DNA from: Anaerosomatales bacterium
GTDB taxonomy: Bacteria; Actinomycetota; Coriobacteriia; Anaerosomatales; Anaerosomataceae
DNA length: 64,000 bases
NCBI GenBank assembly: GCA_030019445.1
Contig: JASEEU010000009.1
Location: forward strand, 1-64,000
Reading direction: 5' to 3'
The position numbers were made by a program, and so were the translations under genes. Below, piece by piece: positions 1 to 64,000 of the stretch. Within the stretch, counting starts at the first letter, position 1. Each line of letters opens with the position of its first letter. The notes beneath the pieces were generated by a model. The model did not search any database, was not told where the DNA came from, and saw only the letters and a program-made list of their open reading frames with translations.

Positions 1-39
1 AAGGAGCTCGAGGTCGGAGCAGAGGGCTTCATACACCAC

Positions 40-68
40 TTGACGGGACGTGGCCGATTGAATCTATG
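40..68 (+). promoter_or_regulatory. Candidate dnaN promoter
   Basis: TTGACG at 40-45 is followed after 17 nt by TCTATG at 63-68, or after 19 nt by TATGAA at 65-70. The -35 is good and the -10 is weak. It lies just upstream of the dnaN ribosome binding site, an AGGAATAGGA stretch at 71-80. Confidence 0.4.
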
Positions 69-82
69 AAAGGAATAGGAAC

Positions 83-1183
83 ATGAAGGTATCGGTGGCA
101 CGAGGAGAACTTCTGGATGCCCTTTCCGTCGTCGCGAAAGGACTCTCTTCCCGCACCACCCTGCCGATCCTTTCAGGCATCCACGTCTCCGCACATGGAG
201 AGGACCTCATCCTCCAGTCCACCGATCTTGAGATATCCATCAAGACATCGACCCGCGCGAAGGTGGAGAAGCCGGGGCAGAGCGTCCTTCCCGGCCGCCT
301 CCTGAACGATATCGTTCGTAGCCTTCCTGAAGCAGCTGTCTCTATCGATGTGGGCGAGACTGGAGAGGCCAAGGTGGTTTGCGGGACGTCTTCTTTCTCC
401 ATGAGGACCCTCTCAGCAGATGACTTTCCCAAGTTCCCTGAAGTGAGCGCCGAGACGACATTGAGCGTCCCGAGCGACGCGTTCGCTGGAATCGTCCATC
501 GGGTTTCCAAGGCGGTCAGCAGGGACGAGACCCGGCCGATCCTTACAGGCGTCCTTGTGGTGATGGACGGGTCCGACCTGAGGATGGTAGCGACCGACTC
601 ATACCGCCTCTGTCTGAGCGAGATCGCTGTCGGCGGTCTCTCCGGCCAGATGGAAGTCGTCGTCCCCGGACGCGCTCTGGAAGATGTGGCACGGCTGGCG
701 ACCAACGCAGAAGCTCTGTCCGTAGGTGTCTCTGAGAATCAGGTCATCTTCTCTTTCGGCGCGACGACGTTCGTCTCGAGGCGGATCGAGGGGTCGTTCC
801 CAAACTACCGCCAACTCATCCCGAAAGAGGTCGAGACGAAGGTCGAGGTCGACCGCGGCGAGCTTCTCGACGCCATCAAGCGTGTTTCCCTTATGGCGCA
901 GCACAACGCGCCGATCCGCCTCTCCGTCGCCGGAGACGAACACACGTTAAGCCTTGGGGCGCAGACGCAGGACGTCGGAGAGGCCCATGAGGACCTTCAG
1001 GTGGCGATCACCGGACAAGATGTGGAGATAGCGTTCAACCACGCGTATCTGCTTGACGGTGTGTCGGTAGCGGAGGGCGAGAAGATCGCGATCGAGATCG
1101 TGAGCCCTCTGAAGCCCGGGCTGCTCAAGGTCGCGGGGAGTGAAGCGTTCGTCTACCTACTGATGCCCGTCCGCCTCGGTTAA
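83..1183 (+). CDS. dnaN: DNA polymerase III sliding clamp, beta subunit
   Basis: This 366-residue protein is the ring-shaped processivity clamp that tethers the replicative polymerase to DNA. The length is normal for DnaN and the three repeated clamp domains run along the whole chain. Family features include an N-terminus of the form MKVSVARGELLDAL, the stretch RTTLPILSGI near residue 25, and a C-terminus ending in YLLMPVRLG, typical of the clamp's final strand. The ATG follows an AGGAATAGGA ribosome binding site with ideal spacing. It heads a dnaN-recF-DUF721-gyrB-gyrA cluster, the usual order beside dnaA and the origin, so oriC and dnaA probably lie just before position 1. Confidence 0.97.
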   Translation: MKVSVARGELLDALSVVAKGLSSRTTLPILSGIHVSAHGEDLILQSTDLEISIKTSTRAKVEKPGQSVLPGRLLNDIVRSLPEAAVSIDVGETGEAKVVCGTSSFSMRTLSADDFPKFPEVSAETTLSVPSDAFAGIVHRVSKAVSRDETRPILTGVLVVMDGSDLRMVATDSYRLCLSEIAVGGLSGQMEVVVPGRALEDVARLATNAEALSVGVSENQVIFSFGATTFVSRRIEGSFPNYRQLIPKEVETKVEVDRGELLDAIKRVSLMAQHNAPIRLSVAGDEHTLSLGAQTQDVGEAHEDLQVAITGQDVEIAFNHAYLLDGVSVAEGEKIAIEIVSPLKPGLLKVAGSEAFVYLLMPVRLG

Positions 1184-1195
1184 GGCCGGCGCGGT

Positions 1196-2302
1196 GTGCC
1201 CATCACCCGGATCGAGCTCACGCGGTACCGCAACTACGGGGCGTGGTCCCTCCATCCTGACCCGGCTTTGACGATCCTCGTCGGGCCCAACGCGGCCGGC
1301 AAGACGAACGTCATCGAGGCCATCCAACTCCTCACCACAGGCCGCTCGTTCCGTAGCGCCCGCTGGTCGGATCTCGTCCAGTGGGGAAAGCAGAGTGGCA
1401 GCGCGGCGATGGAGATCGCGAGAGAGGGAAGCACAGCGCGGGTCGAGATGGATGTGACCGCCGACGGAAGACGCACGTACTCGATGAACGGTAAGACGGT
1501 CCGGCGCGTGACGGATGTGACACGCGTCCTTCCTTGCGTGACGTTCACTCCCGATGATCTGGCTCTGAGCAAGGGTCCATCTGAGAACCGGAGAGCTGCT
1601 ATCGATGATCTCGGCGAGCAGCTCTCTAAGACGTTCGGCTCGATACGTAGGGACTACATGAAGGCTCTCCGGCAGCGGAACCGCGCCCTTCGTGACGGAG
1701 AGGGGCAAGCCACGATAGACGCGCTCGCCGAGCAGATCGCGCACTTGGGTGCCCGGCTGGCGGTGCACCGCAGGCGACTTCTCGCGCGGGTCGAGGACCA
1801 CGCCACGGCGATCTACGCACGGCTTTCAAGAGGAGAGGATCTCGCCTTCACATACGCCGACCGGTGCGGATTTGGAGGAGCTTCCCACCGAGAAGAGATA
1901 TCGGCAGCCGAGGCGACCGCGTGTCTGCTCGGCGAGATCATGCGCCGGAGCGGAGACGAGCGGAGCCGGAAGGTCACGCTCGCAGGGCCACACCGCGACG
2001 ATGTCGTGTTCCTCGTCGACGGGAAGGACGCGCGGGCGTTCGCTTCACAGGGGCAGCAGCGGACGATCGCGCTCGCATGGAAGTGGGCGGAGGTGCGCGT
2101 CGTAGAGGAGGTGGCGCACCGCAAGCCGGTGCTCTTGCTCGACGACGTCATGTCCGAACTCGACGCCCGGCGGCGCGCAGCGCTGACCGGCCTCGTCCAG
2201 GAGGATGTCCAGACCTTCATCACCACGACGAACACCGGGTACTTCGACCAGGCCCTGCTCGGCGACGCGAAGGTCGTCAGCATCGAACACCAGGGGGAGT
2301 GA
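1196..2302 (+). CDS. recF: DNA replication and repair ATPase RecF
   Basis: This 368-residue SMC-like ATPase loads RecA at single-strand gaps. The Walker A motif GPNAAGKT lies near residue 35, the ABC-type signature region (FASQGQQRTIALAWKWAE) near residue 283, and Walker B (PVLLLDDVMSELD) near residue 310. It starts with GTG 12 nt after the dnaN stop and belongs to the same transcription unit. Length and motif order are normal for RecF. Confidence 0.95.
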   Translation: MPITRIELTRYRNYGAWSLHPDPALTILVGPNAAGKTNVIEAIQLLTTGRSFRSARWSDLVQWGKQSGSAAMEIAREGSTARVEMDVTADGRRTYSMNGKTVRRVTDVTRVLPCVTFTPDDLALSKGPSENRRAAIDDLGEQLSKTFGSIRRDYMKALRQRNRALRDGEGQATIDALAEQIAHLGARLAVHRRRLLARVEDHATAIYARLSRGEDLAFTYADRCGFGGASHREEISAAEATACLLGEIMRRSGDERSRKVTLAGPHRDDVVFLVDGKDARAFASQGQQRTIALAWKWAEVRVVEEVAHRKPVLLLDDVMSELDARRRAALTGLVQEDVQTFITTTNTGYFDQALLGDAKVVSIEHQGE

Positions 2303-2305
2303 ACC

Positions 2306-2872
2306 GTGGCCCGGCTACGGAAGACGAAGGCGTTCGGGGACCTCGGCGACCGGATGCTCGAGCGTATCGACCCACGCAAGAGGAGATACGCAGCGCGCGC
2401 GGTCGAGGTGTGGGCCGAGATAGCGGGTGCGGACATCGCTCAACACACGCTCGGGTCGGCGCTGCGCGAGTCGGGAGAGCTGGTCGTCTACGTGGACTCA
2501 TCGACGTGGGCGAGCGAACTCGCGCTCATGAGCGAGCGACTGAAGGACGGCATCAACGAGCGGATCGGACAGGAACTGGTGAGGTCCATCCGATTCACTG
2601 TGTCCCGGAGGGTGGGGGATGACGCCGTGCGGGTGCAGGCCGAGAAGGACAGCGACGAGTTCTATGAGGCAGACGCGACACCGCCGGTATCTCTCGATGA
2701 GAGCGAGCGGGCGCAGGCAGAGTACGTCGCGTCGGTCGTTACCGACGAGGAGCTCAGGGAGACGGCGCTCAGGGTGATGGTCAAGGACCTGGAATGGAAA
2801 AAGGGTCAGCGGGTCGCCAAAACGGCGGAGGAGGCGCCAGAGGCGCCGGAGCGGCCAAAAACGGACGGCTGA
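2306..2872 (+). CDS. DUF721 (DciA-like) protein
   Basis: This 188-residue protein carries an N-terminal DUF721 domain at about residues 15-105, including WAEIAGADIAQHT and the strand-rich stretch ELVVYVDSSTWASEL. DUF721 includes DciA, a loader of the replicative helicase in bacteria that lack DnaC or DnaI. A place between recF and gyrB is standard for actinobacteria. The C-terminal 80 residues are charged (Glu and Lys rich) and probably flexible. The GTG start sits 3 nt after recF, with a GGGGGAG ribosome binding site inside the recF end. The helicase-loading role is inferred from the family. Confidence 0.8.
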   Translation: MARLRKTKAFGDLGDRMLERIDPRKRRYAARAVEVWAEIAGADIAQHTLGSALRESGELVVYVDSSTWASELALMSERLKDGINERIGQELVRSIRFTVSRRVGDDAVRVQAEKDSDEFYEADATPPVSLDESERAQAEYVASVVTDEELRETALRVMVKDLEWKKGQRVAKTAEEAPEAPERPKTDG

Positions 2873-2884
2873 CACCACCAGTTA

Positions 2885-2893
2885 TGGTAGAAT
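2885..2893 (+). promoter_or_regulatory. Extended -10 promoter upstream of gyrB
   Basis: TGG-TAGAAT is an extended -10 element (TGn plus TAGAAT at 2888-2893). It falls in the 105-nt gap before gyrB, leaving a leader of roughly 75 nt. No convincing -35 is present, as is common for extended -10 promoters. It suggests gyrB can be transcribed separately from dnaN-recF. Confidence 0.5.
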
Positions 2894-2959
2894 CAGGGCA
2901 GGCGAACAACAACATCTCGTGTCACTCGCCGAACCCCAGGCACACCCAGTGAACGGTAA

Positions 2960-4885
<1,926 letters not shown>

Positions 4886-4915
4886 CGAACAGCGTGGGGC
4901 ACGCGAGATCAGCAG

Positions 4916-5446
4916 ATGACAAACGACGAGAACAAGCGCCGGGCGAGGAGCTTCGAGCCGCCTCCGTGGGAGAGGGAGGCGTTCGACCGCTTCCAGCGGG
5001 AGCGGGCGGAGCGCGAGAAGGACGCGGAGCTCGAAGCGGCGCTCGAGAGCATCCGGAGCCCCGGGGTGGAGCTGGCCGAGGGGGAGCAGCCCTCGTCGGC
5101 GGTCGACACACCCAAGCCGCCGGCCGCCGGGCCGCCGAACGGGCGGCCGTCGCCGCCCGTGGTGCCGCCGGACATCGAGGAGCGCGCGGATGCCATGCTC
5201 ATCGAGCTCCGTGCCGAGGAACCCGCCGCCCGCACGGACTGGAAGGGCGTCTCGCTCTGGGTATCGGCGCTGCTCGTGATCGCGGGACTCGGATTCGTGA
5301 TCTGGTCGGGCATCCTGTTCGCGCGCAGCGGCGGCGCGGGCGGCCAGGGCGCGGCTATGGCGACCTTCGGGTCGCTGCTCGTGATGATCTGGGGCCTGAT
5401 GCTCCTCGGGTTCGCCACACTGCTGTGGCGCAAAGTGATGCGGTGA
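4916..5446 (+). CDS. Small two-helix membrane protein between gyrB and gyrA
   Basis: I do not recognise a family for this 176-residue protein. Residues 1-50 are highly charged and probably helical or coiled. Residues 55-85 are rich in Pro and Ala and probably disordered. Two hydrophobic helices follow at about residues 113-136 and 145-168, ending in a basic WRKVMR tail. The topology suggests a membrane hairpin with a large cytoplasmic N-terminal region. It sits inside the gyrase operon 30 nt after gyrB and 24 nt before gyrA, so it is co-transcribed with gyrase, but nothing in it implies a role in supercoiling. Confidence 0.75.
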   Translation: MTNDENKRRARSFEPPPWEREAFDRFQRERAEREKDAELEAALESIRSPGVELAEGEQPSSAVDTPKPPAAGPPNGRPSPPVVPPDIEERADAMLIELRAEEPAARTDWKGVSLWVSALLVIAGLGFVIWSGILFARSGGAGGQGAAMATFGSLLVMIWGLMLLGFATLLWRKVMR

Positions 5447-5470
5447 GCACGACTGTGAAGGGACACCTAC

Positions 5471-8023
5471 GTGACTGATCCGAACGCCTCCAACGTCCTT
5501 CCGGTGGACATAGAAGAGGAGCTGCGCGAGTCATTCCTCGAATACTCGATGAGCGTCATCGTCGCACGGGCCCTGCCGGATGTCCGCGACGGCCTCAAGC
5601 CGGTGCACCGCAGGATCCTCTACGCGATGAACGAATCAGGACTGACGCCCACCAGGCCCTACAAGAAGTCTGCGTGGACGGTCGGCGAAGTCATCGGCAA
5701 GTACCATCCGCACGGCGACTCGGCCGTGTACGACACCATGGTGCGCATGTCGCAGGACTGGGCGATGCGACTGCCGCTCGTCGACGGCCACGGCAACTTC
5801 GGCTCCATCGACGGCGACAGCGCGGCGGCGATGCGCTACACCGAGGCGCGCCTGCACAAGGCGGCCATCGAGCTGCTGCGCGACCTGGACAAGGAGACCG
5901 TCGACTTCGGCCCGAACTACGACGAGTCCCTCCAGGAGCCGCTCGTGCTCCCGAGCCGGTTCCCGCATCTTCTGGTGAACGGCTCGGCCGGCATCGCGGT
6001 GGGCATGGCCACCAACATCCCGCCCCACAACCTGGGCGAGGCGATCGACGCGACGACCGCCTTCATCGATAACCCGGAGATCACAACCGAGGAGCTCCTC
6101 GAGATCATGCCCGGGCCGGACTTCCCGACCGGCGGAGCGATCATGGGCCGAGAAGGCATCCACGACGCATACGCCACCGGGCGCGGCTCCCTGAAGGTCC
6201 GGGGGAAGGCGCACGTCGAGCAGACGACGACCGGCCGGATGCGCATCATCGTGACCGAGATCCCCTACACGGTGAACAAGGCCAAGCTGATCACCAAGAT
6301 CGCCGACCTCGTGCGGGAGAAGAAGCTGACCGAGGTATCGGACCTGCGCGACGAGTCCGACCGCAAGGGCATGCGCGTGGTGATCGAGCTCAAGCAGAAC
6401 GCGATACCCCAGGTGGTGCTGAACAAGCTCTTCAAGCACACGCCGCTGGAGACCGGCTTCGGCGTCATCATGCTCGCGCTCGTCGACGGCGTCCCCCGGA
6501 CGCTCACCCTGCGCGAGATGCTGCACTACTACATCGAGCACCAGAAGGAAGTCGTCATCCGGCGCACCCGTTACGAGCTGCGCAAAGCCGAGGAGCGCGC
6601 CCACATCCTCGAGGGCTACATCATCGCGCTCGACAACATCGACGAGGTCATCCAGATCATCAAGTCGAGCCAGGACGATTCGGAGGCCAAGGCGCGCCTC
6701 ATGGAGCGCTTCGGCCTCTCGGAAGCGCAGACCGACGCGATCCTGGAGATGCGCCTGCGCCGCCTCACCGGACTCGAGCGTCACAAGATCGAGGACGAGC
6801 TCGCGGAGCTCCGGGAGCGGATCGCCTGGTACAAGAAGGTGCTCGGCGACATCGGTCTCGTGCTCCAGATCATCAAGGAGGAGATGGCCGAGATCCGCGA
6901 GAAGTTCGCCAACCCGCGCCGCACTGAGATCAGCGGGACGGCGCGTGACCTCGACGTGGAGGACCTGATCGCCGAGGAGGACATGGTCGTCACGATCACG
7001 ACGGCCGGGTACGTGAAGCGTCTGCCCGTCGCCACCTACCGCCAGCAGAAGCGTGGCGGCAAGGGCAAGGCCGGCGTGAACCTCAAGGAGAACGACTTCG
7101 TCGAGCATCTGTTCATCAGCTCGACCCACGACTACGTCCTGTTCTTCTCCACCAAGGGCAAGGTCTACCGCCTCAAGGTCCATGAGCTGCCGGTGGGATC
7201 GCGCCACGCGCGCGGCACGGCGATCGTGAACCTCCTGCCGTTCGAGCAGGACGAGCACATCGCAGCCGTCATCACCACGCGCGACTTCGCCGAGGACGAG
7301 TTCCTGCTCTTCGCCACGCGGCGCGGGTTGGTCAAGAAGACGGCGATGGACGCGTACAACCGCTCCCGCCGAGACGGCATCATCGCCATCAACCTGCGCG
7401 ATGGCGATGAGCTCATCTCGGTCCGCCGCGTCAAAGAAGGCGAGCGGGTCATCATGGTCTCGGCCCAGGGTAAGGCGATCAAGTGGTCGGAGAGCGACGC
7501 CCGCCCGATGGGCCGCGACACCATGGGCGTGAGAGGCATGAACGTGAAGGACGACGACTGGGTCCTCGGCATGGAGATCGCGCCCGAGGGCTCCGACCTG
7601 TTCGTCGTGACCGAGCGCGGCTACGGCAAGCGCACGCCGATCGCGGACTACCCGGAGCAGAAGCGCGGGGGCATGGGCGTGAAGACGATCCAGGTCACAG
7701 CGAAGAAGGGGAACCTGGCAGGGATGAAGATCGTCGCGCCAGGCCACGAGCTCATGCTCATCTCGGAAGAGGGCGTCGTGATCCGAGTGCGCGTCGCCGA
7801 CATCTCGCAGCTGGGCCGCTCCACGCAGGGCGTGAAGGTCATGAACGTCGGCGCAAGCGACCGCGTCGTGGCCATCGCCCGGGTGAGCGCGAAGAAGAAG
7901 CGTAAGGCCACGGTGGAGGGCCAGCAGGAGCTCATCGACGAAGACACCGCCATTCCCGGCATGTCGGCGCGCGAGGCCGAGGCCGAGGAGCTCGTGAGCG
8001 AGGACTTCGAGGACGAAGAGTAG
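5471..8023 (+). CDS. gyrA: DNA gyrase subunit A
   Basis: This 850-residue protein is the DNA-cleaving subunit of gyrase. The catalytic tyrosine is Tyr123 in [11 protein letters not shown]. The quinolone-region residues equivalent to E. coli Ser83 and Asp87 are Ser84 and Asp88 ([10 protein letters not shown]), the wild-type susceptible combination. The C-terminal beta-pinwheel carries the GyrA box as QKRGGKG, a conservative form of QRRGGKG, which marks it as gyrase rather than topoisomerase IV. A second, degenerate copy, QKRGGMG, follows. The chain ends in an acidic tail of about 30 residues. The start is GTG. Confidence 0.97.
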
Positions 8024-8049
8024 CGACCGACGCTCGCGCGTCGGGATGC

Positions 8050-8092
8050 GGAGGGCGGCCGCCGGGTATTCATTCGGCAACGGCCGTCCTCC
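8050..8092 (+). terminator. Hairpin after gyrA, probable terminator
   Basis: A 12-bp stem pairs GGAGGGCGGCCG at 8050-8061 with CGGCCGTCCTCC at 8081-8092, with one G-U pair and a 19-nt loop. It starts 27 nt after the gyrA stop. There is no T tract, so it could be a weak or factor-assisted terminator. Confidence 0.5.
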
Positions 8093-8120
8093 GTGCATGT
8101 ATACAGTGCCGCGTGAGCGA

Positions 8121-8165
8121 TAGAATCGGATGCGAACCGAAGCGCCCCTGGTCGAGGGGCGCTTC
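8121..8165 (+). promoter_or_regulatory. Candidate promoter followed by a strong leader hairpin, upstream of the MFS gene
   Basis: TAGAAT at 8121-8126 matches the -10 seen before gyrB, though the -35 is poor. A perfect 10-bp stem (GAAGCGCCCC at 8139-8148 with GGGGCGCTTC at 8156-8165) follows, and the MFS ribosome binding site comes right after. If the promoter is real, the hairpin lies at the very 5' end of the mRNA. Otherwise it may be the true gyrA terminator. Confidence 0.4.
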
Positions 8166-8191
8166 TCGCTGTCCTTGAGAGGGGGTACCGC

Positions 8192-9454
8192 ATGCGAACG
8201 GCACTGCGCTTTGTCGGGCGCCTGCTCCCCGGCTCGTACCGCAGCGCGCTGCGCTCGTTCCCGGGCAACGCGCGCCGCTACCTGCTGACCGCCGCTCTGC
8301 AGAACGTGGGCTACGGCGTCATCGGGACGGTCTTCGCCATCCACCTCAAGGACCGGGGCTTCTCGGAAGCCGTCGTGGGCGACGTCGAAGGCGCGCTCGC
8401 CTTTGCGGCGGCGGCGATCTGCCTGCTGCTTCCGCCGCTCGTCGGGACGCTCGGCTACCGGCGGCTCATGATGGTCGCGGCGATCAGCCTCGGCGCGGCG
8501 CGGGCGGCGCAGGCGTTCGCGCCCAGCGCGCTCGGCATCGTCGGGCTCGGCCTGCTGTTCGGGGTGGGCGACGGCATCATGCAGACGCTCTCGACAGCAT
8601 TCATGTCCGAGAACGGCGGACGACGCAGGACCGCGCTCTTCACGGCAGACTTCATCGCACGCGTGAGCGCGATGTTCGCCGGCTCGCTCATCGGCGGCGG
8701 CCTTCCCATGTGGCTGCGGCCGATGATCGGCTCTGCCGAGGCGTTCCGCGTCACCATCGTGGTGGCAGCGGCGCTCATGGCGTTGAGCGCGATCCCGGCC
8801 GCCGGGATCCGCGAGCCGGAAGCGGCCACGCGCGGTCTTCGCGCGTGGTTCACGACGCTCAAGGGGTTCCGGTCGTGGGACCGCCTGCGGCGCCTGCTCG
8901 TGCCCGAGATGCTCATATCGTTCGGCGCAGGGCTCGTGATGCCGTTCGTGGCCATCTACCTGAAGCACCAGCTCGGAGCGACAGTGGGACAGGTGGGCAT
9001 CATCCAGGCCGCGAGCTCGGTCACGATGGCGGTCGGCGCGCTCGCGACTCCGTACCTCGCGCGGCGGCTCGGCCTTGCCGGCACCGTGGTGCTCACGGAG
9101 CTGGCGTCGCTGCCATTCCTCGTGGCGATCCCCTTGAGCTCGAGCCTGCCGGTGGTGGCGGGACTCTTCCTCGTGCGCGGCGCGCTCATGAACATGTCGT
9201 GGCCCGTCTACAACCAACTCTCGATGGAAGGCCTGCCGGCAGCGGACAAGCCTCTCGTCGCGGGCTGGGTTCGGTTCGGCTGGAGCATCGCGTGGCTCGG
9301 CGGCAGCGCCCTCGGCGGCCGCCTGATGCAGCACTCGTACACGATCCCGTGGTTCGTGACCGCGGTGCTCTACGCGATGGGCGCGCTCGCGACGTACCTT
9401 CTGCTTCGGCGCGTGGTCGTGGCGCACGAAGCCGACGCGCGCGATGCGGCGTAG
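8192..9454 (+). CDS. Major facilitator superfamily transporter
   Basis: This 420-residue protein has about 12 hydrophobic segments, the usual MFS length and topology. The cytoplasmic loop between helices 2 and 3 has the form PPLVGTLGYRRLMM, a divergent version of the MFS motif A. Two halves are visible, separated by a charged loop near residues 210-235. No substrate can be assigned from sequence. The ATG has a strong ribosome binding site (GAGAGGGGGT). The HAD phosphatase gene overlaps or abuts its 3' end. Confidence 0.85.
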   Translation: MRTALRFVGRLLPGSYRSALRSFPGNARRYLLTAALQNVGYGVIGTVFAIHLKDRGFSEAVVGDVEGALAFAAAAICLLLPPLVGTLGYRRLMMVAAISLGAARAAQAFAPSALGIVGLGLLFGVGDGIMQTLSTAFMSENGGRRRTALFTADFIARVSAMFAGSLIGGGLPMWLRPMIGSAEAFRVTIVVAAALMALSAIPAAGIREPEAATRGLRAWFTTLKGFRSWDRLRRLLVPEMLISFGAGLVMPFVAIYLKHQLGATVGQVGIIQAASSVTMAVGALATPYLARRLGLAGTVVLTELASLPFLVAIPLSSSLPVVAGLFLVRGALMNMSWPVYNQLSMEGLPAADKPLVAGWVRFGWSIAWLGGSALGGRLMQHSYTIPWFVTAVLYAMGALATYLLLRRVVVAHEADARDAA

Positions 9455-10205
9455 CGGGTATGATGTGAGGGTGACCCGACCGAGTCTCATCGACGACCGT
9501 CTCTCTCGCGTGCGCGCGGTCCTGTTCGACCTCGACGGCACGCTCATCGACACGGTCCCCCACATACTGGCATCGTTCCGGCATGCCACCGCCCAGGTGC
9601 TCGGTGCGGCTTTGCCCGACGATGTGCTGTTGATGCACGTCGGCGTCCCACTGGCGCGGCAGATGCGCTTCTTCACCGACGACGAGGAGGTGGCCGAGGC
9701 GCTGCTCGCCGCGTATCGCCGCTACAACCATGCGACGCACGATGAGATGGCGCGCCTATACGACGGCACGGCCGAGACCCTCTCGGCGCTCCACGCGCGC
9801 GGCATCCCGCTCGGCGTCGTGACGTCGAAGAGCACCCGCATGGCGATACGAGGGATCGAGCTGTTCGACCTCGGCCGGTTCTTCTCGGTGGTCGTCACGG
9901 CTGACGACGTCACGCTCCACAAGCCCGATCCGTACCCGGTGCTGCACGCCGCGCATCTCATCGGCGAAGCGCCGGAGGCCTGCCTCTACGTCGGCGACAG
10001 CCCGCACGACATCCAGTCCGGGCGCGACGCGGGCGCGTTGACGGCCGCGGCTCCCTGGGGGGTGGCGACGGCCGAACGGCTGCTGGAGGCGGGACCCGAT
10101 TTCCTGCTCGGTGACGTACGCGATGTGGTGTCCCTCATGGCCGGAGATGGCGCACGATTCGCAGTGGCGAGCAGGAGCACGCCCGTCGCGACCGAAGGTG
10201 ACTGA
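9444..10205 (+). CDS. HAD-superfamily phosphatase (phosphoglycolate phosphatase/PpaX-like)
   Basis: This is a haloacid dehalogenase hydrolase of about 245-253 residues. All four HAD motifs are visible: FDLDGTLID (nucleophile Asp), VVTSKS (motif II Ser/Thr), the Lys of LHKPDPYPV, and the acidic motif YVGDSPHDI. A helical cap lies between motifs I and II. This arrangement fits phosphoglycolate phosphatases and pyrophosphatase PpaX, and sequence alone does not separate them. The start is uncertain: ATG 9444 overlaps the MFS gene by 11 nt, and in-frame GTGs at 9465 and 9471 are also plausible. Confidence 0.85.
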   Translation: MRRSGYDVRVTRPSLIDDRLSRVRAVLFDLDGTLIDTVPHILASFRHATAQVLGAALPDDVLLMHVGVPLARQMRFFTDDEEVAEALLAAYRRYNHATHDEMARLYDGTAETLSALHARGIPLGVVTSKSTRMAIRGIELFDLGRFFSVVVTADDVTLHKPDPYPVLHAAHLIGEAPEACLYVGDSPHDIQSGRDAGALTAAAPWGVATAERLLEAGPDFLLGDVRDVVSLMAGDGARFAVASRSTPVATEGD

Positions 10206-10220
10206 GCGGGACGTTCCCGT

Positions 10221-11735
10221 ATGAGGAGGAAGCGCGTGTACAAAGGCAGGATCGTGGCCGGCATCGTGATCGTCCTGGCGCTCGGCGGAGCCGTCGCGGC
10301 GTTCGCGCTCAACCAGACAAGCGGGATCGAGGTGCGTGCCGAGAAGGCCGAGCGCGATTCGCTCGTGGTCTCGGTGAGCGCATCGGGAGTCGTCGAGCGT
10401 GACGATCGCGCGGACGTCTACCCGCCTTCCGCGGGCGCGCTCGCGAGCGTCAACGTCACCGACGGCCAGGAGGTCGCGGCCGGAGACGTGCTGGCGGTGA
10501 TGGACACCGAGCCGCTCGAGCTGGCGGTCGCCCAGGCCGAGGCGGCCTACCGGGCCGCGCTCGCGCAGTCCGCCGCCATCGCACAGGCCACACCGTCAGC
10601 CGCCGACAAGCGCGCCGCGGACGCCGCGGTGAACGCCGCATACGCAGCGTACGAAGCGGCCGCCGCGCAGTACGACGCCGCGAAGTCGGCGGTGCCGAGC
10701 TCCGCGGCGATCGAGGCGGCCGAGCAGCAGGTCGCAGACGCGAAGGCGCTCTACGACCAGGCCGAGCAGGCCTACTCGGACTTCGCGGCCGCCAACCCCG
10801 CGCCGCGCGACGCCGCCAGCGAGGCCGCGCTTGCGGCGCTCGGCCTGCTGCGCGACCAGGCGTACGCCAATTACCTCTCCGCACAGGCGCAGCTGACCCA
10901 GCTGCAGGCCGCCGCAGACAACACGGCCGCCGTCGCCGCCGCGCAGGCCGCCAAGGACCAGGCCTGGGCGGGCTACCTCGCCGCCGTCGCCCAGCAGGCC
11001 GGACTCGCGCGCGCATCGGACACGGGTGCCGCGCAGGGCTCGGCTTCGGCGGCGGTAGCCTCGGCAGAACGCGCGCTCGCCTTCGCGCAGGAAAACCTCG
11101 AGGCCGCGGAGCTGCGCGCCCCCATCGACGGCGTCGTGCTCTTCAACGACGCGTCATCGGCGGGACTCGGCACCTCGGCGCTCGGCGGCCTGGCGAGCAC
11201 AGGGGGCATCGCCGAGGGTTCCTCGGTGAGCCCCGCCGCGGCGCCGTTCACGGTCGTCGCCTTCGACGAGCTGGTCTTCACCGCGCAGGTCGACGAGGCC
11301 GACATCGCGCGCCTGGAGCCGGGAATGCGCGCGGTCGTCGTGCTTGATGCGCTCTCCGGGACCGAGTTCGAGACGACGGTCGAGAGCATCGGCAAGGCGT
11401 CGGTTGTGACGCCCACCGGCAGCACCGCCTATCCGGTGACGATGCGGCTCGCCAACCCCGATGGCGCGGTCCTTCTCGGCATGAACGGCTCGGTCGAGAT
11501 CGAGATCGAGTCCATCGGCGATGCCGTGACCGTACCGATCGAGGCCGTGCTCGAGGACGGCGGCGAGAGCTACGTCTACCGTATCGAGGACGGGCGTGCC
11601 CGGCGTGTCGACATCACGACCGGACGACTCACCGATACGCGTGCCGAGGTGCTGTCCGGACTTGAGGACGGCGATGACGTCGCGGTGACGGCGCTCACCG
11701 ACCTGACCGACGGTGCTCGCGTGAAGGTCCAGTGA
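10221..11735 (+). CDS. Periplasmic-adaptor-like (MacA/HlyD family) efflux protein
   Basis: This 504-residue membrane-fusion-type protein has an N-terminal membrane anchor at about residues 10-32. A biotinyl-lipoyl-like half follows at about 60-95 (ASVNVTDGQEVAAGDVLAVMD). A very long Ala-rich coiled-coil hairpin spans about 100-290, then the second lipoyl half (AELRAPIDGVVLFND), and a beta-barrel and membrane-proximal domain at about 340-504. In monoderms such adaptors work with MacB-type ABC exporters, and the next two genes encode that partner. The coiled coil is longer and more Ala rich than usual. Substrate unknown. Confidence 0.9.
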   Translation: MRRKRVYKGRIVAGIVIVLALGGAVAAFALNQTSGIEVRAEKAERDSLVVSVSASGVVERDDRADVYPPSAGALASVNVTDGQEVAAGDVLAVMDTEPLELAVAQAEAAYRAALAQSAAIAQATPSAADKRAADAAVNAAYAAYEAAAAQYDAAKSAVPSSAAIEAAEQQVADAKALYDQAEQAYSDFAAANPAPRDAASEAALAALGLLRDQAYANYLSAQAQLTQLQAAADNTAAVAAAQAAKDQAWAGYLAAVAQQAGLARASDTGAAQGSASAAVASAERALAFAQENLEAAELRAPIDGVVLFNDASSAGLGTSALGGLASTGGIAEGSSVSPAAAPFTVVAFDELVFTAQVDEADIARLEPGMRAVVVLDALSGTEFETTVESIGKASVVTPTGSTAYPVTMRLANPDGAVLLGMNGSVEIEIESIGDAVTVPIEAVLEDGGESYVYRIEDGRARRVDITTGRLTDTRAEVLSGLEDGDDVAVTALTDLTDGARVKVQ

Positions 11736-11742
11736 CCAGGAC

Positions 11743-12507
11743 GTGAGCGAGCCCGCCTCCACACGCGTGGCCGTCCTCGAGACGCGTGACGTCACCAAGC
11801 GCTACCGGCTCGAGGGCGTGGAGGTCAACGCCCTGCGGGGCGTCAGCATCGCGATCAACAAGGGCGAGATGGTCTCCATCATGGGGCCGTCGGGATCGGG
11901 CAAGTCCACGCTCATGCACATCGTGGGGCTGCTCGACCGGCCGACCGAGGGCCAGGTCATCCTCGACGGCCAGGATGTGAGCACGCTGTCGCCCAACGAG
12001 CTCGCCATCCTGCGCAACCGGCACATCGGATTCGTCTTCCAGGCGTTCAACCTGCTGCCGCGGACCTCGGCGCAGGCCAACGTCGAGCTCCCGCTCGTCT
12101 ACGGAGGGGCGTCGGCAAGCGAGCGCTCTCGCCGGGCCGTCAACGCCCTTGAGCGCGTCGGTCTCGGCAATCGGCTCACGCACACGAGCAGCCAGCTCTC
12201 GGGCGGACAGCAGCAACGCGTCGCGATCGCGCGGGCGCTCGTCAACGACCCGAGCATCGTGCTGGCCGATGAGCCCACAGGCAACCTGGACTCGCGGTCG
12301 GGCATCGAGGTCATGAGCATCCTGCAGGACCTGAACGCCCAGGGCATCACCGTCGTGCTCGTGACGCACGACGCGCGCATCGCGCGCCACGCGCAGCGCG
12401 TCATCCACGTGCTCGACGGGCGCGTGCAGTCCACCGAGATCGTGTCCGAGCGCGTGAACGCCGCCGAGGAGTTGCGCGCGCTTCCCGCCGAGGAGGTGGC
12501 GGGGTGA
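11743..12507 (+). CDS. MacB/LolD-type ABC transporter ATPase
   Basis: This 254-residue ATPase has Walker A GPSGSGKST near residue 46, the Q-loop in FVFQAFNLLPRTSA near 95, signature LSGGQQQRVAIARAL near 150, and Walker B IVLADEPTGNLDS near 170. The LDSRSG after Walker B is typical of the MacB/LolD subfamily. The GTG start is 7 nt after the adaptor gene, and the end overlaps the permease start by 4 nt, so the three genes form a coupled operon. Confidence 0.93.
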   Translation: MSEPASTRVAVLETRDVTKRYRLEGVEVNALRGVSIAINKGEMVSIMGPSGSGKSTLMHIVGLLDRPTEGQVILDGQDVSTLSPNELAILRNRHIGFVFQAFNLLPRTSAQANVELPLVYGGASASERSRRAVNALERVGLGNRLTHTSSQLSGGQQQRVAIARALVNDPSIVLADEPTGNLDSRSGIEVMSILQDLNAQGITVVLVTHDARIARHAQRVIHVLDGRVQSTEIVSERVNAAEELRALPAEEVAG

Positions 12508-13697
12508 ACTTCACCGAGAGCGTCCGCATCGCGTTCCGCGCGCTTGCGGCCAACAAGGCCCGCAGCCTGCTTACCATGCTCGGCGTGATCATCGGCGTCG
12601 CCGCGGTCATCCTGCTCGTCGGCATCGGCACGGGCGTGCAGGGCGAGGTGACCGGCGCGGTCGAGGGGCTCGGCTCCAACCTGCTCTTCATAGTGCCGGG
12701 GCAGTTCGAGGGCGGTCCTGGCGGAGACGCCGCCCCGCCGTCACGGCGCTTCACCATCGACGACGCCGACCTCATCGAGCGCCGAGTGGACGGGCTCGAC
12801 GCCGTGGTCCCCATAATCCAGGGCGGCGGCACCATCCGCGCGGGTAACCGCACGATGCGGGTGACGGTGGCGGCGGCCACCGAGGACGGGGAGCAGGTCT
12901 TCTCGGCCACGCTCGCCGGCGGTCGTCACTACCGCCGGAGCGAGGTCCAGGCGGCTTCGCGCGTGGTCGCGCTCGGCTCGTCGGTGACCGAGCGGCTCTT
13001 CCCCAACCGCGACCCGGTGGGCGAAGCGGTGACCATCCAGGGCCAGCGATTCACGGTCGTCGGTCACTACCAGTCTCAGGGCGGCGGCTTCGCCGGCGAC
13101 CAGGATGCGCAGGTGTACATGCCGGTGACGACCGCGCAGCGGCTGTTCGGCGTCGACGACGTCGGCACGATCGTCGTCAAGGTGTCCGAGGCCGAGGACA
13201 TCGAACGCGCGCAAGCCGACATCAAGCGGGTCCTGACGCCGCGCTTCGGCGAGGAGTTCACCGTCTTCTCCCAGGAGCAGACGCTCGGCATCCTCTCCGA
13301 CCTGCTGGGGACGCTCACCTACATGCTCGCGGGGATCGCGGGCATCTCGCTTCTGGTGGGCGGTATCGGGATCATGAACATCATGCTGGTGAGCGTCTCG
13401 GAGCGCACGCGCGAGATCGGCATCCGCAAGGCGGTCGGCGCGCGCACCTACGATATCCTCTCGCAGTTCGTGATCGAGGCGGTCTCTCTGTCCGTCTTCG
13501 GTGGCGTCATCGGCATCGCGCTCGGCTGGGGTGGCGCGAGCGCGCTCTCGGCCACCACGCCGGTGCCGTCCGAAGTCACGCCCTGGGCTGTCGCGATGGC
13601 GTTCTTCTTCGCCTTCGGCGTCGGCGTGTTCTTCGGCGTGTACCCGGCGTACAAAGCGAGCAAGCTCGACCCCATCGAGGCGCTGCGCTACGAGTGA
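12504..13697 (+). CDS. MacB-like ABC transporter permease
   Basis: This 397-residue permease has four membrane helices. One is N-terminal (about residues 20-45, with the KARSLLTMLGVIIGVAAV signature of MacB proteins). A periplasmic MacB-PCD domain spans about 50-270, and three C-terminal helices form the FtsX-like region, including GGIGIMNIMLVSVSERTREIG and the ending KLDPIEALRYE. Translation is coupled to the ATPase through a GTGA overlap. Together with the adaptor it forms a mechanotransmission-type efflux or export pump. Confidence 0.93.
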   Translation: MNFTESVRIAFRALAANKARSLLTMLGVIIGVAAVILLVGIGTGVQGEVTGAVEGLGSNLLFIVPGQFEGGPGGDAAPPSRRFTIDDADLIERRVDGLDAVVPIIQGGGTIRAGNRTMRVTVAAATEDGEQVFSATLAGGRHYRRSEVQAASRVVALGSSVTERLFPNRDPVGEAVTIQGQRFTVVGHYQSQGGGFAGDQDAQVYMPVTTAQRLFGVDDVGTIVVKVSEAEDIERAQADIKRVLTPRFGEEFTVFSQEQTLGILSDLLGTLTYMLAGIAGISLLVGGIGIMNIMLVSVSERTREIGIRKAVGARTYDILSQFVIEAVSLSVFGGVIGIALGWGGASALSATTPVPSEVTPWAVAMAFFFAFGVGVFFGVYPAYKASKLDPIEALRYE

Positions 13698-13713
13698 GCG
13701 CCGAGAACGGACG

Positions 13714-14205
13714 CTACGAGGTGAAGTCGCTCGGGTCTACGTGGTCGAGGAAGTCGCGGAAGCGCTCGACCTCCTCTTCCTCGGAGACGTCCTCGACGAT
13801 GACCGACGCCTCCTCAAGGACATCCTCGGCCACGAACATGGGGCATCCCACACGCACGGCGAGGGCTATCGAGTCCGATGGCCGCGCGTCGATCACAAGC
13901 TCGGCGTCGTCCGAGCGCAGCACCACCGCGGCGTAGAACGTGCCGCCATCCAGGTGCGTGACCTCGATACGCACGACCTCGAGCCCGGCGGCGGCGATGA
14001 CGTTGCCGAGCAGGTCGTGCGTCATCGGACGGGGCATCTCGAATCCCTGCACCGCCAGCAGTATGGCGGTGGCTTCCGGGTGGCCGATCCAGATCGGCAG
14101 CACGCGCCCCGCCAGCGGCGTCTCGTCCTCGAGCGGTTTGAGCAGCACGACCGGCTGCCCCGAAGCGGCGTCGGCGCTCACGCTGGCGATACGGACCTGG
14201 ATCAC
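13714..14205 (-). CDS. Bifunctional nuclease family (DUF151/BFN) protein
   Basis: This 163-residue protein of the BFN/DUF151 family has a core at about residues 10-130, with family features LPIWIGHPEATAI, PRPMTHDLLGNV and DARPSDSIALAVR. Plant BFN1-like homologues have been reported to have nuclease activity, but the bacterial role is unclear. The tail is strongly acidic. I chose GTG at 14205 because GGAGGGAG lies just upstream and the conserved domain begins at once. It converges on the MacB permease with a 16-nt gap. Confidence 0.85.
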   Translation of the reverse strand: MIQVRIASVSADAASGQPVVLLKPLEDETPLAGRVLPIWIGHPEATAILLAVQGFEMPRPMTHDLLGNVIAAAGLEVVRIEVTHLDGGTFYAAVVLRSDDAELVIDARPSDSIALAVRVGCPMFVAEDVLEEASVIVEDVSEEEEVERFRDFLDHVDPSDFTS

Positions 14206-14315
14206 GGCGTCTCCCTCCTCGCGGCGGGTACTACTGTCTGTACCCTTTCCGCTCGCGGCGGGTACTATGCGGGTGAGGGAGTGGAAGTTCCTCCCATCGT
14301 GTGGAAGGGGCGCCG

Positions 14316-14711
14316 ATGACGCGGTTCGAGATCCATACGACGTCGCGCGAAGCGATGGTCGATGTGACCGAGAAGGTCCGCCAGGCACTGCAGGCGAGCG
14401 GTGCGCTCGAGGGGTGGGTCCTCGTGTACTGCCCCCACACGACCGCCGGAGTGACCATCAACGAGAATGCCGATCCCGCGGTTCCCGATGACGTGCTGCG
14501 CGGCCTCGGCGACCTCGTGCCCCGGCACGGTGCGTGGTCGCACGCCGAGGGGAACTCGGACGCCCACATCAAGGCCTCGCTGATCGGCTCGAGCGTGACG
14601 ATCCCGGTGGCAGACGGGGACCTCATGCTCGGCACCTGGCAGGGCGTCTTCCTGTGCGAATTCGACGGCCCGCGCCGCCGATACGTGAGCGTTTCCGTGC
14701 TCCCGGTGTGA
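14316..14711 (+). CDS. YjbQ/UPF0047 family protein
   Basis: This 131-residue protein of the YjbQ family (secondary thiamine-phosphate synthase-like) contains the family boxes CPHTTAGVTINENADP near residue 45, GNSDAHIKASLIGSS near 80, and GTWQGVFLCEFDGPR near 107. Members have shown thiamine phosphate synthase activity when overexpressed, but the physiological role is unsettled. The ATG at 14316 has GGAAGGGG 5 nt upstream. It is divergent from the bifunctional nuclease gene. Confidence 0.9.
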   Translation: MTRFEIHTTSREAMVDVTEKVRQALQASGALEGWVLVYCPHTTAGVTINENADPAVPDDVLRGLGDLVPRHGAWSHAEGNSDAHIKASLIGSSVTIPVADGDLMLGTWQGVFLCEFDGPRRRYVSVSVLPV

Positions 14712-14725
14712 CGTCCGGAGTCCGC

Positions 14726-14755
14726 TTGACGCTTGCCGAGGCCCTGGGCTATGGT
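14726..14755 (+). promoter_or_regulatory. Promoter of tRNA-Ile
   Basis: TTGACG at 14726-14731, an 18-nt spacer and TATGGT at 14750-14755 lie about 18 nt ahead of the tRNA, as expected for a stable-RNA promoter. Confidence 0.6.
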
Positions 14756-14773
14756 ATCCAGGCTGTCCACGCT

Positions 14774-14850
14774 GGGCCCATAGCTCAGTCGGCTAGAGCG
14801 CACGGCTGATAACCGTGAGGTCGGTGGTTCGAATCCACCTGGGCCCACCA
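14774..14850 (+). tRNA. tRNA-Ile (anticodon GAT)
   Basis: The acceptor stem pairs GGGCCCA at 14774-14780 with TGGGCCC at 14840-14846, followed by discriminator A and an encoded CCA. The anticodon loop CTGATAA gives GAT, for isoleucine. The T arm contains GGTTCGAATCC. All arms fold normally. Confidence 0.97.
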
Positions 14851-14862
14851 GCAGACACTGAC

Positions 14863-14887
14863 AAAGCCCCCGGATCCCGGGGGCTTT
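14863..14887 (+). terminator. Rho-independent terminator after tRNA-Ile
   Basis: AAAGCCCCCG at 14863-14872 pairs with CGGGGGCTTT at 14878-14887 over a 5-nt loop, and the stem ends in TTT followed by CTG. Confidence 0.8.
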
Positions 14888-14939
14888 CTGTGTTCGTCGG
14901 AGCCTCCCCGTCGTACACTCGAAGCGAAGGGAGGGACCG

Positions 14940-15188
14940 ATGGAGTGGCTCTATCGATACGGCCCGCCCGGTTCGGCCGTCTATGTCATCCGCGATGGCT
15001 ACGTCTATCCGATCGGCGAGCAACAGCCCGCGTTCAGCGTCAGGGGCGACCATCTCTACTCGGTCATCGACGACCAGGCCGTCTATCACGTGCGCGGCGG
15101 TTTCGTCTATCGCGTGGGCGAGACCACCACGCCCGAGTTCTTCGTGAAGCCCGACGCTCCCGATGCCCCGGATCCAGGCAGGCTGTAG
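14940..15188 (+). CDS. Small repetitive beta-strand-rich protein
   Basis: I do not recognise a family for this 82-residue protein. It has three or four imperfect units of the form xVYxVRxGxVYxVGE (AVYVIRDGYVYPIGE, AVYHVRGGFVYRVGE), alternating in the manner of beta-strands, then a Pro- and Asp-rich tail. There is no signal peptide or membrane helix, so it should be cytoplasmic. A GGGAGG ribosome binding site precedes the ATG, which supports real expression. Confidence 0.65.
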   Translation: MEWLYRYGPPGSAVYVIRDGYVYPIGEQQPAFSVRGDHLYSVIDDQAVYHVRGGFVYRVGETTTPEFFVKPDAPDAPDPGRL

Positions 15189-15236
15189 CGGCGCTCCTGG
15201 TATGCTGCGCGAAGGCGAACGGAAGGAGCCCGACTG

Positions 15237-15650
15237 ATGCCGCCTGTCTATCGACACCCTGATGGCCGAGAGAGCACCGTCGCCTGGTACCTGTGGATCG
15301 TCGTCGGCGTGGCGCTCGCGTTCGTGCTCGAGAACGTCGTGCTGCTCGCGCTCGCGCTGGCCGGCATCATCGCATCGGACGCGTCGGCGGGCGCCGTCAT
15401 CGCGGGTAGCATCGCAGGCGCCCTTGTGACGTTCATCTTCGCGCGCATCGCGCTCAATGCCGCCGAGCGCGTGCACGCCCCCGGCGTCTTCAAGGTGGCG
15501 ATCGTCGCGACGCTCAGCGTCCGGCTCATGTTGGCCCTGGTCGTCGTCGTGAACGGCGGGGCAGCCGGCGGGATCTGGACGACCGGCACGACCGCTGTCG
15601 CGGTGGCGGCAGGGCTCGCCCTGCCGATGATGCGGCGCGAGCAGGGCTAG
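15237..15650 (+). CDS. Small membrane protein, four predicted helices
   Basis: This 137-residue protein has four hydrophobic segments at about residues 18-43, 48-70, 80-100 and 108-128, with short charged loops. No family is recognised. It follows the 82-residue gene after 48 nt on the same strand, with a GGAAGGAG ribosome binding site before the ATG. Confidence 0.7.
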   Translation: MPPVYRHPDGRESTVAWYLWIVVGVALAFVLENVVLLALALAGIIASDASAGAVIAGSIAGALVTFIFARIALNAAERVHAPGVFKVAIVATLSVRLMLALVVVVNGGAAGGIWTTGTTAVAVAAGLALPMMRREQG

Positions 15651-15674
15651 CAGCCGGTCTGTCTGCCGTCCGGG

Positions 15675-16094
15675 CTAGAGCGCCGCCGCCATACCTGCTG
15701 CTGTCCGCGCCCGCCACGCCCGGCCCAACGCCAGCGTCGCGGCCGCCTCGAGCGCGCGCACCCCGACGAGCGGAGCGAGCGCGAGCGGGGAGAGCAACTC
15801 CGAGAGCACGAGGGTCGAAAGGCCGAGGACGGCGGCGAGCACCACGCCGATAACCGCTGCCGCGGACTTCTCGGCCCGCGTCTTCGGTCCGAACAGTGCG
15901 ACGAGCACACCCGCCCATGACACGCCGAGGGCGGTGGGGATGATGTGGTGCCACTCGGTCGTGTAAACACGCGGGGGCTGCGGACCGTATGCCGCGGCAA
16001 GCAGGCCGAGGGCGAAAGCGAGCGCGGCGACCGACCAGATCGCCCAGGCGGCGAGCGCGAGGCGAGCGGCGCGTGACACCGAAGACCCACTCAT
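15675..16094 (-). CDS. Small membrane protein
   Basis: This 139-residue protein has four hydrophobic segments at about residues 10-35, 52-68, 78-105 and 110-130. No family is recognised. It is convergent with the preceding membrane gene and divergent from the PadR operon, sharing the palindrome-rich region at 16106-16159. Confidence 0.6.
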   Translation of the reverse strand: MSGSSVSRAARLALAAWAIWSVAALAFALGLLAAAYGPQPPRVYTTEWHHIIPTALGVSWAGVLVALFGPKTRAEKSAAAVIGVVLAAVLGLSTLVLSELLSPLALAPLVGVRALEAAATLALGRAWRARTAAGMAAAL

Positions 16095-16105
16095 CCGGAC
16101 CCCCC

Positions 16106-16159
16106 AACGGTACCCCGTTGTCGTACCTCGTATTACAAGGTACTATCTATAACACAGTA
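16106..16159. promoter_or_regulatory. Cluster of palindromes in a divergent promoter region
   Basis: Three inverted repeats are crowded into this AT-richer stretch. AACGG-TACC-CCGTT lies at 16106-16119. GTACCT-N9-AGGTAC lies at 16123-16143. TACT and AGTA at 16141-16144 and 16156-16159 flank a TATCTATAAC that resembles a -10. They look like operators for a dimeric regulator. The PadR protein encoded 380 nt downstream is the obvious candidate, but that is inference. Confidence 0.4.
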
Positions 16160-16184
16160 TGGCAACGACGAATCGGGGGGAGAC

Positions 16185-16532
16185 ATGAAGCGTGGGTGGG
16201 GGATCGCCGTGACGCTCGTCGCGGCGACTATCGTCCTGGTAGTGATCGGCACTTCGGTCTCAGGGGGGTTCTTCGGGACGTATGCACAGGTCTTCTGGTG
16301 GGGACACCTGGCGTTCGCACACGACATCGCGGAGCCGGACGCCCCCCTGACCGGGGCGGCGTACGCTGATGTGGAGACGTCGCTCGGACATCCCGACTAC
16401 GAGGCTCCGGGGTTCACCATCGACGGGTTCGTTGAGGCTGCCGTGTGCGTGTGGGACGTCGGTGGCGGCCGAGAGCTGCGCGCGCTCGTCATAGACGACC
16501 GGGTGGTCGCTGCGCGCGAGGGAGTGTGGTAG
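16185..16532 (+). CDS. Hypothetical membrane-anchored protein
   Basis: This 115-residue protein has an N-terminal membrane helix at about residues 5-30 (or an uncleaved signal) and an extracytoplasmic domain of about 80 residues. No family is recognised. The ribosome binding site is GGGGGGAGA just before the ATG. It leads the PadR-HAAS operon, so it may be a target or partner of that regulatory pair. Confidence 0.65.
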   Translation: MKRGWGIAVTLVAATIVLVVIGTSVSGGFFGTYAQVFWWGHLAFAHDIAEPDAPLTGAAYADVETSLGHPDYEAPGFTIDGFVEAAVCVWDVGGGRELRALVIDDRVVAAREGVW

Positions 16533-16537
16533 GGGCT

Positions 16538-16933
16538 GTGAGCCGCGGGAACGATCGTCGGGCGGCGGCCGATAACCTCGGCAGCTGGTCGACGCAGCTC
16601 CGAAAGGGAGTCGTCGAGCTGATGATCCTGCTGCTCGTCCGCCAGCGCGCGCTCTACGGCTACGCCATCGTGAGGGAGCTCAAGCAGCGAGGCAGCCTCG
16701 TCGCGGGAGAGGGGACGGTCTACCCGGTGCTCCGCAGGCTGGAAGCCGACGGGCTCGTCTCAGCCAGCTGGTCGGACGAAGGCCCGCAGGGGGCGCGGAA
16801 GTATTACCGAATAACCCGCGAGGGGGAGTCGTTCCTCAGGCGCGCCTGGGCGGAGTGGACGGCGGTGGCCGAGGCGATGGGCGATCTGCACGCGGAGGCG
16901 ACGACGGATGAAGCCGACGAGGGGGACCGATGA
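16538..16933 (+). CDS. PadR-family transcriptional regulator
   Basis: This 131-residue PadR-type winged-helix regulator has characteristic features: LRKGVVELMILLLVRQRALYG at the start, the recognition region GEGTVYPVLRRLEADGLV, and the wing with QGARKYYRIT. The start is taken as GTG 16538, 2 nt after an AGGGG. It overlaps the HAAS gene by 4 nt (ATGA). PadR regulators are often paired with HAAS-domain membrane proteins and act on membrane-stress or transporter genes. It probably controls its own operon through the palindromes at 16106-16159. Confidence 0.9.
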   Translation: MSRGNDRRAAADNLGSWSTQLRKGVVELMILLLVRQRALYGYAIVRELKQRGSLVAGEGTVYPVLRRLEADGLVSASWSDEGPQGARKYYRITREGESFLRRAWAEWTAVAEAMGDLHAEATTDEADEGDR

Positions 16934-18063
16934 CGGAGGATGAGCACAGCCGGGTGATGTCGTACCTGCGGCGTGTCCGGCGCGGGCTTGTCGGGCTGCC
17001 TCCCGCCGACCGCGATGACATCGTCGAGGAGCTCCGGACGCACCTGTTCGAGGAGATAGGGGAGCAGCGGGATGCCGCCGCCGCGCTCGACGCATTCGGC
17101 GACGCGGCGACGGTCGCGGCTGAGATCGTCGAACGCCGCGTTCGTCCCGACGGAGACGCCGCCGTGCGCGAGGCATCTCCCGCCCGACGGTATGCCGCGT
17201 GGGCGACCGACGTCGTGGTCGGATTCGGGCCGCTCATCCTGGTCCCCACGCTCCTCGGCTCTGTGGGCCCGGCCCTCGGGCAGTTCGGTGATCGCGAGAC
17301 GCTGCCGATCTGGCTGCTGCTGGCTGAGAAGGCTACAACGGCGCTCCAGTGGGGATCGGTCGCGGAATCCGACCTGACGATCCCCGGATGGCAGTGGCTG
17401 ATGCTGGCGGCTCTTGTGGCGTGGGCGGGGAGCTACTGGTTCGTGGCGCGACGAGCCCGCTCGGCCAGCGCGGGCATGTGGATGGCCGGACTGCGGGCGG
17501 TCCGGGTGGACGGCGACCGGCGCGTGATCCGCGAGCGCGACATCGCTGCGGAACCGACGCCCGAGCGCATAGCGGCCCGCAGGTGGTGGATCCTGCTCGG
17601 CGCGATCCCGGCAGGCTGCCTGTGCATCCTGCTGACGCTCTTCTACCTAGGCGCCGTAATCGGCATGTTCACGGACGCGCAGCTTGATCCGACATCGGCA
17701 GTACACGCCGTCCCCTCCCTCCCGGACATCGAGGAGGACGACCGTCGGCTCGCCGTGCTGTTCGACCTGGAGCGTGCTCTCGCTCTCGACGACCACGAGG
17801 CCGCGCGGGATCTCTGCGCGCTGCAGGCTCAGGAGGATCTCGACCGGCTGTTCGCGCGGCGAGCACAGCCCGACTGGGAGCGCCCGGGGGCGCAGAGCAG
17901 ACCGGGTTGGTACGCGCTCGTCGATTCGGCCCAGGTGGACGGGCGCATGCTCTGGCGTGAGACCGAGGTCGTCATCGACAAGCAGGTGAGACAGAACGGG
18001 CACACGTACGAGGAGTCATACCTCATTACCGACATCGTCTTCGGGGAGTTCGAGGCGCCCTGA
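16930..18063 (+). CDS. HAAS-domain membrane signalling protein
   Basis: This 377-residue protein begins with a HAAS-type cytoplasmic helical domain at about residues 5-75, with the hallmark LPPADRDDIVEELRTHLFEEI. A membrane region of about four helices follows, resembling an RDD module (RYAAWATDVVVGFGPLI near 95 and the Arg- and Asp-rich cytoplasmic loop AGLRAVRVDGDRRVI near 190). The last 120 residues are extracytoplasmic. It is coupled to the PadR gene by an ATGA overlap. HAAS proteins are thought to pass envelope signals to PadR-type regulators. Confidence 0.75.
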   Translation: MTEDEHSRVMSYLRRVRRGLVGLPPADRDDIVEELRTHLFEEIGEQRDAAAALDAFGDAATVAAEIVERRVRPDGDAAVREASPARRYAAWATDVVVGFGPLILVPTLLGSVGPALGQFGDRETLPIWLLLAEKATTALQWGSVAESDLTIPGWQWLMLAALVAWAGSYWFVARRARSASAGMWMAGLRAVRVDGDRRVIRERDIAAEPTPERIAARRWWILLGAIPAGCLCILLTLFYLGAVIGMFTDAQLDPTSAVHAVPSLPDIEEDDRRLAVLFDLERALALDDHEAARDLCALQAQEDLDRLFARRAQPDWERPGAQSRPGWYALVDSAQVDGRMLWRETEVVIDKQVRQNGHTYEESYLITDIVFGEFEAP

Positions 18064-18092
18064 ACGGGGGAGAGCGCATACGCACGCTGAGA

Positions 18093-18128
18093 ACATCAGG
18101 CCCGCCGGGAGTCCGGCGGGCCTGATGT
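18093..18128. terminator. Bidirectional terminator between convergent operons
   Basis: A perfect 16-bp stem (ACATCAGGCCCGCCGG with its complement) closes on a GAGT tetraloop. It serves the PadR-HAAS operon from the left and the ABC exporter operon from the right. Confidence 0.85.
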
Positions 18129-18149
18129 GTCGGGCGCGCAGGAACGCGA

Positions 18150-18287
18150 CTATTCTTCCTCCTGCAAGCGCCGCTCGGCTTCCTTCTTGGCCTTCGCGTT
18201 CGCCATGATCTTCCCCCACACCTTGAGCTTCAGGTAGCCGATGACCACGACGCCCACACCGATGAGCACCCACCAGTACCATTCCAT
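18150..18287 (-). CDS. 45-residue single-helix membrane protein, last gene of the ABC exporter operon
   Basis: This small open frame starts MEWYWWVLIGVGVVVIG, giving one membrane helix at about residues 4-20. A basic amphipathic cytoplasmic tail follows and ends in RRLQEEE. AAGGAGG sits 7 nt upstream of the ATG, an excellent ribosome binding site. It lies 46 nt after the second permease and before the shared terminator, so it belongs to the exporter operon. Small single-helix proteins of this kind often bind and stabilise a transporter. That role is inference. Confidence 0.7.
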   Translation of the reverse strand: MEWYWWVLIGVGVVVIGYLKLKVWGKIMANAKAKKEAERRLQEEE

Positions 18288-18333
18288 CGCCGGTCCTCCT
18301 TGACTATCCGTGCCGGGCCGCGGCCACGGCGCC

Positions 18334-19398
18334 TTACTGAGCCGCCATCTGCGCCTGCATGCGACGCGCGAGCCACGCCGCCAACACGCCGAGCGCGGCG
18401 GTGATGCCGAGCGCGATGGCCAGCTCGCCGGTAACGGTCCCGATCGACTCGCCCATCACCGACACCTGCCAGATGGGCTCGATGATCCAATAGAGCGGGA
18501 AGAGCTTCGCGATCCACTGCGGCCACTCCGGGAACACGTAGAAGATCGCGGGAGCGAACAGGAAGATGCCGGCTCCCTTCACGATGCCGAACATGATGCT
18601 CGAGTCCTTGGCGAAGACGCCCGCGACCACGCCGAGCGCGGCCGAGAGCATGGCGGCGACGATGACCACCAGGATGACCTCGAACCAGTTGGACCCCAGC
18701 ACGCCGTTGAGCGCCAGCGACGCCACGGCCATGACCGAGGCGAGCAAGACGCCGAGCAGCCACTTGGCGACGAGCACGTCGGCGGTCTTCACCGGTGTGA
18801 CGAGCATCGCCATCAGCGTGCCATGCTCCTTCTCCTCCACGAGGTTCGACCCGGGCACGAAGAGCCCGGCGATCACGAGCGCGTAGAAGACGATCACCGG
18901 CACGAGCCGGATCGAGATGGGCAGGCCGGCATCGCCGAAGTTGACGATGTCCACGACGACGGGCGCCTCGCTGCCCTCGATCTCGCGCACGAGGTCGAGG
19001 GTCGTGACCGTCAGGATTATGCGGTTGGAGGCGTAGCTCTCGCCGCCGATGAAGAACTGCAACTCGGGCCGCTCCCCGTCCCTGACCGCGTCGTCGAAGC
19101 CGGCGGGCAGGATGAGCCCCGCGTCGAGGTCGTTCTCCTCCACGAGACGCTTGAGCTCGGCCTCGTCCTCAAGAAGCGTGACATCGACTCCATCCATGTC
19201 CGTAACGGACTCGGTGATGTAGGAGTCGCCATCATCGACGATGCCGAGGCGCGGCTGCGGATCGAACAGCGAGCCGAACGCGACCTGCAGGATGAGCGTG
19301 AGCGCGAAGGGGAGGATGATCGCCCATAGGAAGATAGGCGAGCGAGGCCCGAGCGCGAGGTCCTTGCGCAGGACCTTCCACATACGAGAGAGGCTCAT
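18334..19398 (-). CDS. ABC-2 type transporter permease
   Basis: This 354-residue ABC-2 permease has an N-terminal helix at about residues 20-40. A large extracytoplasmic loop spans about 45-170, and five further helices lie at 170-350, including the VEEKEHGTLMAMLVTPV motif typical of NatB/DrrB-like permeases. The ATG at 19398 overlaps the stop of the upstream permease (ATGA), so translation is coupled. Two different permeases and one ATPase imply a heterodimeric exporter. Confidence 0.88.
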   Translation of the reverse strand: MSLSRMWKVLRKDLALGPRSPIFLWAIILPFALTLILQVAFGSLFDPQPRLGIVDDGDSYITESVTDMDGVDVTLLEDEAELKRLVEENDLDAGLILPAGFDDAVRDGERPELQFFIGGESYASNRIILTVTTLDLVREIEGSEAPVVVDIVNFGDAGLPISIRLVPVIVFYALVIAGLFVPGSNLVEEKEHGTLMAMLVTPVKTADVLVAKWLLGVLLASVMAVASLALNGVLGSNWFEVILVVIVAAMLSAALGVVAGVFAKDSSIMFGIVKGAGIFLFAPAIFYVFPEWPQWIAKLFPLYWIIEPIWQVSVMGESIGTVTGELAIALGITAALGVLAAWLARRMQAQMAAQ

Positions 19399-20642
19399 AG
19401 CGATTCCACCTTCCGCTTCAGCGCGACGAGTCCCGCGCCGTACAGCACGACGAGCCATACGCCCGCATAGGCGAGCGCCGACCAGGAGCTCGCCCACGTG
19501 GCGTCGTAGACGGTGGCGCCCACGAGGACGTCGATGATCGGGTAGGTCGGGATGAAGCGCACCCAGGCCGCGACCGAGCCCGGTATGAGCACGGCGAACG
19601 ACGGGATGAGCAGCGGCACGGTGAACAACATCGCGTAGAAGAGTTGGCCCATGAAGTCCCTGCCGGCAGAACCCACGAACAGCGCCACTCCGGTGAACAT
19701 GACGGCGCCCATGAGGAGCACGGTGAGCAGCAGCGACCAGTTCTCGGCGGTCACCCCTCCGATGAGCACGAGGATGATGAGCGCCTGGCTGAGCGACATG
19801 AGCGTGCCGAAGATCGTCTTCGCGGTGAGGAAGTGCCAGACCTTGGCGGGCGTCACGAGCACGGCCGTCACGGTGCGCTGCAGCACCTCGGTCGAGACGA
19901 GCGAGGCCATGGAGAACGTCTCCATGAGCAGGATCATGAACAGCAGCATCGGGCGCATGCGCTCCTGCAGCGTCACCTGGCTACCCGCGCGGTCCTCGCC
20001 CAGGACGATCGTCTCCTCGGCGGGGAGGTCGACGGGCAGCTCCCGGCCGGCGAACTGGTACGCGGCTTCACGCACGAAGCTCCGCATGGCGGCCTGGATC
20101 TCCTCATCGACCGCCGCGTCGGAGTAGACGGTGACGGTCACGTCGCCAGCGCCGGTCGCCACATCGGCGATGAAGTCATCGGGGAACGCGATCCCGATGT
20201 CCACGTTCACGCGCGTGGCGTCCTCCGGCTTGTCGGTGTCGGCGTCCGGGTCGCGCAGCACGAGTTCTCCCGCATCGGTGCGCCACGCTTCCAGCTCGCC
20301 TTCGATGACGCGCGTCATCTCCTCGGCATCATCGAACTCGAGCAGCAGCAGCCCTTCCTCTTGCTCCGCGAGGTCGGCCTCGTCAAGCTGGGCGAGCTGC
20401 TCCTCGGTGGCGCCCAGCGAGCGGAGTGTGTCTTCCGCTTCTGCGATCATCGTGGAGACCGACGGCGAGACGGCGAGCGTGATCGTCTCGTCCACGGAGT
20501 CGGGAAGGAAATGGAAGACGATGGGCACCGCGACGAGGACCACCAGGGTCAGCGCCAGATAGATGGTGTCGCGTGAGTAGGCCTTGAACTCCTTCTTCAG
20601 GAGCGCGCCTATGAGCGCGAGCGATGAGATGGGCTTGCTCAT
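19395..20642 (-). CDS. ABC-2 type transporter permease (larger partner)
   Basis: This 415-residue permease has its first helix near residues 25-45. A long extracytoplasmic loop of about 180 residues follows and is acidic, with many Glu and Asp. A helix bundle occupies about 230-405. The loop before the second helix contains LQERMRPMLLFMILLMETFS, and the STEVLQRTVTAVLVTPAKVW segment is the ABC-2 motif. It is coupled by 4-nt overlaps to both neighbours. This two-permease layout resembles NatA/NatB-like sodium or drug exporters, but the substrate is unknown. Confidence 0.88.
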   Translation of the reverse strand: MSKPISSLALIGALLKKEFKAYSRDTIYLALTLVVLVAVPIVFHFLPDSVDETITLAVSPSVSTMIAEAEDTLRSLGATEEQLAQLDEADLAEQEEGLLLLEFDDAEEMTRVIEGELEAWRTDAGELVLRDPDADTDKPEDATRVNVDIGIAFPDDFIADVATGAGDVTVTVYSDAAVDEEIQAAMRSFVREAAYQFAGRELPVDLPAEETIVLGEDRAGSQVTLQERMRPMLLFMILLMETFSMASLVSTEVLQRTVTAVLVTPAKVWHFLTAKTIFGTLMSLSQALIILVLIGGVTAENWSLLLTVLLMGAVMFTGVALFVGSAGRDFMGQLFYAMLFTVPLLIPSFAVLIPGSVAAWVRFIPTYPIIDVLVGATVYDATWASSWSALAYAGVWLVVLYGAGLVALKRKVESL

Positions 20643-21502
20643 CCTTCGAGCCCCCTACCGGTCAGCTGGATGAAGATCTGCTCCAGCGTCGCCTCCTCGG
20701 TATGGATCGTCATGAGGTTCGGGGAGGCCGCAAGCTCGGCGAGACGGGCCGAGGCGCCTTCGGCGTCGATCTCGAATCGCTCCTCCCGCACGTCCTCGCC
20801 GTTGCGGAGGCGGACCTTCACGGAGCGCGTGCCATACTTGAGTTTCAGACTCTCCGGCGTATCGAGCGCGACGACCTCGCCCTCGTTGATGAACGCGACG
20901 CGGTCGGAGAGCTCGTCGGCCTCGAACATGTCGTGCGTGGTGAGCAGCACGGCGGCGCCTCGCTCGGCTTCCTCCTTGATGGTCTTGCGGATGGCCGCCG
21001 AGGTGACCGGGTCCAGACCGTCGGTGGGCTCGTCGAGGAAGAGGACGCGTGGCTTGTTTATGAACGCGCGCGAGATCATCATGCGCTGGCGCATGCCCTT
21101 GGAGAAGCTGCTCACACGGTCCTTGGCGCGGTCGGCGAGCCCGACGCGGCGCAGCACCTCGAGCGAGTCGGCGTCCTTGATGCCGAAGAGCGAGGCGAAG
21201 AAGTCCAGGTTCTCGAGCGCGGTCATGTTGAGGTAGAGGTTCTTCTCCTCGAAGCACACACCGATCTGCGCCTGGACCTCCGGGTCGTCTTTCGTGACAT
21301 CCTTGCCGAGGATGCGCGCGGTGCCCTTCTGGGGCGTCAGCTGCCCGGTGAGCATCTTGATGGTCGTGGACTTGCCGGCGCCGTTGGGGCCGAGGAAGCC
21401 GAGGATCTCACCCGGCTGCACGTCGAACGAGATGCCTTTCACGGCCTGAAGGTCGCCGTACGCGTAGTGCAGGTCCTGCACCTGGATGGCGGGTTCGCTC
21501 AT
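20639..21502 (-). CDS. ABC-2 transporter ATPase
   Basis: This 287-residue ATPase has Walker A GPNGAGKST near residue 39, Q-loop region QIGVCFEEKNLYLN near 80, signature SFSKGMRQRMMISRAF near 130, and Walker B VLFLDEPTDGLDP near 152. A C-terminal domain of about 60 residues is typical of DrrA/NatA-type ATPases. It overlaps both flanking genes by 4 nt. Confidence 0.93.
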   Translation of the reverse strand: MSEPAIQVQDLHYAYGDLQAVKGISFDVQPGEILGFLGPNGAGKSTTIKMLTGQLTPQKGTARILGKDVTKDDPEVQAQIGVCFEEKNLYLNMTALENLDFFASLFGIKDADSLEVLRRVGLADRAKDRVSSFSKGMRQRMMISRAFINKPRVLFLDEPTDGLDPVTSAAIRKTIKEEAERGAAVLLTTHDMFEADELSDRVAFINEGEVVALDTPESLKLKYGTRSVKVRLRNGEDVREERFEIDAEGASARLAELAASPNLMTIHTEEATLEQIFIQLTGRGLEG

Positions 21503-21966
21503 CGCTTGTTCCTCTCATTCCAACGATTCATCATCTCCGCGAACTCCTCCTCGAAGAAGGAGTAGACGTCTTCCATCTCACGCAGACGCTCGAGCGCCGC
21601 CTCGGACTCCGCGTACTCCATGGCGTTGCGCACGGTGGCCGTGATGCTGCTCATCACCGCGAACTTCTTGCCGAGGATCGGACCCCAGGATCCCTTGAGT
21701 ATCCGGTAGTGCATCTCGCGGGAGCCGGGGACGCGGTAGCGCTCGGCCAGTTCCGTTCCCGCCAGGAACTGCGTGGCGTTGCTCACCGAGGCACGCGACA
21801 TGCCGAGCTGCTCGACGAGCTCGCTCGTCGAGAGGCCCTCGCCGGGCGCCAGGGTGAGGGCCGTGAACACGCGGGAGATGGCGTGGGGGAAACCGACCCC
21901 CTCCATCACCCGGGCCAACTTCTCGAAAGCCACATCCCGCCGTCGATCGTGATCGGCGTCAGCCAT
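21499..21966 (-). CDS. GbsR/MarR-like transcriptional regulator
   Basis: This 155-residue regulator has a winged helix at about residues 30-95 (LSTSELVEQLGMSRASVSNATQFL is the helix-turn-helix) and a C-terminal helical region of the GbsR type. It is first in the ABC exporter operon, overlapping the ATPase gene by 4 nt. Autoregulation through the inverted repeat at 22010-22030 is likely. The start ATG has AGGAGGAAGCG upstream. Confidence 0.85.
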   Translation of the reverse strand: MADADHDRRRDVAFEKLARVMEGVGFPHAISRVFTALTLAPGEGLSTSELVEQLGMSRASVSNATQFLAGTELAERYRVPGSREMHYRILKGSWGPILGKKFAVMSSITATVRNAMEYAESEAALERLREMEDVYSFFEEEFAEMMNRWNERNKR

Positions 21967-22009
21967 CGCTTCCTCCTCTCGGGCGTGCTGTCAGTCGATT
22001 CCCAACTTT

Positions 22010-22030
22010 CAGAAATGTCTAACACTTCTG
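22010..22030 (-). promoter_or_regulatory. Candidate operator of the exporter operon
   Basis: The inverted repeat CAGAA-N11-TTCTG lies 44 nt upstream of the regulator gene in an AT-richer stretch, a typical place for a self-repressing MarR/GbsR dimer site. Confidence 0.4.
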
Positions 22031-22067
22031 TCATGGTTGAACATACCCCCTCCGGCCGCAGGACGCA

Positions 22068-22102
22068 ACACGACCCCGGATCGGCTCGATCCGGGGTCGT
22101 GT
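22068..22102. terminator. Strong stem-loop terminator after the baeRF gene
   Basis: A perfect 15-bp stem (ACACGACCCCGGATC with its complement, loop GGCTC) lies 21 nt beyond the stop of the minus-strand baeRF gene. No long T tract is present, but the stem is very stable. Confidence 0.7.
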
Positions 22103-22122
22103 CACCGGCGTGCGCCGACGGC

Positions 22123-23280
22123 CTAGTAGCGCAGGAGTGCGGCCGCCTCGCCACCCTGCGGGACGTCCTCGGCGGCGACGGCGTGAATCTCGCCATCGGT
22201 GAGCAGCGTCCTGAGCGCGGCCGCGTCGAGCAGGTCCTCGTCGCCGGGGTGTCGCGTGTCGTGGAGCGTGGCCGTAGCGCTCGACTCGTCGTACGCGCCC
22301 CACCAGTGGCGGTCGTGCGCGACGAAGAGCGTCTCGACCCGCCCCTGGTGCGCTGCCGCGATGATGGTCCCGGGGTCGTTGGTGGCGCGCGGGCTCGCCC
22401 ACTGCTCGACGACCCGCTCGGCCGCCTCGGCACGCTCGGCGTCGAACAGCGTGCTCGCCACCTGCCATGTCTGCTCGTGCATGCCCTGGACGCCGAGCGT
22501 CTCGGGATTGCCGGTCACGGCCTGTTCGGCCAGGTGAGCGTAGGTGTTCTGCTCCCGGTAGATGGGGAGCAGGTAGTCGACCCCGACGAGCACGAGGGGC
22601 GCCGGTTGTGCGCCGAGAAGACCGGCGAGGCCGGCGTCGATCTCACGGAAGTACCGTTCGAGCTCCTTCTTGGCGTCGAGCTCCCCGGTGCCGTGGAACA
22701 CGGCCGGCCGCCGGCCGCCGGGCCCGCCCGAGGTCTGCGTGTGGAACTGCAGCGACTGCTTCTCGAAGTCGAACCACTTGACCGCCTCAGCGAGGCTCGT
22801 CGGAAGGTCGGCGGCCGAGAGGTCGATCTCGGTCAAGTGATAGCGGGATCCCCGGAACAGCCGCGCGCGCTTCTGCGAGAGCGCGAGCACCCAGTATGCG
22901 CGCGCGCTGCCGAGCGCGCGCAGCAGCGGCTTCAGGTAGAAGCGCTCTCCCACGATGACCTCGTCGGTGAACGGTTCGAGCAGGCGGAACGCCCGCGACC
23001 CCTCCGCGTCAGCGAAGACAGCGAGCCCTTCTCGGCTACGGAGCCAGAACGGCCGGTCCTCGATGAGCTTGCGCGCAGGACGCAGCAGCGCCTCGGCGTC
23101 TCGGCCCTTCACGCCACGCGACTCGAGCTCGCGCTCGGCGTCCCCGAGGAGCACGCGCAAGCGGGTCTGGTCCTCCTGCGTGGAGGGCCCGAACCGATGC
23201 GTGGGCATGTAGACGGAAACGCGCGGCCCGGGGCCGCGGTTCGCGAGCGCCTGTAGGTCGTCGCGGGTGAGGACGTCCAT
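22123..23280 (-). CDS. baeRF-family protein (archaeo-eukaryotic release factor 1-like)
   Basis: This 385-residue protein resembles the bacterial archaeo-eukaryotic-type release factor (baeRF) family. Recognisable parts are the N-terminal SVYMPTHRFGPSTQEDQ, ALSQKRARLFRG near residue 145, the loop SGGPGGRRPAVFHG near 205 (the position of the catalytic GGQ-like loop), and VGVDYLLPIYREQN near 255. Relatives such as Vms1/ANKZF1 release nascent chains from stalled ribosomes, and bacterial members are predicted to act on ribosomes. The ATG has AAGGAGAC upstream. The gene follows the copper ATPase gene by 140 nt and may be stress induced. Confidence 0.8.
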   Translation of the reverse strand: MDVLTRDDLQALANRGPGPRVSVYMPTHRFGPSTQEDQTRLRVLLGDAERELESRGVKGRDAEALLRPARKLIEDRPFWLRSREGLAVFADAEGSRAFRLLEPFTDEVIVGERFYLKPLLRALGSARAYWVLALSQKRARLFRGSRYHLTEIDLSAADLPTSLAEAVKWFDFEKQSLQFHTQTSGGPGGRRPAVFHGTGELDAKKELERYFREIDAGLAGLLGAQPAPLVLVGVDYLLPIYREQNTYAHLAEQAVTGNPETLGVQGMHEQTWQVASTLFDAERAEAAERVVEQWASPRATNDPGTIIAAAHQGRVETLFVAHDRHWWGAYDESSATATLHDTRHPGDEDLLDAAALRTLLTDGEIHAVAAEDVPQGGEAAALLRY

Positions 23281-23420
23281 GGAGGTCTCCTTCCTGCCGA
23301 TCGGTGCTGGCAACGCAAGAAGACGGGACCCGCGCTCAGCGCGGACGAGCTCGTCCGCTCGCGTGTCGTGACATATCGTGCATATACCCACTGCCGCGCG
23401 CAGGCGCAGAAGCGCAGGCG

Positions 23421-25418
23421 TCACGTCCTGAGGAGCCGGGCGTTGATCGCCACGATCACCGTGGAGAGCGACATCAGGACGGCCCCGACCGCGGGCGAGA
23501 GCAGCACGCCCGCCCACACGAGCGCCCCCGCGGCGGCGGGGATCGCGATGATGTTGTAACCGGTGGCCCACGCGAGGTTCTGTCGCATCTTGCGGTAGGT
23601 CGCCCGGGAGAGCGAGACGACGTCCACCACGTCGCGCGGGTCGCTGCGGACGAGGACGATGTCGGCGGTCTCTACGGCGACGTCGGTGCCGGCGCCGATG
23701 GCGATACCCACGTCGGCGGTCGCGAGCGCCGGCGCGTCGTTCACCCCGTCGCCGACCATCGCGGTGCGCAGCCCTCGGCCCTGCACCTCGGCGACTCGGG
23801 CCGCCTTCTCGTGCGGGAGGACCTCGGCGAAATAGTCGTCCAGGTCGAGCTGGCGCGCGACCCACTCGGCCACGCGCCGGTTGTCCCCGGTGAGCATCAT
23901 GCACTCCACGCCCATCTCCTTGAGCGCGGCGATGGCCTCGCGAGACTCGGGTCGCACGACATCGGCGAGCGCGATGGCGCCGAGCAGGTCCGCGTCAGCG
24001 AGCACGTAGACGACCGTCTTGCCCTCGTCCGAGCGGTGCGCGGGCTCCGCCGAGGGGACCTCGATGCCTTTCTCGGCCAGGTGACCCGGGCTCACGACTG
24101 CCACGAGCATGCCCTCGACAGTGGCCTGCGCGCCCGTGCCGGGGATGGCCGAGAAGTCCCTCGCTTCCGCGGGCGTCGTGACCTGTGCCGCGATGCCCCG
24201 GGCGATCGGGTGCTCGCTGCGCGCTTCCACCGCGGCCGCGAGCTCGAGGACGCGCTCGGGCTCGATGCCCTCGGCGAGCGGGATGACGTCGGTGACGGCG
24301 AAGCGGCCCTCGGTGAGCGTGCCGGTCTTGTCGAAGATGACGGCATCGATCCCGCGCGCCTGCTCGAACGCGCTGCGGTCGCGGATCAGCAGCCCGTTGC
24401 CGGCCGCGAGCGCTGTCGACACGGCGACGACGAGCGGGATCGCGAGCCCGAGGGCGTGCGGGCACGTGATGACCATGACGGTGACGGCCCGCTCCAGCGC
24501 GAAGACCGCTCCCTCGTCGCTGGCGGCCGCCCATGCGGCGAACGTGGTCGCCCCCGCCACGATGGCGATGATGGTGAGCCACATGGCGGCCCGGTCGGCA
24601 AGGTCCTGGGTGCGCGAGCGCGACTCCTGCGCCTCCCGGACGAGGTCCACGACCTGCGAGAGGTACGACTCGGCGCCGGTCTTCGTCACTTCGACGGTGA
24701 TGGAGCCGTCCGTGTTCACCGAGCCGCCGATGACCTCGTCGCCGACGCTCTTGGCCACCGGCTCGCTCTCTCCGGTGACGAGCGACTCGTCCACCGAGGT
24801 CGCGCCATCGACCACATCGCCGTCGACCGGGAGCTTCTCGCCCGGCTTCACCAGCACGCGGTCGCCGGTGACGAGCTCGGCGACCGGCACGTCGGAGACG
24901 CTTCCGTCCTCGGCAACCCGGTGTGCTTCCTTGGGCATCAGCCGCGCGAGCTTCTCGAGCGCGCGTGATGCGCCCATGACCGAGCGCATCTCGAGCCAGT
25001 GGCCGAGCAGCATGATGTCGACGAGCGTCGCGAGCTCCCAGAAGAAGTCGGCGCCGCGCAGGCCGAGCACAGTCGCCGCGCTGTAGAAGAAGGCCACGGA
25101 GATCGCGAGCGCGACGAGGGTCATCATCCCGGGCGCCCGTTCGCGCAGCTCGTCGACGAGCCCGGTCAGAAACGGCCAGCCGCCGTACACGTAGATCGCG
25201 GTCGACAGGCCGAGAAGGAGGTACCCGCTTCCGGAGAATGCGAGCGGCGCCTCCAGGCCGAGCAGGCCCCACAGCATCTCGGAGAGCGCCAACACCGGGA
25301 TGGTGAGCGCGAGCGAGATCCAGAATCGGCGGCGGAAGTCGGCCACCATCATCTCGTGGTGCGACATCTCCTGGTGTGACATGCCCTCGTGGTCGGACGG
25401 CATCGCTGTCTCCTGCAC
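23421..25418 (-). CDS. copB: CopB-type heavy-metal P1B ATPase
   Basis: This 665-residue P-type ATPase has a short Met- and His-rich N-terminus ([12 protein letters not shown]) in place of a CxxC domain, which with the CPH membrane motif places it in the CopB (Cu/Ag) subclass. Key motifs are TGES near residue 222, ITCPHALGL near 330, phosphorylation site DKTGTLTEG near 375, the SEHPIARG nucleotide-binding motif near 420, MLTGDNR near 505 and [10 protein letters not shown] near 555. I place the start at GTG 25418, 2 nt after an AAGGAGGTCC site. The alternative ATG is at 25403. A GGGTATATACCC palindrome just upstream suggests metal-responsive control. Confidence 0.92.
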
Positions 25419-25445
25419 TGCGGACCTCCTTCGTTGCCGATACGC

Positions 25446-25457
25446 GGGTATATACCC
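25446..25457. promoter_or_regulatory. GGGTATATACCC palindrome, candidate copper-regulator operator
   Basis: This perfect 12-nt palindrome lies 28 nt upstream of the copB start. CsoR-type copper repressors bind GC-rich palindromes with a TACCC/GGGTA core, and this fits that core without the usual longer spacer. No regulator gene is nearby. Confidence 0.4.
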
Positions 25458-25657
25458 CTCGACCTGCGGATTCGCCGGGGCAGGATGCGCGCTCAGGATG
25501 TCGGCGGCTCCCATCGCGGCCATCGGCGCTGACCAGTCGGCGGGCGAAGGGCGCGGCGTGTGTCCGGCGTCACAGGCTGGCACGCGGCGTGCTCCAGGCC
25601 GTCCAGCCGGCTGCCGATAGATGCTTCTATGAGAGACAGCCGTGCTTGGAGCGTGCG

Positions 25658-28129
25658 ATGCATCCTCGAAGAGCCATACGATCCCTGGTAGCGGCGCTGG
25701 TCATCCTGGCGATGATCGTCGCCACCCCGGCGATCGCGGCGACCGGTGCGATGCCGTCCATCGGGATCGCCGTCCAGCCGGGGGAGACCGTCTCTCCCGA
25801 AGCCCGGGTCGTCGTGGTCTGGGAGCCGGGCCTGGTCAGCGCATCAGCCGTACAGGCCCAGGTCGAGCGACGCGGCTTCGAGTTGCGCCGGGAGCTGCGC
25901 CTCGGCGAGCGCCGGGCCGCCGTGCTGAAGGCACCGCCCGGTCAGGACGTCGCGGCTGCGGCTCGTGCGCTCGAGGCGATCCCCGGGGTCGCCTACGCGG
26001 AGCCCGACAACAAAGTGCGCGCCACGCTCAGTCCCGATGACCCCATCTACACGGCCGGTGTGCAATGGCCGCACGAGCGGATCCAGAGCGAGGCGGCGTG
26101 GGACGTCACGACGGGCGAACGGTCGGTGATCGTCGCCGTGCTCGACACCGGAATCGACCACGAGCATCCGGAGCTCGCCCCCGCCATCGATGCAGACCTG
26201 GGTCGCGACATCGTGAACGACGACTACTGGGCCGACGACGATGAGTCGCACGGCACGATGGTCTCGGGCCTGATCGCAGCGGCCTCGGACAACGCCACCG
26301 GGATGGCGAGCGTCGCTCCTGGCGTGACCCTGATGCCCGTCAAGGTGCTCGACGACTGGGGCACGGGGTTCGACTCGGATGTGGCCGAGGGCATCTACTG
26401 GGCGATCGACCACGGTGCGGACATCATCAACATGAGCCTTGGGGGAAGCGCCGCCTCGACGACGCTCGGCGACGCCGTCCAGGCAGCGCAGGAAGCGGGG
26501 GTGCTGGTCATCGCGGCTGCCGGCAACACCGGCACGGAAGGCGTCAACTATCCGGCTGCGTACCCGTGGACCATCGCCGTCGGAGCGACGACACCCACCG
26601 ATACCGTCGCGTCGTACTCGACGTTCGGACCGGAGGTGCTCCTCTCGGCACCGGGGGGAGAGCTCACGTTCGACGCTGAGGGGGGCCACGACTGGACGAC
26701 GACGGTGCTGTCCTGCTACCCGCTGGATCTGACGCCTTCGGGCTATCTGCCGTATGCGTACGGCTTCGGGACGTCGCTCGCCGCCCCGCATGTGACCGGC
26801 GCCGCGGCGTTGCTCATGTCCCGCGACGCGAGCGCGTCGGCCCTCGACGTGCGGGAGGCGCTCGTGTCCACCGCCAGGGACCTGGGCGACCCGGGAGTCG
26901 ATCCGTACTACGGGGCGGGTCTCATCCAGATGGCGGATGCGCTCGTCTACCTCACCGACACGTTGCCGCCGACGACGACATCCGACGCTCAGGCGCAGTA
27001 CCTGGACGAGGCGACGATCGCGCTCTGGGCGGACGACGGGAGCGGCACCGGCGTGGCGGACACCTTCTACCGCCTCGACGGTGGCGCCGAGACGACTTAC
27101 ACCGCACCGGTCACGGTGACGGGCTACGGCCCCCACGAGCTCTCCTTCTGGAGCGTCGACGTGGCGGGTAACGTGGAGTCCGCGCAGACCGCGGCGTTCG
27201 AGGTCGTCCACCCGTTCGCCGCCAAGCGGCTCGCGGGGTCGAACCGCTACGCGACGGCGCTCGCCATATCGCGCGAGGTCTTCGACGCGGGATCTGCGCC
27301 CCACGTCGTGCTCGCGACGGGCGAGGCCTTCGCTGACGCGCTCTCGGCATCGGCGCTTGCCGGCATCTACGACGGACCGTTGCTGCTGACCGGGCGCGAC
27401 ACGCTCGCCCCCGGCGTGCTGGCGGAGCTGGACCGGCTCGGCGCGACCCATGTCACCATCGTGGGCGGGGCCTCGGCCGTCTCGGGCACGGTCGCCTCGC
27501 AACTCGGCTCGGCGGGGCTCACCGTGCACCGCGTCTACGGCTCCGACCGATACCGCACCGCGTCGGCCGTGGCGGCGAAGGTGCGTGCCGCGTCAGGCTC
27601 GACGATCGCGTTCGTGGTGCGCGGAGACGGCTTCGCCGACGCCCTCGCCGTATCGCCGCTCGCCTATGCCGAGGGGATCCCGATCCTGCTCGTGGAGCCG
27701 GATTCGATACCCGCGGGCACCTCGTTCAGCGGCGTGTCTTCGGTCGTGATCGCGGGCGGGACGACTGCGGTCTCCTCGGCGGTGGAGAGCTCGATCAAGC
27801 GTCGCGGCATCGCGGTCACGCGCGTGCGCGGCGCCGACCGCTACGCGACCGCTGTCGCGGTGGCCCGCTATGGCATCGGACGCGGCTGGGTGACGCGCTC
27901 CTACATCGGGATGGCGACAGGCGCCGGCTTTGCGGACGCGCTCGCGGGAGGTGCGGCAGCGGGCCACGCCGGCGGTGCGCTCGTGCTGACGGACCCGTCC
28001 GTGCTCAGCGCCTCGGCTGCGGCGTACCTGGCCGAAAGCCGTGCTGACGTGCGCGTGCTCCACGTGTATGGTGGAGTATCGGCCGTCGGCACGAGCCCGT
28101 ACGCGGCAGCTGTCGCGCTCTGCGACTGA
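25658..28129 (+). CDS. Secreted subtilase with C-terminal cell-wall-binding repeats (paralogue 1)
   Basis: This 823-residue protein starts with a signal peptide at about residues 1-27 ending in AIAA. An inhibitor-like prodomain region spans about 40-125. An S8 catalytic domain spans about 140-440 with the complete triad: [11 protein letters not shown] (Asp), ESHGTMVSG (His) and GTSLAAPHV (Ser). An Ig-like linker follows at about 440-525. Three cell-wall-binding-2 repeats occupy the last 300 residues, seen as [16 protein letters not shown] and GADRYATA. It is probably displayed on the cell surface and processes proteins there. The start ATG has TTGGAG upstream. Paralogue 2 follows after 57 nt. 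Confidence 0.93.
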
Positions 28130-28186
28130 GCCGCCGAGCCGGCGCGCTGACCGACCGGGCGCGGGCCCGCCGATGAAGGAGCAGCA

Positions 28187-30910
28187 GTGAGGCCAGGTCG
28201 CACAGCCCGTCGTCTCGTCGCCGGCGCGTGCATCGTCGCGCTCGTGGCGCTCGGCGCACCTGCCGCGGGCTCGACGCCCGCGCGACCGTACGCCCCCGCT
28301 TCGCCCGCGGCAGCCCCGGTCCCCGCGGCCGCCGAGACCGCCGGCATCATCGTGACCCTCGAGCCGGGGGCCGAGCCGAGCGACGCGCTCGTGTCGTCGC
28401 TCAGAGGACGCGGCCTCGTGCCCACCGACATCGACGTTGACTTCGGATGGGCGCAGGCGGTCGTGGTGTCGGAGCCGCCCGACGGCGACATCGCCGCGGC
28501 GATCGAGGCGATCGAGGCGCTACCGGGCGTGGCCGAGGCCTCGCCCAACTACGTGGTGCACGCGCTCTGGACACCCAACGACCAGTACTACCAGACCGGC
28601 TCCCAGTGGCCGCTCGCCCGCATCCAGGCTCAGACAGCGTGGGACATCGAGCGCGGCGACGCGTCGGTGACGGTGGCGGTCATCGACACCGGCGTCGACC
28701 TCGACCACCCCGACCTCATCGGCAAGATCGACACCGCGCGCGACTGGGACTTCATCGCGGGGGACGCCGTTGCCGACGACGACAACGGGCACGGCACGCA
28801 TGTGGCCGGGCTCATCGCGGCGACGACGAACAACACGATCGGTATCGCCGGGGCGGCGCCGGAGGTGCGCATCCTCCCGGTGAAGGTGCTGACCTCGGCG
28901 GGCACGGGTACGGCCGAGAGCCTCGCGCAGGGCATCAACTACGCGGTGGCTCAGGGCGCCGACATCATCAACATGAGCCTCGGCGGTCCGGCCGGTGGGC
29001 CCGTGATGCAGACGGCGGTCCAGAACGCCGTAGCCGCCGGTGTCGTGGTGGTCGCGGCCTCCGGCAACCTGGGGTACTCCTCGGCGGTGTTCTATCCGGC
29101 GGCGTATCCGGAGTGTCTTGCCGTGGGGGCGACGACCGTGGACGACGAGCGTGCGTCGTACTCCAACGCCGGTCTGCCGCTCGACGTCATGGCACCCGGC
29201 GGCGCCTCAGACGGCCTCGTGTACTCGACGGTCCCCTATGGCGACCCCCCCTACGGCTGGAAGTACGGCACCTCGATGGCGGCCCCGCATGTGGCAGCCG
29301 CCGCGGCGCTGCTGCGTTCGAACGATCCATCGCTCACGGTGGCCGAGATCCATGCGGCGCTCGAAGCGACCGCGCGCGATCTCAACACTCCCGGTTGGGA
29401 CTCTCTGACCGGCTACGGCATGATCCAGATGCGCGACGCGCTGGACTATCTGACTGTGACCGACGTGACGCCTCCGACGGTGAGTTCGGACGTGCAGCCC
29501 TCGTACGACAACCAGGCGATCATCCGGATCTTCGGCGAGGACGGGCCGTACAATGCCCGGGCGGTCCGCTACCGGCTCGACGGCGGCGCCGCGATGTCCG
29601 GAGGATCGCTCACCACGGCCGAGTGCACGACCCACACGGTCGAGTACTGGGCCGAGGACTTCGCGGGCAACGAGAGCGAGGTCGCCTCGGCCACCTTCGT
29701 CGTGCGCGACACCCGTGCGCCGCTCACCACCACCGACCTGCGGTCGACCTACGACGGGCCGGCCCGAGTCCGGATCATCGCGAGCGACGGCAGCGGCACC
29801 GGTGTGCGGGAGACGTTCTATCAGCTTGATGACGGCCCGGTCGTCTCCGGCCTCGATCACGTCGTGGACGTGCCGGCGCTCGGCGGGCACGTCCTGCGCT
29901 ACCGCTCCATCGACACAGCCGGCAACGAGGAAGCGACCAAGACCGCCACGTTCACCGTGCTCGGCGTCCCGGCGGTCACGCGCGTGAGCGCGGCGAACCG
30001 CTACGCGACGGCGGTGCTCCTCTCGGCACGGACGTTCGCGGCGGGCTCGGTGGACACCGTCGTCTTGGCGAGCGGCGAGGACTTCCCGGACGCGCTCGCC
30101 GCCTCCGGGCTCGCCGGCGCGTACGGCTCGCCGCTGCTGCTGACGTCGCGCGACCGCCTCGCGGGCGGCGTGCTCGGCGAGATCGAGCGACTCGGTGCGC
30201 GCGGGGTCGTGATCGTCGGCGGCCCGGTCGCCGTGAGCGACGCCGTCAAGGGCACGCTCGAGGACGCCGGCCTCGACGTCCGGCGCGTCGCGGGACCGGA
30301 CCGGTACCGCACGGCGAGCGCGGTGGCGCTCGAGATGCGCGCCGAGCTGGGCGCCGCCATGCCCGCGACGGCGTTCGTCGTGCGCGGCGACGGCTTCGCG
30401 GACGCGCTCGCGGTCTCGCCGTTCGCGTACGCGGCGGGGATCCCGGTGCTGCTCACGCCGCCATCGGCGCTCGCTCCGGCGACGCGGGCGACGCTGCTCG
30501 AGCTCGGTACGACCGAGGTCGTGATCGCGGGCGGGACGACGGCGGTCTCCGATGCCGTCGCCGCACAGGTCGACGCGCTGCCCGGCATCGCCACCCCGGT
30601 CCGCCGCTCCGGCTCCAACCGCTTTGCGACCGCGGCGTCCGTGGCGCGGTTCGGGCTCGCACGCGGGTGGACCTCCGGCGTCTACGTGGGTGTCGCCACC
30701 GGGTCCGACTTCCCCGACGCGCTCGGAGGCGGCGTCGTGGCCGGCGCGCGCGACGGCGTCCTGTTGTTGACCGACCCGGCGGACCTCTCATCCGCGGCTT
30801 CGCTGCTCATCGAGGAGATCGGCTACCACGCGATCCCGGTGGATGCATACGGCGGTGTGGGCGCGCTCTCGAGCGCTGTGGTCGTGGGGCTCAAGACCAT
30901 CCGCTTCTGA
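28187..30910 (+). CDS. Secreted subtilase with C-terminal cell-wall-binding repeats (paralogue 2)
   Basis: This 907-residue paralogue of the preceding gene has the same plan. It has a signal peptide at about 1-28, a prodomain to about 125, and an S8 domain at about 135-420 with AVIDTGVDLDHPDL (Asp), NGHGTHVAG (His) and YGTSMAAPHVA (Ser). Two Ig-like linkers (about 420-600) replace the single one in paralogue 1. Three cell-wall-binding-2 repeats follow (AANRYATA, GPDRYRTA, GSNRFATA). It starts with GTG after AAGGAGCAGCA. The tandem arrangement points to a local duplication followed by divergence of linkers and substrate specificity. Confidence 0.93.
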   Translation: MRPGRTARRLVAGACIVALVALGAPAAGSTPARPYAPASPAAAPVPAAAETAGIIVTLEPGAEPSDALVSSLRGRGLVPTDIDVDFGWAQAVVVSEPPDGDIAAAIEAIEALPGVAEASPNYVVHALWTPNDQYYQTGSQWPLARIQAQTAWDIERGDASVTVAVIDTGVDLDHPDLIGKIDTARDWDFIAGDAVADDDNGHGTHVAGLIAATTNNTIGIAGAAPEVRILPVKVLTSAGTGTAESLAQGINYAVAQGADIINMSLGGPAGGPVMQTAVQNAVAAGVVVVAASGNLGYSSAVFYPAAYPECLAVGATTVDDERASYSNAGLPLDVMAPGGASDGLVYSTVPYGDPPYGWKYGTSMAAPHVAAAAALLRSNDPSLTVAEIHAALEATARDLNTPGWDSLTGYGMIQMRDALDYLTVTDVTPPTVSSDVQPSYDNQAIIRIFGEDGPYNARAVRYRLDGGAAMSGGSLTTAECTTHTVEYWAEDFAGNESEVASATFVVRDTRAPLTTTDLRSTYDGPARVRIIASDGSGTGVRETFYQLDDGPVVSGLDHVVDVPALGGHVLRYRSIDTAGNEEATKTATFTVLGVPAVTRVSAANRYATAVLLSARTFAAGSVDTVVLASGEDFPDALAASGLAGAYGSPLLLTSRDRLAGGVLGEIERLGARGVVIVGGPVAVSDAVKGTLEDAGLDVRRVAGPDRYRTASAVALEMRAELGAAMPATAFVVRGDGFADALAVSPFAYAAGIPVLLTPPSALAPATRATLLELGTTEVVIAGGTTAVSDAVAAQVDALPGIATPVRRSGSNRFATAASVARFGLARGWTSGVYVGVATGSDFPDALGGGVVAGARDGVLLLTDPADLSSAASLLIEEIGYHAIPVDAYGGVGALSSAVVVGLKTIRF

Positions 30911-30937
30911 CACCGCCCCCGCGGCATCGGCGGACCG

Positions 30938-33900
30938 CTACGCGCCGAGCATCGCGACATGCACGACGTGCGCCTCCCCGTCGTCGACGAGCGGGACGCG
31001 TCCCTTCTCGGCAGCGCGACCATCGATCGTCACGCGCTCCACACCGCGATTGGCGCCGCGCGGGTTCTCGACGTGGATCTCGTAGGTGGCCGACCCGTAC
31101 CGGTACGTGAGGGTGAACGCGGGCCACGCCTTGGGGATGCAGGGGTCGACGCGGAGGTACCGTCCCTGCTGGTCGGCGCCGAGGACGAGGCCGAGAAGAT
31201 CGCGCACCGCGACCCGGTAGAACCACGAGGCGGAGCCGGTGTACCAGGTCCAGCCGCCGCGGCCGACGTGCGGCTCGACGGCGTAGACGTCGGCGGCGAC
31301 CACGTAGGGCTCGACGCGGTAGACGTCCGCCCCGGCTCGCGTCGCGGCGTGGTTGAGCGGATTGATGAGCGACATGAGCGAGAGCGCCTCGTCACCATCG
31401 CCGCGCAGCGCGTACGCGAGGATCACCCAGAGCGCGGCGTGGGTGTACTGGCCACCGTTCTCGCGGACGCCGGGGACGTAGCCCTTGATGTAGCCGGGGT
31501 CGTGCTCCATGCGGTCGAACGGCGGGGTGAGCAGCCGGACGAGGCCGTCCTCCCATCGCACGAGCTGCTCCTCGACGCTCTCGAGCGCCCGCTGGGCGCG
31601 CCCGGGGTCGCCCTGGCCGGAGATGGTCGCCCACGCCTGCGCGATCGCGTCGATGCGGCACTCCTCGTTGGCGGCGCTGCCGAGGGGCGTGCCGTCGTCG
31701 AAGAAGGCGCGACGGTACCAGGCCCCGTCCCACGCTTCGCGCTCGATGGCCGAGACGAACGCCGCGGCCCGTGCCCGGTACTCCGCCGCACGCTGCTCGT
31801 CGCCGCGGGCGTCACAGAGGGGAGCGAACGCGCGCAGCACGACGTCGAGGAACCACGCGAGCCACACGCTCTCGCCCTCGCCGCCGATCCCGACGCGGTT
31901 CATGCCGTCGTTCCAGTCACCCGAGCCCATGAGCGGGAGGTCGTGTCGTCCGGTGGCCGATCCGGAGTCGAGCGCGGCCACGCAGTGCTCGTAGAGGCTC
32001 GCCACGCGCAGCCCCGGTTGCGGCTGCAGGTAGACGTCCTCAGCGCCCTCCGGCACTGCGGGACCCTCCAGATAGGGGAGCTCCTCGTCGAGCACCGACC
32101 AGTCTCCCGTGACGGCGACGTACTCCGCGGTCACGTACGGCAGCCAGTGGCGGTCGTCGGTGAAGCGCGTGCGCACGCCCCGGTCGGAGCGGGGCTGCCA
32201 CCAGTGCAGCACGTCGCCTTCAGGGAACTGGTGGCGCGCCGCTTCGAGCAGGTGCTCGCGCACGAGGTCCGGGCGCGCGTAGAGGAGCGCCAGGCAGTCC
32301 TGCAGCTGGTCGCGGAAGCCGAACGCGCCCGAGGACTGGTAGGTCGCGGTCCGGCCCCAGAACCGGCACGCGAGCGCCTGATACAGCGTCGGCCCGTTGA
32401 CGAGCGCGTCGAGCGCGGCGTCCGGCGTCTTGGCATGGACCGTCCCGCAGATGACGTCCCAATGGCGCCTCGCGTCGGCGAGCGCATCGTCGATCGCGCC
32501 GGGGGCGCGGTACGCTCGCAGGAGCGCGTGCGCGGCCTCGACCGTCTCGGCCTGGCCGAGAAGGAACGCAACCTCCGTGCTCTCGCCCGGCTCGAGCGTC
32601 ACCCGGTGCTGCAGCGCGCCGCAGTTGTCGTGGAAGCGTCCCGTCTCGCCGCCGAGCCCGATCCGGTGCATCGCCGCGGGGTCGCGCGGGTCGCGGTTGC
32701 GCCCGACGAACTCGGTGCGGCTCGCCGTGTACGACGCCACCGCGCCCGTGCAGGCGCAGAACGCCGGCAAGCCGGGGAAGTCCGGGTTGAACCAGTTGTG
32801 CGCCATGAGCGCATCGGCGTCCGCGTCCCACCACGTGACCACGCGCTGCTGCGCTTTGCTGCGCGAGTCGCCGAGCACCCACTCCACGAACTGGGTGACC
32901 GACAGGTCGCGCACCCGATCGGTACGGTTGGTCAGGCGCAGGCGGGCGACGCGGACCGGGTCGCGCGGCCCCACGAACACCTCGAGCGCGGTCTGGATGC
33001 CGTGCTCGGTATGCTCGAAGCTGCTCGCTCCGCGCCCGTGCCGCACGACGTACGGCCCCGTGCCGCGTATGGGCAGCGGCGTGGGGCACCAGAACTCCCC
33101 GGTGCGCTCGTCGCGGACGTACAGCACCTCGCCGGTGCCGTCGGAGACGGGATCGTTGTTCCAGGTGGTGATGCGGTTCTCGTGCGAATTGTGCGCCCAT
33201 GTGCACGCGACGCCCGCCTCTGAGATGAGCGTGCCGAACGTGGCGTTGGCGAGCACGTTCACCCACGGCGCGGGAGTAGCGTCTCCGTCGGCGAGGACGA
33301 TCACGTACTCGCCGGTCTCGGCGTCGAATCCGCCGTAGCCGTTATCGAACGCGAGCTCCGGCCGCTCGAACGGCGGCTGCGGATCGGCTGCGGGCTCCTC
33401 ATGCGGTACGAGCTCGAGCGGCGGCTCCGGCCGGCGGCTCCGCTGGTCGAGCTGGAGCGCGAGCGGGCCGCCGTCGCCGCGCAACACCGCGCGCGCGACG
33501 CTCTCAAGCAGGTTCGCCACGTCCGGCGGGATCTGGTCGGCGTTGCGCAGGAAGACCCCGCCTGGCTTGTCGATGAGCTGCAGCGCGTGACCGGTGCGCA
33601 TGAGCATCCGCAGTCGACCGTCGAGCTCGGAGGAGTACGCGGTCGGCGTCGTGTTGAGGATCACGAGGTCGGAGATGAAGCCCTTGGTGCGCCAGTACTG
33701 GTGGGCGAGGAGCGCCTGCCGCACGAGCGGCGTCTCCTCGAGGCGCTCGACCTGCACGAGCAGGATGGGTTTGTCACCGGAGATGCCGAGCGACCACAGC
33801 CCTGAGATCGGCAGGCGGTTCTCGACCTCCGTGATCGCCTTGAGCCGCGAGCGCGGGTCGGTCAGCAGCAGGCGCGAGGCGAGCCGCTGGTACGTGACGG

Positions 33901-36900
33901 CCTCCTCGGGCGTGATGCCGAGGTCGCGCAGCTCGATCTGGCTCGTCGACCACGCGAGGTCCGCCGCCCGCTGCGACGCGTGGATGTCGTGGTACTTCTC
34001 GGCCAGCCCCACCGCCGCCTCGCGCGTGCCGGCCGCGCCGGTCGAGAACGCGAGTCGGACCGAGGCTCCGGGCTCGATCACGAGCGTCTGGCGGATGCTG
34101 CAGATGGGATCGAGGACGGCGCCGACGGTGCCGGTGAGCCGACCGTCTCCCCAGATCGCCTGCGCGTTCGTCGGCGTACGCAGCCGGCCGAGGAACGCCG
34201 CGCGATCGGTCTCGTACGACCACGCGCAGGCGCGCTCGACGTCGCACGCGAGCACGTGGAAGCCCCATGCGCGGGCCTCCTCGGCGGAGCGCGGCCGACG
34301 GGTGAACAGGAGCGCGGTGACCGGGTCGAGCGCCTCGGTCTGCACGAACAGGTTCGCAAAGGCCTTGTGCGCCGCATCCGCGCCCGTCGGTGCGAGGACC
34401 GCCTCGAAGTACGACGTCACCTCGAGCGAGAGCGTCTCGCGTCCGTGGTTCGCCACGGTGACACGCCGAACTTCGACGTCGTCCTCGGGCGAAACGATGA
34501 CCTCGGTGTGCGTCTCGACATCGCCGTCGAGCCGGCGGAACTCCGCCTTGTCCGCCGAGAAGGTCACGTGGTAGTCGTCCGGCTCGGCCATCGTCGGCTG
34601 GTAGGCCGCCGACCAGATGCGCCCGCTCTCCACGTCCTTGAGGTAGATGTGCTGGCCCCACCAGTCGCGGGTGACGTCTTCGCGATAGCGCGTCACCTCC
34701 ATGTCGCCCCAGCGGCTGTAGCCGCCGCCCGCGTTGGTGACCATCACCGAGTACGAGCCGTTCGACAGGAAGTGCGTCGCGGGAGTCGGTGTGTCCGCGA
34801 GGGGGTAGGAGCGGGTGACCGGCTGCGGCGGTTCGCGCACCGCCCGGACGTACTCCACCTCCTCGACGCGCGGCGCGGCGATGGTGACGCGGCGCGGGAC
34901 GCGCTCCTGCAGCAGCAGCTCCGCCGAGCGCACCACCGGGTCGGCGTGGAAGCGCTCCACCATGCGGTCGCCCGTGAGCATGTTGCCGAGCGCGACGAGG
35001 CTCATGCCCTGGTGGTGCGCCATGTACGCCTTCACCACTGCGCGCTCGGTGCCGGCGGGGACGCGCCCGGGCGTGTAGTCGACCGCTTCGTAGTAGCCGT
35101 AGCGCCCCTCGGCACCCTGCCGGGAAAGCGCCCGGAGGTTCTCGAGGGCTGAGGTCGGCGCGACAGGCAGGGCAAGCACCGTCGCGTAGGGCGCGATGAC
35201 GACATCGTCCGACAGCCCACGCTTGAGGCCGAGGCCGGGGACGCCGAACGCCTGATACTGGTAGGTGAGCTCGACGTCCTTGGCGTTGAACGCGGACTCC
35301 GAGACGCCCCACGGGACGTTTCGCTGGGCGCCGTACTGGATCTGGCGCCGCACGACCGCCTGGTACGTCCGTTCGAGCAGCGTGCCGGGATACGTGCGCA
35401 TGACGAGTCGCGGCATGAGGTACTCGAACATCGACGCGCTCCACGACACGAGCGCGCGTCCTCCGCCCGTCTGGGTTATCGCTCTGCCGAGACGGAACCA
35501 GTGCTCCTGCGGCACGTCGCCCTTCGCCACGGCGATGTAGCTCGCGAGCCGGCACTCGGAGGCGAGCATGTCGTAGAAGGAGTCATCGAGGCGGCCCTCG
35601 GCGGTGTTGAAGCCGATCGAGAAGACCATGCGGCTCTCGTCGAAGAGCATGCCGAAGTCGGTGTTCTCGTACATCTCGTGCGCGATGTCGCACATGAGCC
35701 GCAGCTCGGCGAGGAGCTGCTGGCAGCGCGGACGCGCCGCGCGCAGTGCCGTCACGACCTCGTGCGCCCATTCGGCGGCGTCGCCGCCCTCCCCGGTGAG
35801 CCCGGCGAGGGTCTTCTCGGCGGTGTCGAGACCTTCGGCAAGCCCGGTGAGGCTCGGCACGTGCTCGAGCAACGGCGCGAGGAGCTCCGCGGCCTCCGGC
35901 GGGAGGGCGGCGGCGGGAGTCCGGCGCAGGAGCGATGCCCACGGCGCGAACGTCTCGATGTCCTCGAGTCGACCGAGCACGGCGGCGTGCACCGCTCGGA
36001 TCGCGGCAGCCGCGAAGGGCGCGTCGCCATCGAGCGCTGCCGCGCGGCGCGCCATCGGGGCCGTCTGCGCGGCGAGACCCTCGAGCAGCGCAAGCCACCC
36101 GCCGAGCTCGGTGGGCGGCTCGTCGAGCGCGGTGCGCCGCAGCAGCTCCTCGAGTGAGGTCCGCAGCTCGGTGACGATCTCGCGCGCCGAGGCGTCCTTC
36201 TGATCGGCGAGCAGGTCGCCGAGGGCCATGCGCGCGGTGTCGGCGATGCCATCGATGACCTGCGGGCCGAGGAGCGGGCTCTCGCTCGCCTCGGTCAGGC
36301 CGACACGCACGGCGATGAGGTGCCCGGCCAGGTTGCCGCTGTCCACCGTGGAGACGTACGTCGGACGCAGCGGCTGCAGCGTGAGCGTGTCGTACCAGTT
36401 GTAGAAGTGCCCGCGGAAGCGCTCGAGGCCTGCCATCGTCTCCAAGGTGCGCGACTCCCGCTCGACGAGCGCGGGGAGGCCGAGATAGCCGAGGTCGTAA
36501 GCGGTGAGCGCAGCCAGCAGCTGCAGGCCCATGTTGGTGGGGGACGTGCGGTGGGCCACCTCGCCCTTGGGGTCCTCCTGGAAGTTGTCGGGGGCGAGCC
36601 AGTGGTCCTCGGCGGTCACGAACGTCTCGAAGAACCGCCATGTCTTGCGTGCGGTCGAGCGCATGGTGGCGACATCGGCGGACGTGAGCGGGGGCTCCTC
36701 GGCCACAACGGGCTGGCTCACGCGCCAGGCGACGTACGGGCCGAGAAACCAGGCGGCCACGAGCGGCGCTGCGGCGGGGAGCGACGGCGGGTCCGCGACC
36801 GCGAGCAGCGCGACACCGGCGACGACGACCGCGAGGCCGGGCCACATGCGGCGCAGGAAGTCGGCGGGAGCGGTCCCCAGCCGGCGCTCGACCTCGGCAG

Positions 36901-39661
36901 CGGTCTCCCACTCGAGCAATCCGCGCTTGCTCACACCCATACGCCAGAGCGCACGGCCTATGGCGTCGATCATGACGTACGCCTGGTGGGGCAGCACCGC
37001 GAGCGAGAGCGTAGCCCGGGCGGTGTCGCGCCAGAAGTCGCGCGTGAGCGAGCTCCGGTCACCGCGCACGTCGGCGCCGCGCGGACGGAACAGCAGGGAG
37101 TCGGCGACGCTGAAGTAGACGGGGAAGAAGACGATAGCCGCGACCACGGCCACGAGGCACCAGTCGGGGCCGGGGAGCAGCGCCATGCCGCCGAAGAGGA
37201 ACGCCATGACGGCCGGTGGGAAGAGCGAGCGCCGGAGGTTGTCCACGATCTTCCATCGGTGCAGGCCGGTCAGCGGATTGGGCTCACGACCTCCGGCGGC
37301 GGGTACGCGCGCGCCGAGCCAGGGCAGCGTCTGCCAGTCGCCGCGGACCCAGCGGTGCAGGCGCGCGGTGTGCGAGACGTAGCTGGCAGGTTGATCGTCG
37401 AGGACCTCGATGTCGGAGGCCAGCGCGGTGCGCAGGTAGGAGCCCTCGAGGAGATCGTGCGAGAGCAGGGTGTTCTCAGGAAACCGGTCCTCGAGCACGG
37501 TATCGAAGACGTCGACCTCGAAGATGCCCTTGCCGGTGAAGCTGCCTTCGCCGAAGACGTCCTGGTAGGTGTCCGAGACGGCCCCCGCATATGGATCGAC
37601 TCCGGTGACGCCCGAGTAGAGCCACGCGAAGACCGACCGCTCGGCGCCCTCGAGCGACATGCCGACGCGCGGTTGCACGAGACCGTACCCTCCACGAACG
37701 ACACGACGCGTCGCGTCGACGCGCGCGCGGTTGAGCGGGTGCGCGATGGTCGCGACGAGCTTGCGCGCCCCGTCGCGTGGCAGCACCGTGTCGGTGTCGA
37801 GCGTGATGACGAACGTGACGGCGGGGAGGAAGGAGGCGTCGCCCTCGGTGACGATGAAGCTCGTCTGGCCGGAGCCCCGCAGCATCCGGACAAGCTCCAC
37901 GAGCGAGCCGCGCTTGCGTTCCCAGCCCATCCAGGTGTCGTCGGCCTCGTTGTAGCGCCGCCCGCGGATGAAGAGGTGGAAGGGCCGATGCCCGTCAGCG
38001 CCGTAGCGCTCGTTCAGGGCGCGGATGCCGCTCCTGGCAGCATCGAGCACCGCGGCATCAGCGGGGGTCTCCCGCGCGTGTGCGGCCCTGAGGTCGCCGA
38101 GGACGGCAAAGGCGATGTTGGGGTCGCTGTTGGCGAGATAGGCGATCTCAAGGTTGTCGATGACGTGCTGCGCACCTGCCGGCGACGTCAGGAGCGCGGG
38201 GATGACGACGAGCGTGCGGTGCGCCCCGGCAAGCGGCCGGTGGTAGTCGAGCTTGGGAAGCACCCGGGCAGGCCACACCGACGCCGCCACGCGGTTCACG
38301 AGGTTGATCGCCAGGTCCGAGATCGGCACGACGGACAGGAGCATGATGGCGACGGTGTGTGCGACGCCTGCGCCGCGGAGGGCGACGATCCACCCAAGGC
38401 CCAGGGCGAGCGCCAGGGTGATGAAGGCGAGCAATCCCCAGAAGATGGCGCCCCGGGCGGCGAGCGGCCCGCGGTACGCGACCTCTCGGGTGCGCGGGCG
38501 GTAGCCGATCGCCTGCTCGAAGCCGTACCGGCCCGAGCTGATGAGGTAGTAGCCGACATGGCTCGCCAGCGGGTCGGAGGCGTCCCGGGCCTGGGCGTCG
38601 AGCGCGATCGAGAGGACCGCCTCGGCCACGCCCACCTCATCGAGCGGGCAGCGCGCCGCAAGTCCCTCGATGGCATGCCGATAGCGATCGCGCGAGGTGA
38701 AGTCCATCCGCGCGAACACGCCGGCCGGGTCTTCGCGCAGGATCTGCTCGACGAGCGAGCACTCTTCGAAGAAGTCGCGCCACTCGAGCGCGCCGAGGAA
38801 GCGGATGCTCGTGATGGCGTTGGCGATCGAGACCTGGTCCGCCGCCTGCGCCTGATGCTCCGCGAGGGTGAGCTCCTCGAGCGAGTCGCCTCGCTGGGCG
38901 AGCACGCGCTCGAGCCAGGCGACAGCCGGTTCGACGCTCGCTTCCTGGGCCTGCAGCCGCTGGTGGAGGCGGATCAGGAAGGCCGCTTCATGACGGAGCG
39001 GCTCGCTATCGAGCGCGTCGAGCACGCGCCCCATGTCGCCGCCGGTTCCCGCGGTCTCGATGAGTCGGTTGGCCCATCGGTCGGCCGCGGCGCTCGCGTC
39101 GTGCGCGGCATGCACACGCAGCGCCAGGCGCCGCAGATCCTCCACGAGGGCGATGCGCAGCATGATGGGGATCGCCCATACCTCGCCGATGGAGAGCGGA
39201 GCGACGTCTTGGTAGGCCATGGTGAAGCGCACGAGCTGCTCGCGGGTTATGCGCGCGTCCGTGTGGATGACGACCGACGCGATCGCCTCGTAGATCCGCG
39301 GATACTCCCGAAGAGGGCCGGTGAGCAGCCGCGGCAGCTCGATGCCATAGTCGCGGGGCAGGTCTTCGCGGATCGTATCGACCTGTTCTTCGATGAGGTA
39401 GAAGTTGTCGAGGAGCCACTCCGCCGCCGGAGCGACCGGGATCCGCTCGCCGGGATCGCCCGCGAGGTCGTCGTAGAACGCCCGGAGCGCGGCATGGGCA
39501 CGCTCCACAAGGCCGAGCAACGGCGTGACGCGAGGAGGGGACTGCGCCGTCCATGATTGCCCGCGCCCGATCCCTCGCGCCGCAGCGGCGAGCCGCTCAG
39601 CGCTCAGGAGCTCGCCGCGCAGGGGCGCGTCGCCGTTCAGCACCGACGCTCCGTCGGTCAC
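30938..39661 (-). CDS. Cyclic beta-1,2-glucan synthase-like giant glycosyltransferase (GT84-GH189-GH94)
   Basis: This 2,907-residue protein is close in length to Brucella Cgs. N-terminal helices lie near residues 410-470. A GT84-type glycosyltransferase region spans about 540-900, with TLDTDTVLPRDGA near 620. More membrane segments lie near 820 and 940. A glucoamylase-like cyclising domain (GH189 region) has GMLFDESRMVFSIGFN near 1340. A C-terminal GH94 phosphorylase-like part has GSGDWNDGMNRVG near 2585 carrying the catalytic Asp. In Proteobacteria such enzymes polymerise and cyclise beta-1,2-glucan from UDP-glucose and export it. The product here is inferred from the family. I chose GTG 39661, with a GAGGTGGGA site upstream. 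Confidence 0.88.
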   Translation of the reverse strand: MTDGASVLNGDAPLRGELLSAERLAAAARGIGRGQSWTAQSPPRVTPLLGLVERAHAALRAFYDDLAGDPGERIPVAPAAEWLLDNFYLIEEQVDTIREDLPRDYGIELPRLLTGPLREYPRIYEAIASVVIHTDARITREQLVRFTMAYQDVAPLSIGEVWAIPIMLRIALVEDLRRLALRVHAAHDASAAADRWANRLIETAGTGGDMGRVLDALDSEPLRHEAAFLIRLHQRLQAQEASVEPAVAWLERVLAQRGDSLEELTLAEHQAQAADQVSIANAITSIRFLGALEWRDFFEECSLVEQILREDPAGVFARMDFTSRDRYRHAIEGLAARCPLDEVGVAEAVLSIALDAQARDASDPLASHVGYYLISSGRYGFEQAIGYRPRTREVAYRGPLAARGAIFWGLLAFITLALALGLGWIVALRGAGVAHTVAIMLLSVVPISDLAINLVNRVAASVWPARVLPKLDYHRPLAGAHRTLVVIPALLTSPAGAQHVIDNLEIAYLANSDPNIAFAVLGDLRAAHARETPADAAVLDAARSGIRALNERYGADGHRPFHLFIRGRRYNEADDTWMGWERKRGSLVELVRMLRGSGQTSFIVTEGDASFLPAVTFVITLDTDTVLPRDGARKLVATIAHPLNRARVDATRRVVRGGYGLVQPRVGMSLEGAERSVFAWLYSGVTGVDPYAGAVSDTYQDVFGEGSFTGKGIFEVDVFDTVLEDRFPENTLLSHDLLEGSYLRTALASDIEVLDDQPASYVSHTARLHRWVRGDWQTLPWLGARVPAAGGREPNPLTGLHRWKIVDNLRRSLFPPAVMAFLFGGMALLPGPDWCLVAVVAAIVFFPVYFSVADSLLFRPRGADVRGDRSSLTRDFWRDTARATLSLAVLPHQAYVMIDAIGRALWRMGVSKRGLLEWETAAEVERRLGTAPADFLRRMWPGLAVVVAGVALLAVADPPSLPAAAPLVAAWFLGPYVAWRVSQPVVAEEPPLTSADVATMRSTARKTWRFFETFVTAEDHWLAPDNFQEDPKGEVAHRTSPTNMGLQLLAALTAYDLGYLGLPALVERESRTLETMAGLERFRGHFYNWYDTLTLQPLRPTYVSTVDSGNLAGHLIAVRVGLTEASESPLLGPQVIDGIADTARMALGDLLADQKDASAREIVTELRTSLEELLRRTALDEPPTELGGWLALLEGLAAQTAPMARRAAALDGDAPFAAAAIRAVHAAVLGRLEDIETFAPWASLLRRTPAAALPPEAAELLAPLLEHVPSLTGLAEGLDTAEKTLAGLTGEGGDAAEWAHEVVTALRAARPRCQQLLAELRLMCDIAHEMYENTDFGMLFDESRMVFSIGFNTAEGRLDDSFYDMLASECRLASYIAVAKGDVPQEHWFRLGRAITQTGGGRALVSWSASMFEYLMPRLVMRTYPGTLLERTYQAVVRRQIQYGAQRNVPWGVSESAFNAKDVELTYQYQAFGVPGLGLKRGLSDDVVIAPYATVLALPVAPTSALENLRALSRQGAEGRYGYYEAVDYTPGRVPAGTERAVVKAYMAHHQGMSLVALGNMLTGDRMVERFHADPVVRSAELLLQERVPRRVTIAAPRVEEVEYVRAVREPPQPVTRSYPLADTPTPATHFLSNGSYSVMVTNAGGGYSRWGDMEVTRYREDVTRDWWGQHIYLKDVESGRIWSAAYQPTMAEPDDYHVTFSADKAEFRRLDGDVETHTEVIVSPEDDVEVRRVTVANHGRETLSLEVTSYFEAVLAPTGADAAHKAFANLFVQTEALDPVTALLFTRRPRSAEEARAWGFHVLACDVERACAWSYETDRAAFLGRLRTPTNAQAIWGDGRLTGTVGAVLDPICSIRQTLVIEPGASVRLAFSTGAAGTREAAVGLAEKYHDIHASQRAADLAWSTSQIELRDLGITPEEAVTYQRLASRLLLTDPRSRLKAITEVENRLPISGLWSLGISGDKPILLVQVERLEETPLVRQALLAHQYWRTKGFISDLVILNTTPTAYSSELDGRLRMLMRTGHALQLIDKPGGVFLRNADQIPPDVANLLESVARAVLRGDGGPLALQLDQRSRRPEPPLELVPHEEPAADPQPPFERPELAFDNGYGGFDAETGEYVIVLADGDATPAPWVNVLANATFGTLISEAGVACTWAHNSHENRITTWNNDPVSDGTGEVLYVRDERTGEFWCPTPLPIRGTGPYVVRHGRGASSFEHTEHGIQTALEVFVGPRDPVRVARLRLTNRTDRVRDLSVTQFVEWVLGDSRSKAQQRVVTWWDADADALMAHNWFNPDFPGLPAFCACTGAVASYTASRTEFVGRNRDPRDPAAMHRIGLGGETGRFHDNCGALQHRVTLEPGESTEVAFLLGQAETVEAAHALLRAYRAPGAIDDALADARRHWDVICGTVHAKTPDAALDALVNGPTLYQALACRFWGRTATYQSSGAFGFRDQLQDCLALLYARPDLVREHLLEAARHQFPEGDVLHWWQPRSDRGVRTRFTDDRHWLPYVTAEYVAVTGDWSVLDEELPYLEGPAVPEGAEDVYLQPQPGLRVASLYEHCVAALDSGSATGRHDLPLMGSGDWNDGMNRVGIGGEGESVWLAWFLDVVLRAFAPLCDARGDEQRAAEYRARAAAFVSAIEREAWDGAWYRRAFFDDGTPLGSAANEECRIDAIAQAWATISGQGDPGRAQRALESVEEQLVRWEDGLVRLLTPPFDRMEHDPGYIKGYVPGVRENGGQYTHAALWVILAYALRGDGDEALSLMSLINPLNHAATRAGADVYRVEPYVVAADVYAVEPHVGRGGWTWYTGSASWFYRVAVRDLLGLVLGADQQGRYLRVDPCIPKAWPAFTLTYRYGSATYEIHVENPRGANRGVERVTIDGRAAEKGRVPLVDDGEAHVVHVAMLGA

Positions 39662-39817
39662 TCCGCGTCCCACCTCTCCGCTCCCCCTCGCAAGGGCCCC
39701 ACGTGCACGAACCACTATTGTGCCATGTTCCCCACGAGGGCGTTCGCCCCTGCAGGGGCACGCAGCTTGCTTGTGATCGGCCGAGAAGACCGACGTGGAG
39801 GCATGGAGGACACCTGG

Positions 39818-40243
39818 ATGACGAGCCGGAGCAAGTGGGTGCTCGGCGCATTCGCAGTGGTGCTCGGCGCCGTGGCGCTGGCGAGCCTGACGCAGCCCGA
39901 CACGCGTTCGGCCGAGGCGCGGCGGACACCCCATGCACCGGCGGAGACGATGACGCCGCTGGCCGAAGGACGTCCGGTCCTCTACGAGTTCTACTCACCA
40001 GGCTGACCCGCCTGCGTCGAGGTCGCGCCTGTCGTGGACAGGCTTCAGGCGGAGTACGAGGACCGGGTCGAGTTCCGGCTCTACGATGTGGATGCGGGAC
40101 AGGGCGCCGAGTTCGCCGAGCGCTTCGGTGTGCAGGTCGTGCCGACGTTCGTCTTCGTGAATGCCGACGGCACCGTGAGCGATCAGCGGGTCGGCGCGCT
40201 CGCCGAGCGCCATCTGCGGGCCGCGCTCGGCGCGCTGCGATAG
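39818..40243 (+). CDS. Predicted selenocysteine-containing thioredoxin-like protein (UGA read through)
   Basis: This 141-residue membrane-anchored thioredoxin-fold protein is interrupted by an in-frame TGA at 40004-40006 (residue 63). Residues 7-24 form a membrane anchor or signal. EFYSPG precedes the TGA and PACVEVAPVVDRL follows, so TGA occupies the place of the first Cys of the CxxC motif (UPAC, Cys66). Later thioredoxin features are intact, including VVPTFVF with the cis-proline at 109. The ATG at 39818 has GGAGGA at 39805-39810. A hairpin at 40027-40043 fits a bacterial SECIS. I infer Sec insertion giving an extracytoplasmic thiol/selenol oxidoreductase. A nonsense-mutated pseudogene is the alternative. 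Confidence 0.78.
40027..40043 (+). promoter_or_regulatory. Candidate bacterial SECIS element
   Basis: GCCTGTC at 40027-40033 pairs perfectly with GACAGGC at 40037-40043 and closes on a GTG loop. The loop starts 27 nt after the TGA, within the 16-37 nt window described for bacterial SECIS elements, and its first base is G as that model requires. The stem lies inside coding sequence, as bacterial SECIS elements do. An alternative pairing of CGCCTG at 40026-40031 with CAGGCG at 40046-40051 is weaker. Confidence 0.65.
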
Positions 40244-40622
40244 CCGGTTCGGGCAACGGGGTATCTTCTTCTTGCGGGCGCCGTCGGCGTCGCGCATTGA
40301 CAATCGAGATCCGGATTCCGCCGGGATGACAGATGAAGGCTTCCGAGACGGCTGATGCGTTTGTTCGGCTCGTAGGGAAGTGTCCATCGTCGCAAGACGA
40401 CAGTCCTGTCCGTGAGTTGGAAGCACGTGAAGGGGCACAGCCTTCGGAGGACCGGGCATAAGCTCCTGGTATACGCGAGGGGTGCGGCCGAGAGGGTAAC
40501 GCTCACTCGGCCAAAAGCCTCCCAGACGGGCCCTTAAGGATGGGCACCTCGAGCGGTGCGAAGGCCATCCCGGCATCTCGATGAAGACCAGCGGGCGGCG
40601 GATGCCGTCCGCTGTTTCTGTG
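40244..40622 (+). ncRNA. Unassigned structured-RNA candidate between the thioredoxin gene and the P-II gene
   Basis: This 379-nt gap has no convincing gene but several stable hairpins. TCGTC-GCAA-GACGA at 40387-40400 is a GNRA tetraloop. ACCGGG pairs with CCTGGT at 40451-40470. GGCCGAG pairs with CTCGGCC at 40486-40512, with three more pairs inside. GCCC pairs with GGGC at 40530-40545. GGGGT at 40479-40483 can pair with ACCTC at 40546-40550 to enclose the last two. An 8-bp stem at 40590-40613 (one G-U) followed by GTTTCTG looks like a terminator on the plus strand. TTGACA at 40297-40302 may be a -35, but no clear -10 follows. Family not recognised; strand and 5' end uncertain. Confidence 0.5.
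40590..40613 (+). terminator. Terminator-like hairpin at the end of the structured region
   Basis: AGCGGGCG pairs with CGTCCGCT around an 8-nt loop (one G-U pair), followed by GTTTCTGTG. The same hairpin could also terminate the minus-strand P-II genes, whose last stop is 10 nt away. Confidence 0.5.
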
Positions 40623-40961
40623 CTAGATCGCGTCGGCGCCGCGCTCGCCGGTGCGGACCCGCATGCCGGTCTCGACCTCGGACACGAATACCTTGCCGTC
40701 GCCGACCCGCCCCGAACGCGTCGCCGCGACGATCGCGTCGATCACCTCGTCCACGACGTGGTCATGCACGACCGCGACCACGAGCAGCTTGGGGAGCAGG
40801 TCGACGACGGCCTCTTCGTTCCCCACGAACGTGACGACGCCCTGTTGCGTGCCATGGCCTTTGGCCTCAAGGACGGTGATCCCCGAGTGCCCCGCGTCGA
40901 CGAGGGCGGCCTTCACCGCCTCCAGGTTCTCCGGCCGGATGATCGCCTCGATCTTCTTCAT
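40623..40961 (-). CDS. P-II nitrogen regulatory protein (paralogue lacking Tyr51)
   Basis: This 112-residue P-II protein begins MKKIEAIIRPENLEAV. The nucleotide-binding residues Gln39 and Lys58 and the C-terminal VRTGERG segment are kept. In the T-loop, residue 51, which is Tyr in modifiable P-II proteins, is Ala, and residue 46 is Val. This paralogue therefore cannot be uridylylated or adenylylated at that site. It overlaps the upstream P-II gene by 4 nt (ATGA) and ends the operon. Confidence 0.93.
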   Translation of the reverse strand: MKKIEAIIRPENLEAVKAALVDAGHSGITVLEAKGHGTQQGVVTFVGNEEAVVDLLPKLLVVAVVHDHVVDEVIDAIVAATRSGRVGDGKVFVSEVETGMRVRTGERGADAI

Positions 40962-41344
40962 GACGGCTCCCTTGAGTCCTGGGGGGTCCCGGCGGTCCGG
41001 GACGGGCGGAGCGCGGCATCCCCGGTCTCGCCGGTCCGAACGCGCAGGGCGCGCTCGACACGCGACACGAATACCTTGCCGTCGCCCATCCTGCCGGTGC
41101 GCGCGGCAGCCTCGATCGTCTCAAGGACCTCTTCGGCATCAGCATCCGCGACGACCGTCATGACCACGGTCTTCGGCAGGAGGTCGACCACGTACTCCGC
41201 GCCGCGCCACGTCTGATGGACGCCGCGCTGGATGCCGTGCCCCGACGCGGAGTAGACCGTGACCCCGCCACAGCCGAGCTGCCGCAGCGCCTCGCGCACG
41301 GAGTCGGCGCGCTCGGGTCGTATGATCGCCTCTATCTTCCGCAT
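40958..41344 (-). CDS. P-II nitrogen regulatory protein (with C-terminal extension)
   Basis: This 128-residue P-II protein begins MRKIEAIIRPE. The T-loop keeps Tyr51 (TWRGAEY). Gln39, Lys58 and the VRTGETG segment are present. It continues about 16 residues past the usual P-II end with a Ser- and Pro-rich tail (RPSRTAGTPQDSREPS). The start is the ATG at 41344, where the family N-terminus begins. It is separated from the amt-linked P-II gene by a terminator-like hairpin and coupled to the next P-II gene by overlap. Confidence 0.92.
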   Translation of the reverse strand: MRKIEAIIRPERADSVREALRQLGCGGVTVYSASGHGIQRGVHQTWRGAEYVVDLLPKTVVMTVVADADAEEVLETIEAAARTGRMGDGKVFVSRVERALRVRTGETGDAALRPSRTAGTPQDSREPS

Positions 41345-41477
41345 GGCATGGTGACCGCCTCGTCGTGGCTGTGAGGGAGCGCAGCGCTCCACCGGCGTGG
41401 TCCCAGCGTACGGGGCGCACGTTTCGGCGGTGTTTCCACGGCGTGGCGCCTCGCCCTTCTCGGCCGGGGACGCAACA

Positions 41478-41503
41478 GAGCGGGGCCCCGAAAGACCCCG
41501 CTC
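41478..41503 (-). terminator. Hairpin between P-II genes
   Basis: On the minus strand an 8-bp stem, GAGCGGGG with CCCCGCTC, lies 25 nt after the stop of the amt-linked P-II gene, followed by TGTTG. It may terminate part of the amt transcript, so the two distal P-II genes are expressed at a lower level or from their own promoter. Confidence 0.6.
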
Positions 41504-41527
41504 CGCGGTGACCGTCCTGCTCCGGAG

Positions 41528-41866
41528 CTAGATCGCGGTCTCGCCGCTCTCGCCCGTCCGGATGCGGTAGACCTCGCCGACGTCGTAGACGAAGATCTTG
41601 CCATCGCCCACCTCGCCGGTACGCGCCGCCGCCATGATCGCCTCGACGATCGCCGGCGCCGATCCGTCCCCGACGACCACTTCGAGCTTGTACTTCGGCA
41701 GGAGCTCGACTTTGTACTCGCGGCCCCTGAACTGCTGGAGCACACCCTTCTGCTTCCCGTGTCCCTCGATGCGGGTGACCATGAGGCCGGGGCAGTCGAG
41801 GGCGTCGAGGGCTGCCTTCACCGCATCGAGCTTCTCCACGCGGATGACAGCTTCCACCTTCTTCAC
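41528..41866 (-). CDS. glnK: P-II nitrogen regulatory protein next to amt (GlnK-like)
   Basis: This 112-residue P-II protein begins at GTG 41866 (KKVEAVIRVEKL), with AGGGAGG upstream. Tyr51 is present in the T-loop (QFRGREY), along with Gln39, Lys40, Lys58 and the C-terminal IRTGESG. Direct linkage to amt, 33 nt upstream, is the standard GlnK-AmtB arrangement, in which GlnK plugs the ammonium channel when nitrogen is plentiful. The GlnK name rests on this linkage. Confidence 0.93.
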   Translation of the reverse strand: MKKVEAVIRVEKLDAVKAALDALDCPGLMVTRIEGHGKQKGVLQQFRGREYKVELLPKYKLEVVVGDGSAPAIVEAIMAAARTGEVGDGKIFVYDVGEVYRIRTGESGETAI

Positions 41867-41899
41867 GCGACACACCTCCCTGTCGTATCTGCCCGCACT

Positions 41900-43240
41900 C
41901 TACTCCTCGACGAGGATGAAGTTCGGGTAGGCTGAAGAACCGTGCTCGTCGATGTCCAGGCCGGCGAGCTCCTCTTCGGGGCTCACGCGGATGCCCATGA
42001 TCATGTCCATGAGCTTGAACATCACGAACCCAAGGCCGAACGCCCAGGCAATGACGGTGCCCACGCCGGCAAGCTGCGCCCAGAGCTGGTCCGCGCCGCC
42101 GCCGTAGAACAGGCCCGTGATATCGCCGTACGTGCCGTCGGCGAACAGCCCCACGGCGATGAGGCCCCAGATGCCGTTCACGCCATGGACGCTGAACGCG
42201 CCCACCGGGTCGTCCACGCCGAGGTTCTCCACCGTCAGGATGGAGACGACCACGAGGACGCCGGCCACCAGTCCGATGAGAACGGCCCCGCCGCCGCTCA
42301 CAACGGCGCACGGGGCGGTGATGCCCACGAGGCCGGCGAGCGCGCCGTTGAGCGCCATGCCGATATCGAACTTCTTGGTCTTCATGTAGATCAGGAGCAA
42401 GGCCGAGGCGGCGCCGGCCGCGGCCGCCATGTTGGTGTTGAGCGCGATCACCGCCATGCGCAGGTCGTGACCGCTCAGCGTGGACCCGGGGTTGAAGCCG
42501 AACCAGCCGAACCACAGGATGAACACGCCGAGCGCGGCGAGCGGGATGCTGTGACCGGGGATGGCGCGCGGCTTCCCGTTCTTGTCGTACTTGCCGAAGC
42601 GCGGACCCAGCACGACCGCGCCTGCCAGACCGATGAGGCCGCCGAGCGCGTGCACGACGCCCGAGCCGGCGAAGTCGTGGTGACCGAGGCTGCTGAGCCA
42701 ACCGCCACCCCACACCCAGTGTCCGTAGATCGGGTAGATCACGGCCGAGATGATGACGCTGTAGATCAGGTACGACTTGAACTTGAGCCGCTCGGCCACA
42801 GCTCCGGAGACGATCGTGGCCGCCGTGGCCGCGAACACAACCTGGAACATGAAGTCGCGATAGACGGTGACGTCGTACGCGTCTCCACCCAACAGGAACT
42901 GGCTTGTGCCGATGAGCCCGGCTTTGTCGGCGCCGTACATGAACGCCCAGCCGACGACGAAGTACGCGAGCGAACCCATCACGAAGTCCATCAGGTTCTT
43001 CATCATGAGGTTGGTCGCGTTCTTCGCGCGACAAAAGCCCGCTTCCACCATCGCGAAGCCGGCCTGCATGAAGTAGACCAGGAAGGCAGCGACGAGCATC
43101 CAGATGAAGTCGACTGGCGCGCCCGGGTCTGCTTCGAGCGTTGCCGCTCCGGTCGGGTCTGCCGCGAACGCGAACGCGGGGATCGCGAGCACGAGGATCG
43201 CGGCGAGACCGAGCGAGAGCGGCAGCATGCCCTTTCGCAT
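41900..43240 (-). CDS. amt: Ammonium transporter (Amt family)
   Basis: This 446-residue ammonium channel has an N-terminal signal peptide (about residues 1-27) followed by 11 helices, an arrangement seen in many AmtB proteins. Family features include MQAGFAMVEAGFCRAKNATN near residue 55, the conserved twin-histidine regions (SGVVHALGG near 195 and VHGVNGIWG near 345) and the C-terminal tail ending in ILVEE. I chose ATG 43240, 8 nt after AAGGAGG. It heads an operon with one to three P-II genes and is preceded by phased GlnR-like half-sites. Confidence 0.95.
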   Translation of the reverse strand: MRKGMLPLSLGLAAILVLAIPAFAFAADPTGAATLEADPGAPVDFIWMLVAAFLVYFMQAGFAMVEAGFCRAKNATNLMMKNLMDFVMGSLAYFVVGWAFMYGADKAGLIGTSQFLLGGDAYDVTVYRDFMFQVVFAATAATIVSGAVAERLKFKSYLIYSVIISAVIYPIYGHWVWGGGWLSSLGHHDFAGSGVVHALGGLIGLAGAVVLGPRFGKYDKNGKPRAIPGHSIPLAALGVFILWFGWFGFNPGSTLSGHDLRMAVIALNTNMAAAAGAASALLLIYMKTKKFDIGMALNGALAGLVGITAPCAVVSGGGAVLIGLVAGVLVVVSILTVENLGVDDPVGAFSVHGVNGIWGLIAVGLFADGTYGDITGLFYGGGADQLWAQLAGVGTVIAWAFGLGFVMFKLMDMIMGIRVSPEEELAGLDIDEHGSSAYPNFILVEE

Positions 43241-43373
43241 TGACATGACCTCCTTCGGTCGATCGGATCTGAACTGTGTGGCCGCACTCATCCTGCGTGC
43301 ACCTCCTTGTCTCGGACGTCCTGGCAGCCCAACGCGGCGTCGACACGCCGCACGACCAGCGAACCAGCTGCAT

Positions 43374-43444
43374 GTTGCGGCCGGTGTAAACCGTCGTTTC
43401 GGTCCTGTTACGCTTGGATGCGGCCGGTGTTTCCGGCCGAGAAC
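43374..43444 (-). promoter_or_regulatory. Seven half-site-like pentamers at 11-nt spacing upstream of amt (GlnR-like)
   Basis: On the minus strand pentamers occur every 11 nt in this order: GTTCT, GAAAC, CGCAT, GTAAC, GAAAC, TTACA, GCAAC. The pair GTAAC-N6-GAAAC at 43396-43411 matches exactly the actinobacterial GlnR box (GTnAC-N6-GAAAC). GTTCT-N6-GAAAC at 43429-43444 matches with two changes. The place, 130-200 nt before a nitrogen-assimilation gene, fits. The regulator is not in this window. Confidence 0.5.
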
Positions 43445-43476
43445 GACGGTGTGGCGCAGCGGACGGCGGGCGGGGG

Positions 43477-43485
43477 TGCTATACT
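43477..43485 (+). promoter_or_regulatory. Extended -10 promoter of tRNA-Ala
   Basis: TGC-TATACT, an extended -10 element, lies 23 nt upstream of the tRNA. It is the strongest -10 match in this gap. No clear -35 is seen. Confidence 0.6.
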
Positions 43486-43508
43486 GCCCGCTGCGGAACA
43501 GCGACCAT

Positions 43509-43583
43509 GGGCGAGTGGCGCAACGGGAGCGCACCTGCTTTGCACGCAGGGGGTTGAGGGTTCGAATCCCTTCTCGTCCACCA
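43509..43583 (+). tRNA. tRNA-Ala (anticodon TGC)
   Basis: The acceptor stem pairs GGGCGAG with CTCGTCC (one G-U), and the 3' end has discriminator A and an encoded CCA. The anticodon stem CCTGC/GCAGG encloses TTTGCAC, giving TGC for alanine. The T arm contains GGTTCGAATCC. Confidence 0.95.
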
Positions 43584-43597
43584 CGGAATCTTCATCG

Positions 43598-43626
43598 GGA
43601 GCGCGGCCTGATCATGGCCGCGCTCC
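43598..43626 (+). terminator. Terminator after tRNA-Ala
   Basis: GGAGCGCGGCC pairs perfectly with GGCCGCGCTCC around a 7-nt loop, and the stem is followed by TGTCTCTTG. It separates the tRNA from the ABC operon. Confidence 0.75.
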
Positions 43627-43777
43627 TGTCTCTTGTGCCTTCGGTCGCATCGGGCGGCCTTCTTCTGCGTGGAGACCGCTGTCAGGGCTGTCGACAGGAT
43701 CGCCGAGCTCTGTTTCGCGACGTCACGCGTTGGAGTAGGCTGTTCCGTGTGTCGACGCGCGGACCGAGGGAGGGCGC

Positions 43778-44716
43778 ATGGGCGACATCGTCACCGTGGA
43801 CGGGCTGGCAAAGCGCTTCGGCGACCTCGTAGCGGTCGACCACGTGAGCTTCAGCATCGCCGAGGGGGAGATCTTCGGTCTTCTCGGCCCCAATGGCGCC
43901 GGTAAGACGACCACCATCTCGATGATCTCGTGCCTCATCGATCCTACCGAGGGTGACGCGAGCGTCGCCGGCAGCTCGATCCGCAGCGAGCCGCTCGCGG
44001 TGAAACGCGCCCTTGGCGTCGTCCCGCAGGAGATCGCGCTGTACCCCACGCTGTCAGCCGCGGAGAACCTGGCGTTCTGGGGCCGCATGTACGGGCTGTC
44101 CGGCGCGGAGCTCAAGCACGCCGTGGACGACGCGCTCGAGCTGGCGGGTCTCGCTGACCGCGCGAAGGAACGGGTGGAGGAGTACTCCGGCGGCATGAAG
44201 CGCCGCATCAACATCGCCGCGGGCGTCCTGCACAAGCCGCAGGTGCTGCTCATGGACGAGCCGACGGTGGGGATCGACCCACAGAGCCGCAACCACATCC
44301 TTGAGACCGTGAAGGAGCTCAACGAGGCCGGCGTGACGGTGCTCTACACGAGCCACTACATGGAGGAAGTCGAGTTCCTCTGCGACCGCATCGCCATCAT
44401 GGACCACGGCAGGATCATCGCGATGGGCACGCTCAACGAGCTGCGCGACGTGGTCGGGGGGATGGACGTGATCACCGTCTCCGTGGAGAACGTGAGCGAT
44501 GACGTCCTCGAACAGGTTCGGGCATCCGAAGGCATCACGAAGGCGGACCGCTCGGACGGAGGCCTGACGGTGCTCACCGCCAGCAGCGGTTCTGTTCTCG
44601 GCAAGCTCGTCGCGACGCTCGAGTCGGAGGGAGCCCACGTCACCTCGGTGACCGTGGCCGAGCCGGACCTCGAGAGCGTGTTCCTGCACCTGACGGGGAA
44701 GAGCCTGCGAGACTGA
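43778..44716 (+). CDS. ABC-2 transporter ATPase (DrrA-like)
   Basis: This 312-residue ATPase has Walker A GPNGAGKTTT near residue 36, Q-loop VVPQEIALYP near 80, signature YSGGMKRRINIAAG near 133 and Walker B VLLMDEPTVGIDP near 155. A C-terminal regulatory domain spans about 225-310. GGGAGGGCGC precedes the ATG. It is followed by two ABC-2 permease genes, 1 nt and then a 4-nt overlap, so the three form one operon. It is a second, distinct exporter from that at 18334-21502. Confidence 0.93.
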   Translation: MGDIVTVDGLAKRFGDLVAVDHVSFSIAEGEIFGLLGPNGAGKTTTISMISCLIDPTEGDASVAGSSIRSEPLAVKRALGVVPQEIALYPTLSAAENLAFWGRMYGLSGAELKHAVDDALELAGLADRAKERVEEYSGGMKRRINIAAGVLHKPQVLLMDEPTVGIDPQSRNHILETVKELNEAGVTVLYTSHYMEEVEFLCDRIAIMDHGRIIAMGTLNELRDVVGGMDVITVSVENVSDDVLEQVRASEGITKADRSDGGLTVLTASSGSVLGKLVATLESEGAHVTSVTVAEPDLESVFLHLTGKSLRD

Positions 44717-44717
44717 C

Positions 44718-45911
44718 GTGGCAAAGCTGCTGCACATCGCCGCCAAGGACTTCAAGATCGTCGCGCGCGACAAGGCCGCGTTCCTCATCCTGCTCGGCAT
44801 GCCGCTGGCGCTCATCTTCATCCTCGGCTCCGCTCTGGGCGGAGTGGGCGAGAGCGAGAGCGTCGACATCGCTGTGGCGATCGTCGACGTCGATGAAGGC
44901 TCCTCGGGTGCCGACTTCGCCGAGCGGATCACCGAGGTCGAAGACTTGCAGGCGCTCTTCAACATGGAGGTGCGCAGTGACGCCGAGGCGGTTCGGGCCG
45001 AGGTGGAGCGCGGCGACCTCACCGCGGCGCTCGTCTTACCATCGGACTTCTCCGAACGGCTCGACGCGGGCGAGCCGGTGACGCTCGAGGTGCTGCAGGA
45101 CCCGGGCTCTGAGATCGCCGCGGGCATCTGGAGCGGCGTCGCGCGCGCCGCGGCCGCGAACCTCTCGGCGGGTCAGGTCATCCGGGTGACGGTCGCCGAT
45201 GCGCTCGCCGGGGCGGGCGTGCCTGCCGGAGCGCAGGACGAGCAGACGGGGGGGCATGACCACGAGATCGAGCTGGATGCGGTCGTCGTCGAGGAGGCCG
45301 AGGTCGACACCGACACGCGTGTCGGGATGATCGACTTCTACGCGGCGGGGCAAACGGCGATGTTCCTGCTGTTCGGCAGCATGTTCGGCGCATTCACCTT
45401 CGTGAAGGAGCGTCGGGAGCAGACGCTGGCCCGGGCGCTGACGACACCCACCTCCAAGTTCCAGATCGTGGGCGGCAAGAGCCTCGGTATCCTCGGTGTG
45501 GCCGCCGGTCAGTTCCTCGTGCTCTACATCGGGACGATGCTCATCTTCCGGGTCGACTGGGGCAACGCCCCGGCCGCGACCGTCGTCGTCGGCATCGCCG
45601 AGGCGTGGGCGGCCACGGGCCTCGGAATGGCCCTCGCGGCGCTCGGCAAGACCGAGCGCTCCATCGGGGGCATCGGGCCCGCCGTCATCATGCTCTTCGG
45701 TGCCGTCGGTGGGTCGATGATCCCCGCCGAATTCATGCCGGCGTGGATGGCGCCCATCCAGTCGGTCAGCCCGAGCTACTGGGCGCTCGAGTCGTTCCTC
45801 GGCCTGATGCGCGGCGAGGCGGCGTCGACGGTCATCGGTCCGGTCGCCATCCTGCTCGGCATCGGAGCCGCGCTCTATGCGTTCGGCGTCTGGCGGCTGA
45901 GGTACGAATGA
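44718..45911 (+). CDS. ABC-2 type transporter permease
   Basis: This 397-residue permease has its N-terminal helix at about residues 18-40, an extracytoplasmic domain at about 45-205 with an acidic loop (EQTGGHDHEIELDA), and five helices at about 215-390. The motif FVKERREQTLARALTTPT near 235 is typical of YhgE/Pip-like ABC-2 permeases. It starts with GTG one base after the ATPase stop. Confidence 0.88.
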   Translation: MAKLLHIAAKDFKIVARDKAAFLILLGMPLALIFILGSALGGVGESESVDIAVAIVDVDEGSSGADFAERITEVEDLQALFNMEVRSDAEAVRAEVERGDLTAALVLPSDFSERLDAGEPVTLEVLQDPGSEIAAGIWSGVARAAAANLSAGQVIRVTVADALAGAGVPAGAQDEQTGGHDHEIELDAVVVEEAEVDTDTRVGMIDFYAAGQTAMFLLFGSMFGAFTFVKERREQTLARALTTPTSKFQIVGGKSLGILGVAAGQFLVLYIGTMLIFRVDWGNAPAATVVVGIAEAWAATGLGMALAALGKTERSIGGIGPAVIMLFGAVGGSMIPAEFMPAWMAPIQSVSPSYWALESFLGLMRGEAASTVIGPVAILLGIGAALYAFGVWRLRYE

Positions 45912-47092
45912 TGCGGCGCATCCTCGCCATAGGCTGGCTCAACGTCCAGCAGATCGTGCGCAACCCGGCCGAGCTCGTCGGCGTGCTCATCCTCCCCATC
46001 GCGCTCACCCTGGTCTTCGGCTCGGCGTTCGGAGCATCGGAGGCGGCGCCGCTCACGGTGCTCGCCGTCGACGAGGACGCGACGTCGTACTCAGAGCAGG
46101 TGGTCGACCTGCTTGCCGAGGAGCCATCGTTCGAGATCGTGGAGGTCGAGCGCGACGAGGCCGAGCGTCGGATCCGGGAAGGCGAGGCATCGGTCGCGGT
46201 GGTTCTCGGCGACGGCTTCGGCGACGACGTGGAGCGCGGCGACGCGGTCATCGAGCTGCTGCGCGATCCGGCCTCCGACAACGCGTTCGCCATCGCGGCG
46301 GTCGCCCAGGGGATCGCCACGCGGATGTCGGGCAACGTCGCGGCGGCGTATGCGCTCGAGCAGATCCCGCTCCCCGGCTCCCCGGCGCCGTTCAGCGACC
46401 GTTATGCGTCCGCTGACGCTCTGTGGGAGCCCGAGCCGCCGGTGGACGTGAGCGGCGAGACGGTGATCGCCTCGGAGGTGCGGGGCGACACCGAGATGGC
46501 GCCGAACAACACGCAGTACTCCACCGGGTTCACCGTGATGTTCATCATGTTCGTGACGTTCGGTGGTGCCGCCGGGATCCTGGAGGAGCGTGAGCAAGGG
46601 ACGCTGCGCCGTCTGCTCGTGACGCCGACGACACAGACGACGATCGTCTCGGGCAAGATCTTCGGCATCGTCATGACCGCGCTCATCCAGGCCGGCATCC
46701 TCGTCGGCGTCGGCGTGCTGCTCTTCCGCGTCCCGTGGGGTCGGGACCCCATCGCCGTCTCGCTCCTCCTGCTCGCCTACATCCTCTCGGTGACCGGGCT
46801 CGCGGTGCTGATGTCGTCCCTCGTGCGTTCGCGCGACCAGTTCTCGGGGCTGGGGCCGCTCATGTCTGTCGGGCTGGCCATGCTCGGCGGCAGCTTCTGG
46901 CCGATCGAGATCGTCTCGCCCCTGATGCAGACCATCGCCAAGCTCACGCCCACGGGCTGGGCGATGATCGGCCTCACCGACGTGGTCGCCCGCAACCAGG
47001 GGCTGGAGGCGGCGCTCGTGCCCATAGCGGTGCTGCTCGGGTTCGCCGTCGTGTCCCTCGGCCTGGGCGCGAAGCTCCTGAAGTTCGAGTAG
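45908..47092 (+). CDS. ABC-2 type transporter permease
   Basis: This 394-residue paralogue of the preceding permease has a first helix at about residues 18-42, an extracytoplasmic domain to about 200, and five helices after it. The ILEEREQGTLRRLLVTPT motif lies near residue 222. The ATG overlaps the upstream stop (ATGA), and the pair probably forms a heterodimeric permease. Substrate unknown. Confidence 0.88.
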   Translation: MMRRILAIGWLNVQQIVRNPAELVGVLILPIALTLVFGSAFGASEAAPLTVLAVDEDATSYSEQVVDLLAEEPSFEIVEVERDEAERRIREGEASVAVVLGDGFGDDVERGDAVIELLRDPASDNAFAIAAVAQGIATRMSGNVAAAYALEQIPLPGSPAPFSDRYASADALWEPEPPVDVSGETVIASEVRGDTEMAPNNTQYSTGFTVMFIMFVTFGGAAGILEEREQGTLRRLLVTPTTQTTIVSGKIFGIVMTALIQAGILVGVGVLLFRVPWGRDPIAVSLLLLAYILSVTGLAVLMSSLVRSRDQFSGLGPLMSVGLAMLGGSFWPIEIVSPLMQTIAKLTPTGWAMIGLTDVVARNQGLEAALVPIAVLLGFAVVSLGLGAKLLKFE

Positions 47093-47149
47093 CGGGCGGC
47101 GCTCCGTGGGGTATCCACCACCGTAGTGCCCGCTGCCCGAGGAGGGGCG

Positions 47150-47620
47150 ATGGTTTCTGCGCGGATCATCGACGCCATACGCACGTTCGCCGATTGGACG
47201 GTCATCGCGCTCGTAGGGCTGCTCGTCTTCCTCGTCCTGCTCGGGCTGGTGAACGCCGTCTACGTGATCTTCCTCACGCTGCGCGACCGCAAGGCGCGCC
47301 TCGATGGCGGCGAGCACGCCAACGCACCCCTTCCCAACGGCGTCATATCCCTCTACAGCTACCTCCATCTGCTCGCCGATGTCCTGCTCGTCGTCGTGGC
47401 CGTGGAGCTCATCGAGACGCTCATCGCCTTCCTCAGCCGCGAGTCTCCCAAGGTCTATCTCACCGGCGTGCTCGGGGCGGCGCTCGTGGCGCTGGCCCGC
47501 CGCATCATCGTGTTCTTCAACCCCGAGGCCGAGAATCCGCATACCGCCGAGATGTACGCGTACGCCGCGCTCGTCGCGGCGCTCGCCGGCGCCTACGCAG
47601 CCATCCAGGCGTTCGGCTAG
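47150..47620 (+). CDS. PsiE-like membrane protein
   Basis: This 156-residue protein has four hydrophobic helices at about residues 15-40, 70-92, 100-118 and 130-152. The segments LLVVVAVELIETLIAFLSRE and ALVALARRIIVFFNPE resemble the phosphate-starvation-inducible PsiE family, whose function is unknown. The ATG at 47150 has GAGGAGGGG upstream. Confidence 0.65.
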   Translation: MVSARIIDAIRTFADWTVIALVGLLVFLVLLGLVNAVYVIFLTLRDRKARLDGGEHANAPLPNGVISLYSYLHLLADVLLVVVAVELIETLIAFLSRESPKVYLTGVLGAALVALARRIIVFFNPEAENPHTAEMYAYAALVAALAGAYAAIQAFG

Positions 47621-47881
47621 CTCCATGCGGGTCGCGAGAGGCCGGCAAGCGCAGCACTGTGCCGCGTGCCGAAGCGGTTGCCCTCGGCGGTCGCTTGCGT
47701 CAGCATGAATCGCAGCCCGCGCGGTGGATCGGCCGGGGCGCGATGCAAGAGCTTCAAGGCGCCGCCATCCACGAGCGCCTCGGCCTGTCCTGACCCCCGT
47801 CGGCCATCCGGGAGCCCGCATGTGTGACCTGTCGTGCCCGTGTCCGTCGTCCGGGCGAGCACTCGCGTGAGCGGGACGCGC
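47621..47881. other. Gap without a supported gene
   Basis: I find no convincing gene, RNA or terminator here. A minus-strand open frame covers it but has no ribosome binding site, no recognisable domain and no family-like sequence. Confidence 0.5.
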
Positions 47882-48766
47882 ATGGATGCTTCCACGGGGG
47901 CGGCGGTCGCCTTCACCCTCGTGTTCTGGGCATCCGCCTTCGCCGGCATCAAAGAGGGGCTCGTCGGCTATGAGCCGGGCCAACTCGCGCTCGTCCGCTT
48001 CGGGACGGCGTCGATCGTGCTCGCGATCTACGCGGTCATCACGCGGATGCGCCTTCCCCGGCTCGCGGACCTCTCCCGACTCGGGGTCGCGGGCTTTCTC
48101 GGCATCACCATCTACCACGTGGCGCTCAACTTCGGCGAGCTCACCGTGTCGGCGGGCGCTGCCAGCCTGCTCATCGCGGCTGCGCCGGTGTTCACGGCGC
48201 TGCTCGCTGCCGCGTTCCTCGGAGAGCGACTCACCGCCTGGGGCTGGCTGGGCATCGGCATCGCGTTCAGCGGCGCGGCCGCCATCGCGATCGGGGAGTC
48301 CGGCGGCGGCCTGGCGTTCGAGCCCGGCGCGCTCCTCATCCTGCTCGCGGCGGTGTCCACCTCGGCGTACTTCGTCGTCTCCAAGCCGCTGTTGACGCGC
48401 TATCGACCGCTTGAGTTCACCGCGTACGCCATCTGGGCGGGCACGGTGCCGATGCTCGTGTTCGCGCCGGGCCTCGTCGAACAGGCGGCCACCGCGCCGC
48501 TCTCGGCCACCGCTGCCGGCATCTACATCGGCGTGTTCCCGGGTGCGCTCGCGTACGTCTCGTGGTCGCGCGTGCTCTCCCGGCTGCCCGCCTCGGCGGT
48601 CTCGACGTTCCTGTACATAGCCCCCGTGCTCGCCGTCATCATCGCGTGGGTGTGGATCGGCGAGGTGCCGGCCGTCACGTCGCTGGCAGGTGGCACCGTC
48701 GCGATCGCGGGTGTGGCGATCGTCCAGACCAAGGGCGTCCGACGGGCTCCGGCGCCGTCTCAGTAG
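47882..48766 (+). CDS. EamA/DMT-family transporter
   Basis: This 294-residue drug/metabolite-transporter protein has ten helices in two repeated EamA halves. The first half opens with TLVFWASAFAGIKEGL and the second contains ISKPLL-like VVSKPLLTRYRPLEF near residue 168. It ends a few bases inside the convergent acylphosphatase gene. The ATG at 47882 is the first start that gives a normal DMT N-terminus. Substrate unknown. Confidence 0.88.
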   Translation: MDASTGAAVAFTLVFWASAFAGIKEGLVGYEPGQLALVRFGTASIVLAIYAVITRMRLPRLADLSRLGVAGFLGITIYHVALNFGELTVSAGAASLLIAAAPVFTALLAAAFLGERLTAWGWLGIGIAFSGAAAIAIGESGGGLAFEPGALLILLAAVSTSAYFVVSKPLLTRYRPLEFTAYAIWAGTVPMLVFAPGLVEQAATAPLSATAAGIYIGVFPGALAYVSWSRVLSRLPASAVSTFLYIAPVLAVIIAWVWIGEVPAVTSLAGGTVAIAGVAIVQTKGVRRAPAPSQ

Positions 48767-49041
48767 GCGATCCGGAAGCCGTGACCGCCCTGGGGTTCCT
48801 CGGCGGACACGTCGATCCGCTCGACGACCGCGCGCTCCGGGCCATGGCGCATCCACGCGACGGCCTGCTCGACGGCGTCCGGCTCGCCTTCGAACACCGC
48901 CTCGACGCCACCGTCGGTGGTGTTGCGCACCCATCCGGCAAGGCCGAGGCGCACCGCCATGTCGCGGGTCGACGCCCTGAAGAAGACGCCCTGGACCACA
49001 CCTGACACGCTCACCCTCCGCCGCGTGATCTGCTCGCTCAC
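48760..49041 (-). CDS. Acylphosphatase
   Basis: This 93-residue acylphosphatase has the anion-binding loop GVVQGVFFRAST with the catalytic Arg near residue 23, and GWVRNTTDGGVEAVFEG carrying the catalytic Asn near 41. The length is standard. I chose GTG 49041, 5 nt after GAGGGGG. It hydrolyses acyl phosphates such as carbamoyl phosphate. It overlaps the end of the EamA gene by 7 nt in convergent orientation. Confidence 0.93.
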   Translation of the reverse strand: MSEQITRRRVSVSGVVQGVFFRASTRDMAVRLGLAGWVRNTTDGGVEAVFEGEPDAVEQAVAWMRHGPERAVVERIDVSAEEPQGGHGFRIAY

Positions 49042-49064
49042 ACAGACCCCCTCGGTCCGTTGCA

Positions 49065-51176
49065 TTGCGCGCGTTGTGCGCCACCGTCATCATCAGGGTA
49101 GCGCCGGACGGCGGACGATGCATCTCAGACGGAGGAGGGGTCCTGGCCGAGACGTTCGACACGCACGCAGGTCCCGCATGGGGGCTCGACAGCGCGATCT
49201 TCCGCGTGCTGGCCGAGGCGCTGCCCGTCCCGGTCGTCGTCTACGACGCGGTCGGCTCGATCCAGGTGGCCAACGAGCAGGCCGACAGCCTGCTGGTACG
49301 CGCGGTGGAGGGCGGTCCGGCGCGGGTCGTGGCATTCGATGGCAGCGACCTCTGGGACGTGCTGCCGGCGGTGCTGGAGAACCACGGTCCGTCGATGCAG
49401 TACACGGGCCGGTTCAGGCTCGCGTCGGGCAAGTCGGGCGACGTCACGTTCGCGGTGATCCCGTCGTGGGACCGCCGCGGCTCCCTCACGAGCGCGATCG
49501 TCATGGCGCTCAGCATGCCCGAGGAGAGCAGCGACACCCTGGGCAGCACGCGGTCGTCCGCTCGCGACCCGCGCGAGGCGATCGACGCCGAGGTCCGCAT
49601 GCTCGCTGAGACTCTGCACGCCGACATCGCGTACGTGGCCGAGATAGCGTCCGAGCGGCCGGCCCGCGCGCGGACCTGGTCGTACTTCAAGGACGGCGTG
49701 TTCGAGGCTCCCCTGGAGTGGCGGACCGCCGGGACGCCCGGCGGGACGGTGATCCCGCGCTCGATCGTCTGCTATCCCTCGGGGGTGCGCGAGCGCTTCT
49801 CGGACGACACCTGGCTGGCCGAGCAGGACGTCGAAGCCTTCGCGGCGGTCTCGGTCGGCGACCCCGACGGCCGGAAGCTCGCCGTCCTCGCGGTGTTGTG
49901 GCGCAAGCCGCTCTCCGACCCGACGGTCGTCCGCGCAGTCCTCACGGTCGCCGCGACACGCATGTCGCCGTGGCTGTGGCATCTGCGGAGCCAGCGGCAG
50001 CTGCTTGAGAGCGAGGAGCGCTACAGCTCCATCTTCCAGCACGCGCACCTGCCGATGATCGTCGTCGACCCCGCCTCCTCGCAGATCGTCGAGGCGAACA
50101 CCGCAGCCTGCCATTTCTACGGGTACCCGTACCACGAGTTGACGACGATGAGCGTCTTCCAGATCGACACGATGCAACCCGAGCCGCTGCACGCGGAGAT
50201 CCAGCGCGCGCTGGACGGCAGCCGCGACTACTTCCAGTTCAAGCACCGGACGGCGCGCGGTGCGGTGAAGGATGTGGAGGTCTACGCCGGACCCATCACC
50301 GTGGGGGGCCGACGAATGCTCTACGAGATCATCCACGACGTCTCCGAACGCAGGCGGGCGGAGGACGAGCTCGAGCACTACCGGCAGAACCTCGAGAAGC
50401 TCGTGGAACAGCGCACCGCGGATCTCATGCGGATGAACGCCGAGCTGCAGCAGGTGACGCGGGCGCGCGACTTCTTCTTCGCCAACATGAGCCATGAGCT
50501 GCGGACGCCGCTCTACACGATCATCGGCCTGACCGATCTGCTCCTCGGCGGGTACGTCGAAGAGCCCGAGGAGCGGGACAAGCAGCTGCAGATGATGAAC
50601 GAGGCGGGTCGCGGTCTGCTCGAGCTCGTGAGCGATGTGCTCGACATCTCCCAGCTGCAGACGGGGCAGGTGGAGTGCGAGGCCGAGGAGTTCGACGTGG
50701 TCGAGCTCGCCGAGTCCACGCTCTTCAGCATGCGCCATATGGCCGAGGACAAGGGGCTCGGCGTCGAGTTCCACTGCGCGGAGCGGCCGGTGCACATCGT
50801 GTCCGATCGCTTCAAGATCCAGCAGATACTCATGAACCTGCTGTCCAACGCTGTGAAGTACACGGACGGCGGCACGATCGCCGTCGACGTCGCGCGACGC
50901 GACGACGGCATCGCGGTGACCGTCGCGGACACCGGCCGCGGGATCGCGTCAGATGAGATCCCGCACATCTTCGAGGAGTTCAGGCAGATGAGCCGGGGGG
51001 ACTCCGGCACCCATGCCGGCACGGGTCTCGGCCTCGCGCTCTCGCGTCGACTCGCCGACGTCATCGGCGCTACGCTCAGCGTGCGCAGCACTCCCGGCGA
51101 GGGTTCGCGCTTCACGCTGTTCCTGCCGGTGGAGCGACGCGTGCCGGTAGAGGAGCAGGTCGCAGAGGATGCCTGA
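49065..51176 (+). CDS. PAS-GAF-PAS sensor histidine kinase
   Basis: This soluble histidine kinase has up to 703 residues. Order: PAS at about residues 40-160, GAF-like domain at about 175-310 (MLAETLHADIAYVAEI), a second PAS at about 318-440, then HisKA with the phosphorylated His477 in NMSHELRTPLYT. The catalytic ATP-binding domain follows with NLLSNAVKY near 595, DTGRGI near 625 and GTGLGLALSRRL near 655. It has no membrane segment and no receiver. The start is uncertain: TTG 49065 is the widest, but GGAGG at 49131-49135 sits 7 nt before an in-frame CTG at 49143. No cognate regulator is adjacent. Confidence 0.9.
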   Translation: MRALCATVIIRVAPDGGRCISDGGGVLAETFDTHAGPAWGLDSAIFRVLAEALPVPVVVYDAVGSIQVANEQADSLLVRAVEGGPARVVAFDGSDLWDVLPAVLENHGPSMQYTGRFRLASGKSGDVTFAVIPSWDRRGSLTSAIVMALSMPEESSDTLGSTRSSARDPREAIDAEVRMLAETLHADIAYVAEIASERPARARTWSYFKDGVFEAPLEWRTAGTPGGTVIPRSIVCYPSGVRERFSDDTWLAEQDVEAFAAVSVGDPDGRKLAVLAVLWRKPLSDPTVVRAVLTVAATRMSPWLWHLRSQRQLLESEERYSSIFQHAHLPMIVVDPASSQIVEANTAACHFYGYPYHELTTMSVFQIDTMQPEPLHAEIQRALDGSRDYFQFKHRTARGAVKDVEVYAGPITVGGRRMLYEIIHDVSERRRAEDELEHYRQNLEKLVEQRTADLMRMNAELQQVTRARDFFFANMSHELRTPLYTIIGLTDLLLGGYVEEPEERDKQLQMMNEAGRGLLELVSDVLDISQLQTGQVECEAEEFDVVELAESTLFSMRHMAEDKGLGVEFHCAERPVHIVSDRFKIQQILMNLLSNAVKYTDGGTIAVDVARRDDGIAVTVADTGRGIASDEIPHIFEEFRQMSRGDSGTHAGTGLGLALSRRLADVIGATLSVRSTPGEGSRFTLFLPVERRVPVEEQVAEDA

Positions 51177-51230
51177 CGGGTACGAACCACACGGACAGCG
51201 ATCACTAGCAGAGACCCGGAAGGAGCGACG

Positions 51231-51773
51231 ATGACGGAACGGTCCGACTCGAACCGCGGAGCAGTGGTGTTCGGCGCGGTCCTGGTCCTGGCAGGCATCG
51301 CCCTGCTCGCGCTCCAGTTCACGGGCGCCCGGGCGATCGAGCTGGGTTGGCCGCTGTTCGTGCTCATCCCCGGCGCGACCATGCTGGCCGTCGGCCTGGC
51401 CTCGCGCGAGCACCTGGCCGGGTTCCTCATCCCCGGTTCGATCGTGACGATGGCGGCGCTCGTGCTCGGCTATCAGAACCTCACCGGCGACTGGCAGTCG
51501 TGGTCCTACGCATGGGCGCTCATCGCACCGACGGGAGTGGGCATCGGTCTTGCGCTCTTCGGGTGGCGCACCTCCAACATCACGGTCGCGCGGGTGGGCC
51601 GAGGTCTCGCCCTCGCGGGCCTCGTACTGTTCTTGCTGGCCGAGTGGTTCTTCGTCGTCCTCGCGGGGATCGGCGGTCGCGGTCTCGGTCCGGCGGTCGA
51701 GGCTGTCGTTCCCGCGGCGATCATCCTCGCGGGACTGTACGTGATCGTGCGCGCGGTCAGGAGGCGCCCGTGA
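51231..51773 (+). CDS. Small membrane protein, about five helices
   Basis: This 180-residue protein has helices at about residues 15-33, 38-55, 65-80, 95-115, 125-145 and 150-172. No family is recognised beyond a general membrane protein. AAGGAGCGACG precedes the ATG. It overlaps the nitroreductase-like gene by 4 nt (GTGA), so the two are translationally coupled. Confidence 0.75.
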   Translation: MTERSDSNRGAVVFGAVLVLAGIALLALQFTGARAIELGWPLFVLIPGATMLAVGLASREHLAGFLIPGSIVTMAALVLGYQNLTGDWQSWSYAWALIAPTGVGIGLALFGWRTSNITVARVGRGLALAGLVLFLLAEWFFVVLAGIGGRGLGPAVEAVVPAAIILAGLYVIVRAVRRRP

Positions 51774-52570
51774 CCGGGCTCGACGCGGCGCGTGTGGAGC
51801 GGTGGCTAGCGGTCGTGCCCGAGCGCCGTTCGCGCCGCAGCTTCACCGGCGAGCGTCCCGAGGCGAAGGTGCTGACCGCCCTGGAAGACGTCGCGCGGTC
51901 GTTCCGCCCATTCGGCGAGCTCGCCCGCGCGGTCGTCATCCGGGACGTGCCCCCCGGTCTGTTCATGGGCATCGTCGGCGCGTATGGCGGGGTCTCCGGC
52001 GCGCCGTGCGCACTCGCGTTCGTCGGTCCTGCCGGGGAGACGCACTCGCGGGCGGCGGTCGGGTACACCGGCGAGGGCCTCGTGCTCGAGGCCACGGCGC
52101 TCGGACTTGACACCTGCTGGGTGGGCGGTCTGTTCAGCGGCGCCGCAGCCGAGCAGCTCGCGGGCGTGTCTCCGGACGAGCGCGTCTTCGCGGTCGCCGC
52201 CGTGGGGACCGCGGCGGAGCGCGTCACCGCGAAGGAGCGGATCCTCTTCAAGTCGGGCCGCCCGCGTCGCCGCAAGCCCATCGAGACGATCGCACCCGGG
52301 CTCCAGGAGTGGCCGGCGTGGGCCCAGCGCGGCGTGGAGGCGGCGCACGTCGCGCCGAGCGCCACCAACCGGCAGCCGTGGCGCTTCTTCATGCACGAGG
52401 GGGCCATGGTCGTCTCGGTGGACGGAGCCGATACCCCCAAGATCTCCAAGCGCCTCGACTGCGGTATCGCGATGCTGCACTTCGAGCTCGGCGCGCGCGC
52501 AGCCGGGTGTGCGGGGCGGTGGGAGCTCAGCGACGCGCCGGATGTGGCGCGCTGGGTGCCGACCGGCTAG
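51770..52570 (+). CDS. Nitroreductase-fold protein
   Basis: This 266-residue protein resembles the nitroreductase-like (TM_nitroreductase) family, with two half-domains. The first half has RRSRRSFTGERPEAKVL near residue 15, which matches the FMN-binding start of nitroreductases, and LDTCWVGGLF near 112. The second half has VAPSATNRQPWRFFM near 197, the FMN-contacting motif. It begins at GTG 51770 with a GTGA overlap to the membrane gene. The flavin and substrate are inferred from the fold. Confidence 0.75.
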   Translation: MTGLDAARVERWLAVVPERRSRRSFTGERPEAKVLTALEDVARSFRPFGELARAVVIRDVPPGLFMGIVGAYGGVSGAPCALAFVGPAGETHSRAAVGYTGEGLVLEATALGLDTCWVGGLFSGAAAEQLAGVSPDERVFAVAAVGTAAERVTAKERILFKSGRPRRRKPIETIAPGLQEWPAWAQRGVEAAHVAPSATNRQPWRFFMHEGAMVVSVDGADTPKISKRLDCGIAMLHFELGARAAGCAGRWELSDAPDVARWVPTG

Positions 52571-52573
52571 CGA

Positions 52574-53413
52574 CTACCAGTCTCCCGCCGCGACCGGATG
52601 CTCCGCGCGCGGCGTGAGCGCCAGCGCGTCGGCGGTACAGGCGGCGCGGCAGACGCCGCACCCGTAGCAGGCATGCGGGTCGACGAAAGCGCGGCGCGTG
52701 CCGGCGTCGATCGAGATGGCCGAGAACGGACAGTGCTCAACGCACCGGCGGCAACCGGTGCATGCCTCGGCGTCAGCCTCGGCCACGTACTCGCCCTTCC
52801 ACATCGTCTTGTGCTCCCAATGCAGCGTGGTGCGCATCGCCATGCAGCCCGACGCGAGATCACAGTTGCAGATGGCCGCGATCATCGGCGTCTTGAAGGT
52901 CCACACCGAGTGCATGAGGCCCTCGTCCTCGCACCGTCGCAGCAGCGCCATCGCCTCGGCCTTGGTCAGCCGCTGCAACGTGGGCGTGTCAGGCCCGTCG
53001 GCGTAGTCGGAGAACGCCTCGGCGAGGATGTCGTCCACCGGGTTGACGGTCACAGCCAGGCAGTAGCCGCGTTCGGGCGTGCCCGCGAAGTGCCGGCACA
53101 CGCACGGAAGCTGCGTGATGCTCGTCGCGATGTCGAACACGCGCTCGCACTCCTCGATGGGCACCGGCTGGCCGAAGTGGTCACGGACCTGGCGCGGGCC
53201 CGCGATGGCGCGGAAGACCGATCGGACCGGGCGCGGCGACGCCTTGACGGCGTCCAGCAGCTTGACGTTGCGCGCCATGCGGTCGTCGAAGGTCTGCACG
53301 AAGTCGAGCATGTACTCCCGGCGCTCGAGGTCGTGGGTGAGGTCCGCGACGTAATTGGACGCCTCGAGATACCACTTCTTGCCGTCGCCATGCTGGACGC
53401 AGAACTCGCACAT
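52574..53413 (-). CDS. Two-cluster 4Fe-4S ferredoxin-domain protein
   Basis: This 279-residue protein carries two 4Fe-4S ferredoxin motifs near its C-terminus, CTGCRRCVEHCPF and CYGCGVCRAACTA (about residues 218-260). The N-terminus has MCEFCVQHG. The central part contains more cysteines: LPCVCRH, a Cys in RGYC, and ICNCDLASGC. No signal or membrane helix is seen, so it is cytoplasmic. The central domain is not recognised but is probably also metal binding. ATG 53413 has GAGGAGGCG upstream. It is divergent from the ADP-ribosylglycohydrolase gene with a 63-nt gap. Confidence 0.85.
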   Translation of the reverse strand: MCEFCVQHGDGKKWYLEASNYVADLTHDLERREYMLDFVQTFDDRMARNVKLLDAVKASPRPVRSVFRAIAGPRQVRDHFGQPVPIEECERVFDIATSITQLPCVCRHFAGTPERGYCLAVTVNPVDDILAEAFSDYADGPDTPTLQRLTKAEAMALLRRCEDEGLMHSVWTFKTPMIAAICNCDLASGCMAMRTTLHWEHKTMWKGEYVAEADAEACTGCRRCVEHCPFSAISIDAGTRRAFVDPHACYGCGVCRAACTADALALTPRAEHPVAAGDW

Positions 53414-53476
53414 GGGCGCCTCCTCGCTTCTGCCGAGGGTACCATGCTGGTAGGCACTCCGCGGGAAAGATGCGCC

Positions 53477-54478
53477 ATGCCTTCGACGTTCCGCAACATG
53501 GCCCGAGGCTGTCTGATCGGCACCGCCGTCGGTGACGCGCTCGGCGCGCCGGTGGAGTTCCTCTCTCTCGTGCAGATTCGCGCGCGGTTCGGCCCGGAGG
53601 GGCTGCGCGGGCTCGAGCCGTGGGACGGCCACCGCGCAGGGGCCATCACCGATGACACGCAGATGACGCTCGCCACCGCCGCGGGGCTGGCCGACGCGCT
53701 TGCCGAGGGCGTGGACCCGGAGTCGGCGGTCTGGGCCCGTTACCTCGCGTGGTACCAGACGCAGCGCGACCCCGCGGAGCGACGCGCACCCGGCCGAACG
53801 TGCCTCGATGCGCTCGCGGGAAGGGTGCCGGGGAGCGCCGAGGATCCGCTCAACGACTCCAAGGGCTGCGGCGGCGTCATGCGCGTCGCCCCGGTCGGCA
53901 TCGCGTTCGAGCCCGGTTGGGCTTTCGAGCGCGGCGCGGCGCTCGCGGCGCTCACGCACGGGCACCCGTCCGGTTACCTCGCGGCGGGATTCCTCGCTGA
54001 CGTCGTCTCGCGCGTCGCGCACCGCCGCACGGCGCTCTACCGCGCGATCATGGAGGCGCGCGAGGAGCTGCTCGGCTGGGAGTACGCCGAGGAGGTCCTC
54101 GATGCGGTCGACGAGGCGGTGGAGACCGCGATGACCAACCTCGGCGAGCCGCTCACCGTGCAGCACCTCGGCGAGGGCTGGGTGGCCGAGGAAGCGCTCG
54201 CCATCGCGATCGCGTGCGCGCTCGCGCATCCCGAGGACTGGGTGGACGCGGTGCTCGAAGCGGTCAACCACGATGGGGACAGCGATTCGACGGGCGCGAT
54301 CACGGGCGCGCTCATGGGAGTCGTGCTGGGCGTCGAGGCCGTCCCGTACGCGTGGGTGCAGCGGGTGGAGCGCTCGGCGGAGGCGCTTCAGACGGCGGAC
54401 CGGCTGGTAGCGCTCGTCCTCGAGGACCCCGAGGCTCGGTGGGCGGAGGGGCATCCCGCCGAGGAGGAGCAGCTGTAG
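53477..54478 (+). CDS. ADP-ribosylglycohydrolase family protein
   Basis: This 333-residue DraG/ARH-type hydrolase has the two Mg-binding signatures AITDDTQMTLAT near residue 56 and DGDSDSTGAITGAL near 265. The motif GTAVGDALGAPVEF near 12 and DSKGCGGVMRVAP near 128 are also typical. It removes ADP-ribose from proteins or nucleic acids. ATG 53444, in frame, also has a GAGGG nearby and would add 11 residues. No ART partner gene is adjacent. Confidence 0.9.
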   Translation: MPSTFRNMARGCLIGTAVGDALGAPVEFLSLVQIRARFGPEGLRGLEPWDGHRAGAITDDTQMTLATAAGLADALAEGVDPESAVWARYLAWYQTQRDPAERRAPGRTCLDALAGRVPGSAEDPLNDSKGCGGVMRVAPVGIAFEPGWAFERGAALAALTHGHPSGYLAAGFLADVVSRVAHRRTALYRAIMEAREELLGWEYAEEVLDAVDEAVETAMTNLGEPLTVQHLGEGWVAEEALAIAIACALAHPEDWVDAVLEAVNHDGDSDSTGAITGALMGVVLGVEAVPYAWVQRVERSAEALQTADRLVALVLEDPEARWAEGHPAEEEQL

Positions 54479-54497
54479 CACGCACGCCGGGAGCGCG

Positions 54498-55706
54498 TCA
54501 CGCGTTCCGGTACTCCTCGGGCACCTCGCCCGCCTTGAAGATCGCGACCTTGGTCATGGCGGGACCGATCACCTGGTACACGAACGTCGTCGCGGCGATC
54601 ACGTTGATGGCGAGCGCGCCGATCCGTGCGCCGACGTCGCCGTAGGCCGCGAACGTGTGCGAGGCGTCGATGGCCAGGCCGATGGCGACGCCCGCCTGTG
54701 AGAGCAGGCCGAGCCCGAGGTAGCGTCGCACCGTGTCGGGCGCGTTGGAGATGCGCGCTCCGAACCACGCGCCGGACGTCTTGCCGATGACCCGCATCAC
54801 GAGGTACGTGATGCCGATGAGCCCGATGCTCGGCAGCAGCCCGAGGTTCACGCGCGCGCCGACGAGGACGAAGAAGAGCACCATCACCGGCGGGTTGAAC
54901 TCGCTCGTGAGCTCGAACGCGACGCGGTTGTCCCGCGAGATGTTCACGAGCGTGAAGCCGAGCGCCATGTTCGTCAGGATGAGCGAGAGGTTGTAGTGGT
55001 CGGCGAGCCCCGCGCAGAGCGCGATGGCTCCGAGGACGACGATGAGCCGTTGTCCGCGCTGCCGGACCCACCTGAGCGCCCAGTGCAGCGCCCAGCCTGC
55101 GACGGCGCCAAGCAGCAGCGAGCCGCCGATCTCGGCGAGGGGGCGGGCCAGAGCGGACGTCCACTGGAACCCCTCCGCGCCGAGGAGCGCCTTGGTGGTG
55201 GAGGAGGCGAAGGCGTAGATGATGAGCGCGGCCGCATCGTCGAGGCCCACGACGCCGAACAGCGTCGTGGTGAGCGGGCCGCGCGAGCGGTACTGCCAGA
55301 GCACGTCCACGGTGGCCGCCGGCGCCGTAGCCGCGGCAAGCGCTCCGAACACGATCGCGATCGGCAGGCTCTTCGTGACGAGCCACACGGTGCCGAGCAC
55401 GAGGAGGAACGCAGCGCTCGCCTCGAACACGGTGATCACCGTGATGCTCCTGCCCAGCTCCTTGAGCTCGCGGATCTGCAGCTCGCCGCCGATCGTGAAG
55501 CCGATGAGCGCGAGGGCGAAGAGCGAGATCGAGTTGAGTCGCTCGACAAGCTCGGGGCCGAGCACGCCCAGTGCCGATGGTCCGAGCAGGACGCCCACGA
55601 GGATGTAGCCGACGACCCAGGGGATGCGGACCCTGTCGGCCAGCCGGGCTCCGAAGAACCCGAGGAGGATCATGATGCCGATGATGAGGAAGGTACCGAG
55701 CTCCAC
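54498..55706 (-). CDS. CPA2-family cation/proton antiporter
   Basis: This 402-residue transporter has about 12 helices and the CPA2 hallmarks RIPWVVGYILVGVLLGPSAL at the start and a VGLDDAAALI region near 190. No TrkA-N (RCK) regulatory domain is present at the C-terminus, unlike KefB or KefC. The start GTG 55706 lies 2 nt past the CBS gene's stop, so it is translationally linked. Ligand control may therefore come from the separate CBS protein. Substrate ion unknown. Confidence 0.88.
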   Translation of the reverse strand: MELGTFLIIGIMILLGFFGARLADRVRIPWVVGYILVGVLLGPSALGVLGPELVERLNSISLFALALIGFTIGGELQIRELKELGRSITVITVFEASAAFLLVLGTVWLVTKSLPIAIVFGALAAATAPAATVDVLWQYRSRGPLTTTLFGVVGLDDAAALIIYAFASSTTKALLGAEGFQWTSALARPLAEIGGSLLLGAVAGWALHWALRWVRQRGQRLIVVLGAIALCAGLADHYNLSLILTNMALGFTLVNISRDNRVAFELTSEFNPPVMVLFFVLVGARVNLGLLPSIGLIGITYLVMRVIGKTSGAWFGARISNAPDTVRRYLGLGLLSQAGVAIGLAIDASHTFAAYGDVGARIGALAINVIAATTFVYQVIGPAMTKVAIFKAGEVPEEYRNA

Positions 55707-55708
55707 GC

Positions 55709-56164
55709 CTACGACGACTCCCAGCGGTCTTCCATCAGGGCCCGACACACGTCGGCCCGGTTGACGGTCCCGATGAGCATGCCGTCGCGCACGACCGGGA
55801 GCACCTTGATGCCTTCGGTGAGCATCGTCTCCGAGAGGCCGAGAAGATCGACGTCCTCGGTGACGGTGAGTGCGTGCTCGGTCATGTAGTCGGCGACACG
55901 GGCCTCGCCGGCAGCGCCCATCTTGCGTGCGATCTCACCGAAGTCCATGACGAAGATGCCGGAGCGGTCGCGTGAGCGCGGCGCCACGGCGGAGATGATG
56001 TCGGCCTCGGACAGGAAGCCGATGACCTTGAAGTGCTCGTCGACCACGGGGAGCCCCGTGACGCGCAGCATGCTGAAGAGCCGCGCGGCCTCCCGCAGCG
56101 CGGTGTCACGCGAGAGCGCGGTGAGGTCGCGGGTCATGATGTCGCGCACATGGCGGTCAGGCAA
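55709..56164 (-). CDS. Two-CBS-domain protein
   Basis: This 151-residue protein has two CBS motifs at about residues 5-60 and 90-145: VRDIMTRDLTALSRDTALRE and VADYMTEHALTVTEDVDLL. CBS pairs bind adenine nucleotides and control linked transporters or enzymes. The probable start is TTG 56164, 4 nt after a GAGGTGG that lies in the pfkB-like gene. It overlaps that gene by 8 nt and is followed directly by the CPA2 antiporter. Confidence 0.85.
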   Translation of the reverse strand: MPDRHVRDIMTRDLTALSRDTALREAARLFSMLRVTGLPVVDEHFKVIGFLSEADIISAVAPRSRDRSGIFVMDFGEIARKMGAAGEARVADYMTEHALTVTEDVDLLGLSETMLTEGIKVLPVVRDGMLIGTVNRADVCRALMEDRWESS

Positions 56165-57083
56165 CGGGGACCACCTCCACGCGTGCGAGGCACCCTTCGA
56201 CGTCCGCTCGCGACGTGAACTGCCCGGTGGGGGAGCCTGCGGCCGCGAGCGCGCCCGCAACGCCCTCGCGGCCGATCTCGGCGAGCGCGCCGCCCGCGAT
56301 CATCGCGTCGACCATGCCGGCGATGAGCGCGTCGTCGAGCCGGATGCGGCCGCGCAGCCCGCACGTCGGCACGGAGATGGCGTACGCTTCATCGGCCGAG
56401 ACGAGCAAGACCTCGTGCTCGGCGTTCACCACGGCGCTTCCGGCGCTCTCGGCGAGCGTGCGCGCCAGCGCGAGGCGCTCGTCGTGGTCGGTGAGATCGA
56501 AACCATCGTATGACTCGCGGTTGCGCAGGTCCGGCTCGGCCAGGAACGGTCGGGCAGGCAGCGACGCCGCCATGATCGGCTCGCGTGCGTTGAGCGTGAC
56601 CCGGACGTCGCGCGCGGTGGCGAGACGCACGAGCTCCGCGCAGAAGGTCGGCTCCACGCCGGGCGGCAGGCTGCCGGCGATGACGACGTGCTCGGCCGTT
56701 CCGAGCAGCCGTTCGTAGGTGGTGCGGAACGCGGCGAGGTCATCGGGCGAGATCTCCGGTCCGGTCTGGTGCACCTGGGTCAGGGTGCCGGCGTCCGGAT
56801 CGATGATCGCGTAGTTGGTGCGCGTCTTGCCGTTCACCACGGTGAACGCGGTGGTGATCCCGGCATCGCGCAGCGCGTTCTGCACGAATCGACCGGGCCC
56901 GTCTCCCGCGAACCCCATCGCTACCACCTCGTGACCGAGCGCCCGCAGCATGAGGCCGACGTTGACCCCCTTGCCGCCCGGTTGCGTCTCGATCGACTCG
57001 ACCTGGTTGAAGCGGCCGAGCCCGAACGACGGGACCTCGAAGACCTTGTCCACTGACGGGTTGAGCGTCACCGTCAGGATCAT
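56157..57083 (-). CDS. PfkB-family protein with degraded catalytic motifs
   Basis: This 308-residue PfkB fold resembles 1-phosphofructokinase at the N-terminus (LNPSVDKVFEVPSFGLG, PGGKGVNVGLMLRALG). The C-terminal catalytic site is altered. The usual GAGD anion-hole and base motif reads RLDD at residues 248-251, and only the Asp remains. The DTSG-like motif is NARE near 165. The conserved Gly-rich VVSLGAEG region is VVNAEHEV near 219. These changes affect ATP and phosphate binding, so activity is doubtful. It leads an operon with the CBS protein and antiporter, which suggests a sensory role. Confidence 0.85.
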   Translation of the reverse strand: MILTVTLNPSVDKVFEVPSFGLGRFNQVESIETQPGGKGVNVGLMLRALGHEVVAMGFAGDGPGRFVQNALRDAGITTAFTVVNGKTRTNYAIIDPDAGTLTQVHQTGPEISPDDLAAFRTTYERLLGTAEHVVIAGSLPPGVEPTFCAELVRLATARDVRVTLNAREPIMAASLPARPFLAEPDLRNRESYDGFDLTDHDERLALARTLAESAGSAVVNAEHEVLLVSADEAYAISVPTCGLRGRIRLDDALIAGMVDAMIAGGALAEIGREGVAGALAAAGSPTGQFTSRADVEGCLARVEVVPVA

Positions 57084-57133
57084 GCGCGTACACCCCCGGT
57101 GTCATCGGCTGCCGGATGGAGCCGTACCGTCCC

Positions 57134-57161
57134 ACTATAGAACAACGTCGTGACCCGGCAA
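57134..57161 (-). promoter_or_regulatory. Promoter of the pfkB-CBS-antiporter operon
   Basis: On the minus strand TTGCCG (57156-57161), a 16-nt spacer and TATAGT (57134-57139) lie 50-80 nt upstream of the start. Confidence 0.55.
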
Positions 57162-57177
57162 GGACGGCGGGAGTGAC

Positions 57178-57206
57178 CGCCCCCGGCATGACACGCGCCG
57201 GGGGCG
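57178..57206 (-). terminator. Hairpin after the antiporter-like operon
   Basis: A perfect 10-bp stem, CGCCCCCGGC with GCCGGGGGCG, lies 10 nt beyond the stop of the 881-residue subunit. There is no T tract. Confidence 0.6.
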
Positions 57207-57215
57207 GGCGGGGAC

Positions 57216-59861
57216 TCACGCGTTGCCGACAGCGACAGCGAGGAGGAACGCGAGCAACACGAGCACGATCACGGCGATATTGAAGCTCATGTCGCGCGCG
57301 TAGCGCTGGATGCCGCGTCGGGTGAGCGCGACGCTCGCGGCGTCGAGCCGGTCCTCCATGAACCAAGAGACGCGCTCCTGGGTCATCGTCTCAACGACGA
57401 GGCGCGCGATGTCGGTCGACCACTTGGCCGCCCGTTCCAGGCGGGAGAGGCCCTGTGCCTGGTAGGCACGCAGCGTCGCCGGCGTCGGCAGCGCCTGGCG
57501 CGCCGTCTGGCCGAGATGCGCCGCGCTGCCGATCATGTACTGGCGCGGGGCGGCCTCGCGAAGCCTCAGGTCGAAGCGCTCGTCGCTCACGATCCTGTTC
57601 ATCGCCGCCGAGATCTCGCGCAGCACGTTCTCGCCGGCCATCCGGCGTTCAGCGAGTTCGATGGCTGTATGCGCCACGGGCTGACGGAACTCCGTGAGAT
57701 CGGCCACCACGCTTTCGAAGGCAGAACGGACGACGTCGATCTCACCGGTCCGCACCATGTCCGAGAGCACGCCCATGCGCTCCTTCTGGAGCCTGCCGGC
57801 CATGTATGTGGCGATGTCGCGCGCCGCGTCGATGAGCGGCTGCCGGCGCTCCTCCCCGAATGAGGGATGGTCGCGGAGCCAGCGCACGACCGTGGTGACG
57901 GCGTAGCGCACGGTCGCCTGGCGCTCTCGCTCGAGCAGGACGTACGCACGCTGGATGAAGTGCTGGTTCCTCGGGCCGGGCGCCCCGGTCGAGATCGTGA
58001 CGACGAACCGCCGCCACTGACGCTCCAGGCGTTCGGACTCGGCACGATAGTTGACGCGCAGCCACCGAAGCCCGCGCGACGCATGCGAGAGGTAGGCGCC
58101 GTACGCCCGGTCGAGCACGCGGGTGAAGCCGAGGAACCCGTGGGCGGTCCGGCGGTACCAGTAGTCCACGCCGAACCACTTCGGCGGGTGCAGGTGGAAC
58201 AGTCCGAACCGGATCCCCGTGAAGAAGACGGTGAACCCGATCGCGAAGGCGATCACCACCGACATGAGGTCGCCGGGGCTCAGGAAGTATTCGTGCAGGT
58301 ACTCCTGCAGGATGTCGGGGTGCAGCGCCCAGGCGTGCAGCCCGGGTGTGAAGATGCCGTCGATGAGGATCTGCGGCCGCAGCCCCAGAGCGATGATGAA
58401 CGCAGCGAGCAGGCCCATGCCGGCGAGCATGGCCACCGGAGGGTCTTTGACCTCGGGCCCGTACTCTTGCTTCGCCTTGCCGAGAAAGACGAAGCCGATG
58501 AGCTTGATGAACGAGCAGGCGGTGCCGCCGCACGTCACGATGTAGATCTTCTCGGCCACCCCGAGCGAAGCGAGCCCGTGCAGCTCCCATGCCTCGACGA
58601 TGGCGTGGTGGATGAGGCACTTGCTCACGAAACCGTTGAACAGCGGGACGCCGGTGATGCCCGCCGCCGCGATGGCGGTGAACACGAACGTCATCGGCAT
58701 CCGTTTCCAGAGCCCGCCGAGCTTGTACATGTCGAGCTCGCCCGTGCGGAAGAAGACCGCACCCACGCCGAGGAAGAGGCACGCTTTGAACAGCGCGTGG
58801 TTGACGACGTGGTAGAGACCGCCCGCGACGCCCATCGCGCCGTGCGCGCCCAGGTAGCCGGCCGCGCCGATCCCGGCGAGGATGAATCCCATCTGGCTGA
58901 CGCTATGGTACGCGAGCATGCGTTTGGCGTTGTGCTGACCGAGGGCGAGGACAACGCCGATGAACATCGTGGCGACGCCGATCCACAGGATGACGAGGCC
59001 GAACTGGCTGGTGAGATGCCATGCCTCCTCGGCAAGCTCCTCTGAGAGCGTCGGCCGGAAGAGCGCCTCCACCACGCGGAAGATGCCGTACGCCCCGGCC
59101 TTGATCATGACGCCGGAAAGCAGCGCGCTGGCAGGGGACGGCGCGACCGGGTGGGCGTCGGGGAGCCACACGTGGACGGGCAGCATGCCCGCTTTCACAC
59201 CGAAGCCGGCCACGAGGAGGACGAAGGCGGTCCAGCGGAGCGCTTCCGAACCTCCCTCGAGGGGTATCGGCCCGATCGCGCCGGTGCTGCCGAGCGCGTA
59301 GGTGATGAGGATGCCCCCGACCAGCGCGAAGCCACCCAGCACCGTCATCCAGAAGTACTTGATCGACGCCTTCTTGGCCTCGTCGGTCTCGGTGTGCACC
59401 ACAAGCAGGTACGCCACGAGGCCGAGCGCCTCGAAGAACAGGTAGAGGGTGACGAGGTCCCCGGCGAGGACCACGCCGATGTTGGCGGCGAGCACGACGA
59501 GGCTGACCGTCTGGTAGCGGTCGCGGGCATGCTCGTGCTTCATGTAGCCGGTCGAGTACAGCGTGGAGCAGAACCACACGAACGACGTGAACAGCGCGAA
59601 CAGCATGCCGAAGCTGTCGACGGTGAAGTGCATCCTGCCGAGCAACCCGGGCAGGTAGCACGTCACGCGGTGGTACTCTTCCACGAGCGGCACGAGGGCG
59701 GCAGCAAGCGCGACGACCGACCCCGATATCGCTACGGCCGCGATGTCGCGCGCCAGCTCGGAGCGCTTGCCGAGCGGCCGCATGAGCAGCGCGCCGACGA
59801 GCGGCACGAGCACCATCAGGGCGGGTATCGGGCTGAACCCCGCGTGTGCGAACTCCTCCAC
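57216..59861 (-). CDS. NuoL/MrpA-like proton-translocating subunit with a long helical C-terminal extension
   Basis: This 881-residue protein begins with about 14 membrane helices (residues 1-540) of the proton-pumping quinone oxidoreductase/Mrp family. Family features include LFLFEALGLVAYLLV with the TM5 Glu near 145, GFGVKAGMLPVHVWLPDAHP near 220, and VMIKAGAYGIFR with a conserved Lys near 252. A soluble, Arg-rich helical region of about 280 residues follows (about 590-850), then a final membrane helix at about 860-878 (FNIAVIVLVLLAFLLAVAVG). NuoL has a lateral helix of this type, but this extension is much longer. It is the last gene of the antiporter-like series. Confidence 0.85.
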   Translation of the reverse strand: MEEFAHAGFSPIPALMVLVPLVGALLMRPLGKRSELARDIAAVAISGSVVALAAALVPLVEEYHRVTCYLPGLLGRMHFTVDSFGMLFALFTSFVWFCSTLYSTGYMKHEHARDRYQTVSLVVLAANIGVVLAGDLVTLYLFFEALGLVAYLLVVHTETDEAKKASIKYFWMTVLGGFALVGGILITYALGSTGAIGPIPLEGGSEALRWTAFVLLVAGFGVKAGMLPVHVWLPDAHPVAPSPASALLSGVMIKAGAYGIFRVVEALFRPTLSEELAEEAWHLTSQFGLVILWIGVATMFIGVVLALGQHNAKRMLAYHSVSQMGFILAGIGAAGYLGAHGAMGVAGGLYHVVNHALFKACLFLGVGAVFFRTGELDMYKLGGLWKRMPMTFVFTAIAAAGITGVPLFNGFVSKCLIHHAIVEAWELHGLASLGVAEKIYIVTCGGTACSFIKLIGFVFLGKAKQEYGPEVKDPPVAMLAGMGLLAAFIIALGLRPQILIDGIFTPGLHAWALHPDILQEYLHEYFLSPGDLMSVVIAFAIGFTVFFTGIRFGLFHLHPPKWFGVDYWYRRTAHGFLGFTRVLDRAYGAYLSHASRGLRWLRVNYRAESERLERQWRRFVVTISTGAPGPRNQHFIQRAYVLLERERQATVRYAVTTVVRWLRDHPSFGEERRQPLIDAARDIATYMAGRLQKERMGVLSDMVRTGEIDVVRSAFESVVADLTEFRQPVAHTAIELAERRMAGENVLREISAAMNRIVSDERFDLRLREAAPRQYMIGSAAHLGQTARQALPTPATLRAYQAQGLSRLERAAKWSTDIARLVVETMTQERVSWFMEDRLDAASVALTRRGIQRYARDMSFNIAVIVLVLLAFLLAVAVGNA

Positions 59862-59864
59862 CGC

Positions 59865-61373
59865 CTACCCTCCGAACACGACCTGCGCCGCCAGGCGCGC
59901 GAGCGAGAGCGGCATGCCGGGGACGGCCGCAGCCGCCCCGAGGACCACGGTGAGCGCCGCGGCCACGACGAGCGGCACGAGCATCGTGAGCGGCGCCTCG
60001 CGCCCGGTGCGCTCGCTGCGCTCGGCGAGGGGCGCCGGTTCCTTGAAGTACGCCGCGTACACGATCGGCAGCAGGTAGATCGCCGCGAGGAGCGCCCCGC
60101 CGAGCAGGACCGCGAGGTAGAGCGGCTGATCGACGTCGAGCATGCCGAGGCCGAGGTACCACTTGCTGACGAAGCCCGCCAGCGGCGGCGTTCCGATCAT
60201 GCCAAGCGCCGCCACGGCGAAGGCAGCCATCGTCACCGGCATCCGTCTGGCGATGCCGGCCAGCTGGCTTACGTTCCGCAAACCTACCTGCTTGATCAGC
60301 AGGCCCGCACAGAGGAAGAGCGTCCCCTTCATGAACGCGTGGTTGGCTACGTGCACGAGCGCCCCCGCGGTCGCCTCCTCGCCGAGGAGCGCCACGCCGA
60401 GCGTCACGTACCCCATCTGCGAGATGGTCGAGTACGCGAGCCGGCGCTTCAGGTTGTCCTGGTTGACCGCGAGCAGCGCCGCCACGACGACGGTGATGGC
60501 GGCGAGGTAGGCGAGCCAGCGCATCACGTCGAGCTCGGCGAGCAGTTCCACGCCGAACACGTTGAACACCGCCCGCATGATCCCGAAGCAGCCGGCAGCG
60601 ACCATGATGCCGGAGAGCGTGGCCGAGAACGGAGCCGGAGCGGCCGGGTGCGCGTCGGGGACCCAGCCGTGCAGCGGCATGATCGCCGCTTTGACCCCGA
60701 AGCCGGCGACGAAGCACCAGAAGATGACGAGCAGGCTCGTGTGGTCCATCCCCGCGTCGAGGATGCCCGCGGTGGTCAGGGTCTGATCGCCGGCGAGGAA
60801 GAACGTGAACACCACGGCGAGCAGCACGAGGCTGCCGCCGATCAGGATGTAGATGATGTACTTCGTACCGGCGGCCATCGCATCGGGCGTCTCCTCATGG
60901 ACGACGAGCGGATAGGTGAGGATGCTGAACAGCTCGTAGAAGATGAGGAACGTGAGCAGATTGCCCGCGTATGCGACGCCCATGGTCCAGGCGAGGCACA
61001 GCATGAAGAACGCGTAGTAGCGGCTCTGCCGGTGCTCATCGGCCATATAGCCGAGCGAGTACACGAGCGCGAGGAGCCACAGCACCGAGGCGGTGAGGCC
61101 GAACAGCGCCCCGAGCGCGTCCACGCGCAGGTACATCCAGATGCGCGGGGTGAGCTGGAGCAGGTATGTCTCGTAGACCGTCCCGTCGAGCACGCCCGGG
61201 ACGAAACTCACGGCGATGCCTGCTGTGGCGGCGACGCAGACTCCGAGCATGACGCCGCGCGCGCGGGGGGACTCACGCGTCAGCGGCACGACGAGGACGG
61301 CGCCCAGGATCGGCAGCAGGAACGCCAGCGGCACCAGGACCGAGGTCGTAAGCTGACTCTCCACGACGTCCAC
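59865..61373 (-). CDS. MrpD/NuoM-like antiporter subunit
   Basis: This 502-residue membrane subunit has 14 helices. It has IFYELFSILTYPLVVHEET with the TM5 Glu near 135 and GFGVKAAIMPLHGWVPDAHP with the TM7 Lys near 220. At the place where two of its neighbours have VVKAG or VMIKAG it reads IMVAAG (near 252), so the TM8 Lys is replaced by Ala. It lies 3 nt upstream of the next subunit in the same operon. Confidence 0.88.
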   Translation of the reverse strand: MDVVESQLTTSVLVPLAFLLPILGAVLVVPLTRESPRARGVMLGVCVAATAGIAVSFVPGVLDGTVYETYLLQLTPRIWMYLRVDALGALFGLTASVLWLLALVYSLGYMADEHRQSRYYAFFMLCLAWTMGVAYAGNLLTFLIFYELFSILTYPLVVHEETPDAMAAGTKYIIYILIGGSLVLLAVVFTFFLAGDQTLTTAGILDAGMDHTSLLVIFWCFVAGFGVKAAIMPLHGWVPDAHPAAPAPFSATLSGIMVAAGCFGIMRAVFNVFGVELLAELDVMRWLAYLAAITVVVAALLAVNQDNLKRRLAYSTISQMGYVTLGVALLGEEATAGALVHVANHAFMKGTLFLCAGLLIKQVGLRNVSQLAGIARRMPVTMAAFAVAALGMIGTPPLAGFVSKWYLGLGMLDVDQPLYLAVLLGGALLAAIYLLPIVYAAYFKEPAPLAERSERTGREAPLTMLVPLVVAAALTVVLGAAAAVPGMPLSLARLAAQVVFGG

Positions 61374-61376
61374 TCC

Positions 61377-62852
61377 CTACATTCCGAAGACGAACTGGAC
61401 TGCGGCGCGTGCGAGCGAGAAGGGCATGCCCGGCACGTTGGCCGTGGTGCCCAGCAGCAGCACGTATCCGGCGCAGATGAGCGTCGGGACGAGCAGCGTC
61501 GGGCGGGCCTCGGCCACACGCATCGTGGTGCCGGGTGGCGCCTTGAAGTACGCGAGGTAGACGATGGGCAGCCAGTAGGCCGCGTTCAGCAGCGCGCTCG
61601 CGATGAGCACGACCACGAACCACCAGTCCCCGGCCTCGAGCGCACCGAGCGACAGGTACCACTTCGTGACGAAGCCGGCGAAGAGCGGGACACCGATGAA
61701 GCTGAGCGCGGCGATGGTGAAGGCCGCCATCGTGTACGGCATGCGGTAGCCGATCCCGGCCAGCTCGTGGACGCACGTCTTGCCGGTGGTCCGCTGGATC
61801 GCGCCGGCGACGAAGAACATCGTGATCTTCGCGAACGCCTGATTGGCGATGTGCACGATGGCCGCGGTGGCCGCGAGCGGCGTGAGCAGCGCTGCCCCGA
61901 GCACGATGTAGGACAACTGGCTGATGGTCGAGTACGCGAGCCGGCGCTTGATGTTGTCCTGGAAGAGGGCGATGAACGAAGCCGTGACGATCGTGAACGC
62001 CGCCAGGTAGGCGAGGACGTGGGCGAACGGCAGGTCGCGCAGGAGCTCGACCCCGAAGACGTTGTAGATCACGCGCAGGACGCCGAACGCGCCCGCTTTC
62101 ACGACGGCGACGGCATGCAGCAGAGCGCTCACGGGCGTCGGCGCCACCATCGCGCTCGGCAACCAGCCGTGCAGCGGCATGATCGCGGCTTTCACCCCGA
62201 AGCCGGCGATGAGCGCGACGAACAGCAGGCCGAGGGTCCCGGTGTCGATCGACGATGTCAGGATGCCAGGGTGGGCGAGCGAGAGCGTGCCGGTGAGGTT
62301 GTAGACGACGACGGTGCCGATGAGCACGAACGCGCCGCCGATGAGGGTGTACGTCAGGTACTTGCGGCCGGCCTTGAACGCCTCGGGCGTCTCCTCGTGG
62401 ATCACGAGCGGATACGTGCAGATGGTCAGCGTCTCATAGAACAGGAAGAGCGTGAGCAGGTTCTCGGCGAACGCGATACCGACGGTCGTCGAGACGCAGA
62501 GCGCGAAGAAGCCGAAGAACCGCATGCGCGAGTGCTCGCGCTCCATGTAGCCGATGGCGTAGATGGTGGTGAAGATCCACAGCGTCGACGAGACGACGGC
62601 GAAGAACATGCCGAGCGCATCGGCCCTGAAGCCGAGGCCGACGCCGGGCGTGAAGTCCACGAGCTTGAACACATAGACGGTGCCGCGCAGCGCGCCGGGG
62701 AGCATGGACATGACGACCGCGAGCTTGGCCACAGCTGCAGCGAGGCTCCAGAACCGCCGCCAGAACGCGGCCCGGCCTGTGGCGAAGACGAGTCCCGCGC
62801 AGACGAACGAGATGAGCGGCGCGAGCATCGGCCGGATGTCGACGACTTCCAC
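61377..62852 (-). CDS. MrpD/NuoN-like antiporter subunit
   Basis: This 491-residue subunit has 14 helices, FLFYETLTICTYPLVIHEET with the TM5 Glu near 135, GFGVKAAIMPLHGWLPSAM near 218 and VAVVKAGAFGVLR near 250. It is most like the 59865-61373 subunit, suggesting these two arose by duplication. It lies 3 nt from the next gene in each direction. Confidence 0.88.
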   Translation of the reverse strand: MEVVDIRPMLAPLISFVCAGLVFATGRAAFWRRFWSLAAAVAKLAVVMSMLPGALRGTVYVFKLVDFTPGVGLGFRADALGMFFAVVSSTLWIFTTIYAIGYMEREHSRMRFFGFFALCVSTTVGIAFAENLLTLFLFYETLTICTYPLVIHEETPEAFKAGRKYLTYTLIGGAFVLIGTVVVYNLTGTLSLAHPGILTSSIDTGTLGLLFVALIAGFGVKAAIMPLHGWLPSAMVAPTPVSALLHAVAVVKAGAFGVLRVIYNVFGVELLRDLPFAHVLAYLAAFTIVTASFIALFQDNIKRRLAYSTISQLSYIVLGAALLTPLAATAAIVHIANQAFAKITMFFVAGAIQRTTGKTCVHELAGIGYRMPYTMAAFTIAALSFIGVPLFAGFVTKWYLSLGALEAGDWWFVVVLIASALLNAAYWLPIVYLAYFKAPPGTTMRVAEARPTLLVPTLICAGYVLLLGTTANVPGMPFSLARAAVQFVFGM

Positions 62853-62853
62853 G

Positions 62854-64000
62854 TCAGCCTCCCAGCGGCGCGAGCATCCGCGTCACCGCGGGCTCGATGA
62901 AGCTCAGGGGGATACGGCCCAGGATCCCCATGACCAGGCAGAGCGTGGCGAGGATGATCACCGGAACGAGCATGGAGAGCGGTGCCTCGCTGACCTCGGC
63001 TATCTCCGGGTGTGTCGCGGGCTGGAAGTAGAACGCGTTCACCATCCGGATGTAGTAGACGAAGATGAAGAGCGCCCCGAAGACCAGCGCCACGCCGAAG
63101 AACGGCTGGTCGGCCTGGAACGCGCCGAGCGCGATGTACCACTTGCAGAGGAATCCGGCGGTAGGCGGGATGCCGACGATCGAGATGGCGCCGATCGACA
63201 GCGCGATGGTCGTGATCGGCATCGCCTTCCCCACGCCGCGCAGGTCATGCAGCGTCCGGTAACCGGTGCGATAGATCATCGCTCCCGCCGAGAGGAACAA
63301 CGTCGCCTTGATGAGCGCGTGATTGAAGACGTGCACGGTCGCGCCGATGAGGCCGTACGACGATGCCAGGCCGAGGCCCATCATGATGTAGCCGACGTTG
63401 GAGATCGTCGAATACGCGAGCATCATCTTCACGTCTTCCTGGAAGATGGCGAAGAACGCGCCCATGACGATCGAGATGGCCCCCAGCCACACCAGCAACG
63501 TGTTCAGCCCGGTCAGGTCGAGCGTCTCGGCGGCGTAGAAGATCTGGTACACGCGCAGCATGCCGAGGACGCCCACCTTGACGACGAGCCCCGAGAGGAT
63601 CGCGCTCACGGGGCTCGGCGCGATCGCGTGCGCGTCCGGCAGCCAGATGTGGACGGGGAAGATGGCGGCCTTGACCATGAAGCCGAGCGACAAGCCCGCG
63701 AGCGCGAGCATCGCCGGCGAGCGCGCGCCCCAGTCGCCGAGCCGGGCTGCGACGTCGGCCATGTTCAGGCTCCCCGTGACCGAGTACAGCACCCCGATGG
63801 AGAAGAGCACGAGGAGCGAGGAGACCGCTCCCATGACGAGGTACTTGAACGCGGCCATCTCGGCGATCCGCTCGCCGCTCACCGCCACGAGCGCGTAGCC
63901 GGAGAGCGACAGGATCTCCATGAAGACGAACAGGTTGAACAGGTCGCCGGTCACGACGAAGCCGATGAGGCCGGTGAGGTTCAGCAGCATGAGCGAGTAG
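62854..64000 (-). CDS. MrpD-like antiporter subunit, partial at the window edge
   Basis: At least 382 residues are present, and the 5' end lies beyond position 64000. The first residues in the window read YSLMLLNLTGLIGFVVTGD, which in this family lies inside the N-terminal third, so roughly 100 residues are missing. Other features are LFVFMEILSLSGYALV with the TM5 Glu and FMVKAAIFPVHIWLPDAHA with the TM7 Lys. It is the first of four consecutive antiporter-like genes in this window. Confidence 0.85.
   Translation of the reverse strand, partial: YSLMLLNLTGLIGFVVTGDLFNLFVFMEILSLSGYALVAVSGERIAEMAAFKYLVMGAVSSLLVLFSIGVLYSVTGSLNMADVAARLGDWGARSPAMLALAGLSLGFMVKAAIFPVHIWLPDAHAIAPSPVSAILSGLVVKVGVLGMLRVYQIFYAAETLDLTGLNTLLVWLGAISIVMGAFFAIFQEDVKMMLAYSTISNVGYIMMGLGLASSYGLIGATVHVFNHALIKATLFLSAGAMIYRTGYRTLHDLRGVGKAMPITTIALSIGAISIVGIPPTAGFLCKWYIALGAFQADQPFFGVALVFGALFIFVYYIRMVNAFYFQPATHPEIAEVSEAPLSMLVPVIILATLCLVMGILGRIPLSFIEPAVTRMLAPLGG

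Follow-up and report, generated by a model that had tools for sequence, protein, structure and literature searches.

Within the window, i.e. the whole stretch of 64,000 nucleotides that was analysed, a gene for a predicted exported thioredoxin-like selenoprotein is located on the forward strand at positions 39818-40243. It starts with an ATG at 39818, 8 nt downstream of a ribosome binding site visible in the sequence (GGAGG, 39805-39809, forward strand), and extends to a TAG at 40241-40243, the frame being open save for a single TGA at 40004-40006. Translated with TGA as selenocysteine (Sec, U), the frame specifies 141 amino acids with Sec as residue 63, the first residue of the motif UPAC. 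The TGA thereby takes the position of the first active-site cysteine of thioredoxins (SPG-U-PAC), with VAPVVDRL and then VVPTF following downstream. The original prediction had described this frame with its one TGA, the location of the TGA at the first CxxC cysteine and both downstream motifs, all of which are borne out by the sequence and its translation. A hydrophobic stretch, representing a signal anchor or a signal peptide, comprises about residues 8-25 (39839-39892, forward strand). As had likewise been anticipated, gene callers of the standard type would break the gene into two fragments of 67 and 69 amino acids.

The gene is arranged divergently to one for a giant protein of 2907 residues resembling GH94/cyclic beta-glucan synthases (30938-39661, reverse strand), identified by its Pfam GH94 and glucoamylase domains and by synteny at 12 loci. 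Just 3' of the selenoprotein gene, we observed three consecutive small genes of the P-II-like type, adjoining an ammonium transporter gene (40623-43240, reverse strand). Codon usage in the thioredoxin gene is coding-like both 5' and 3' of the TGA, and a codon-usage scan of the 64 kb returned it as the only free-standing read-through candidate of such kind. Other high-scoring TGA read-through candidates were plain junctions of adjacent genes, for example at gyrB, and another was an ORF antisense to the thioredoxin gene that runs into the GH94 gene.

The read-through product matches the Pfam families Thioredoxin (8.6e-14) and Thioredoxin_2 (9.5e-11). With 51.8 bits for PF00085 (cut-off 23.5) it belongs to this domain family; it also exceeds the cut-off of PF13098 (42.4 versus 27 bits), PF00085 being the better fit. 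The Pfam match spans both sides of the TGA as one domain, and solved thioredoxins are the best matches of the family profile. The UPAC active site, which is of the CxxC type, is accompanied by the cis-proline loop VVPTF, and in the protein alignment of the family the U, both prolines and the C are invariant. A structure model calculated from the single sequence, of modest confidence (mean pLDDT 66.5), has its strands and helices arranged as in thioredoxins and places Sec63 just before a helix formed by residues 64-80.

The N-terminus reaches a mean Kyte-Doolittle hydrophobicity of 2.0-2.1 (19-residue), and in homologous proteins this region is occupied by a lipoprotein-type signal or an anchor. 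Taken together, these features suggest that the catalytic domain is most likely situated outside the cytoplasm. As to the "membrane-anchored" protein that had been proposed, the export part of this claim therefore stands: the signal is clear, be it a signal anchor or a signal peptide.

A family-level search covering 27 genomes from 11 genera gave a match in all 27, the best matches containing one TGA. Among the best 30 loci in the family, 28 could be placed, and each of these 28 has the TGA at the exact UPxC position. The window genome itself harbours a second copy (L052:4294-4725, contig 4), also with a TGA. When the search was extended to the class, every case above 80 bits among the matches listed came from the same order and had an in-frame TGA (one had a TAG as well); other families of the class yielded weaker matches only, without a TGA among the matches listed. 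Beyond the order, matches at <=1e-22 came from eight genomes of the phylum. Seven of them have an in-frame TGA, which was read directly at the UxxC position in five, and the eighth, a distant relative (locus L122 of genome G473), represents a natural cysteine form with TGC at the TGA codon. An alignment of homologues had been suggested in order to look for cysteine at this site, and L122 provides it; the pattern expected of a selenoprotein, a conserved in-frame TGA with cysteine in another homologue, is thus present. Plasmid records contained distant thioredoxins only (identity <60%), and a search of genome contigs for related loci returned one weak SAR202 locus only. We attach virtually no credence to the idea that the TGA arose by a sequencing error, or that a decaying thioredoxin gene acquired it as a nonsense mutation, an idea with which the two fragments of standard gene callers would agree. 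The TGA recurs at this codon in 27 homologous loci from other genomes, which excludes a sequencing error, and in the gene's own paralogue; in addition, the 3' half is conserved at the protein level in the homologue alignment and coding in its codon use.

The original prediction had been made dependent on selA, selB, selC and selD, and all four are encoded together in one locus on contig 16 of the window genome (C16:287738-294013), an assembly of 2.09 Mb that is 97.6% complete. Matches to the gene models amount to 608 bits for selA, 388 bits for selB (covering 2-578 of 581) and 366 bits for selD; selC is a tRNA-Sec with the anticodon TCA. In known SelB proteins, it is the C-terminal part that binds the SECIS element, and the nearly full-length match implies that this part is included. 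The selD gene carries an in-frame TGA of its own at the active site (TKSGUAAKWGP). In 14 control genomes, selA was above the cut-off in one, selB in two and selD in two, so that the gene models can be considered selective.

The TGA thioredoxin gene is also present in three genomes (G005, G023 and G025) in whose assemblies we did not find selA, a full selB or a clear or strong selC; a Sec-type selD is clear in G005 and G025. The G023 contig ends directly after selD, and in G005 and G025 selD is followed by an RHH/PIN-like toxin-antitoxin pair and a large gene, after which the contig ends. Since contigs terminate near selD, an assembly or binning gap is the simplest reading, and it is likely that the missing selA, selB and selC genes of these three genomes reflect such a gap. 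A genome comparison gave no clean correlation between the presence of selA and that of the TGA gene: several assemblies without selA retain the gene, the three inspected being those with a contig break near selD, and several genomes with selA lack the TGA thioredoxin gene (e.g. G016, G051 and G086).

A SECIS hairpin is located immediately downstream of the TGA (40027-40043, forward strand). It consists of 17 nt (GCCUGU-CGUGG-ACAGGC) and starts 20 nt 3' of the TGA, with a stem formed by 40027-40032 and 40038-40043 and a loop at 40033-40037 (CGUGG), whose G-U is reached after 27 nt. The hairpin of 7 bp with a GTG loop, originally proposed to lie 27 nt beyond the TGA, is present at that place and can be drawn in the window alone; the form that is conserved in relatives has a 6-bp stem and a 5-nt loop of the type xGUxx. 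The loop G and U are invariant in 29 sequences. A guanosine in the apical loop is a common feature of bacterial SECIS elements (PMC1088965), and a stem-loop just 3' of the TGA with a G in a small apical loop, as expected of such an element, is what we find here.

In 27 distinct sequences, 98.8% of the pair cells are standard, and four of the six pairs have changed on both sides. The covariation of 0.369, compared to 0.158 after shuffling, was reached in none of 500 shuffles and is lost on sliding the partners by 1-3 columns; RNAalifold recovered the same stem unaided. As the hairpin region codes for protein, we also randomised synonymous codons: the perfect stem occurs in 22 of 24 distinct sequences, whereas 2,000 such randomisations gave 1.5 on average and never more than 7. 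In the main covarying pair, the third position of a proline codon (CCU, CCC or CCG) is matched with the first position of the following AGG, GGG or CGG, meaning that a silent base tracks an arginine/glycine change. The window contains 1,499 TGA triplets when both strands are counted; such a hairpin accompanies one of them at this spacing and 35 at some spacing. For this reason the hairpin alone is not significant, its significance deriving from conservation. At the corresponding place in L122, the cysteine form, the SECIS stem is absent. The element is unusually clear, an RNA structure visibly selected inside a coding sequence, and TGA and RNA signal are conserved throughout an entire actinobacterial order, probably the Anaerosomatales (OPB41).

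Could the TGA nevertheless be a true stop, yielding a short exported peptide, with the conserved 3' part translated separately or acting as RNA only? A GTG at 40034 could indeed begin a product of 69 amino acids. The 3' half by itself, however, has no thioredoxin active site, the Pfam domain extends to both sides of the TGA, L122 has cysteine at this codon, and a covarying SECIS lies at the right distance, so that we regard termination as very improbable. Read-through with tryptophan, cysteine or another standard residue, without selenium, would be conceivable in principle wherever Sec genes are absent, as they are from the G005 and G025 assemblies. The window genome, on the other hand, has all four sel genes, its ordinary TGA stops end other genes such as gyrB, and the hairpin has been kept, which leaves only a very slight chance for this reading as well.

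The window gene almost certainly encodes a real selenoprotein, judging from sequence comparison: a thioredoxin of the UPxC type, predicted to be exported and membrane-tethered, which is probably a disulfide reductase. The original selenoprotein reading thereby gains support from the sel genes, the TGA codons of homologues and the covariation of the SECIS. According to our proposal, SelB carrying Sec-tRNA(UCA) would bind the hairpin at 40027-40043, leading to insertion of selenocysteine at the UGA at 40004-40006. The N-terminal hydrophobic segment would then direct the 141-residue selenoprotein across the membrane, where it would adopt the thioredoxin fold. Proteins outside the cytoplasm may be the substrates of thiol-disulfide (selenenylsulfide) exchange by the UPAC motif, in which Sec63 would attack and Cys66 would resolve. 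By analogy, we assume a reducing rather than an oxidising role, with electrons probably arriving from a membrane protein of the CcdA/DsbD type; three DsbD_TM (CcdA-type) proteins are above the cut-off in the window genome and could act as the suppliers.

Relatives of the window gene occur in two conserved neighbourhoods. Locus A, including the window gene, has the thioredoxin gene divergent from the GH94 giant gene (12 loci with that of the window), and locus B, including the second copy of the window genome, has a gene near the NAD synthase gene whose product is a lipoprotein-like thioredoxin. Most locus A proteins are rhodanese-thioredoxin(Sec) fusions with the rhodanese at the N-terminus; L037:1021-1803 and other locus A relatives show this architecture, the selenocysteine being located in the thioredoxin portion. 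Rhodanese is lacking from the window gene and from L022, its closest relative, and the intergenic space in the window is too short for one. In a phylogenetic tree, the window gene pairs with L022 (91/76) among locus A, and the second copy falls within the group of locus B (96/95); several of the deep branchings are tentative.

Might the selenoprotein, instead of being a general disulfide reductase, catalyse oxidation or isomerisation in the manner of DsbA or DsbC, or reduce peroxide or sulfane sulfur in concert with rhodanese? DsbA likewise has a proline after its catalytic residue, as in UPxC, and the N-terminal rhodanese of most locus A orthologues points to persulfide or sulfane sulfur chemistry. 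On the other hand, the domain is that of a classical thioredoxin and not of DsbA, and the window protein is devoid of a rhodanese domain. We consider these other functions unlikely, though appreciably less so than any reading that dispenses with selenium, and favour the disulfide reductase. A more speculative idea, which we rate as rather doubtful, is that two selenothioredoxins outside the cytoplasm, of which one is mostly a rhodanese fusion, form a Sec-dependent system that the order maintains specifically for persulfide or disulfide chemistry and that would be tied to the divergent envelope glucan synthase.

Selenothioredoxins of the UxxC type are an established kind of protein, according to PMC13188914 and PMC1794560. 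Sec thioredoxins have been described in Geobacter, Carboxydothermus and Treponema denticola (PMC1794560), and the 2026 inventory lists one, WP_010956703.1 (PF00085, UxxC), as experimentally verified (PMC13188914). The window protein resembles the Sec thioredoxins of PF00085 in that Sec replaces the first active-site cysteine of a thioredoxin domain and is followed by a SECIS, but differs in its export signal and UPxC motif; it scores 50.3 bits against the thioredoxin equivalog TIGR01068, below the cut-off of 96.8. With the thiol:disulfide interchange selenoprotein of PF13098, as described in PMC13188914, it shares UxxC in a thioredoxin-like domain and a score above the PF13098 cut-off, whereas it fits PF00085 better and reaches no NCBIfam selenoprotein model. 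SaoT (NF040730) is also a UxxC thioredoxin-like selenoprotein, for which the window protein attains 26.1 of the 65 bits set as cut-off. TsoB (NF045694, rhodanese/DsbD fusion-like) combines rhodanese with a thioredoxin-like part and is in this respect comparable to the fused relatives, but has a UxxxxU motif and a DsbD-like part, and the window gene is without rhodanese; at a cut-off of 805 bits, the fused relative L037 scores 25.8 and the window protein has no match. All NCBIfam models stay below their cut-offs, so that the database does not list the group as a selenoprotein family with a name. The rhodanese-thioredoxin(Sec) fusion is covered by no curated NCBIfam model, and its UPxC form was not found in the passages considered of the 2026 inventory (PMC13188914). 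Our literature search found no mention of selenoproteins for the lineage, also under the name OPB41, and the article on Anaerosoma tenue and Parvivirga hydrogeniphila (PMC9686372) contains no word beginning with "seleno". The window protein is ordinary in kind, being a UxxC thioredoxin, and as far as we found new in its lineage, to which it adds a well-supported clade of exported selenothioredoxins whose genes standard annotation would split.
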